Virus record (IMG/VR): IMGVR_UViG_3300048925_000659 | Span: 1-29,481 of that record | From: a virus | Reading direction: 5' to 3' (one strand) | Length of the DNA stretch: 29,481 nucleotides | Shown here: in pieces, positions 1 to 29,481 of the stretch | Position numbering within the stretch: position 1 is the first letter of the stretch | How the letters are laid out: the number at the start of each line of letters is the position of its first letter | Notes under the pieces: model-generated | The model's database searches: none | What the model was told of the DNA's origin: nothing | What the model saw: the letters and a program-made list of their open reading frames with translations, nothing else | Translations under genes and position numbers: made by a program

Positions 1-264
1 ATGAGCGTTGACCTCAGCAAGAGCATGGCCGAGAACGTGAAAGCGCTCGGCGCTTACGAGGGCCCAAAGGATCTGACGTCCGTCATCCAAGACATCTACC
101 GCGTCGCGACGACGCTTCTCCAGGGATCGGGTGGCGACTACTGCGCGTGCCAGATGTTCCCGTGCGAGTGCGTCGAGGTGTTCATGGACGACCTCGCGGC
201 GTGTGTCGCGGTTCGCCACCCCGAGGCGCCTCAGCCCACCAACCAGACCGAAGGAGATGCCTGA
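1..264 (+). CDS. Small cysteine-containing protein of unknown function
   Basis: An 87-residue protein whose ATG is the first base of the window, so neither a ribosome site nor a longer N-terminus can be judged. It is acidic with a short cysteine cluster around residues 48-56 (CACQMFPCEC), which could bind metal or form disulfides. It is followed after one base by the next small gene, and its last codons contain that gene's ribosome site. I do not recognise the family. Its place in a run of small overlapping genes marks it as part of a phage accessory operon. Confidence 0.6.
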   Translation: MSVDLSKSMAENVKALGAYEGPKDLTSVIQDIYRVATTLLQGSGGDYCACQMFPCECVEVFMDDLAACVAVRHPEAPQPTNQTEGDA

Positions 265-265
265 G

Positions 266-424
266 ATGTCCGAGAAGCAGCGAGACGCCCTGCGTCGACT
301 GGGGGCACTGCTCGACCGTATCGACGCTGAAACGCGTCAAGAGGGCGAGCCTTCGCTGCGCCACGTTGTTGCGGAGCATGCTCGCGAGGAGCTGTCCAAC
401 CGGACCGAAGGAGAGAACCGATGA
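266..424 (+). CDS. Small charged helical protein of unknown function
   Basis: A 52-residue protein beginning MSEKQRDALR, rich in Arg and Glu and probably all helical. The frame is open further upstream, but the ATG at 266 is preferred: AAGGAG lies about 10 bases upstream and the upstream gene ends two bases before. Its stop overlaps the ATG of the next gene (ATGA), indicating translational coupling. The family is not recognised. Confidence 0.6.
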   Translation: MSEKQRDALRRLGALLDRIDAETRQEGEPSLRHVVAEHAREELSNRTEGENR

Positions 425-933
425 GCCTCACGGGTCGATTGATCGCGCGGCTGATTCGCGAAGGGCATATCGAGCCCGGCAAGTACCGCATCGAGCGCAC
501 CTACGCGGGATTCTGGCAGCGCCGAGAGGGTGCCTTCTCGTGGGAGCTGGTTGACGCAACATCCGGCCTCCCGGTGAATATCGGTTCGCAGTACACGGTG
601 AAGGAGTGTGTAGCTGCCGAGGCGTGGGAGTGGTACGGCCCGGGAATCATCCCAGGTCGCGCCGAACTAGCCCCCTCCATCCCCACAGACGGGAGTCGTG
701 GGCCGATGAGTTCGTCTGGTGCAACCCGCCGTACTCGAACCTGGGTGACTGGGTGTCGAAGGCGTGGGCTGAGTGGCCTTCTAGCCGTGGCATCGTCATG
801 CTGCTCCCAGCGAACCGGGTCGAGCAGAAGTGGTGGCAGGAGCACGTGGAACCGAGGCGGGATCGTCCGGATTCTCCTCTCAAGGTGGAGTTTTTGCCGG
901 GCCGTATGCGGTTCATTCGCCCGAACGCCGTGA
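421..933 (+). CDS. Hypothetical protein whose 3' part runs out of frame into a methyltransferase remnant
   Basis: The ATG overlaps the preceding stop (ATGA) and follows a good AAGGAGA site. Residues 1 to about 90 look like a real small phage protein, with an aromatic middle (YAGFWQRREGAFSWELVD) and an acidic C-terminal helix. From about residue 95 the composition becomes Ser/Arg/Gly-rich low-complexity, because another frame of the same DNA encodes the methyltransferase core (NPPY at 723-734). I infer that the original gene ended near 670-700 and that a deletion, or a -1 shift, joined it out of frame to the methyltransferase. The present 170-residue product is therefore probably an artefactual C-terminal extension of a shorter gene. 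No function is recognised for the N-terminal part. Confidence 0.5.
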   Translation: MSLTGRLIARLIREGHIEPGKYRIERTYAGFWQRREGAFSWELVDATSGLPVNIGSQYTVKECVAAEAWEWYGPGIIPGRAELAPSIPTDGSRGPMSSSGATRRTRTWVTGCRRRGLSGLLAVASSCCSQRTGSSRSGGRSTWNRGGIVRILLSRWSFCRAVCGSFARTP

Positions 934-1289
934 TCGGACCGAAGGGTGACCGGCCACCCTTCGGCTGTGCCCTGCTGATCTGGCGGGAGCCTATGGTCCG
1001 AGAACGCCCGAAGCCTCCTCGCGCTCCTCGCGGTAAGAACGTGCTCACTTGGGACGACGCGAGGGACATGGCAGTGGCTCCAGATGGGACGCAATACGCG
1101 CTGAACTCAGAGCAGCTCCGTGGCGAAGGTCGTACATGGTGGGCTGAGCTAGTGGGCGCTGGAGGTCGAACGAAGGAGCTATCGCATCCGACTGACCCGT
1201 GGGCCATATCAAAGGCCAAGGCTCGGCAGGCCGCAGAGCACCACGCTCGCGAGCACCATGCGGTACCCCAGGAAGGGAACAAGAGATGA
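606..1289 (+). pseudogene. Phage DNA N6-adenine methyltransferase (Dam-like), N-terminally truncated
   Basis: The frame encodes a sequence typical of the phage N6-adenine methyltransferase family (PF05869): VWCNPPYSNLGDWVSKA with the catalytic NPPY, then a strand-helix run ending MLLPANRVEQKWW, then the FLPGRMRFI element. A full family member carries roughly 60-80 more residues before NPPY, including a conserved D-x-W-x-T-P stretch; here only about 11 plausible residues precede it. The remaining upstream codons in this frame are a shadow of the gene starting at 421. The only in-frame starts before NPPY are GTGs at 606, 624 and 630 without a properly spaced ribosome site. The stop overlaps the next ATG, so operon structure is kept. 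Activity is doubtful. A fused protein made by frameshifting from the upstream gene is the alternative. Confidence 0.65.
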
Positions 1290-1465
1290 GCGTCCTGCGG
1301 CAGGCTTCAGGCGCTCAGATCCTCCCGCACGTCGCTGACCCGCGCGCCACCATCAGCGCATACCACGCTGCCACGGCTCTCGACGCGGACCATCGAACGA
1401 AGTACCCGGCTTTCGGCGTCGTAGCTGCCGGACTGTTCCCGCAGGCGACGGAGGAAGAGCGATGA
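1286..1465 (+). CDS. Small protein of unknown function
   Basis: A 59-residue protein starting MSVLRQASGA. The ATG at 1286 overlaps the upstream stop by four bases and is preceded by GGAAGGGAA, so it is preferred over an earlier in-frame start inside the methyltransferase frame. Its own stop overlaps the ATG of the next gene. No membrane segment or recognisable motif. Conserved coupling on both sides suggests it is translated. Confidence 0.55.
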   Translation: MSVLRQASGAQILPHVADPRATISAYHAATALDADHRTKYPAFGVVAAGLFPQATEEER

Positions 1466-1770
1466 CCGAACCGAACGCGTGGCGGCTCGACATGCTCGAG
1501 CTGAAGGCCGTGCTGACAGCAGCGACCCGCGTGCGTCACCTACGTGAGGAGTTCGTGGCGGGAGAGCTCGGATGGGTGCGTCACGAGCGGAACATCATGC
1601 ACGACGCCACGAACGCGATCCGAGCACGATATGGCAGGCCACCCGTCACGCGCGAGCAGATCGAGGCCGTGGAGTCCCGCGCGGGCGGTCATATCGACTA
1701 CGTGTCGAAGTACGCGATCGGGTGCGCTGACCTGGTGCACGCCGAGCCGACCGGGGAGGAGAAGCCGTGA
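1462..1770 (+). CDS. Hypothetical helical phage protein
   Basis: A 102-residue, Arg/Glu-rich, mostly helical protein (MTEPNAWRLD at the N-terminus; central RHLREEFVAGELGWVRHERN). The ATG overlaps the previous stop (ATGA), and GGAGGAAGAG lies just upstream. Family and function are not recognised. Downstream, a GTG at 1767 opens a 10-codon frame ending at 1799, which may only serve to couple translation to the next frame. Confidence 0.6.
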   Translation: MTEPNAWRLDMLELKAVLTAATRVRHLREEFVAGELGWVRHERNIMHDATNAIRARYGRPPVTREQIEAVESRAGGHIDYVSKYAIGCADLVHAEPTGEEKP

Positions 1771-1795
1771 CCGACGTGTGCGAGAGGATACGAGA

Positions 1796-1987
1796 GTGAT
1801 CATCACAGACACGCTGGGTGCTTCAGGCGCGATCGCCGCGCGATACAGGAACGATCCGAACGCGCTGGAAGCATCCGCTGATACGCTCCGGAATCCTCAC
1901 CCTTGGCTATCACCCTGCGCGCGAGCTCATTCATCCGCCGCGAGAGCGTGTGGGCAACTGTCACGGACGAAGAAATCGCGCCTCTGA
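1796..1987 (+). pseudogene. 5' part of a frameshifted small gene
   Basis: From GTG 1796 the frame reads as normal coding sequence for about 35 residues (VIITDTLGASGAIAARYRND and onward to about base 1900). It then becomes Ala/Arg/Ser-rich and stops at 1987. From about 1903 the neighbouring frame takes over with good codon use. The switch is frame 2 to frame 1, as a one-base deletion would give. I interpret this as the front half of a gene broken near 1895-1905. It is coupled to the preceding 10-codon minicistron (TGA 1797-1799 overlaps the GTG). Function is unknown. Confidence 0.4.
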
Positions 1988-2241
1988 TGTTCCGGATGCT
2001 TGCGATCTGGTCGCCAGACCCAACCAGGGGGGTGATGCTCATTGGTGGCCCGAACGATGGGGACGTTGTCGAGTTGCCGCGACAGAGCGACGGTCGGCCC
2101 TCGGAACGGGTGCGCGTTGCGCCGCCCGCTGCGACTCCGTACCGAGACCCGTCCGCTCGGCCCGAGCCCAACCACGTCGGTTCGTACGTGCGTCAGGGCA
2201 TCGACAGTGAGCGCGACGTATGGGTGTACCGCTGGGTATAA
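1903..2241 (+). CDS. Small GGPxDG-type phage protein, start uncertain
   Basis: The open frame could start at TTG 1903 (112 residues). The best-supported start is ATG 2035 (or GTG 2032): AGGGGGG lies just upstream, and the product then begins MLIGGPNDGDVVELP. An N-terminal G-G-P-x-D-G followed by a short strand, and a C-terminal Y-R-W, resembles a family of about 70-residue actinophage proteins of unknown function (pattern recalled, not searched). The 1903-2034 segment is probably the 3' part of the frameshifted gene upstream. This is the last gene before the structured gene-free region. Confidence 0.5.
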   Translation: MAITLRASSFIRRESVWATVTDEEIAPLMFRMLAIWSPDPTRGVMLIGGPNDGDVVELPRQSDGRPSERVRVAPPAATPYRDPSARPEPNHVGSYVRQGIDSERDVWVYRWV

Positions 2242-2295
2242 GTGTTTGGCTGATATCCGCAGAACATAAGCCCGACACGCTGGGCGTGGACGTTT

Positions 2296-2330
2296 CGCAC
2301 GCGCGTGCGCGCGCGTGGTAATCTCCTCAC
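2296..2330 (+). promoter_or_regulatory. Candidate promoter with alternating purine-pyrimidine tract
   Basis: Bases 2296-2317 alternate pyrimidine and purine without a break, and contain the perfect 14-bp palindrome 2296-2309. Directly after comes TGG-TAATCT, an extended -10-like element (TAATCT at 2319-2324). A start six to seven bases later would fall at about 2331, exactly where the first hairpin of the structured region begins. No convincing -35 box is seen at normal spacing. Promoter assignment is inference from position and the -10 match. Confidence 0.35.
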
Positions 2331-2649
2331 ATCCCGGTGAGCTATGCCTAGAGGCAGGTTGACCGGGATTTGTGCTTCCCGGAGTTGGTGCTCTTCGCTG
2401 GGAACTGCCCGCCGACCGCGCGACCTCAACGCTCGCGGCTTCACGCCTTCGTCGCTTGACGGTTTCGGCGGGCACCATTCTTCCCCGTTGGTCGCTTAGC
2501 AGGCGGCGTGTGCGGGTCGAAGGAGACCACCGCGCGGGGTGGTCGTCCATGCCGGTACGGTGCGCGTACTGGCCGTGGTGGAGCGTGCAGAGTCTGGGTC
2601 TTTCCCGTCTGCATGCTCCACCACACCCGGGGTTGTCGAAGGAGACGCC
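2331..2649 (+). ncRNA. Putative structured non-coding RNA or structured leader; possible cos region
   Basis: This gene-free stretch folds into successive stems. Arms: 2331-2338/2362-2369 (8 bp) with inner TGCC/GGCA (2345-2348/2353-2356); 2376-2380/2400-2404; 2406-2415/2465-2474 (10 bp, perfect), enclosing 2416-2420/2434-2438 and 2450-2453/2458-2461; 2522-2531/2538-2548 (10 bp, one bulge); 2551-2559/2565-2573 (9 bp, one G-T); 2575-2590/2609-2624 (16 bp, one G-T). The G-T pairs are tolerated in RNA but would be mismatches in a DNA cruciform, which favours RNA. The 12-mer GTCGAAGGAGAC occurs at 2516-2527 and 2635-2646; the second copy is the ribosome site of the 2650 gene. No known RNA family is recognised. 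Position between accessory genes and the terminase side is also where a cos site would be expected. Confidence 0.5.
2516..2646 (+). repeat. Pair of 12-bp direct repeats containing a ribosome site
   Basis: GTCGAAGGAGAC is present at 2516-2527 and again at 2635-2646. The downstream copy is placed correctly to act as the ribosome site for ATG 2650. The upstream copy has no start codon at suitable distance and instead overlaps the base of the hairpin at 2522-2548. The repeat brackets three strong hairpins. It may be a duplication, or an alternative pairing partner controlling access to the ribosome site. Confidence 0.5.
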
Positions 2650-2820
2650 ATGGCTTGGGGCATCACGCAGAGCGTCACCAACGACGCCGCCCTCGACCAC
2701 ATCAGTGGGCTGCACCACAACCGGGACGACGCGCTCGACCACCTCGCGGACTTCATGATCAAGCACCCCGAGCACGACACGGACCCTGATCTCACTCTCG
2801 CACGAATCGCACTCCAATGA
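2650..2820 (+). CDS. Small acidic His/Asp-rich phage protein
   Basis: A 56-residue protein starting MAWGITQSVT, acidic and histidine-rich (DHISGLHHNRDDALDHLADF). The start at 2650 is set by AAGGAG at 2639-2644. Longer upstream openings in this and other frames run through the hairpin region and have non-coding composition. The stop overlaps the ATG of the following gene. Family unknown; first gene of the run leading to the terminase. Confidence 0.65.
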   Translation: MAWGITQSVTNDAALDHISGLHHNRDDALDHLADFMIKHPEHDTDPDLTLARIALQ

Positions 2821-2933
2821 CCCGCGCACTCTTCACGTTCGCCGGCATGACGGCGGGCGTCCTACTCGTCGTGACCGTTCAGCACTCGTGGCGCCGGGTC
2901 ATCGCTGGCCTTCTGAGCAGAGGGGATGCGTGA
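2817..2933 (+). CDS. 38-residue single-span membrane peptide
   Basis: Starts MTRALFTFAG and contains one hydrophobic segment at about residues 5-20, followed by a basic stretch (SWRR), giving a predicted N-out/C-in or signal-anchor topology. ATG overlaps the preceding stop (ATGA), and its own TGA overlaps the next ATG (TGATG). Small membrane proteins of this kind are common at the left end of actinophage genomes; function unknown. Confidence 0.55.
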   Translation: MTRALFTFAGMTAGVLLVVTVQHSWRRVIAGLLSRGDA

Positions 2934-3076
2934 TGAGCGAGGGCATCGTGATCCTGCTGCTGACCGGAGCGCTCACGCCCGTGATCGCAGCGTGCGGCCG
3001 AGGCGAGCTCCCGAAGGGCCCGTCATGGTTCGAGATCAGCCACGACACGAACCGGGCAGCGAGGCGGCGCAGATGA
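2933..3076 (+). CDS. Small membrane protein with a lipobox-like site
   Basis: A 47-residue protein, MSEGIVILLLTGALTPVIAA then C21. The N-terminal 20 residues are hydrophobic and end in V-I-A-A-C, which fits the loose lipobox consensus, but there are no N-terminal positive charges, so a plain transmembrane anchor is equally likely. The C-terminus is basic (AARRRR). AGAGGGGA upstream supports the ATG at 2933; the stop overlaps the next ATG. Function unknown. Confidence 0.5.
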   Translation: MSEGIVILLLTGALTPVIAACGRGELPKGPSWFEISHDTNRAARRRR

Positions 3077-3204
3077 GCAACAGCAAGCTCGACGCCGTCT
3101 TCCACCCGAAGACGTACGTGTGTGACTACTGCGGTGCTGAGTGGCGTTCCCCGATCTCCGCGGCTATGTGTTGCGACGCGGTCAGCATGGACGCGGACTC
3201 GTGA
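3073..3204 (+). CDS. Small zinc-ribbon-like protein
   Basis: A 43-residue protein with C-D-Y-C at residues 17-20 and a second pair C-C near residues 33-34, a spacing compatible with a small zinc-binding fold. ATG overlaps the upstream stop, and the TGA overlaps the GTG of the HNH gene. Likely nucleic-acid- or protein-binding by analogy with other short phage zinc ribbons; this is inference only. Confidence 0.55.
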   Translation: MSNSKLDAVFHPKTYVCDYCGAEWRSPISAAMCCDAVSMDADS

Positions 3205-3503
3205 GTAACCGCAGCATCCGTGACGGCAAGGGGCACCGCGCATATCGGCGCATGCAGTCCGCGTTGAAGCGCCGCACCGCCCGAGAGAAACTGCCCTGCG
3301 GGTACGGCTCCACGAACGGCTGGGGATGCGGTAACCAGATCGACACGACACTCCCCGCCGGTCATCGCATGAGCTTCACCGCGGACCATGATGACGCCCT
3401 CGACAACGGAGGACGTCTCCTCGGACATCTCGTCCCCATGCACTTGTCGTGTAACAGCCGCAAGAGCAACCACGCCGCCGCCGAGATCTGGGCTGCGACG
3501 TGA
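3201..3503 (+). CDS. HNH endonuclease
   Basis: A 100-residue protein starting at GTG 3201, overlapping the previous stop. It has the arrangement of phage HNH nucleases: a Cys pair in PCGYGSTNGWGCGNQ, the first H-D of the active site in TADHDDALDNGG, and the third element in HLVPMHLSCNSRKSN with CxxxK/N spacing. Small HNH proteins beside terminase genes are established partners in packaging of HK97-like phages, where they assist cos cleavage by the large terminase. Its place about 1 kb before the terminase genes fits that role. A free-standing homing endonuclease is the alternative, but tight coupling to neighbours argues against it. Confidence 0.8.
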   Translation: MSNRSIRDGKGHRAYRRMQSALKRRTAREKLPCGYGSTNGWGCGNQIDTTLPAGHRMSFTADHDDALDNGGRLLGHLVPMHLSCNSRKSNHAAAEIWAAT

Positions 3504-3520
3504 ACCGAACGGAGTCAGTG

Positions 3521-3841
3521 ATGCGCAGCAACCATGTCGATGTCGTCATCGCAGAAGGCGACCCTCACACGGTCGACCTGCCACACGAGGAGCAGCCCAC
3601 CGTGGACGTCGCACCCGACCCGGCACGTCGCATCATCATCCTCGCCCCCACGAAGCCGGACGGCGAGGAGTACGCGGCGCAGCTGAACATCACTCCCGTC
3701 GCGATCGTCACCCCACGCGCACCACACGCCGCCCGCGGCATGGTCGCTGACGACATCGAACCTCACCCCGACCTAGCCCCGGAGGACCGCGAGGCGCTGC
3801 TGCCTGAGGTACTCCCCGCACTCGAGACCATGGAGGGCTGA
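3521..3841 (+). CDS. Hypothetical phage protein near the terminase
   Basis: A 106-residue protein. ATG 3521 has GGAG seven bases upstream and is preferred; GTG 3500, seven codons earlier, overlaps the HNH stop but lacks a ribosome site. The centre reads IIILAPTKPDGEEYAAQLNI then ITPVAIVTPRAPHAARGM, an alternating strand-helix-strand pattern that could form a small Rossmann-like or glycosyltransferase-like half fold. The ends are acidic and Pro-rich, probably disordered. I do not assign a function. It ends in GGAGGG, which serves the next start. Confidence 0.6.
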   Translation: MRSNHVDVVIAEGDPHTVDLPHEEQPTVDVAPDPARRIIILAPTKPDGEEYAAQLNITPVAIVTPRAPHAARGMVADDIEPHPDLAPEDREALLPEVLPALETMEG

Positions 3842-3844
3842 CAC

Positions 3845-4044
3845 ATGACCGTTGTCATCGGGCAGTTGCCACACGCGTACTCATCGCGACCGGCGACGCC
3901 GACCCCGTGGAGGTGGGCACCATAACGAGCGACCTGCGATCCACAGGGACCGGAGCGAACGTTCAGGTCAGCATGCGCTCATGGCGCCGCAGCCTCGCGC
4001 TCGGCTTCCTCCGCATGGCGTGGGCCACCTGGACCAGCCGATGA
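3845..4044 (+). pseudogene. Small gene broken by an apparent one-base deletion
   Basis: ATG 3845 has an excellent GGAGGG site seven bases upstream, but its frame stops after 26 codons (TAA 3923-3925). The adjacent frame from about 3862 to TGA 4042-4044 reads as good coding sequence (ATRVLIATGDADPVEVGTIT, then a basic, aromatic C-terminus) and has no start with a ribosome site. Joining MTVVI to that frame near 3859-3862 restores a protein of about 65 residues. This matches loss of one base. The stop of the second frame overlaps the ATG of the next gene, as expected of the intact gene. Function unknown. Confidence 0.5.
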
Positions 4045-4154
4045 CCCCGTGGGATCTCATCGTATGGGCCGGGGCAGTGGCAGCAGCAGTCATCATCATC
4101 GGCTTCGGCGCGGCACTCGCATACGGACTCATCCGAGCCGCACGGCAACTCTGA
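4041..4154 (+). CDS. 37-residue membrane peptide
   Basis: Starts MTPWDLIVWAGAVAAAVIII and is almost entirely one transmembrane segment (about residues 5-30), with a basic tail. The ATG overlaps the stop of the preceding (broken) frame. Its end lies a few bases before a strong hairpin. Unknown function; another of the small membrane proteins preceding the terminase. Confidence 0.5.
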   Translation: MTPWDLIVWAGAVAAAVIIIGFGAALAYGLIRAARQL

Positions 4155-4158
4155 ACCA

Positions 4159-4193
4159 TCCGGGCGTCGCTGAAAAATCCAGCGACGCCCGGA
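4159..4193 (+). terminator. Strong hairpin, probable terminator
   Basis: A perfect 14-bp inverted repeat (arms 4159-4172 and 4180-4193) with the 7-base loop AAAAATC. There is no T-run after it on either strand, so it would act as a U-tract-less terminator or a transcript-processing/stabilising element. It separates the small-gene cluster from the packaging genes. Confidence 0.55.
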
Positions 4194-4275
4194 CCATGCC
4201 CACCTCCCGCGCGTGCCTGGCAGTTCTCTCCGCGGGTGAATCGGACGTTGTGGGGGATTTGAGGGGGTGGGGGAT

Positions 4276-4668
4276 ATGGGACGCCCTAAGGCCCCCTGCG
4301 GCACTGATGCCGCATACCGTCGGCACCTCCGGAACGGTGAGGAAGTCGATGCTGAGTGTCGTCGTGCGCATCGTGAGAAGCAGCGTGAGGCTCGGCGATC
4401 GCCAGCATCATCGGCGGGGGTGGCGGACGAGCCGCCGATCCGGGATACGGGTGGCGATCAGGATGATCTGAAACTCATCGTCGACACACTGCGGACTGTG
4501 TTCAAGAAGGTCGCGATGGAGGACCCCGTGAAGGTGGCTCCGATCGCGCGCGAGTTCCGTTCCGCTGTGGAGGCGGCTCGGGGACCGCAGGAGCAGCCGA
4601 AGGAGTTGAGCCTTGCCGACCAACTCGCCGCCGCTCGAGCTGCTCGGGCTGCAAGAGCCGCGGGTTAG
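4276..4668 (+). CDS. Terminase small subunit
   Basis: A 130-residue protein, MGRPKAPCGTDAAYRRHLRN at the N-terminus; the C-G-T-x(4)-Y-x-R-H-L-R-x-G-E opening followed by CRRAHR is typical of actinophage small terminases with an N-terminal DNA-binding helix cluster. The middle is acidic, the end an Ala/Arg-rich helix. ATG 4276 is preferred over GTG 4267 because MGRPK begins the conserved part and G-rich ribosome-site-like sequence precedes it. It overlaps the large terminase gene by 56 bases. Role: binds the packaging site and loads the large subunit. Identity rests on position plus the N-terminal pattern. Confidence 0.75.
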   Translation: MGRPKAPCGTDAAYRRHLRNGEEVDAECRRAHREKQREARRSPASSAGVADEPPIRDTGGDQDDLKLIVDTLRTVFKKVAMEDPVKVAPIAREFRSAVEAARGPQEQPKELSLADQLAAARAARAARAAG

Positions 4669-6205
4669 GACACTCCCGCTCAGTCGAGTGGACACGCTGG
4701 TCGATGACGTTCTCGACATCTGCGACCTGGCGAATGTCAGCTGCGATCCGTGGCAGGAGGGTGGGCTCGACGCGATCGCGTCGATCGACTCCGAGGGGCA
4801 GTGGGCGGCGACGGAGTTCGGCGTGCTGGTATCTCGCCAGCAGGGTAAGGGCAACATTCTGCTGCCCTACGAGCTCGCTCATCTGTACCTGTGGCCTCGG
4901 GCTGATGGTGCACCGAAGCTGATAGGACACACGGCGCATGAGGGTGCGACGGCGCGTGAGGCGTTCCGCCGCGCTCGTCGAACGATCCTTGCGTCCCCGA
5001 TTCTCCGCGCCGAGCTGGTCGGCGGGGGCAAGCAGACCGCGCAGGGCGTCACCGGCATCTCGACCGGGAATGGCAACTGGGCGATCGAACTCAAGAACGG
5101 CAACCGGCTGGTGTTCTTCACCCGCACCGGTTCGGCCGGTGTTGGCATCTCGTTCGACGTGCTGATCGTCGATGAAGCGCAGCATTCACCGCTGAGCATT
5201 CTCGAGGCGCTGCTGCCGGCGACGGACGCGAGCCCGAACAAGCAGGTACTGTTCACCGGCACTGTGCCGAAGGAAGACCAGGACGGCGAATACTTCGAGG
5301 GACTGCGTGATCGCGGACGCAAGGGCGGGTTCGAGCGCACAGGCTGGATCGAGCACACTCCGATCGGTTCAGATGATCCGGACACGGCAGAGCGGATAGA
5401 CCTCGGCAATCCGCAAGTGTGGCGTCAGGGAAACCCTGGACTTGGGATCCGCCTCGCATGGAAGACCGTCGAGGACGACTGGGAACGGATGGGGCAGACG
5501 AACCCGGAAGCGTTCGCTCGCCAACGGCTTTCGATCTGGCCGAGTCGCCGTGCCGTCGTCGCCGAGTCGCTCTCCGACATCGACATGGACGCGTGGAACC
5601 ACCAAGCAGACGATGACGCGGCCGTCGTCGGAGACGGCGTGGTGCTGTCACTCGCTCTCGGTCGTGGTGGTCAGTTCGCGACCATCTGCAAGGCTGTCCG
5701 GTTCGACTCCGACTCGATCGCGGTTGAGCATCACATGACCGAGGCCGGCACCCGTTGGGTGGCGGGTGATCTGAAGGCGCTGAAGGAAGAGCTCGGGAAC
5801 GCGTTGGTCGTGCTGGACGCGAAGAACGCTGCTCCGGTGATTTCGTCACTCGAGGCCGCGGGGGTCAAGTACCTGTCGATGAACATCGACGAACTCGCTG
5901 CGTCGCATGCGCTGTTCATCGAGCACGTGAACGCGGGGATGGTGCCGCACCGTCCGCAGGAGGAAGTGACGAAGTCGTTGCAGTTCGCGACGACTCGGAA
6001 CGTCGGCCGCGCGGGGATGACGTGGGAGCAGTCGGACCCGAAGAAGCCCGTGACCATGGCGCTGGGTGTGACGTGGGCGCACTGGGGTGTCTTGAAGTCT
6101 GAGGCGACGCCGAAAAAGGTCATTGTCCCGCCGCCTCCGCCGCGTCAGTTCGCGCGTGAAAGCAGCAGCTCCGAGGGTCCGAACATTCGCACCATCCAGT
6201 TCTGA
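4613..6205 (+). CDS. Terminase large subunit
   Basis: A 530-residue packaging ATPase/nuclease starting at TTG 4613 with AAGGAG seven bases upstream, inside the 3' end of the small subunit gene. Walker A-like SRQQGKG at residues 74-80, Walker B VLIVDEAQ at 183-190, and a coupling-motif-like LFTGTVP at about 224-230 identify the ATPase half. The C-terminal half has the layout of the RNase H-like nuclease: strand VVLSLALGRGGQFAT, strand LVVLDAKNAAPV, and the terminal helix VTMALGVTWAHWG. Of the usual acidic triad only the middle Asp (VVLD) is plain; the first and third positions appear substituted (see findings). Length is normal for the HK97/lambdoid-type family. It supplies force for genome packaging at the portal. 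Confidence 0.93.
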   Translation: MPTNSPPLELLGLQEPRVRTLPLSRVDTLVDDVLDICDLANVSCDPWQEGGLDAIASIDSEGQWAATEFGVLVSRQQGKGNILLPYELAHLYLWPRADGAPKLIGHTAHEGATAREAFRRARRTILASPILRAELVGGGKQTAQGVTGISTGNGNWAIELKNGNRLVFFTRTGSAGVGISFDVLIVDEAQHSPLSILEALLPATDASPNKQVLFTGTVPKEDQDGEYFEGLRDRGRKGGFERTGWIEHTPIGSDDPDTAERIDLGNPQVWRQGNPGLGIRLAWKTVEDDWERMGQTNPEAFARQRLSIWPSRRAVVAESLSDIDMDAWNHQADDDAAVVGDGVVLSLALGRGGQFATICKAVRFDSDSIAVEHHMTEAGTRWVAGDLKALKEELGNALVVLDAKNAAPVISSLEAAGVKYLSMNIDELAASHALFIEHVNAGMVPHRPQEEVTKSLQFATTRNVGRAGMTWEQSDPKKPVTMALGVTWAHWGVLKSEATPKKVIVPPPPPRQFARESSSSEGPNIRTIQF

Positions 6206-6218
6206 GAAGGAGGCCCGC

Positions 6219-7487
6219 GTGACTGAGACCGGATACCAGGCCGACAAGGGACTGCGCGGGTGGGGTTCGATCGTTGCTGAGACGCACGAGACCAACCCGG
6301 ACATGATGTGGCCGCAGGCCAACGACGTCTATGACCGGATGCGACGTGAAGACCCGCAGGTGAAGTCGGTCATTCGAGCCGTCACGCTGCCGATCCTCCG
6401 CACCGACTGGGTCATCGACGGCACTGGCTGCCGGGACGAGGTCGTGGAGCAGCTGGCCGCTGACTTGGGTCTGGGGGTCAAGGGCAAGCCGGTGAGTGCG
6501 CCGCTGCGCACGAAGGGTCGATTCTCATGGAAGGAGCACCTGCGGCTTGCTCTGCTGGAGCTCGTGTACGGGCACTCGGTGTTCGAGCAGGTGTACTCGA
6601 TCGACGAATCCGGACGCTCGCACATCGCGAAGCTCGCATGGCGCCCCCCGCGCACGATCTCCGACTTCGACGTCGCCGATGATGGCGGGCTGATTGCGAT
6701 CGAGCAGTACGGCATCGCCGGCAAGCCGAAGGTACGCATCCCTGTCGATCGTCTCGTGGTGTACGTGAACGAGCGGGAGGGCGCGAACTGGGTAGGGGAG
6801 TCTCTGCTGCGCGCGGCCTACAAGATGTTCATCTTGAAGGATCGTGTGCTGCGACTCCAAGCTCTCACCGCCGAACGCAACGGTCTTGGCATGCCGCTGT
6901 TCACCGCCCCGCCCATCCCGGAGGGGATGGAGCCTGATGATGCGCTGAAGTGGGTCGACGCGCAGATCGCTGCCGGCGAGGCGATCGCGAAGGAAGCCCG
7001 CTCCGGCGATGACTCTGGCGCCGCGGTGGCGAACGGCGCGAACCTCGATTTCAAGGGCGTGACTGGGAAGCTCCCCGACACTGAGGGGCCGATCCGCTAC
7101 TACGACGAGCAGATCGCTCGCGCGGTGCTCGCGCACTTCCTGAACCTCGGAACCGAGACCGGATCGTGGGCGCTCGGGTCCACGTTCGCGAACTTCTTCA
7201 CCGACTCGCTCAATGCGGTCGCTCAGCACATCGCGGACGTGTTCAACCAGCACGTCATCGAGGACTGGGTCGACGACAACTGGGGCACGTCGGAGCCCGC
7301 GCCGCGCATCGTGCCGGTCGCGATCGGCGAGCAGCAGCAGGTCACGGCTGAGGCGATCAAGCTCCTCATCGAGTGCGGCGCTGTCGAAGTGGATGAACCG
7401 TTCCTCGCGTGGGTGCGCGACAAGTTCGGCATGCCTGTTGCCGATGAGACGACGACGAAGACCGCTCCGGTCAAGGAGGCAGCATGA
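6219..7487 (+). CDS. Portal protein (DUF935 / Mu gp29-like)
   Basis: A 422-residue protein starting at GTG 6219 behind GAAGGAGG; open frame further upstream lies inside the terminase and is not used. The N-terminal part (MMWPQANDVYDRMRREDPQV, then VIRAVTLPILRTDWVI) and the C-terminal element beginning DEQIARAVLAHFLNLG and running to the ALGSTFANFFTDSLN helix match the DUF935 portal family. The portal forms the dodecameric ring at one capsid vertex through which DNA enters and leaves. The Lys/Thr-rich tail after residue 405 overlaps the start of the protease gene by four bases. Confidence 0.9.
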   Translation: MTETGYQADKGLRGWGSIVAETHETNPDMMWPQANDVYDRMRREDPQVKSVIRAVTLPILRTDWVIDGTGCRDEVVEQLAADLGLGVKGKPVSAPLRTKGRFSWKEHLRLALLELVYGHSVFEQVYSIDESGRSHIAKLAWRPPRTISDFDVADDGGLIAIEQYGIAGKPKVRIPVDRLVVYVNEREGANWVGESLLRAAYKMFILKDRVLRLQALTAERNGLGMPLFTAPPIPEGMEPDDALKWVDAQIAAGEAIAKEARSGDDSGAAVANGANLDFKGVTGKLPDTEGPIRYYDEQIARAVLAHFLNLGTETGSWALGSTFANFFTDSLNAVAQHIADVFNQHVIEDWVDDNWGTSEPAPRIVPVAIGEQQQVTAEAIKLLIECGAVEVDEPFLAWVRDKFGMPVADETTTKTAPVKEAA

Positions 7488-8740
7488 ATCAGCTCGCGAA
7501 GAGCCCGCATCGGTTCTGGGGTGAGAAGCCGCTGCCGAAGTCGAAGGCTGAGTTCTTCGACGCGGTGACGATGCCCGCCCCGGTAGGAGAGGGAACGGTC
7601 GCCACGATCCGCATGTACGGGCCGATCGACTCGTGGGGTGGCTTCTGGGGCATCTCCACGAAGGACGTCGGGCAGGTGCTCGACGCGCTGCCGGATTCGG
7701 TATCGCAGATCATCCTGCGGATCAACTCGCCCGGTGGCGAGGTGTTCGAGGGTGTCTCGATCCTGAACATGCTCCGCGCGCATAAGGCGAAGGTCACCGC
7801 AGTCGTGGATGGTCTCGCCGCCTCCGCGGCGTCGGTGATCGTCGCCGGGTGTGACGAGGCGGTCATGTCTCCCGCAACGCAGATGATGATCCACTCTCCG
7901 TGGACGTTCACGCTCGGCAACGCTGCTGAACTCCGCAAGGACGCCGACCGGCTCGACGGGATCGAAGCGTCCCTGATCGAGATCTACCAGGCGAAGGCCG
8001 GCGACAAGGACTGGCCCGCTCTGCTCGCTGAGGAGACGTGGTACACCGCGCCTCAGGCCGTGGAGGCCGGGCTCGCTGACCGTGTCGACGTGGTCCCCGA
8101 CGCGGGAGATGCGGAGACCGTCGGCGAGGAAGAGCCCGTGATCGTCGTCGTACCCCTCGAGGGCGAAGACGAGGACTCAGCGCGCATCACCCAGATCGCG
8201 GCGTTCAGCCGCGCACACAAGCTCCCGAGCTCGTCCGAGCCGGGTGACCCCAACCAGAAGGAGGAGCTCACCGTGAGCGACACCATCAAGGCTGGTCTCC
8301 GCGAGCGGCTCGGCGTGACCGATGCCGATGCTTCGGACGAGACGCTGCTCGCAGCGCTCGACGAGGCGCTCAACGAGCAGGCAGAACCCACCGACGCGCC
8401 GGCTGCTCTGCCGGAGGGCGCGATCATCGTCGATAAGGCCGCGTACGAGGAGACGAAGCGCAAGGCCGAGGCCGGTCAGAAGGCCATGGACGCGATCGAC
8501 AAGAAGCGCCGCGACGACATCATCATCGACGCGCTCAAGGCCGGACGCATCGCGTCCGAGTCGAAGGACACGTGGCGCACGCAGCTCGACAAGGACGAGG
8601 ACGGGATCACGAAGATCCTCGCATCCCTTCCCGCCAGCGGAGCGGTCCCGGTCACCGAGATCGGACACTCCGACACCCTGAACGGTTCCGACGAGGCGCT
8701 GTACTCGTCGGCGTTCCCGACCGAGGAGGTGGCTCGATGA
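7484..8740 (+). CDS. Capsid maturation protease (ClpP/S14-like) with C-terminal scaffold domain
   Basis: A 418-residue protein. Residues about 38-205 form a ClpP-like serine peptidase domain: INSPGGEVFEG (oxyanion region), catalytic Ser114 in GLAASAASVI, catalytic His137 in MMIHSPW; the third residue is less clear, with acidic EE at about 183-184 before TWYTAPQAVEAGLADRV. After an acidic linker (about 205-260) comes a Glu/Lys-rich helical region (about 265-418) typical of a scaffold. The protease cleaves scaffold and capsid subunits in the prohead. A strong internal start lies at the junction (separate entry). ATG 7484 overlaps the portal stop; its end overlaps the decoration gene. Confidence 0.9.
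   Translation: MNQLAKSPHRFWGEKPLPKSKAEFFDAVTMPAPVGEGTVATIRMYGPIDSWGGFWGISTKDVGQVLDALPDSVSQIILRINSPGGEVFEGVSILNMLRAHKAKVTAVVDGLAASAASVIVAGCDEAVMSPATQMMIHSPWTFTLGNAAELRKDADRLDGIEASLIEIYQAKAGDKDWPALLAEETWYTAPQAVEAGLADRVDVVPDAGDAETVGEEEPVIVVVPLEGEDEDSARITQIAAFSRAHKLPSSSEPGDPNQKEELTVSDTIKAGLRERLGVTDADASDETLLAALDEALNEQAEPTDAPAALPEGAIIVDKAAYEETKRKAEAGQKAMDAIDKKRRDDIIIDALKAGRIASESKDTWRTQLDKDEDGITKILASLPASGAVPVTEIGHSDTLNGSDEALYSSAFPTEEVAR
8273..8740 (+). CDS. Nested scaffold protein from an internal in-frame start
   Basis: Within the protease gene, AAGGAGGAG (8258-8266) stands six bases before an in-frame GTG at 8273, exactly where the peptidase domain and acidic linker end. The product would be 155 residues, VSDTIKAGLRERLGV at its start, predominantly helical and charged, as expected of a free scaffold. 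The arrangement is the same in principle as lambda C/Nu3, where scaffold is made in excess from an in-frame start inside the protease gene. Expression is inferred from the ribosome site only. Confidence 0.6.
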   Translation: MSDTIKAGLRERLGVTDADASDETLLAALDEALNEQAEPTDAPAALPEGAIIVDKAAYEETKRKAEAGQKAMDAIDKKRRDDIIIDALKAGRIASESKDTWRTQLDKDEDGITKILASLPASGAVPVTEIGHSDTLNGSDEALYSSAFPTEEVAR

Positions 8741-9102
8741 GCGACTACACCCCCCGCCACACGCCCGGAACGGCCGTCACCTTCTCCGCTTCAGCGGACG
8801 TGACCGGTGGCCGTCTCGTGCTCGCGTCCGGCGCGAAGACCGTGGCTCCAGCCACGCTCGACGCGGCGAACGTGGTCGGTGTCGCAGGCTTCGACGTGAA
8901 GTCCGGCGATCCCGTCACAGTCTTCCCCCGCCCCACCGGAGTGCACGCTCTCGTCGCGGGCGGCGCCATCGCTGCCGGCGCGAAGGTCGTCGCCGGAGCG
9001 GCTGGGAAGGTCGTCACCATCGGATCGAACACGAACCCCATCGGGATCGCGCTCGAAGCCGCCGCCGCCGACCTCGACGTCATTGACGTCCTGTTCATCT
9101 GA
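8737..9102 (+). CDS. Capsid decoration protein (DUF2190-like)
   Basis: A 121-residue, Ala/Gly/Val-rich beta protein. TPGTAVTFSASADVTGGRLV followed by VVGVAGFDVKSGDPVTVF and an Ala/Gly-rich AGAKVVAGAAGKVV is the usual pattern of DUF2190 proteins encoded between protease and major capsid genes. Such proteins bind the outside of the capsid and stabilise it. ATG overlaps the protease stop, with GAGGAGG upstream; the longer open frame upstream belongs to the protease region. Confidence 0.75.
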   Translation: MSDYTPRHTPGTAVTFSASADVTGGRLVLASGAKTVAPATLDAANVVGVAGFDVKSGDPVTVFPRPTGVHALVAGGAIAAGAKVVAGAAGKVVTIGSNTNPIGIALEAAAADLDVIDVLFI

Positions 9103-9116
9103 GGAGAAGAACCGAC

Positions 9117-10037
9117 ATGGCGTCGTACACCTACCCCACCCCGGCACCCGTCGGGGATCTCACCGCCGCGCAGATCCAGACGCTCCTGGGCAACCAGAAC
9201 GTCATCGCGCGGCGCATCGCCGACATCACGAAGATGGGCTTCGTCGGCGACTTCCTGCTCTCGCAGCGACTCGTCGCGAACGCGGGCGGCGTGTTCTACG
9301 AGACCGGTGAGTCCGCGTTCGCCCCCGAGGCGTCCGCGGTCGTCACCCCCGGCTCCGAGTACCCCAACGTGCTCCTGCCCGAGGGCGTCATCGCTGGCGC
9401 CGCCGTGCAGAAGCGCGGTCTCGGCACCGAGATCACGGACGAGAAGATCAAGCAGCGCGGCATGTCCGTCGTGACCGGTGCTCTCAACAAGCTCGGCAAC
9501 ACGGTCATCCGCGACGTCGACCAGCTCGCCATGGCTGTCATCGCCGCGAAGGTCACCACGACGTTCGCGTCCCCCGGTGGCACCTGGGACTCGGCAGGCA
9601 AGATCGTCCGCGCGCTCGAGGCCGCACGTCAGACCCGCGCCGACCTCGGCATGGGCTACGACCTCAGCACGGTCGTGCTGTCCCCGGATGACTGGGCCAA
9701 CGTGCTCGGCATCCTCGTCGACAAGAACGCGTTCCCCCGCGAGAACGGCAACCCGATCGTCACCGGCAACCTGCCGCGCGAGGCGTTCGGGTTCACGTTC
9801 GTGACCACGCCGTACTACACGGGCGACCCGCTGCTCATCGACCGTGACGCTCTCGGAGGCATGGCCGACGAGAACCTCGAGTCGCCCGACTGGTCCAGCT
9901 ACGGCGGCTCGAACGTCGAGGCGCAGCGTGAGCGCGGCACGGGCAAGGACAAGTGGATCGTACGTGCTCGTCGCGTCACTGTCCCGATCGTCCTTGAGCC
10001 GCTGGCCGGCGTCACCATCACGGGAACGGGGCTCTGA
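9117..10037 (+). CDS. Major capsid protein (HK97 fold)
   Basis: A 306-residue protein with GAGGAGAAG upstream of ATG 9117. The N-terminal helices (LTAAQIQTLLGNQNVIARRI) precede an E-loop/spine-like region, then LSPDDWANVLGILVDKNAFP and the P-domain strand GFTFVTTPYYTGDPLLID, typical of HK97-fold capsid proteins of actinophages. No long scaffold extension at the N-terminus, agreeing with a separate scaffold encoded upstream. It builds the icosahedral shell. Position after protease and decoration genes supports the call. Confidence 0.9.
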   Translation: MASYTYPTPAPVGDLTAAQIQTLLGNQNVIARRIADITKMGFVGDFLLSQRLVANAGGVFYETGESAFAPEASAVVTPGSEYPNVLLPEGVIAGAAVQKRGLGTEITDEKIKQRGMSVVTGALNKLGNTVIRDVDQLAMAVIAAKVTTTFASPGGTWDSAGKIVRALEAARQTRADLGMGYDLSTVVLSPDDWANVLGILVDKNAFPRENGNPIVTGNLPREAFGFTFVTTPYYTGDPLLIDRDALGGMADENLESPDWSSYGGSNVEAQRERGTGKDKWIVRARRVTVPIVLEPLAGVTITGTGL

Positions 10038-10039
10038 TC

Positions 10040-10207
10040 ATGGCTCAGTTCCGAGTGACCGGTGCCGTCGCTGTCGTGCGTGGTGAGAACAAGTCCGAGC
10101 GGTACCTCTACCGGGGCGCCGAGTTCAGCGACGAGGGCCTCGACGGCGAGAACGTGAAGCACCTGCTCGCGATCAAGCTGATCGAGAAGGTCGACGTCAA
10201 GAAGTGA
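10040..10207 (+). CDS. Small head protein of unknown role
   Basis: A 55-residue protein: MAQFRVTGAVAVVRGENKSE at the N-terminus, then RYLYRGAEF and a helical, Lys-rich end LLAIKLIEKVDVKK. It begins two bases after the capsid stop. Short proteins of this type, a small beta barrel with a C-terminal helix, commonly sit between capsid and connector genes in siphoviruses and may be head-associated. It is too short for a firm family call. Confidence 0.7.
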   Translation: MAQFRVTGAVAVVRGENKSERYLYRGAEFSDEGLDGENVKHLLAIKLIEKVDVKK

Positions 10208-10223
10208 CCGAGGGGGCGATGGA

Positions 10224-10574
10224 GTGATCACTCACTACGATTTCCCGGATCTTGATGAGGATGTGGCGCGACGGTTGATCGTCGCGGCACGCTCCATCGC
10301 CCCCTGCATCGACTCCTTCGCGCAGGACTCGGAGGAGCAGAAGAACGCGATCGCGATCATGCGGGGCGTTCTCGAAGACTCGCCGGAGGATCGGCGTGTG
10401 AAGACGCAGCGGATCGGTTCCGCCGCTGTTGAGTATTGGAACCCGGCGACGTGGCTGCCGGAGGATCGGGCGAGCCTGCGTTCGCTGTGCACTGGGTCGC
10501 AGGGACTGGGACTGCCGCGGGGGAGTTTCCCCAAGGAGCGGCCGATCAGCCGCCTGTGGCGGGAGACGTACTGA
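10224..10574 (+). CDS. Head-tail adaptor (connector) protein
   Basis: A 116-residue protein from GTG 10224, with GAGGGGGCGATGGAG upstream. It is helical at the N-terminus (DEDVARRLIVAARSIAPCI) with a downstream ribbon, in the slot immediately after the capsid block occupied by gp6/gp15-like head-completion adaptors that dock under the portal. Identity is from position, length and helical character. The stop overlaps the next ATG (TGATG). Confidence 0.65.
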   Translation: MITHYDFPDLDEDVARRLIVAARSIAPCIDSFAQDSEEQKNAIAIMRGVLEDSPEDRRVKTQRIGSAAVEYWNPATWLPEDRASLRSLCTGSQGLGLPRGSFPKERPISRLWRETY

Positions 10575-10927
10575 TGCGGTTCAAGCATGGCCGCACCGTC
10601 TACCGGATCCGCGCCGGCCTGGTGAACAACCCGCGTTCGGGTGATGTTCGCAGCGACTGGACGAATCCGGACGTTCTGGAGATCCCGCGGGCGTTCATCG
10701 CCCAGACGTCTACGTCTCTGCTGGGCGGTGTGGATCGGCAGCAGGCGGCGGAGTCGAAGTCGCTGTTCTGCGAGGGAACGGTCGACGTTCAGAAGGGCGA
10801 TCGGATCCGGGATGGTCTCGACGGGCCGCTGTACACGATCGACGGCATCCCGCCGGCCGCGGACACGAATCCATTCACCGGGTGGACGCCGCCGAGAGAG
10901 ATCCCGCTGACCCGATACGTCGGCTGA
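10574..10927 (+). CDS. Head closure / stopper protein
   Basis: A 117-residue beta-rich protein. RYKHG-like opening MRFKHGRTVYRIRAG, central GTVDVQKGDRIRDG and YTIDGIPP resemble the small beta-barrel stopper (SPP1 gp16-like) family, where V-x-x-G-D-R-I marks a barrel strand. ATG 10574 overlaps the upstream stop; the longer frame upstream lies in the adaptor gene. It would seal the connector after packaging and form the tail docking surface. Confidence 0.65.
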   Translation: MRFKHGRTVYRIRAGLVNNPRSGDVRSDWTNPDVLEIPRAFIAQTSTSLLGGVDRQQAAESKSLFCEGTVDVQKGDRIRDGLDGPLYTIDGIPPAADTNPFTGWTPPREIPLTRYVG

Positions 10928-10941
10928 GAGAGGTGGTCGTC

Positions 10942-11232
10942 ATGGCTCGAAGGGGCGACACGACCATCCAGTTCAACGAAGCCTTCTTCGCGTCAGCGAT
11001 GCGGCAGCCGACGGTGGAGCAGCTGACCGACGCTGCGGCGCAACGGGCTGAGAACGCGGCGAAGGCGAACGCTCCCCGAGACACGGAAGCCTACGTGGAC
11101 GGGATCCACATCGAGCACCACGAATCCCGGTACCGCCGCACCTCCCGGGTAGTCGGTTCCGATCCGAAGACTCTGCTCATCGAGAGCAAGACGGGTAACC
11201 TCGCCCGCGCTCTGAAAGCGGCGAAGCAGTGA
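10942..11232 (+). CDS. HK97 gp10-like tail component
   Basis: A 96-residue protein: after MARRGDTTIQFNEAF comes an Ala-rich helix (VEQLTDAAAQRAENAAKANAP), then the phrase PRDTEAYVDGI and a basic strand, as in the HK97 gp10/minor tail family located between the stopper and tail terminator. ATG 10942 has GAGAGAGGTGG upstream. The stop overlaps the following GTG (GTGA). Function: tail completion at the head-proximal end, by family and position. Confidence 0.65.
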   Translation: MARRGDTTIQFNEAFFASAMRQPTVEQLTDAAAQRAENAAKANAPRDTEAYVDGIHIEHHESRYRRTSRVVGSDPKTLLIESKTGNLARALKAAKQ

Positions 11233-11648
11233 GGGTCACGCCGCCGGACGTGGAGTTGTGGCTCATCGAACACGTTCGGGCTGTGGCTGCCGATGAGGGC
11301 AAGAACGTTGACGTCATGGCGGTCGAGCCGGACCGACTTGAGCTGGAGTTGGCGCGTCCTCTGATCGTGATCCGTGACGACTCCGGCTCGCGACTCGACC
11401 ACACGACTTTCGATCGATCCGTTGGAGCGAGCGTGCTCGGCGGGTCGAAGAACGACCCCGAGGATGTCATCACGTTGTCGCGGTGGCTGGCGGGGGTGCT
11501 GTTCGATCTTGATCTTCCGCTGACCGATGGGTGCCCCATCGCGGCGGTCGTACCCGATGGCTGCAACGGACCCTATGCCGTTGCGGAATCCCTCGACGTG
11601 GCGCGCCGCTACTTGACGGCTCAGTACGTCGTCACCGGCTCCTGGTGA
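11229..11648 (+). CDS. Tail terminator protein
   Basis: A 139-residue protein from GTG 11229, coupled to the previous gene. Its alpha/beta layout (VELWLIEHVRAVAADE helix; PLIVIRDDSGSRLD strand-turn; a long helix LSRWLAGVLFDL; C-terminal helix VARRYLTAQYVVTG) and its position directly before the major tail gene fit the gpU/tail-terminator family, which caps the tail tube at the head-proximal end. Confidence 0.7.
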   Translation: MRVTPPDVELWLIEHVRAVAADEGKNVDVMAVEPDRLELELARPLIVIRDDSGSRLDHTTFDRSVGASVLGGSKNDPEDVITLSRWLAGVLFDLDLPLTDGCPIAAVVPDGCNGPYAVAESLDVARRYLTAQYVVTGSW

Positions 11649-11692
11649 GCCACCACCTATGAGACCCGCGTCGCGGGAGAAGGAGAAAGACC

Positions 11693-12265
11693 ATGGCGGC
11701 AGACAGCCAGGGGAACGATCTCGACGCCGTCGGCGTCCCCATCACCGGCCTCGCGGCGTTCGCGCCCGTGGCCTCCGGAAACGTCATCGAGAAGGAAGAC
11801 CTCGGCGCTTCGCCGCTCGTTCTTCCCGTCGCGGCGAAGCGCCTCGGCCTGTTCAAGGTCGACGGCGGTCCCGCGCCGTCGCGCGACACGGGCGACGCGA
11901 TCGAGTTCTTCCAGAAGGGTTACACGCTGGCCGGCGACGGCACGCGCGGCGTGGTGATCACTCTCGCGGAGCAGAACGCGGACGTGCAGGCGCTGCTCGA
12001 GGGTGCTGAGCACGACGCGAACGGTGTCATCGAGGTGTCGTCCTCGCTTCCCGACAACCGCTTCATCCTCTACACCGTGACGCGCTACCGCAACGGCTGG
12101 GAGAAGCGTCAGGAGGGCGTCGCGTCGATCACGTCGATCGAGCCCGACCAGCAGACTCGCGGCGAGGTCGAGGGTGCGGCGGTCACGTTCACGTGGCAGG
12201 AGGATCCGCTGTTCAACGATGCGCCCTTCTGGCAGTGGACCGGAACCCCCGGCACCACTCCCTGA
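11693..12265 (+). CDS. Major tail protein (tail tube)
   Basis: A 190-residue beta-rich protein starting MAADSQGNDLDAVGVPITGL; includes GYTLAGDGTRGVVITLAEQN and the closing strand AAVTFTWQEDPLFNDAPFW, the usual N- and C-terminal strands of siphovirus tube proteins of actinophages. GGAGAAGGAGAAAG lies upstream of ATG 11693, a strong site for a highly expressed gene. A large hairpin follows it. Position between tail terminator and tail chaperones supports the assignment. Confidence 0.85.
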   Translation: MAADSQGNDLDAVGVPITGLAAFAPVASGNVIEKEDLGASPLVLPVAAKRLGLFKVDGGPAPSRDTGDAIEFFQKGYTLAGDGTRGVVITLAEQNADVQALLEGAEHDANGVIEVSSSLPDNRFILYTVTRYRNGWEKRQEGVASITSIEPDQQTRGEVEGAAVTFTWQEDPLFNDAPFWQWTGTPGTTP

Positions 12266-12274
12266 CATCAGGCC

Positions 12275-12311
12275 GGCTGGCTGGGGTGCTATCGGGTCAC
12301 CCCAGCCAGCC
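12275..12311 (+). terminator. Perfect 14-bp hairpin after the major tail gene
   Basis: Arms 12275-12288 and 12298-12311 are perfectly complementary, around the 9-base loop CTATCGGGT. No T-run follows. A partial terminator or RNA stabiliser directly after the tube gene would let the tube protein be made in large excess over the chaperones and tape measure. Confidence 0.6.
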
Positions 12312-12352
12312 TCTCAACCCGAACCCGAGAACCCCGATAGGAGATGGCCATC

Positions 12353-12736
12353 ATGGCAACCACGAAGAAGCCCGCTGCGGCGGATGCCCCGGTCGAGGAG
12401 TACGACTTCGACGGCTGGGATCAGGAGAAGGAAGACGCCGCGCTGCGGGAACTGAACGACGTGAAGCACATCATCGTCGAGCAGAGCTTCGTCGGACGGT
12501 TCGCGACCGGCGAGATCGTGAAGATCCCGCTCACCCTCAGCCTCGCCATGATCGAGGAGATCCAGGGGGAGCACGTCGACCCGATCGAACAGTTCAAGCA
12601 CCTGATCCGGGTGTTCGTGGGTGAGGAGTTCGCGGCGTCGCTTGACAGCCGCAGCCTCATCCCCGTGTCGATCATGACGGAGAAGTATTTCCGCGCGCTG
12701 CGTCGCGCGCAGGAGCTCGCCTTCCCGGAATCCTGA
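12353..12736 (+). CDS. Tail assembly chaperone (gpG-like)
   Basis: A 127-residue protein. ATG 12353 is preferred to ATG 12344, because GGAG (12340-12343) is directly against 12344 but nine bases from 12353. The protein has a disordered Lys/Ala/Glu-rich start, then beta strands (VGRFATGEIVKIPLTLSLAM) and helices ending RALRRAQELAFPES. This is the first of the two chaperone frames found between tube and tape-measure genes in nearly all siphoviruses; the chaperones coat the tape measure during tail polymerisation. Confidence 0.8.
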   Translation: MATTKKPAAADAPVEEYDFDGWDQEKEDAALRELNDVKHIIVEQSFVGRFATGEIVKIPLTLSLAMIEEIQGEHVDPIEQFKHLIRVFVGEEFAASLDSRSLIPVSIMTEKYFRALRRAQELAFPES

Positions 12737-13089
12737 GCGTCGTCCAGTTCATCGGGGATCACCGCACTGCTGTTGCGCGCACGCTGCGCGAGACGTTCGG
12801 TGTGGGGATCTCCGACCTGGGCGACGGCCTCAGATGGGGCGAAGCGCTGACGCTGCTGCAGGAAGCAGCGAGCGACCCGTCTACCGCGCTGGGCGCGAAG
12901 TTGGCGGGATGGTCTTACCCGGCATCAGTGCCGGTGCTGCTGGGCCTGGTGGCTCAGATCGGCAACGAGAAGGCGTCGAAGAAGGTCATGCCGTGGGTGC
13001 TAAAGCTGCGTGATGACAAACCGCGCGCGTCGGCCGATGAGGTTGCCGCGGCGCAGGCGGAACTCGAGGCGGGCATCGTCTTCAGCTGA
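12721..13089 (+). CDS. Second tail assembly chaperone frame (gpT-like), read by frameshift
   Basis: This frame (open from 12646) overlaps the end of the first chaperone in the -1 phase and encodes LSVVQFIGDHRTAVARTLRE through a helical domain ending AQAELEAGIVFS. It has no start codon with a ribosome site near its beginning; the first GTG (12802) lies inside conserved-looking sequence and lacks one. By the general rule for tail chaperones it should be made as a fusion with the first frame through a -1 shift between about 12715 and 12733. No classical slippery heptamer is visible; CTTCCCG near 12721-12727 is the least bad candidate. The start coordinate given is where the shifted reading could begin. 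Confidence 0.65.
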   Translation, partial: LPGILSVVQFIGDHRTAVARTLRETFGVGISDLGDGLRWGEALTLLQEAASDPSTALGAKLAGWSYPASVPVLLGLVAQIGNEKASKKVMPWVLKLRDDKPRASADEVAAAQAELEAGIVFS

Positions 13090-13103
13090 ACCGGGGAGGT
13101 GCT

Positions 13104-16100
13104 ATGTCGTCCGAGGTTGGCTCCGGTCACATCAGCATCTTCCCGGTGATGACGGGCTTCAAGTCCCGCGTCACGAAGGACACGAAGGACGCGGGCGCCG
13201 CGGGCGCGAAGGCTTTCGAGGGTGGATTCAAGGGTGCTGGAGCATCTACGGGTCGGGCTCTCGGCAGTGGATTGAAGTCCGCTCTTTCCGCGAGCGCTGG
13301 CAACCTCGGTGCGGCGGAGCTTTCGAAGCTGAACGCGAACGTGGCATCGGCTGCTGCCGCACTGTCGAAGTCGCGCCTGAAGCAGCAGGATGATGCCGGT
13401 CGAGTGCGGGTCGCTGAGGTGCGTCTGCAGGAAGCGATCGCGAAGTCCGGCGCTGCGTCGTCTCAGGCAGTTGCTGCGGAGGAGCGTCTCGCGATTGCGC
13501 GGCGCGTTCACGGCACCGCGACGGAGGTTGTTGCTGCGGCGTCGCTGCGTCTGAAGACCGCGCAGGAGGCTCTTGCGGCAGCGAACGTGGCTACCGCCCT
13601 CGCATCCGACGTCGCCTCGGGTGGGCTGCGGCGCATGGTTGCCGGCTTCCGTGATGGGTTCGTGAACGCGAACGCGGCACGATCCTCATTCACTGGCCTC
13701 TCCGGTTCGATCGGAGGGCTGCTGCGGGCAGTGTCGGACCTGACGGGGCTGTCCGCGTTGGGGCGTCTGGCCCGGCTGGCAGCCGCCCAGGTGTCCACGG
13801 CGTTCACGTCGCTCGCCACATCGGTGGGCGGAGGGCTCGCTCGAGCTCTCACCACGACCCGGTCGTGGCTCGGTGATATCGGCTCCACTGTGCGAGGCGC
13901 CTTCGCCCCATACGCGCAGTACGCGGCGGCGGCGGGGACCATACTCGCCTCGCCGTTCGTGAAGCTCGGGACCAAGGTCTCGGGGTGGCTCTCCCCGATG
14001 ACGTCTCAGGTCTCGGGGATGTTCAGCAAGATCGCGGGAATGGCCGGCCCTGCCGGAGCGCGGCTCGTGTCTGGAATCAGGACGGGTCTCGGGCAGATCG
14101 GCAGCGTCACGTCGAGCGCTCTGCTCACTGTCGCTTCCGCAGCGGGCCGCGCGGGGCAAGCGGCTGGCGAAGCCTTCCGCTCAGGGCTTGCGAGTGCATC
14201 GACTGGGGCGGCAGCTGTAGTCGCTGGCGTCGTCGCCGCGATCAAGTCCGGAGTGTCGGCGTTCTCTAGCCTGCAGGGCGCTGTGTCTGGCTTGCAGCGG
14301 ATCACTGGCGGGACGGTCCAGGAAGTCTCTGGGCTGCGCGCAGCCATGCAGCTGTCGGGCATGGATGTCGACAACGCGACGACGTCGCTGACGCGGTTCT
14401 CCGCGAACCTCGAGACGGCCGCTTCCAGCCAGGAATCGGCTGCGGAGATGAGCAAGAAGCTCGGCTTCGACATCACTGACGCCAACGGTGATGTGCGTGA
14501 CATGACCGAACTGCTGCCGCTCGTGGCGGACAAGTTCAAGAGCATGGAGAACGGCACCGAGAAGACTGCGCTCGCGGTCAAGCTGTTCGGCAAGTCGGGT
14601 ACTCAGATGCTCCCGTTCCTGAACAAGGGCGCGGCGGGTATCGAGGAGCTCACGGGAAAGGCTGCTGGTCTCGGGCTCGTCCTGGACGAGACGCAGCAGG
14701 CGAAGTTCGGGGCGTTCCGTAGCGCGTCGCGCACGCTCGGCGCGACGTTCCAAGGGCTCGCTGTCGTCATCGGGTCGACGTTCATGCCGGTCCTGACGGG
14801 CCTCGCTACGGCGTTCACGTCGGCCGTGACGCCGGCCGTGCAGAAAGTTCGGGAGTGGCTGTCGAAGCTGAACGAGCCGATCAGTGCGATCGGGGAGCGG
14901 CTGGCAGGCGTCTCCTCGGGGATGCAGGGCGTGTCGGAGGTCTTCCGCTCCGTGTCGCCCGTGCTCGCGACTGTTGGGGCCGGGTTCCTCGCCATGTCTG
15001 GTGGGGGTGTTGCTGGGCTGCTGAGCAAGATCCCGTTCCTGGGCGGCGCGCTGAGTGGGCTGCTTGGCCCGCTCGCAGCGCTCGGCGGGCCTCTGGGAAT
15101 CGCGGCTGCCGCGTTCGCTGGGTTCGCGCTTTCCGGCGGTGACGCGGCTGGGCTGGTGTCTGGGCTGACCGGAATCATCAACTCGGTCGTCGGCGCGATC
15201 CCGGGGCTCGTGGCGCAGGTGGCGTCGTTCGTCCCGCAGCTGGTGTCGTCGCTGTTGTCGCAGCTTCCGGCGCTGCTGTCCGCTGGTGCGCAGATCGTGG
15301 GTGTTCTCGTCCAGGGGCTCGTTACCGCGATCCCCTCGATCATCACTGGCGCTGTGGCTCTGGTGCAGGGTCTGATCTCTGCGATCATCGCGAGCCTGCC
15401 GCTGATCATCGCTGGCGCGATCCAGTTGGTGACCGCTCTGGTGCAAGGGCTGGTAACGGCGATCCCGGTCCTCGCGGCCGGGGCGCTGCAACTGGTGCAG
15501 GGTCTGCTCACTGGGATCGTGTCCGCATTGCCGGTGATCATCAGCGGTGCGATCACGCTCGTGATGGCGTTGGTGAACGGGATCATTTCCGCTTTGCCGG
15601 CGCTGATCGACGCGGCTCTCTCGCTAGTGCAGGGCCTGCTGACGGCGATCATTCAGAACCTGCCGATCATCATCCAGGGCGGCATCAAGCTGCTGCTGGC
15701 TCTGGTGATGGGCATCGTTCAGGCGCTGCCGAAGCTGCTCGACGCGGCACTGAACCTTGTCATGGGGTTGCTGCAGGCGATCATCGACAACTTGCCGATG
15801 ATCATCGACGCGGGTATCCAGCTGCTGCTGTCGCTCGTCACCGGGCTGATCGAGGCTCTGCCTCAGCTGATCACCGCAGCGATCAACCTCGTGCTGCAGC
15901 TGGTGGTCGGGCTGATTAACATGCTGCCGAAGCTGATCGAGGCCGGCATTCAGCTGGTCGTGTCGTTGATCACGGGACTAGTTGAGGCGATCCCGAAGAT
16001 CATCGAGATGCTGCCGCAGATCATCACGGCGATCGTCGATGGGCTGATGGGTGTCGACTGGCTCGGCCTTGGCGCGCAGATCATTCAGGGCATCATCGAC

Positions 16101-16520
16101 GGCTTCTTCAGCATGGTCGGTGCTGTCGGCGACGCGATCGGCGAGGTCGTCGGGGGGATTCTCGACTTCTTCCCCCACTCGCCCGCGAAGAAGGGTCCAC
16201 TGTCCGCTCCGGGGTGGCGTGCGTTGAAGTCGTCCGGTGCGGCGACGATGGCTCAGTTCATCGACGGCGCGCAGCAGGAAGCTCCCGGGTTCGGGGACTC
16301 GATGGCTGCCGCCGCTCAGGCCGCGTCCGCGAAGGCGCAGCTTGCGCTTTCGGGCGCGTCGACCGTGATCGCGACATCGGGCAGTACGGCTGCCGGTGGC
16401 GCACCGGCAGGTCAGGCGGGGATCACTCAGATCAACAACTTCGACCACTTGCCGGTTGAGGAAGGTATCGAGGCGGCGGGTCAGAAGCTGGCTTCTGTCG
16501 CCGGCCGGTCGCGACCGTGA
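13104..16520 (+). CDS. Tape measure protein
   Basis: The longest gene, 1138 residues, with GGGGAGG upstream of ATG 13104. Residues about 70-170 form Ala-rich coiled coils. Residues about 395-585 match the PhageMin_Tail/TP901 tape-measure core (QRITGGTVQEVSGLRAAMQL, later LVADKFKSMENGTEKTALAV and LFGKSGTQML). Several hydrophobic Gly/Ala-rich segments follow (about 645-700). Residues 720-983 are twelve tandem 22-residue units of the type [A/N]LPxII-x-AGIxLVxALVxGLI-x (DNA 15261-16052). The C-terminal quarter contains DFFPHSPAKKGPLSAPGW, a motif common at tape-measure C-termini. It sets tail length and passes through the host envelope during DNA ejection. Confidence 0.95.
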   Translation: MSSEVGSGHISIFPVMTGFKSRVTKDTKDAGAAGAKAFEGGFKGAGASTGRALGSGLKSALSASAGNLGAAELSKLNANVASAAAALSKSRLKQQDDAGRVRVAEVRLQEAIAKSGAASSQAVAAEERLAIARRVHGTATEVVAAASLRLKTAQEALAAANVATALASDVASGGLRRMVAGFRDGFVNANAARSSFTGLSGSIGGLLRAVSDLTGLSALGRLARLAAAQVSTAFTSLATSVGGGLARALTTTRSWLGDIGSTVRGAFAPYAQYAAAAGTILASPFVKLGTKVSGWLSPMTSQVSGMFSKIAGMAGPAGARLVSGIRTGLGQIGSVTSSALLTVASAAGRAGQAAGEAFRSGLASASTGAAAVVAGVVAAIKSGVSAFSSLQGAVSGLQRITGGTVQEVSGLRAAMQLSGMDVDNATTSLTRFSANLETAASSQESAAEMSKKLGFDITDANGDVRDMTELLPLVADKFKSMENGTEKTALAVKLFGKSGTQMLPFLNKGAAGIEELTGKAAGLGLVLDETQQAKFGAFRSASRTLGATFQGLAVVIGSTFMPVLTGLATAFTSAVTPAVQKVREWLSKLNEPISAIGERLAGVSSGMQGVSEVFRSVSPVLATVGAGFLAMSGGGVAGLLSKIPFLGGALSGLLGPLAALGGPLGIAAAAFAGFALSGGDAAGLVSGLTGIINSVVGAIPGLVAQVASFVPQLVSSLLSQLPALLSAGAQIVGVLVQGLVTAIPSIITGAVALVQGLISAIIASLPLIIAGAIQLVTALVQGLVTAIPVLAAGALQLVQGLLTGIVSALPVIISGAITLVMALVNGIISALPALIDAALSLVQGLLTAIIQNLPIIIQGGIKLLLALVMGIVQALPKLLDAALNLVMGLLQAIIDNLPMIIDAGIQLLLSLVTGLIEALPQLITAAINLVLQLVVGLINMLPKLIEAGIQLVVSLITGLVEAIPKIIEMLPQIITAIVDGLMGVDWLGLGAQIIQGIIDGFFSMVGAVGDAIGEVVGGILDFFPHSPAKKGPLSAPGWRALKSSGAATMAQFIDGAQQEAPGFGDSMAAAAQAASAKAQLALSGASTVIATSGSTAAGGAPAGQAGITQINNFDHLPVEEGIEAAGQKLASVAGRSRP
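15261..16052 (+). repeat. Twelve 66-bp (22-residue) tandem repeats in the tape measure gene
   Basis: The units run in register from QLPALLSAGAQIVGVLVQGL to the divergent last one starting AIPKIIEMLPQIIT. Each has Pro at position 3, branched hydrophobics, and a Gly/Ala pivot at positions 8-9, giving amphipathic or membrane-seeking helical hairpins. DNA identity between units is modest (codons have diverged), so the array is old rather than a recent slippage product. Confidence 0.8.
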
Positions 16521-16530
16521 GGAGTGCGGA

Positions 16531-17295
16531 GTGAAGCAAGCGCTCATCGTGGAAGCAGCGGGCCGAAGGATCCTCGGGCGACCGCTGGATATGGCTGAAC
16601 CCTGGGGCCTCTTCGTGGTGAAGAAGGGGCTCCAGGGGCTGAACGGGCTACCGGCGGGGCGGCGTGAATCGCTCGCTCGGGCGGCGCAGCACGGCGAGCA
16701 CGACACTCCCGTGTATCTGCCGTCCAGGGTCGTGACGATCGACGGGGTCGCGATTGAGAAGAGTGTCGACGAACTGCATCATCTTCTCGACTCGCTGACG
16801 GGGATCGGGGCGGCGGGCGATTCGCTGCGGGTGCAGTTCACACGGTGGGACACGGTGCGCTGGGCGGATGGCCGGCGCATCTCTGCGGACGCGGACGATG
16901 AGGGGCGTTGGCTTGGACGCAAGGTGTGGGCTCCGTTCCAGATTCAGTTCGTGTTCCCTGATCCTCGTCTCTACGGGGAAGCGCGCAGCTTCCCGTTCTC
17001 CGGAAGTGCAGTCCGAGTGTTCCACTACGGCAACTTCCCCGCATCGCCAAAGTTCACCATTCCCAGCGCCCCGAGTTCGTACTCGATCTCGTGGCCTGGC
17101 GGGTTCTTCTCGGTGACGGGGGCGACGACGGGAGGAACGCATGTCGTCGACATGCTCACCGGTCGTGTCACTCGTAACGGGGTGTGGATGCCCGGTGTTG
17201 GACGCGGCCCGCTACTCACCGTTCCGCCCGGTCAGCAGGTGCAGGTGTCGATGAGTGTTCCGGGGACTGGCTTGATCATCGATCCGTTCGTGTGA
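16531..17295 (+). CDS. Distal tail protein (Dit-like minor tail protein)
   Basis: A 254-residue protein from GTG 16531 with GAGGAG upstream. The N-terminal half lies where phage distal tail proteins are encoded, right after the tape measure, and contains strands such as VRWADGRRISAD and QIQFVFPDPRLYGE; the P-D-P-R-x-Y-G element is usual at the junction of the N-terminal beta domain in actinophage distal tail proteins. The C-terminal half (GNFPASPKFTIPSA, GRVTRNGVWM, GTGLIIDPFV) is a galectin-like beta sandwich layout. It links the tail tube to the tip complex. Confidence 0.8.
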   Translation: MKQALIVEAAGRRILGRPLDMAEPWGLFVVKKGLQGLNGLPAGRRESLARAAQHGEHDTPVYLPSRVVTIDGVAIEKSVDELHHLLDSLTGIGAAGDSLRVQFTRWDTVRWADGRRISADADDEGRWLGRKVWAPFQIQFVFPDPRLYGEARSFPFSGSAVRVFHYGNFPASPKFTIPSAPSSYSISWPGGFFSVTGATTGGTHVVDMLTGRVTRNGVWMPGVGRGPLLTVPPGQQVQVSMSVPGTGLIIDPFV

Positions 17296-17304
17296 GGAGG
17301 CGCC

Positions 17305-18393
17305 GTGGTCGACTGGGAGATGTGGTCCCACGATGCTCGCACGGGGGATCCGATCGGGCGCGTGCCCGTGCAGGACTCGCAGTGGAACACTGGAATAGGG
17401 ACCGGATACGACGGGACGCACACGTTCGTCACCTCCGGTTCGGACGGCATCCGCGGTTCGGCTGTGGATGCATTCTTCGAGCCGAACGACCGGATCCTCG
17501 CCCTGTGGTGGGGTGACCAGTGCGCGTGGGCGCACAAGGTCGAGGACTGGGATTACGGACTTAGCAGCAGCAGCATCGTTGTGAAGACGGTCGATCTGCT
17601 CACGGAGACGCAGTGGCGCATGGTGGGTCAGGTCGACGCGCCGAACAGCCTGACGCTCACCGTCACAGATCGGTCAGCTGCCGGCGCAATCCGCGCGCTG
17701 TTCACGCGGATGATGCAGTGGAGCTCGGACTGGGCGTACCCGATCGACCTTCCCGCGGACTCCGCTGGGTCGGTGTCGGGGGACTGGCCGTTCTGGAAGA
17801 AGCGGCGCATCGCGGACATCGTGGATGAGATCCTCGAGCAGACCGGATCGGAGATCTATCTCCGCCCGTACAACGCGGGCGCCGCTGGTGCCCGGCAGCT
17901 GCGGTTCCAGACTCTGGTCGCTTCTCGTATCCAGGTCGGGCTGTCGAGCTTCAATCTGCAGGCGAAGAAGCAGCCGCTCACGGACGTTCACTTCAAGAAG
18001 AGCGGCGCTCTGCAAGTCACTGGCGTGCTCGGTGTGGGCGGCGGGACCGGCACGGGCGAGGACCAGCCGACCGCGTGGGCGGGGCTCATGGGAGACCCGG
18101 CGATCATCCCCATCCGGGACACGAAGCACAACTTCCCCGGCCTCACCGGTGACGCTCTGCAAGAGGCGACGAACAACTACTTCGAGGCGAACCGTGTGCC
18201 GTTGACGCAGTGGTCGATCGGCGGGTTCACGATCTCGGACGAGTGGTCGCCGGAAGACGCCGCGGTGGCGCGAGGGTGGCAGATCGAGTCGAACGGTGAC
18301 GACGTCATCCCCGACGCTACACACAACCTCCGGGTCCTGAAGCTCAGCGGCAGCCTCGGACGAGAATTGAAGGTCGAGGTGCAGGATGTATGA
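17305..18393 (+). CDS. Minor tail protein / tail-tip (Tal-like N-terminal) protein
   Basis: A 362-residue protein from GTG 17305 with GAGGAGG upstream. The N-terminal region (GRVPVQDSQWNTGIGTGYDG, WWGDQCAWAHKVEDWDYG) and the following helix RRIADIVDEILEQTG resemble the tail-hub proteins that follow the distal tail gene in actinophages. The later part (LQEATNNYFEANRVPLTQWS) fits the gp27-like hub fold. No peptidase motif is visible. The stop lies inside the next gene (8-base overlap), indicating coupled expression. Confidence 0.7.
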   Translation: MVDWEMWSHDARTGDPIGRVPVQDSQWNTGIGTGYDGTHTFVTSGSDGIRGSAVDAFFEPNDRILALWWGDQCAWAHKVEDWDYGLSSSSIVVKTVDLLTETQWRMVGQVDAPNSLTLTVTDRSAAGAIRALFTRMMQWSSDWAYPIDLPADSAGSVSGDWPFWKKRRIADIVDEILEQTGSEIYLRPYNAGAAGARQLRFQTLVASRIQVGLSSFNLQAKKQPLTDVHFKKSGALQVTGVLGVGGGTGTGEDQPTAWAGLMGDPAIIPIRDTKHNFPGLTGDALQEATNNYFEANRVPLTQWSIGGFTISDEWSPEDAAVARGWQIESNGDDVIPDATHNLRVLKLSGSLGRELKVEVQDV

Positions 18394-19063
18394 CCTCCGG
18401 GACGTGTGGGGTTGGCTGCAGAAGCTGATCGCACGGGTCGACAAGCTCGAGTCCGGTGAGTGGCTGGAGAACTCTTCCATCACGAACGGCCGCATGCGGT
18501 TCATCGGCGGGCTGCTGCTCATCGACTCCGGCGGAACACTCACCGTGGTCGGGCATATGAACGGCGAAGGCGACTTCGTGTGGAACGGGCCTTGGGCGCT
18601 CACGGGAGCGGGTGAGATAACCGGGGATGTGGATGTCACGGGGTCGATCGAGATCCTCGATGATGGGCGCATCAAGGTCGGGAACGTGCTCATCGAGGAC
18701 GGGAAGATCACGATCACTGCCGGCGGGAACACCATCATCATCGATGGAACGACCGGGAAGATCATTGCCGGGAACCTGACGATCGATCCGTCGTCGAATG
18801 GTGGGTCGATCAAGTACGCGACCGGCCCGGAAGTTTTCGCGTTCGGGGGAGAACTCGACCTCTACTCCACTCCCGGTGGTGCGTACGTCACGCTGAACGG
18901 AACCGCGGGCGAGCTCCATGGTCCCGGCACGCGGTGGATCCGCGTGACCGCGACCGGCATCCAGATCGTCGGACTACCCACGAAGACTGCGCTCGAGACC
19001 GGGCTGCCAGCTGGGGTCGTTCACGCGGACACGTCCGGGAACCTCTTCCGGATAGTGTCCTAG
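18386..19063 (+). CDS. Minor tail protein with beta-helical repeats
   Basis: A 225-residue protein, MYDLRDVWGWLQKLIARVDK at the N-terminus (a short coiled-coil trimerisation helix). From about residue 50 it is a run of short Gly/Asp-turn strands (GEITGDVDVTGSIEILDDG, GKITITAGGNTIIIDGTTG), the hallmark of triple-stranded beta-helix fibres. Likely part of the tail tip or a short fibre. Its TAG stop shares the CTAG at 19060-19063 with the stop of the convergent lipoprotein gene. Confidence 0.75.
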   Translation: MYDLRDVWGWLQKLIARVDKLESGEWLENSSITNGRMRFIGGLLLIDSGGTLTVVGHMNGEGDFVWNGPWALTGAGEITGDVDVTGSIEILDDGRIKVGNVLIEDGKITITAGGNTIIIDGTTGKIIAGNLTIDPSSNGGSIKYATGPEVFAFGGELDLYSTPGGAYVTLNGTAGELHGPGTRWIRVTATGIQIVGLPTKTALETGLPAGVVHADTSGNLFRIVS

Positions 19064-19473
19064 CCCTGGTCTGTGCACAGAGCGAGGCGCGCGCCTGTGA
19101 TGATCACGCCGCTGTCGGCGTAGATGTCGGCTCCGTTTCGCTGCTCACCGTCGATCACCGAGATCGTGTCGGACGTCTCCCCGCTTCGCAGGCGTTCGCA
19201 AGCTTCCATTCCCGCCGAGAGCAGCTGCTCATCTGTGGCGTTCGGGATGACGGTGTTCGCGGGCAGCTTCTCACGCACGTAGGTGAGGAACTGTGCGTCG
19301 CCGCTGTCTGCGGCCGGCGTCTCTGCCGTGAGCGGCGCAGCGGTAGGTGTGGGCTCGTCCATCGTGACGGTCGCCTGATCGGTGGGCTCCGGGGCGGGTG
19401 CTGTGGTGCATCCGGTGAGGGCGAGTCCTGCAAGTAGTAGTGCCGCGACGAGCGGCCCTTTAGTCTTGGGCAC
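19060..19473 (-). CDS. Secreted lipoprotein with DUF732-like domain (candidate moron)
   Basis: A 137-residue protein on the opposite strand to the tail genes. GTG 19473 is preferred: AGGGAGG lies about six bases upstream, and the start is followed by a Lys-containing n-region, hydrophobic core and lipobox LTGC (Cys22). A Thr/Pro/Ala-rich linker (about 24-65) precedes a domain beginning AQFLTYVREKLP with one Cys near ACERLRSGE and another near LALC, as in DUF732 domains of actinobacteria. The longer open frame upstream has non-coding composition. Insertion in reverse orientation among late genes implies expression from its own promoter, probably in the lysogen. Phage lipoproteins such as T5 Llp and TP-J34 Ltp block superinfection; a similar role here is inference. 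Confidence 0.8.
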   Translation of the reverse strand: MPKTKGPLVAALLLAGLALTGCTTAPAPEPTDQATVTMDEPTPTAAPLTAETPAADSGDAQFLTYVREKLPANTVIPNATDEQLLSAGMEACERLRSGETSDTISVIDGEQRNGADIYADSGVIITGARLALCTDQG

Positions 19474-19497
19474 GATGACCTCCCTGTAGGTCGTCTG

Positions 19498-19530
19498 CCC
19501 CACATCAGTGCCAGCTGGTGTGGGGCTTCT
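19498..19530 (+). terminator. Intrinsic terminator with T-rich tail
   Basis: Arms 19498-19508 and 19515-19525 pair over 11 bp (one G-T), loop TGCCAG, followed on the forward strand by CTTCTCTT. It lies between the lipoprotein start and the next tail gene. It would stop forward transcription crossing the antisense of the lipoprotein, so the tail genes downstream may need a further promoter or antitermination. Confidence 0.6.
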
Positions 19531-19591
19531 CTTGTGCCCGGAGCATACCGCCGCTGGCGGCTGGTTTCTATACCCCACCGGGAGGGCGCTC

Positions 19592-20044
19592 ATGGTCGCT
19601 GTGACAGGGAACGTGTCCACGTTCGGGCTCTCGTCCGTCCCGTTCTACGGGGCGGAGGTCGTGTTCATCCCGTCGAGCCCCGCGGTCGCGGGTGACCGGT
19701 ACGTGCTGTCGGGCCGTGAGGTTCGGGTTCCGATCGAGGGCGGCAGTGGGGCTTTCACCGCGAACCTTGCTCCGACTGAGACGACGCGGCCGGCGACGTT
19801 CTACAGGATCCGGATCGAGTCCCTCGACCCGGCGAACAACTTCACGTACATCGACTTCCCCGATTGGGAGTTGCGGGTTCCGACGACAGGCGGGCCGATC
19901 GCGGACCTTCTGGACCTGTCTGGCAACCCGGCGATGGTGTGGGCGGGGCCGACACCTCCGCCGGTGGCTCCCGTTCCAGGCATGTGGTGGCTCGATACGA
20001 ACGAGGACTCAGCCAACTATGGCTGGCTGATGGAGTGGGAGTAA
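19592..20044 (+). CDS. Minor tail protein, small beta domain
   Basis: A 150-residue protein. ATG 19592 follows GGGAGGGCG and is preferred to the upstream open frame, which crosses the terminator. It reads MVAVTGNVSTFGLSSV, then FYRIRIESLDPANNFTYIDF with a closing PPVAPVPGMWWLDTNEDSAN; the final P-x-P-G-M-W-W-L-D-T is seen at the ends of actinophage fibre-linking proteins. Probably an adaptor between the tail tip and the spike encoded next, which starts four bases after its stop. Confidence 0.65.
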   Translation: MVAVTGNVSTFGLSSVPFYGAEVVFIPSSPAVAGDRYVLSGREVRVPIEGGSGAFTANLAPTETTRPATFYRIRIESLDPANNFTYIDFPDWELRVPTTGGPIADLLDLSGNPAMVWAGPTPPPVAPVPGMWWLDTNEDSANYGWLMEWE

Positions 20045-20048
20045 GCGC

Positions 20049-21791
20049 ATGGCTTGGTTTCGAAAGGCGAACCTGAGGTCGACGGTTCCGGGGCCTCAGG
20101 GGCCGCAGGGGCTTCCTGGCGTCAACGCTGTGGAGAACGACTCGGCGGTCGCGGCGTACATCATGAGCGCTCTGTCTGCCGTGCGGGCAGCGCTCGTCTC
20201 TCTCTTCTCACGAAAGTCAGAAGAGGATGTCCGCAACTACGGAGCGGTGGGTGACGGCATCGCTGACGATACGGCTGCGGTGCAGGCAGCGATCAACGCG
20301 GCGGGTTCCGACGGAGTCGTGAAGATCCCGTGGCACTTCGTGTGCCTCATCACCTCGCCGCTCGACATGCTCGCAGGCACGAGCATCCGAGGCGCGTGGG
20401 TGAAGTCGTCGGAGCTCAGGGCGTCGACCGATATCACGATGATCCGCGCTTCGGGTGGTCAGGGTCAGGCGATCCGGCAGCTGCTGGTGCGGAACACTCT
20501 TGCGGGGGCGCGCACGACGTACGACATCGATATCACGAACCCGACGAAGTCTGTTCTGAGCGACGTGGAGGTCAGCCTCCCGAACGAGTCGACGGGCGGC
20601 GGCGGTATCCGGTTCCGCAAGGACACGGGCGTCGCGGGGAACGCGTTCATGCCGCAGCTGACGCGCGTGTGGGTCCGCAACGGCCACGTCGTGATCGACG
20701 GCGTCACCGACGGGCACGCCGTCGACTGCTTCTTCTGGTCCCCCTACACGGGCGCTCGCGCGACGGTCGACATGTCGAACATCGCGAACGGGTGGACGTT
20801 CAGCGCGGTCGACGTCGTGCCGCCGCAGGGCAGCGGTGACGGATACCGCATCGAGCAGACGTGGGACACGAACATCGTCGGCGGCTACCTCGACGGGTCG
20901 TACACCGACATCCTCACCGGCAACGGCATCCACCTCCTCAACGGTGGACAGCTGTTCGTCTCCGCGACGCGCTTCTACCACCTGGGCCGCTCGGGGATCG
21001 TGCTGGAGAACTCCAGCGGATCGAGCTTCGCTGCGCTCGGCTTCCACCGGAACAACAAGCAGGATGCCGGCTACCCGGACATCGAGCTGATCAACTCGTC
21101 CCACAACACCTTCCTGGGAACGGGGCATCGTCAGCCCGTCGTGCGCACCAACAAGGGCGCCATCTATCGGGAGGACTCCACCTCACTGCACAACTCGTTC
21201 GACGAGGCTGCCTACGACATCTCCGCTGGTGACAACTACGCCAAGCCCCTGTTCGTGGGCAACGCCGGGACGCTCGGCAAGCGGAACCGTCCCGGCTCGC
21301 TGTGGCCGCGTCCGTCGGGTGTTCCTCTGTTCCTGAACCCGCCCGTGTCGATGCTGTCGATCCCGTCAGCCGTGGCGTGGGCGGCTGCCAACCGAGCACA
21401 GTTCCACCGGTTCCATCTCACTGACGGTGGGGTGTTCCGGTACGCGAACGTGCGGGTGGAGTCCGGGTCGGGGAACATTCAGGTCGCTGTCGTGCGGATG
21501 GATGGTCTCAACTACACGCGAGTCATGGACTCGGGTGTCATCGCCTGCACCACGGGAATGCCGGGTGCGATCGACATGGGTGCGACGCATCTTCCCGCCG
21601 GGGAGTATGCGCTCGTCGTGTGGCTCGACAACACGACGGCGACGCTGCGGGTCGCGAACGATGAGATGGTGCGTGTCACCCGCGGCGCTGCTGAAGTGTC
21701 GTCTCTCTCGAGCGGTGTGCCGTCGTCGGGTTCGATCAGTGCGTGGAACTCGACTCGAGCGGTCCAGGGTTGCGCTCTGACCGTCTCGTAG
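20049..21791 (+). CDS. Tail spike with collagen-like stalk and pectate-lyase-type beta helix
   Basis: A 580-residue protein. Residues 15-24 are collagen-like (GPQGPQGLPG); residues about 60-85 hold the signature opening of Pectate_lyase_3 proteins (VRNYGAVGDGIADDTAAVQA), followed by a right-handed beta-helix layout to about residue 390 (short strands with Asn/Gly turns). Residues about 440-580 form a C-terminal beta domain, perhaps for trimerisation or binding (FRYANVRVESGSGNIQVAVV). It probably binds, and may cleave, a cell-surface glycan. No catalytic residues can be assigned by eye. The last 56 bases overlap the 3' end of the convergent acyltransferase gene. Confidence 0.85.
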   Translation: MAWFRKANLRSTVPGPQGPQGLPGVNAVENDSAVAAYIMSALSAVRAALVSLFSRKSEEDVRNYGAVGDGIADDTAAVQAAINAAGSDGVVKIPWHFVCLITSPLDMLAGTSIRGAWVKSSELRASTDITMIRASGGQGQAIRQLLVRNTLAGARTTYDIDITNPTKSVLSDVEVSLPNESTGGGGIRFRKDTGVAGNAFMPQLTRVWVRNGHVVIDGVTDGHAVDCFFWSPYTGARATVDMSNIANGWTFSAVDVVPPQGSGDGYRIEQTWDTNIVGGYLDGSYTDILTGNGIHLLNGGQLFVSATRFYHLGRSGIVLENSSGSSFAALGFHRNNKQDAGYPDIELINSSHNTFLGTGHRQPVVRTNKGAIYREDSTSLHNSFDEAAYDISAGDNYAKPLFVGNAGTLGKRNRPGSLWPRPSGVPLFLNPPVSMLSIPSAVAWAAANRAQFHRFHLTDGGVFRYANVRVESGSGNIQVAVVRMDGLNYTRVMDSGVIACTTGMPGAIDMGATHLPAGEYALVVWLDNTTATLRVANDEMVRVTRGAAEVSSLSSGVPSSGSISAWNSTRAVQGCALTVS

Positions 21792-22839
21792 AGATGCGTT
21801 TCGCGAGCCGGTGCGCGTGCCGTTCGACCAGCAGGTAGAACAGGTACGCCACCGGCAGCGACACGGCGGCTCCGATCCAAACCCACATCGGATCGGCTCG
21901 CGACGTGTACACGAACGCGAGCAGTACGGGCTCGTGCACAAGGTAGAGGCTGAATGAGATCGTCCCGAGCCACTGGATGGGCCGAGAGTTGAAGGCGTGA
22001 GCGACGGGCGTCATCGGGATGATGACGATCAGTGCGGTGAGCGCGGCGAGTGACACGACGGTGCCGAGAGCTGTGGCGGTGCGGGTACCGATCGGCAGGT
22101 GCGGGGTCAACTGTCCGATGCCCTGCGCGGCGACGCACACGAGCACCAGGACGGTGGCGGCTGCGCCTGATACCCATCCGCGGAGGGTGAATCGGCTGAT
22201 CCGATCCCACCCGTACGCGAGTCCGGTGCCGATGGCGAACATTGCCATGTAGAACAGCAAGCTGCTGTCTATCACATCACCGATCGTCGCGGCGACGATG
22301 CTGAGCCCCACGGTCACGTACCAGGGGATGCGGCGCGCTGCGGTGACGTAGAGCACGAGCAGCAGTGAGAACAGGACCTCCCATCGGAGGGACCACAGCG
22401 GCGACAGGTTCGACGTCGTGCCGCTGATCAACGTCATGTCGGACAGCACCGCCCACGGCTCATACACGCGCGGGTGCGACTGGACCCACGGCCCGATGTC
22501 GGTGCCGTTGCGAGGGAACAGCAGGATCATCACGAACGCGAAGACCACGGCACCGATCACGGGGATGTAGAGCCTGGCGACGCGAGCGAGGACGTAGCGG
22601 CCGTAGTCGAGGTCCGAGCGCTGGATCAGCATCCGAGACAGCACGAGTCCGGACAGCACGAAGAACAGCCACACCGCGTGCCCGCCCCATGCGCCGAGCA
22701 GGTCGCTGAGTGGCCGGAGGGGACCGGTTGGCGCTGATTGTGTCTGCGCGATCACGAGCCGTGCGTGTCCTGCGACGACGAGCACAGCGGCAACACCGCG
22801 CAGCCCGTCGAGCGATGTGATGCGTCCCCCAGCCACCAC
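21736..22839 (-). CDS. Membrane acyltransferase, acyltransferase-3 family (OafA-like)
   Basis: A 367-residue multi-pass protein on the opposite strand to the late genes. Family features: RITSLDGLRGVAAVLVVAGH with conserved His25, FFVLSGLVLSR (59-69), about ten hydrophobic segments, and late FSLYLVHEPVLL. It lacks an extra periplasmic SGNH domain. The family transfers acyl (usually acetyl) groups from the cytoplasm to extracellular glycans. Starts at tandem GTGs (22839/22836) without a ribosome site; TATGCT about 10 bases upstream suggests a leaderless transcript. Its start is only 39 bases from the divergent endolysin gene. Phage-borne acetylases of this family are classic serotype-converting genes; here it is probably a moron acting on host wall glycan or teichoic acid. 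Confidence 0.88.
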   Translation of the reverse strand: MVAGGRITSLDGLRGVAAVLVVAGHARLVIAQTQSAPTGPLRPLSDLLGAWGGHAVWLFFVLSGLVLSRMLIQRSDLDYGRYVLARVARLYIPVIGAVVFAFVMILLFPRNGTDIGPWVQSHPRVYEPWAVLSDMTLISGTTSNLSPLWSLRWEVLFSLLLVLYVTAARRIPWYVTVGLSIVAATIGDVIDSSLLFYMAMFAIGTGLAYGWDRISRFTLRGWVSGAAATVLVLVCVAAQGIGQLTPHLPIGTRTATALGTVVSLAALTALIVIIPMTPVAHAFNSRPIQWLGTISFSLYLVHEPVLLAFVYTSRADPMWVWIGAAVSLPVAYLFYLLVERHAHRLAKRISTRRSERNPGPLESSSTH

Positions 22840-22878
22840 TGAAGCATATGGGCCTCATAGCCCCTGAGAGGACTCGTC

Positions 22879-23562
22879 ATGATCCAGACCGATATCGGGT
22901 ATGGGCGTGGGTGGCTGGATGCTCCCGCGGCGGCGTCTCTGCGGCGGGTGGATGCGGCGATCGGTCGCCCGCTCGACGTGAACTCCGCCGGCCGCACGCA
23001 CGAGGAGCAGGCAGAGGCGCGCCGGAAGTACGAGAACGGTGGCCCCTACGCCGCACCCGTGGGTGAGAGCCCGCACGAGTTCGGGAACGCGGTCGACACC
23101 GACGACCGGTTCATCAGCCTCATGGCTGAACACGGATGGTCGAGGCCGCTGAGTGGTGAGCCGTGGCACTTCGTGTACTACCCGAGCAGAGATAACCACA
23201 TCAACGAAGGCGTCCCCGCAGCAACGGGCGGCGTCTCACCTGCGACACGCACCATCCTGAAGGGAACGGACATGGAATTCGCAGTCAAGGCAACATCCGA
23301 CGCCAGCATCGACGGCGTCGAGATCCGCACCGGTCAGCACTTCGCCGTCTCGGCGAACGCGCCGATGACGATCATGTCGGCGGATGAGGTGTCCGCGCTC
23401 GACTGGTTCGAGGGCAAGGACGGTGCCACACCGGACAAGGTCATCGGGTACCGCCTGCACCTGTGGGCGGGGGACCGCATCCGCAACCTCATGCGCACGC
23501 GGGGGTACTTCCCCTGGGCGCTGGACACGGGCCGCACCGACTACACCGACATTCGCTTCTGA
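22879..23562 (+). CDS. Endolysin, M15 (VanY-like) L,D/D,D-peptidase domain
   Basis: A 227-residue lysin. Residues about 20-110 carry the M15 zinc peptidase signature: SPHEFGNAVDTD (zinc ligands His66 and Asp73) and EPWHFVYY (catalytic Glu94, zinc ligand His97). This cleaves the peptide part of peptidoglycan. Residues 111-131 are a linker; residues 132-227 form a separate domain (MEFAVKATSDASIDGVEIRT to the end) that would be the wall-binding part, family not recognised. A ribosome site and ATG at 23272 open this domain separately (own entry). ATG 22879 is preceded by CTGAGAGGACT. The stop overlaps the next ATG. Confidence 0.88.
   Translation: MIQTDIGYGRGWLDAPAAASLRRVDAAIGRPLDVNSAGRTHEEQAEARRKYENGGPYAAPVGESPHEFGNAVDTDDRFISLMAEHGWSRPLSGEPWHFVYYPSRDNHINEGVPAATGGVSPATRTILKGTDMEFAVKATSDASIDGVEIRTGQHFAVSANAPMTIMSADEVSALDWFEGKDGATPDKVIGYRLHLWAGDRIRNLMRTRGYFPWALDTGRTDYTDIRF
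23272..23562 (+). CDS. Possible separately translated C-terminal endolysin domain
   Basis: AAGGGAACGG stands five to six bases before an in-frame ATG (23272), exactly at the junction between the peptidase and the C-terminal domain. The 96-residue product would be the binding domain alone. Internal starts giving extra binding subunits are known for several Gram-positive phage endolysins (for example Lys170 and CTP1L). An older gene fusion that kept the ribosome site is the alternative explanation. Confidence 0.5.
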   Translation: MEFAVKATSDASIDGVEIRTGQHFAVSANAPMTIMSADEVSALDWFEGKDGATPDKVIGYRLHLWAGDRIRNLMRTRGYFPWALDTGRTDYTDIRF

Positions 23563-24011
23563 TGCGTGCCCTGTGGCGGGCGTCGATCTGGCACCCCGAC
23601 GCGATCCCGCCTGACGAGTGGAAGTTCCGCAACCTGAAGAGGGTGTGGCTCCCGCTCTACGATGCGATCGCGATCTTCGCCGGAGTGCAGGCGGTGCTGT
23701 TCGGTTCCACGATCCTGAACCGCCTATTCCCTCCGTCGCTCGTCGACCTGCTGGGGGTGGTGCTGACGGTTGTGGCGACTGTGTGCCTGGCGGGCGTTGC
23801 GTTCCCGCGGCTGTGGGTCGTGGAGATCATCGGGAAGGTGCTGCTCGTGGGGCTCGTCGCCGGCTACGTCACGACGATCCTCATGTTCTCGGAGAACCCC
23901 GGCCCGAACCTGTTCGTCGTCGGGATGCTGACGTTCGGCCTGCCGCTCGCGTTCTTCCGTCTGAACCTGCTCGGTGAGGAGTTCAAGGAGCGACGGGCGG
24001 TGACCGGATGA
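23562..24011 (+). CDS. Four-helix membrane protein of the lysis cluster
   Basis: A 149-residue protein with four hydrophobic segments at about residues 30-50, 60-80, 84-106 and 112-134; the N-terminus (HPDAIPPDEWKFRN) and C-terminus (GEEFKERRAVTG) are charged and probably cytoplasmic. ATG overlaps the endolysin stop and the stop overlaps the next ATG. Placement between endolysin and holin suggests a lysis-related role (second holin or regulator). It is not assigned to a family. Confidence 0.65.
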   Translation: MRALWRASIWHPDAIPPDEWKFRNLKRVWLPLYDAIAIFAGVQAVLFGSTILNRLFPPSLVDLLGVVLTVVATVCLAGVAFPRLWVVEIIGKVLLVGLVAGYVTTILMFSENPGPNLFVVGMLTFGLPLAFFRLNLLGEEFKERRAVTG

Positions 24012-24337
24012 GCGAAGTGATCATCGCGATCATCGGCGGCCTGTTCCTGCTGGGAGGTGCGCTGGTCGCGTACCTCGGCACGCGGGGCAAGACGCAGGCG
24101 GATGCGAAGTCCGCGCTCGACGCGCGCATCGACGCCCGCGTGAAGGGTGAGCTCGAGCGCGTCTACAAGCGGCTCGACGAGGTCGAAGACGCCGCCGTGA
24201 AGCGCGCGTCCGCGTTCGCCCGCATCCTCCGCGCTATCGCGAACCAGTGGGTCGGTGATCCGACCGGCCCGAACCTCGACCCGGACGACATTCGTCTGAT
24301 CGAGGACACGATCCCGCCGCAGTGGATTCGTCGCTGA
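24008..24337 (+). CDS. Membrane-anchored coiled-coil protein of the lysis cluster
   Basis: A 109-residue protein: one N-terminal transmembrane helix (about residues 4-24, IIAIIGGLFLLGGALVAYLG), then a charged helix (about 30-80, ARIDARVKGELERVYKRLDE) and a short tail. This topology is common for small proteins beside the holin in actinophages (DUF2746-like); roles proposed include anti-holin or membrane-linking protein. The ATG overlaps the previous stop. A terminator hairpin follows its stop. Confidence 0.6.
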   Translation: MSEVIIAIIGGLFLLGGALVAYLGTRGKTQADAKSALDARIDARVKGELERVYKRLDEVEDAAVKRASAFARILRAIANQWVGDPTGPNLDPDDIRLIEDTIPPQWIRR

Positions 24338-24353
24338 GGCACCCCCATTTCGG

Positions 24354-24379
24354 AGCCGCCTGCGGGCGGCTTCTCTCGT
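24354..24379 (+). terminator. Intrinsic terminator within the lysis cluster
   Basis: AGCCGCC (24354-24360), loop TGCG, GGCGGCT (24365-24371), then a pyrimidine-rich tail TCTCTCGTT. It lies between the coiled-coil protein and the holin and may lower holin and fibre expression relative to upstream genes, helping lysis timing. Confidence 0.7.
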
Positions 24380-24395
24380 TCCTGAGGAGGAAACC

Positions 24396-24635
24396 ATGGC
24401 TTCGAAGTATGCCAACAAGCAGTTCTGGACCGACACCGCAGACCGTGCGGTCGCGACGGTCGCGCAGGCCGCGGTCGCGGTTCTGACCGCGAACGTCACC
24501 GGTCTTCTCGACGTCGACTTCGTGCAGATCGCGTCCGTGTCGGGTCTCGCGGGTCTCGTGTCGGTGCTCACGTCGGTCGCGTTCCGCGGCGCTGACGCGA
24601 AGCCCACCGACGGCGCGCACAACGAGAACCCCTGA
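24396..24635 (+). CDS. Holin, r1t-like
   Basis: A 79-residue protein with GAGGAGG upstream. It begins MASKYANKQFWTDTADRAVA; the F-W-x-D-x-x-x-R-A-x-x-T opening, two hydrophobic helices (about 20-38 and 45-63, the latter VQIASVSGLAGLVSVLTSVA) and a hydrophilic tail match the r1t holin family (Phage_holin_5/r1t type). Holins form lesions that release or activate the endolysin. Two spans and small size agree. Confidence 0.8.
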   Translation: MASKYANKQFWTDTADRAVATVAQAAVAVLTANVTGLLDVDFVQIASVSGLAGLVSVLTSVAFRGADAKPTDGAHNENP

Positions 24636-24638
24636 CCG

Positions 24639-24707
24639 GTGCTGCTGGTCCTCATCGCCCTCGCGGCGCTCACCGTCTGTTTCTCGCCCTCTGAACGAGT
24701 GGAGTAG
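24639..24707 (+). CDS. 22-residue hydrophobic minipeptide
   Basis: GTG 24639 opens MLLVLIALAALTVCFSPSER, one transmembrane-length segment with a charged end, just after the holin stop and four bases before the fibre ATG. Its TAG is part of GGAGTAGGTC, which holds the ribosome site of the fibre gene. No strong ribosome site of its own is seen. It may be a real lysis-cluster minipeptide or simply a coupling element. Confidence 0.35.
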   Translation: MLLVLIALAALTVCFSPSERVE

Positions 24708-24710
24708 GTC

Positions 24711-27041
24711 ATGGCTTTCCCGGATTACATTCCCACGCGTGGCGTATCGGTCGGTGGGTCGATGGCGCAGGAGTCGTCCGACCCGCTGATCGTCCGTGTG
24801 ACGGTCAAGTCGACGCGGAAGTCTCTCGTGTGGAACGCGACCGGCTACCGGTACGAGTCCGTGCCCGCCGTGAAGACGAGCGAACCGGGCGGTGAGGTGC
24901 AGTTCCTCCTGCCCTGCACGGACACGGCTGGGTGGCGTGACCCTGAGTTGAACGCGATCATCGAGATCACGGAGCCGGGGCAGTTCACGCATCAGTACAC
25001 GGCGGATGTGGAGATCCTGGCGGGGGATCGGGTGCAGCGGAAGCTGACGATGGGTCCGTTCAGTGTTCCTGCTGGGGATGGTGTGATCGACCTGGACAAC
25101 ACGGTCCCTGCGTCGACGGTGCAGGGTCAGATGGTGCTGATCCCGGACGTGTGGACTCAGGTCGTGGATGATGCCGCGTCGGTGGCTGCTGATGCGCAGT
25201 CGACTCTCGACGGGCTCGCTGCGCTGGCGGGTCTTCCTGAGGGGTTGGCGACGCTCGACGAGGACGGTGTGGTTCCGGAGGGACAGCTGCCCGAACGCCT
25301 GTCACCGGACGGGCTGGACAGTGCCATCGCTGGGTCCGTCGCCGTCGAAGCGCCGGCCGTGGGCCTGGGGCAGTTCGAGATCCAGCCGATGTGGCTGTTC
25401 GGGCACTCGTGGCAGGCGAACAACGCCAACGCGACCCCGGGCGCGCGGTGGTGGGAACGGGTGATCAAGCGGCTGGGTATGGGCGCGGGGACCGTGAAGG
25501 CCATCTCTGGGCGCACGATCGGCGACAACACGGTACTCGCGCTTTCGGGAGCGAACGCGTGGGTGCCCCGTACGAAGGCGTTTGTCGCGCTCGCGTGCAC
25601 GATCAACGATCTCGTGCGCTTCTCGGGTTCCGCCGCGGGTCGCCGGGCATACATCAGCGCCTGGCGCGCGATGCTCTCGGTGCTCACAGCGAACGCCGCG
25701 GTCGCATCTGACACGGCATCGTTCGTGTACAGCACGGGGTGGACGCGCGAGGCAGTCGTTGGGAGCTCATCCGATACGTCTGGGCTGGTGCGTAACTCGA
25801 CCGGTGGCCGGCAGTGGCACACCGAAACGGCAGGCCGCTACTTCGAGTTCACCTTCACTGGCACGGACGTCGACGTGCATCTCGTCGCGAAGATCGCGGG
25901 CGCTGGCCTGGTGACCTTCACCGAAGGCGCCACCACCCTCGGTACTCTCGACCTGACGGCGACCGTCGCCCAGGAGGTCCCTGCAATCTTCCGCATCCGC
26001 GGGCTCGCGAGCGGAACGCACACGATCCGGGGAACTCTCACGTCGGGCGCATCGCTGTGGGTGGACTCCTACCGCATCCCGTCGACCGCTCCCGCCCCGA
26101 TCCTGGTTTACGGTGAGCCGCCGCTGAACTGGAGTGCATACGGCGATCAGGCCACGCTCGACGCGCTCCTGACATCGTTCAAAGCGGACCTCGCGACCAT
26201 CTGCGCCGAGTATCCGTCGGTGCTGTACGTCGACCTCGACCGGGTCGGCTGGGACAAGGCAAACATGCTCACCGTCGACGGCATCCATCCGAACGACGCC
26301 GGGTGCGCGTGGATGGCGACACAGATCATCGTAGAGATGGCGCAGATCCCGTTCTCCGCTGGACTCAACGTCACCGGAGCCGCATACCCATCCGCCTACG
26401 TAGCTCCCGCGGGTCCGGCCACCCCTGCCGGTGGTCACGCGGGCAACTACATCGATCCCGGCCCCACACCGACGCTCCCGGGCGTGGACACGTTCAACCG
26501 GGCGGACGCTTCGTCGCTGGGGACAACCAGCGACGGATCCCAGAACTGGATGACTCTCGCGTCGCCGAGTGTCACGGGAGCAGCGGCGATCAGTTCCAAC
26601 CGTGGTGTCATCACGGCTCGCACCGGTAGCTCTGGCTGGTTCGCTCAGTCCGTCGACACGGGCGTGCAGAGCCACAAGGTGTCGGGCAAGCTAGCGTCTG
26701 CTCCTGTCGTCAAGCACGCTCTCCTCTTCTCTGCCGTGGACGGTTCAAACCTGCTCTACGTCTATGCAGAGGGTGCGTCGAGCATCGCAGTGGGCAAGCG
26801 CCTGTCGAACGTTGCGACAACGATCCAGGCTGGCGTCGCCGCGACGGTTACCTCGACTTCGGTGATCGAAGCATCGATCAACAAGGACACCAAGGTAGTC
26901 ACCGTGAAGGTGGACGGCACCACCGTCTGGTCGAACACAGTGGCGGACGCTCCGCTGGGAACGCTGGTAGCTTTCGGTGTTTCGTCGAGCAGCGGATCGT
27001 TCGATGGCTACTGGGATCAGATCAACTGGGACGCAGCCTGA
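24711..27041 (+). CDS. Tail fibre with SGNH/GDSL esterase domain and C-terminal beta-sandwich
   Basis: A 776-residue protein. Residues 1-145 are a beta-rich tail-attachment domain (ITEPGQFTHQYTADVEI). Residues 150-215 are a linker or coiled coil. Residues about 225-560 form an SGNH hydrolase: block I WLFGHSW (Ser233), block II near GRTIGDN (267-273), block III CTIND (Asn299), block V TVDGIHPNDAG (Asp523/His526). A beta insert (about 340-460) interrupts it. Residues about 590-776 begin VDTFNRADASSLGT, a common opening of laminin-G/concanavalin-like binding domains. It probably de-esterifies and binds a surface glycan during adsorption. ATG 24711 follows GGAGTAGG. Encoding after the lysis genes is unusual but seen in some actinophages. 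Confidence 0.85.
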   Translation: MAFPDYIPTRGVSVGGSMAQESSDPLIVRVTVKSTRKSLVWNATGYRYESVPAVKTSEPGGEVQFLLPCTDTAGWRDPELNAIIEITEPGQFTHQYTADVEILAGDRVQRKLTMGPFSVPAGDGVIDLDNTVPASTVQGQMVLIPDVWTQVVDDAASVAADAQSTLDGLAALAGLPEGLATLDEDGVVPEGQLPERLSPDGLDSAIAGSVAVEAPAVGLGQFEIQPMWLFGHSWQANNANATPGARWWERVIKRLGMGAGTVKAISGRTIGDNTVLALSGANAWVPRTKAFVALACTINDLVRFSGSAAGRRAYISAWRAMLSVLTANAAVASDTASFVYSTGWTREAVVGSSSDTSGLVRNSTGGRQWHTETAGRYFEFTFTGTDVDVHLVAKIAGAGLVTFTEGATTLGTLDLTATVAQEVPAIFRIRGLASGTHTIRGTLTSGASLWVDSYRIPSTAPAPILVYGEPPLNWSAYGDQATLDALLTSFKADLATICAEYPSVLYVDLDRVGWDKANMLTVDGIHPNDAGCAWMATQIIVEMAQIPFSAGLNVTGAAYPSAYVAPAGPATPAGGHAGNYIDPGPTPTLPGVDTFNRADASSLGTTSDGSQNWMTLASPSVTGAAAISSNRGVITARTGSSGWFAQSVDTGVQSHKVSGKLASAPVVKHALLFSAVDGSNLLYVYAEGASSIAVGKRLSNVATTIQAGVAATVTSTSVIEASINKDTKVVTVKVDGTTVWSNTVADAPLGTLVAFGVSSSSGSFDGYWDQINWDAA

Positions 27042-27042
27042 C

Positions 27043-27294
27043 TCATATGTTTTGGTGGGAGGCGTCGGTGCAACCGCATCCGACGCTTCCACCGAACCCC
27101 GACTCGAACTCGTCGGGGGCGACGCACCGCGGGCGACGTTGTGGGAGACGGAGCAGGTTCAGGATGCGGCTGTAAGCCGGCCACTCGACCTCGGAGTTGT
27201 CGTGGCCGCACGACGGGCACACACCGCTCTGCTGCCCAGTGTCCGTACCGGGCGTCTCGGTCTCGCCGCGTCGCCGGATCCCCAGATCTCCCAC
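27043..27294 (-). CDS. Small zinc-ribbon-like protein
   Basis: An 83-residue protein starting at GTG 27294 (weak GGGGAA site upstream). It has CPSCGHDN (Cys pair at 26-29) and a late Cys cluster (VGCGC near 73-75), typical of a zinc ribbon whose second half follows a helix. Its 3' end overlaps a forward hairpin after the fibre gene. A candidate reverse-strand promoter is seen upstream (TAGAGT on the reverse strand at about 27341-27346). Function unknown. Other frames here have non-coding composition. Confidence 0.5.
   Translation of the reverse strand: MGDLGIRRRGETETPGTDTGQQSGVCPSCGHDNSEVEWPAYSRILNLLRLPQRRPRCVAPDEFESGFGGSVGCGCTDASHQNI
27054..27093. terminator. Imperfect hairpin after the tail fibre gene
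   Basis: GGTGGGAGGCGTCGG (27054-27068) pairs with CCGACGCTTCCACC (27080-27093) with one bulge and one G-T, loop of 11 bases. It lies 13 bases after the fibre stop and inside the 3' end of the convergent zinc-ribbon gene, where it would also be a cysteine-rich coding stretch. Possible terminator for the late operon; no T-run. Confidence 0.45.
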
Positions 27295-27379
27295 GATTCC
27301 CCAATCGAAAGCGCTCCCACCTTTGGGCGCGGCAACACTCTATCGCCTGCCAAACCCCACCAAAGCACGAACTACTCTC

Positions 27380-27420
27380 AGCCCCCCGGCTACCCCATGT
27401 GGGTGGTCGGGGGCTCTTTG
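27380..27420 (+). terminator. Strong intrinsic terminator
   Basis: AGCCCCC (27380-27386) pairs with GGGGGCT (27409-27415); the inner part (ACCC/GGGT and neighbours) extends the stem with one mismatch. Tail CTCTTTG on the forward strand. It closes the forward late transcription unit before the small gene at 27452. Confidence 0.75.
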
Positions 27421-27451
27421 TCGTGTCCGCTGCTTGTGTGATCATGCCCGC

Positions 27452-27724
27452 ATGGCTGACTGGCATCCGATCCTCGCGGCGGAAGAGGTGCAGCCTAGCG
27501 TGTGGGTGCTCCGTGACGCGAGGGGTGCACCGTACGGGAGTGTGCAGATCCGGTCCACAGTGGATGGTCCCCGCTACCGCACCGAATACAGGGGCGAGTT
27601 GATCGGGTGGGGGACTTCACTGCGGCAAGCGTGCATGCGGCTGCACCAGCTGATGCTGCGTGAAGGGACACCCTCAATGCCGGCCGCCAATCCCTGGCCA
27701 GACCGCGACGGGAACAGGCTCTAG
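27452..27724 (+). CDS. Small hypothetical protein, WxPIL type
   Basis: A 90-residue protein, MADWHPILAAEEVQPSVWVL at the start, with SVWVLRDARGAPYGSVQIRS, RYRTEYRGELIGWGTSLRQA and a C-terminal helix; a compact single beta-sheet-plus-helix domain. I recall similar short proteins in Microbacteriaceae and their phages, without known function. No clear ribosome site precedes ATG 27452; it follows a terminator by about 30 bases, so it probably has its own, possibly leaderless, transcript. Confidence 0.6.
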   Translation: MADWHPILAAEEVQPSVWVLRDARGAPYGSVQIRSTVDGPRYRTEYRGELIGWGTSLRQACMRLHQLMLREGTPSMPAANPWPDRDGNRL

Positions 27725-27959
27725 TCCCTGGCCTCGAGCGTCTCGATGATCGCCTGAGTGCTGAGCCGCAGCGCGTGGGTGATCCAACCCGCGAGCAGGC
27801 ACACGAACCCTAGCGGCAGCAGAAGCCATGAAAAGCAGCGACATCGGCGGGATGAACAAGCACAGGAACCCGAGCAGGAATCGTCACCCCGGCACCGATC
27901 ATGAGCGCGTTCATCCACTGCGCGATCGGCTGTGTGCGGTCGTGCACTTCCTCGGTCAT
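27721..27959 (-). pseudogene. Small membrane-protein gene with two apparent frame breaks
   Basis: From ATG 27959 the frame gives MTEEVHDRTQPIAQWMNALM-IGAGVT and then becomes unlike a membrane protein, ending at TAG 27810-27812. A second frame supplies FLLGFLCLFIPPMSLLFMA, and a third supplies LLLPLGFVCLLAGWITHALR to a stop at 27721. Joined in order, these give a sensible protein of about 80 residues with two transmembrane helices and a helical acidic end. I infer two frame disruptions, near 27885 and 27825. The intact function is unknown. Confidence 0.5.
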
Positions 27960-27984
27960 GTCGTGATCGTAGCGGAACGTAGAA

Positions 27985-28020
27985 GAGCCCCCACCCTGAC
28001 CAGCGGTGGGGGCTCTCTTT
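27985..28020. terminator. Perfect 11-bp terminator next to the integrase gene
   Basis: GAGCCCCCACC (27985-27995), loop CTGACCAGC, GGTGGGGGCTC (28005-28015), then TCTTT on the forward strand; the reverse strand reads TTCTACG after the stem. It sits seven bases beyond the integrase stop and can end integrase transcription as well as forward transcription. Confidence 0.8.
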
Positions 28021-28026
28021 CGTCGT

Positions 28027-28935
28027 TCAGGCGGCGCGCGATCGTCCCGACTGCGCGGGGATGTCCCGCACGGGCAGGCTGACGATCCCCGCGCGCTTGC
28101 GGCGTTCGGAGACGCCCGTGTAGATCTGCGTCGTCGCGAGAGACGCGTGCATCATGAGCTCCTGCACGACGCGGATGTCGACGTCCGCTTCGACCATGTC
28201 TGTGCCGAACGCGTGGCGGAGGGAGTGGGCGGTGAGGTTCGGGTCGGTGATCCCGGCGCGGTCCTTCGCCTTCCGCACGAGGTCGCTGACGGATGAGCCG
28301 TGCATGTGGCCCGTGTTGGTGGCGCGGGCGGGGAACCAGTAGCCGGCGGGCATGGTTGCGGCGAGGTCGCGGATCACAGGGTGCAGGGGGAGGCGGGCTT
28401 CCTTCCTGCCCTTCCCGACGGTGCGGATGGTGCCGGAGACGAGGTCGATGTCTGCGGAGTGCACGGCCGCGATCTGTGACACCCGGAACCCCTGGTAGTA
28501 GCCGAGGAGGATCATGGCGCGCGTCTTCCGGTACGCGCCGGAGGAGAGCATCGCGTCGATCTGCTCCTTCGTGAACGGCCGCGGGGTGCCCTTCGGCGCG
28601 GTGACGGGGGCGAGCTTCACGGTGGGGTCGTCGGCACGGTACTCGTCCTCGACGAGGAACTGGAAGAACGCCACGATAGCGCCCCGCTCGGTCCGCCGCG
28701 ACCCGGGCTTGATCCCCTCCCGTCCGATGTGGCGCCGCAGATCAGCGAGAGACACCTCAAGGTATGACTTCCGCGTGTTCCGCTGGAGCGACGTGAGGAT
28801 GCTGCGCCGGTTGCGGATCGTGGTGTCTGCGAGTCCTTTCGCTCGCTGGTACTCGGTGAAGTCGTCGAGTACGGCTGTCCAGTCGGTGGTGGTGCTCACG
28901 AGAGTGAGCTGGGGCCTCATTGCCTCGCTGCTCAT
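28027..28935 (-). CDS. int: Tyrosine integrase
   Basis: A 302-residue site-specific recombinase on the reverse strand. ATG 28935 is preferred, with GGAGA about 10 bases upstream; the longer frame to 29214 overlaps the divergent control region and has non-coding composition. Residues about 17-105 are the SAM-like core-binding domain (LDDFTEYQRAKGLADTTIRN). Catalytic residues: Arg151 (GFRVSQI), Lys175 (VGKGRK), His237 and Arg240 (HSLRH), His263 (MMHAS), Tyr272 (TQIYTGV). There is no arm-binding N-terminal domain of the lambda type, so it resembles the shorter XerC/D-like phage integrases. It catalyses attP x attB integration; the site cannot be identified from this window. Confidence 0.93.
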   Translation of the reverse strand: MSSEAMRPQLTLVSTTTDWTAVLDDFTEYQRAKGLADTTIRNRRSILTSLQRNTRKSYLEVSLADLRRHIGREGIKPGSRRTERGAIVAFFQFLVEDEYRADDPTVKLAPVTAPKGTPRPFTKEQIDAMLSSGAYRKTRAMILLGYYQGFRVSQIAAVHSADIDLVSGTIRTVGKGRKEARLPLHPVIRDLAATMPAGYWFPARATNTGHMHGSSVSDLVRKAKDRAGITDPNLTAHSLRHAFGTDMVEADVDIRVVQELMMHASLATTQIYTGVSERRKRAGIVSLPVRDIPAQSGRSRAA

Positions 28936-29130
28936 GGTTTTCTCCGTCGTTCGTGCGCCGTCGGGTCGGCGCTGTGTGAGGGATGACGGTAGTCCGTTCT
29001 GTGCTTGCGCATAGAAAGTGGTTCGCGGACTGTACACGACACGCCGCGCCGCGTGGGAGGGCTCCCATAATCGCGCCGGTCGGTGCTGGTCTGGTGGAAC
29101 ACGAATGGACCGTCTTTCCGAGGTGGAGTG
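28936..29130. promoter_or_regulatory. Divergent control region between integrase and repressor genes
   Basis: 195 bases without a supported gene. It contains the candidate operator/-10 at 29054-29071 for the repressor direction, and TGTACA at 29025-29030 (a 6-bp palindrome). For the integrase direction, no convincing -35/-10 pair was found. An attP core could lie here or inside a flanking gene but cannot be recognised without attL/attR. Confidence 0.45.
29054..29071 (+). promoter_or_regulatory. Candidate repressor operator overlapping a -10 box
   Basis: TGGGAGGGCTCCCA (29054-29067) is a perfect 6-bp inverted repeat with a 2-base spacer. Its end overlaps CATAAT (29066-29071), the best -10 match upstream of the HTH gene; no good -35 is seen. 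The arrangement suits autoregulation by the HTH protein or control by another regulator. This is inference from position and symmetry. Confidence 0.4.
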
Positions 29131-29481
29131 ATGAACGATTGGCAGAGATGGCTCGACCACGCGACGGGCGGTGCGTCCGCGCGGGAGGTCGCAAAACGCG
29201 TCGGTGTGAGCCACGTCACCGTAGGCCGGTGGATGAACGCGGACACTGCTCCGGTGCCTGGCATCCTCCGCATTTCACGCGCGTACGCTGCGGATCCGAT
29301 CGACGGGATGATCGCCGCCGGCTGGCTCACCGGAGCCGATCTGCTCGAAGGTGGGCTGCGGAACGCTGTACGTCATGCGCCCACCTCTTTCCTCACCGAA
29401 GAGTTGCATGAGCGGGTGGAGTCGGGGAGGCTCGAGGGGAACTTCGACGAGCTCCGAGAGATATTCCGCAACCGTGATTAG
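29131..29481 (+). CDS. HTH DNA-binding protein, probable immunity repressor
   Basis: A 116-residue protein with GAGGTGGAG upstream of ATG 29131. Residues 15-36 (ASAREVAKRVGVSHVTVGRW) form a clear helix-turn-helix, followed by a helical segment LRISRAYAADPIDGMIAAGW-L typical of Cro/CI-like repressors of Micrococcales phages. It is divergent from the integrase gene, with about 195 bases between the two starts. This is the usual arrangement of repressor and integrase in temperate actinophages, so a role in lysogeny control is likely. The protein ends exactly at the window edge (TAG 29479-29481). Confidence 0.75.
   Translation: MNDWQRWLDHATGGASAREVAKRVGVSHVTVGRWMNADTAPVPGILRISRAYAADPIDGMIAAGWLTGADLLEGGLRNAVRHAPTSFLTEELHERVESGRLEGNFDELREIFRNRD

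Follow-up and report, generated by a model that had tools for sequence, protein, structure and literature searches.

A predicted family of modular structured RNAs upstream of the packaging genes in Microbacterium phages

Introduction

Prophages and phages encode the structured noncoding RNAs GOLLD and ROOL, which are of unknown function and often lie near tRNA genes (PMC12286853); in GOLLD, one part is conserved and another variable (PMC12286853). The element described here is likewise phage-encoded, and tRNAs are found at or beside its place in other phages, with none beside the element analyzed here. At ∼310 nt, compared with 600 to 800 nt or more, it is half their size or less, it shares no sequence or model match with them, and its modules are exchanged while its position ahead of the packaging genes is fixed.

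Other described systems resemble the locus in part. The lambda PR′/tR′/6S RNA system and HK022 put provide structured leader RNAs, with a late promoter and then a terminator-like hairpin. Here too a predicted promoter would precede late genes with a terminator-like hairpin close behind, but the body of the element comes after the hairpin and is optional, and no antiterminator was identified. Like the phi29 pRNA, the element would be a phage RNA encoded on the side of the packaging genes and folded around a multi-way junction; however, it has no tie to a given portal or terminase and no Rfam match. HEARO and omega RNAs are structured RNAs upstream of an HNH gene, whereas the HNH protein encoded here is a single-domain packaging protein of ∼100 aa, not IscB or IsrB, and again there is no Rfam match. 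Finally, the cos sites of phages with HNH and terminase genes, such as SuMoo and Caron, likewise lie near these genes, but cos follows the HNH gene and the element precedes it.

Comparison with the Rfam 15 covariance models gave no match in the window at the gathering threshold and only chance (eukaryotic) matches at E up to 5, and the relatives yielded only a tRNA, in agreement with the first-pass annotation, which had recognized no known RNA family. No report of this RNA was found within a limited set of papers. As judged from sequence comparison, the element belongs to a new, predicted family of modular structured RNAs in Microbacterium phages.

Results

Architecture of the Element

The window, the whole 29,481-nt stretch that was analyzed (IMG/VR record IMGVR_UViG_3300048925_000659), contains seven successive stems on the plus strand between positions 2328 and 2624. 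The element and its surroundings comprise:

2296 to 2315, no strand assigned: CG-rich palindrome of the promoter region (inverted repeat I9), probably upstream of the transcript
2316 to 2324, plus strand: extended −10, TGGTAATCT, fitting TGnTAnnCT
2328 to 2374, plus strand: M1, the first hairpin, terminator-like (CATCCCGGT / ACCGGGAT...), z −4.3
2376 to 2404, plus strand: M2 hairpin, stem 2376-2382/2398-2404, 7 bp with one G-T, invariant 15-nt loop AGTTGGTGCTCTTCG
2406 to 2474, plus strand: M3 three-way junction, outer stem P1 2406-2415/2465-2474, 10 bp
2416-2420/2434-2438 and 2450-2453/2458-2461, plus strand: inner hairpins of M3, enclosed by P1
2479 to 2516, plus strand: TCTTCC linker and P4 hairpin (2484-2516), P4 z −2.0
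2525 to 2544, plus strand: P5 hairpin GACCACC/GGTGGTC, 2525-2531/2538-2544, 7 bp, z −3.0
2551 to 2573, plus strand: P6 hairpin, 2551-2559/2565-2573, 9 bp, z −2.7
2575 to 2624, plus strand: P7 long terminal hairpin, 2575-2591/2608-2624, 17 bp with one G-T, plus an upper stem, z −9.1
2650 to 2820, plus strand: small gene, 56 aa (MAWGITQSVT...), family unknown
3203 to 3503 (ORF 3141-3503), plus strand: HNH endonuclease of the packaging module, PHROG 338 HNH, E 5e-12
4267 to 4668, preceding TerL: gene in the small-terminase position, named by position
4613 to 6205, plus strand: terminase large subunit (TerL), PHROG 9, E 3e-45

Folding of the whole 354 nt gave z scores of −4.48 on the plus strand and −5.59 on the minus strand, with none of 100 shuffles as good on either. 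Because both strands fold beyond all shuffles, fold energy alone cannot tell the strand. Significance also varies by stem; M2 has a z score of only −0.94 and draws its support from covariation. The region contains no conserved ORF and its codon-position GC signal is flat. Thus the multi-stem element without a gene that the first-pass annotation had described is real (seven stems, whole-region z −4.5), as is its three-way junction at 2406-2474, although the right-hand inner hairpin of the latter is weak. An exact 12-base repeat, GTCGAAGGAGAC, at 2516-2527 and 2635-2646, 119 bases apart, flanks P5-P7, which could represent a block that was inserted or exchanged.

The CG-rich stem 2298-2305/2310-2317, previously taken as the first 8-bp stem of the element, overlaps the −10 and precedes the likely start. 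It probably represents a DNA palindrome belonging to the promoter, outside the RNA. In L113/L117, a CG palindrome occupies the place equivalent to 2296-2315 of the window (CGCGCGCATGCGCGCG), and the counterpart of the window −10 in L113 is TGTTACTCT. About 25 relatives carry TGnTAnGCT, often followed by a small palindrome (e.g., GTGCTTGCAC, CTGCCTTGCAG, GTGCGTGCAC), ahead of an M1-type hairpin. A sigma-70 consensus scan of the window alone found no promoter, and no −35 is recognizable. The −10-like element proposed earlier is supported by conservation among the relatives (TGnTAnnCT) but not by the consensus scan, and comparison points to a predicted promoter from which transcription in the window would be expected to start near 2331. 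L110 has TTGACA-N17-TAGTCT upstream.

M1 has a minimum free energy of −25.2 for 2322-2372 (z −4.3). It is more stable on the plus than on the minus strand (−26.4 versus −19.1), as are 22 of the 23 M1 hairpins. In the records of two T7-like phages, features annotated "terminator" match M1 of L033, whose tail is similar to that of a hairpin located after a gene in L048; a simple scan of the window for a consensus terminator returned none. M1 is a putative late attenuator. Promoter and M1 are retained without the RNA body upstream of the HNH gene in L002 (4154), L014 (3949), and L021 (3980), where they apparently constitute a general late promoter of these phages, with a palindrome at the expected start. 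By reading, the remnant in L014 resembles both ends of the type-B core (described below) joined together; as L014 lacks the body, the body is dispensable at least there.

Relatives, Body Types, and Distribution

By way of the large terminase, 26 related phage loci were collected from IMG/VR. Among them, DNA similarity in the element is almost nil except for the hairpin with loop AGTTGGTGCTCTTCG, which also occurs in L016/L017, L046, L047, L058, L059, L107, and L113 and is flanked by CCCTCGG/CCGAGGG in L016/L017 versus TTCCCGG/CTGGGAA in the window. Base pairing between this loop and the Shine-Dalgarno region was weighed but rejected, since by eye it is not kept in the relatives. A motif scan led to L028/L047 and L031/L046, in which the three-way junction is also present with the same loops and different stems. 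L003, L012, and L013 gave the first reading of a second body type (B), in which an outer stem encloses the core CCACACGCTCACATCCC...GAGCGGTGATGGG; it was later found widely.

The TCTTCC linker and P4 are common to the window, L113, L033, L036, and L126, and in these five loci the order M3-P4-P5-P6-P7 is constant despite sequence change. At the place of P5, the four relatives have a hairpin of other sequence (GGTCGC/GCGACC or GCGGCC); in the MAFFT alignment the window is shifted there. At the place of P7 they have a long hairpin of different sequence. In L110/L123 and L129/L133 the module order differs, with M1, an M2-like hairpin, a P4-like stretch, and a minimal type-B core.

Covariance models were built for type B (R1), type W, to which the element of the window belongs (R2), and P4-P6 (R3). 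R1 matches 16 of 369 Microbacterium genomes; R2 matches two of these 16 and adds G034. All true chromosomal matches are in Microbacterium, one of them in the genome of an uncultured Microbacterium, and a search of 400 Microbacteriaceae genomes from across the family returned only two matches, both Microbacterium already known. The RNA is thus so far restricted to Microbacterium phages. The window virus infects soil bacteria (Microbacterium). A DNA search of cultured phages with the elements of the window, L012, L028, and L133 gave no true match. Pattern matches in L027, L030, L050, L053, L054, L055, L127, L128, L131, and L132 were judged to be chance (coding or with no model match), and the 15-base loop pattern with one mismatch was too loose to use, hitting 183 of 369 genomes with a similar result for the reversed control.

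Compensatory Changes and Strand

Stems of both body types vary in a way that preserves pairing. In three type W sequences, 7 of 26 pairs are changed on both sides with the loops nearly invariant; only 4 of 500 shuffles were as good and slid registers gave 0 to 2 pairs, the comparison resting on a type of which four sequences are known, three of them used to build the model. M2 shows compensatory change in three of seven pairs around an identical loop, and P1 of M3 in 4 of 10 pairs around a nearly invariant CCGCGCGACCTCAACGYTCGCGGCTT. In five sequences the pairing of P6 is 100%; four of its nine pairs show compensatory change, G-U pairs are many, and there is no A-C. The P4 outer stem has all-standard pairs in five of five sequences, its changes being G-U/G-C, and the few "other" cells of P4 are confined to two pairs.

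Across the 27 type B sequences, 95.4% of cells are paired. Compensatory changes affect 15 of 39 pairs (6.7 in shuffles, at most 7 in slid registers) and 48 cells (14.9 in shuffles, with 0 of 500 as good), counts that lean upward because of the fit of the alignment to the model and the kinship among the sequences. We judge the gap over the shuffles too large to arise from model fitting and kinship alone. Compensatory pairs thus exceed shuffles in both types W and B, which is the covariation among homologs by which the element was to be checked.

The standard-pair table for P4 and P6 (five sequences) contains 25 G-U cells and 0 A-C cells on the plus strand, upholding the earlier view that the G-T pairs of the stems fit RNA better than DNA; the strand evidence in type B is 27 versus 14. 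Collectively, the compensatory changes, the plus-strand G-U bias, and the stability of M1 indicate, at the level of sequence, a paired RNA read rightward.

The Element Is Exchanged Independently of the Packaging Genes

The closest relative, L117, matches window positions 2273-2940 at 8129-8822 with 77% identity over 701 aligned columns. Window positions 3120-3198 are also common to both, and nothing else within the first 9 kb. Downstream, the HNH protein of L117 belongs to another PHROG, and its TerL and portal have no detectable similarity to those of the window. The type-B core, likewise, stays constant while TerL identity to the window falls from 84% (L012) to 24 to 29% (L034, L118, L121, L122, and L124), and phages with ∼80% identical terminases carry other elements or none. 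Across these loci the element was neither coinherited with its terminase nor partnered with the portal and terminase of its own phage, being common to phages in which these are unrelated; its position, by comparison, is kept.

Three cultured Microbacterium phages were recovered by way of their tRNA-Trp. In two of these, SuMoo and Caron, the right end carries tRNA-Trp, tRNA-Asn, and HNH in this order up to the genome end, and TerS and TerL open the left end, so that the genome ends, with the deposited ends taken as physical ends, fall between HNH and TerS, ∼130 bases past the HNH gene. TerL of these phages shares 31 to 34% identity with its counterparts in L117, L123, and L133, and HNH ∼36% with those in L117 and L133. 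By analogy, cos of the window would be expected between 3503 and 4267; in such phages cos would follow the HNH gene and the RNA slot precede it.

Genes Next to the Element

The gene that follows the element varies. It is a small gene like that at 2650 in the window, L113, L110, L111, and L129; the HNH gene directly in L033, L035, L036, L037, L039, L041, L099, L105, and L106; and, by reading, a convergent gene in L003, L012, L098, L101, and L104. No constant downstream gene of the riboswitch kind was found, the element being followed by 2650-like genes, several HNH families, or a convergent gene. These varying and convergent neighbors exclude a leader specific to one gene and favor a self-contained RNA, with which the convergent gene directly behind the element in five phages also fits. 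A structured leader of the 2650 operon, suggested in the first-pass annotation, is accordingly possible only in part: the late transcript probably starts with the element, yet the next gene changes and is convergent in several phages.

Homologs of the 2650 gene occur in L113/L117 (81%), L110/L123 (46%), L111/L124 (56%), and, by reading, L129/L133. They were found only in RNA-carrying loci, whereas the RNA also occurs without the gene. The protein has no Pfam or PHROG match and no relatives in a scan of viral contigs. Another short reading frame may lie between the element and the 2650-like gene in L110, L111, and L129. The HNH gene of the window is conserved in 21 relatives. Across the phages, an HNH gene, where one was found downstream, lies 160 to 1,100 bases away on the same strand as the element. 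The only PHROG matches of the 4267-4668 gene are weak, to WhiB-like regulators. To the left of the element, the accessory genes include a Dam-type DNA adenine methyltransferase (606-1289). Small convergent genes stand between the RNA and the HNH gene at 3500-4000 in L003 and 680-1000 in L012, as well as in L098, L101, and L104; this interval is likely a site for accessory genes.

A Proposed Role and Its Alternatives

We propose that the element encodes a modular structured noncoding RNA of ∼310 nt (2331 to ∼2640), with rightward transcription from a promoter that closely precedes the packaging and structural genes. The RNA would start with the terminator-like M1, a possible attenuator, and continue through M2, the three-way junction, and P4-P7. 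It would function as RNA rather than as a DNA site, within a cassette that is swapped between phages whatever their packaging enzymes. Both the conserved loop AGTTGGTGCTCTTCG and the type-B core, which hardly varies, look like surfaces to which a partner from the host or the phage would bind, and the RNA would most likely act in trans, alone or as an RNA–protein particle, presumably late in infection. We give this whole account, a modular phage RNA acting in trans in late infection, about an even chance. Its phage noncoding RNA component had been one option of the first-pass annotation, and the compensatory changes, strand-specific G-U pairs, conserved −10, and lack of an Rfam family speak for it. 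More broadly, the element could typify a new mosaic class of phage RNA, composed of exchangeable stem modules heading the late genes, traded regardless of the packaging machine, placed in a slot shared with tRNAs, and acting late, either in trans on a factor of the host or the phage or as a leader that modifies the polymerase, a classification we offer tentatively and would put a little short of even.

The main rival to a self-contained RNA is a general late-operon leader that would act in cis, affecting either the polymerase or how stable its own transcript is, and let the packaging and structural operon be read, whether by processive antitermination like that of HK022 put or by attenuation at M1 as at the lambda late promoter. 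We consider this a credible but clearly less probable reading. Wherever this can be judged, the element stands ahead of the late genes at the same place and on the same strand, M1 stands terminator-like directly behind the promoter even without the body, and in phages with a convergent gene and strong hairpin behind the element, late transcription from this promoter would need read-through. Moreover, no conserved terminator was found at the end of the RNA among the relatives, so that the RNA may be no more than the 5′ portion of the late mRNA. However, the retention of promoter and M1 without a body in L002, L014, and L021 argues that the body is not needed for late transcription there. The body also lies behind M1, unlike put and nut sites, which precede the terminators they suppress, and two unrelated body types with permuted modules (L110 and L129) would be unusual for a polymerase-binding site.

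The remaining explanations fare worse. That the region is a set of separate items, M1 terminating the upstream genes beside unrelated small hairpins or decayed genes, would accord with the mosaic, permuted modules and with the lack of a fold signal for M2 alone, but the stems are kept together in constant order in the window, L113, L033, L036, and L126, and we find it very improbable. A DNA element, either cos/pac or terminase-binding repeats whose hairpins arise by chance or as cruciforms, would suit the packaging side, the adjoining HNH gene, and the partly invariant core; it is very improbable given the long-distance compensatory changes and plus-strand G-U bias, the same element beside unrelated terminases and different elements beside nearly identical ones, and the SuMoo and Caron ends between HNH and TerS. 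The cos option raised earlier is thus disfavored, these ends lying downstream of the HNH gene. An RNA of the packaging motor, also suggested at first, draws on position only. The phi29 pRNA sits on the portal, but here the portal changes while the RNA stays, and the element is decoupled from TerL, portal, and HNH, being shared across unrelated or very distant versions of all three and absent from relatives with ∼80% identical TerL; we accord this reading the slightest probability.

Natural exchange separates the packaging-adjacent element from the packaging reaction itself. RNAs of the GOLLD/ROOL type are structured and can be abundant; the present family is small, has clear modules with natural presence/absence pairs and swaps, and occurs in a culturable genus, making deletion, complementation, and pull-down practical.

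A Slot Shared with tRNA Genes

At the place of the element, L001 has a tRNA-Met gene (3991-4066) and L111 a tRNA-Trp gene (1301-1375), and no tRNA gene lies beside the element of the window. SuMoo and Caron carry their tRNA-Trp and tRNA-Asn at the equivalent place. tRNA genes (Met, Trp, and Asn) in the slot upstream of the HNH gene are seen in L137 (1856-2059) and L139 (1231-1629), and in Caron ∼250 structured bases lie between its two tRNAs.
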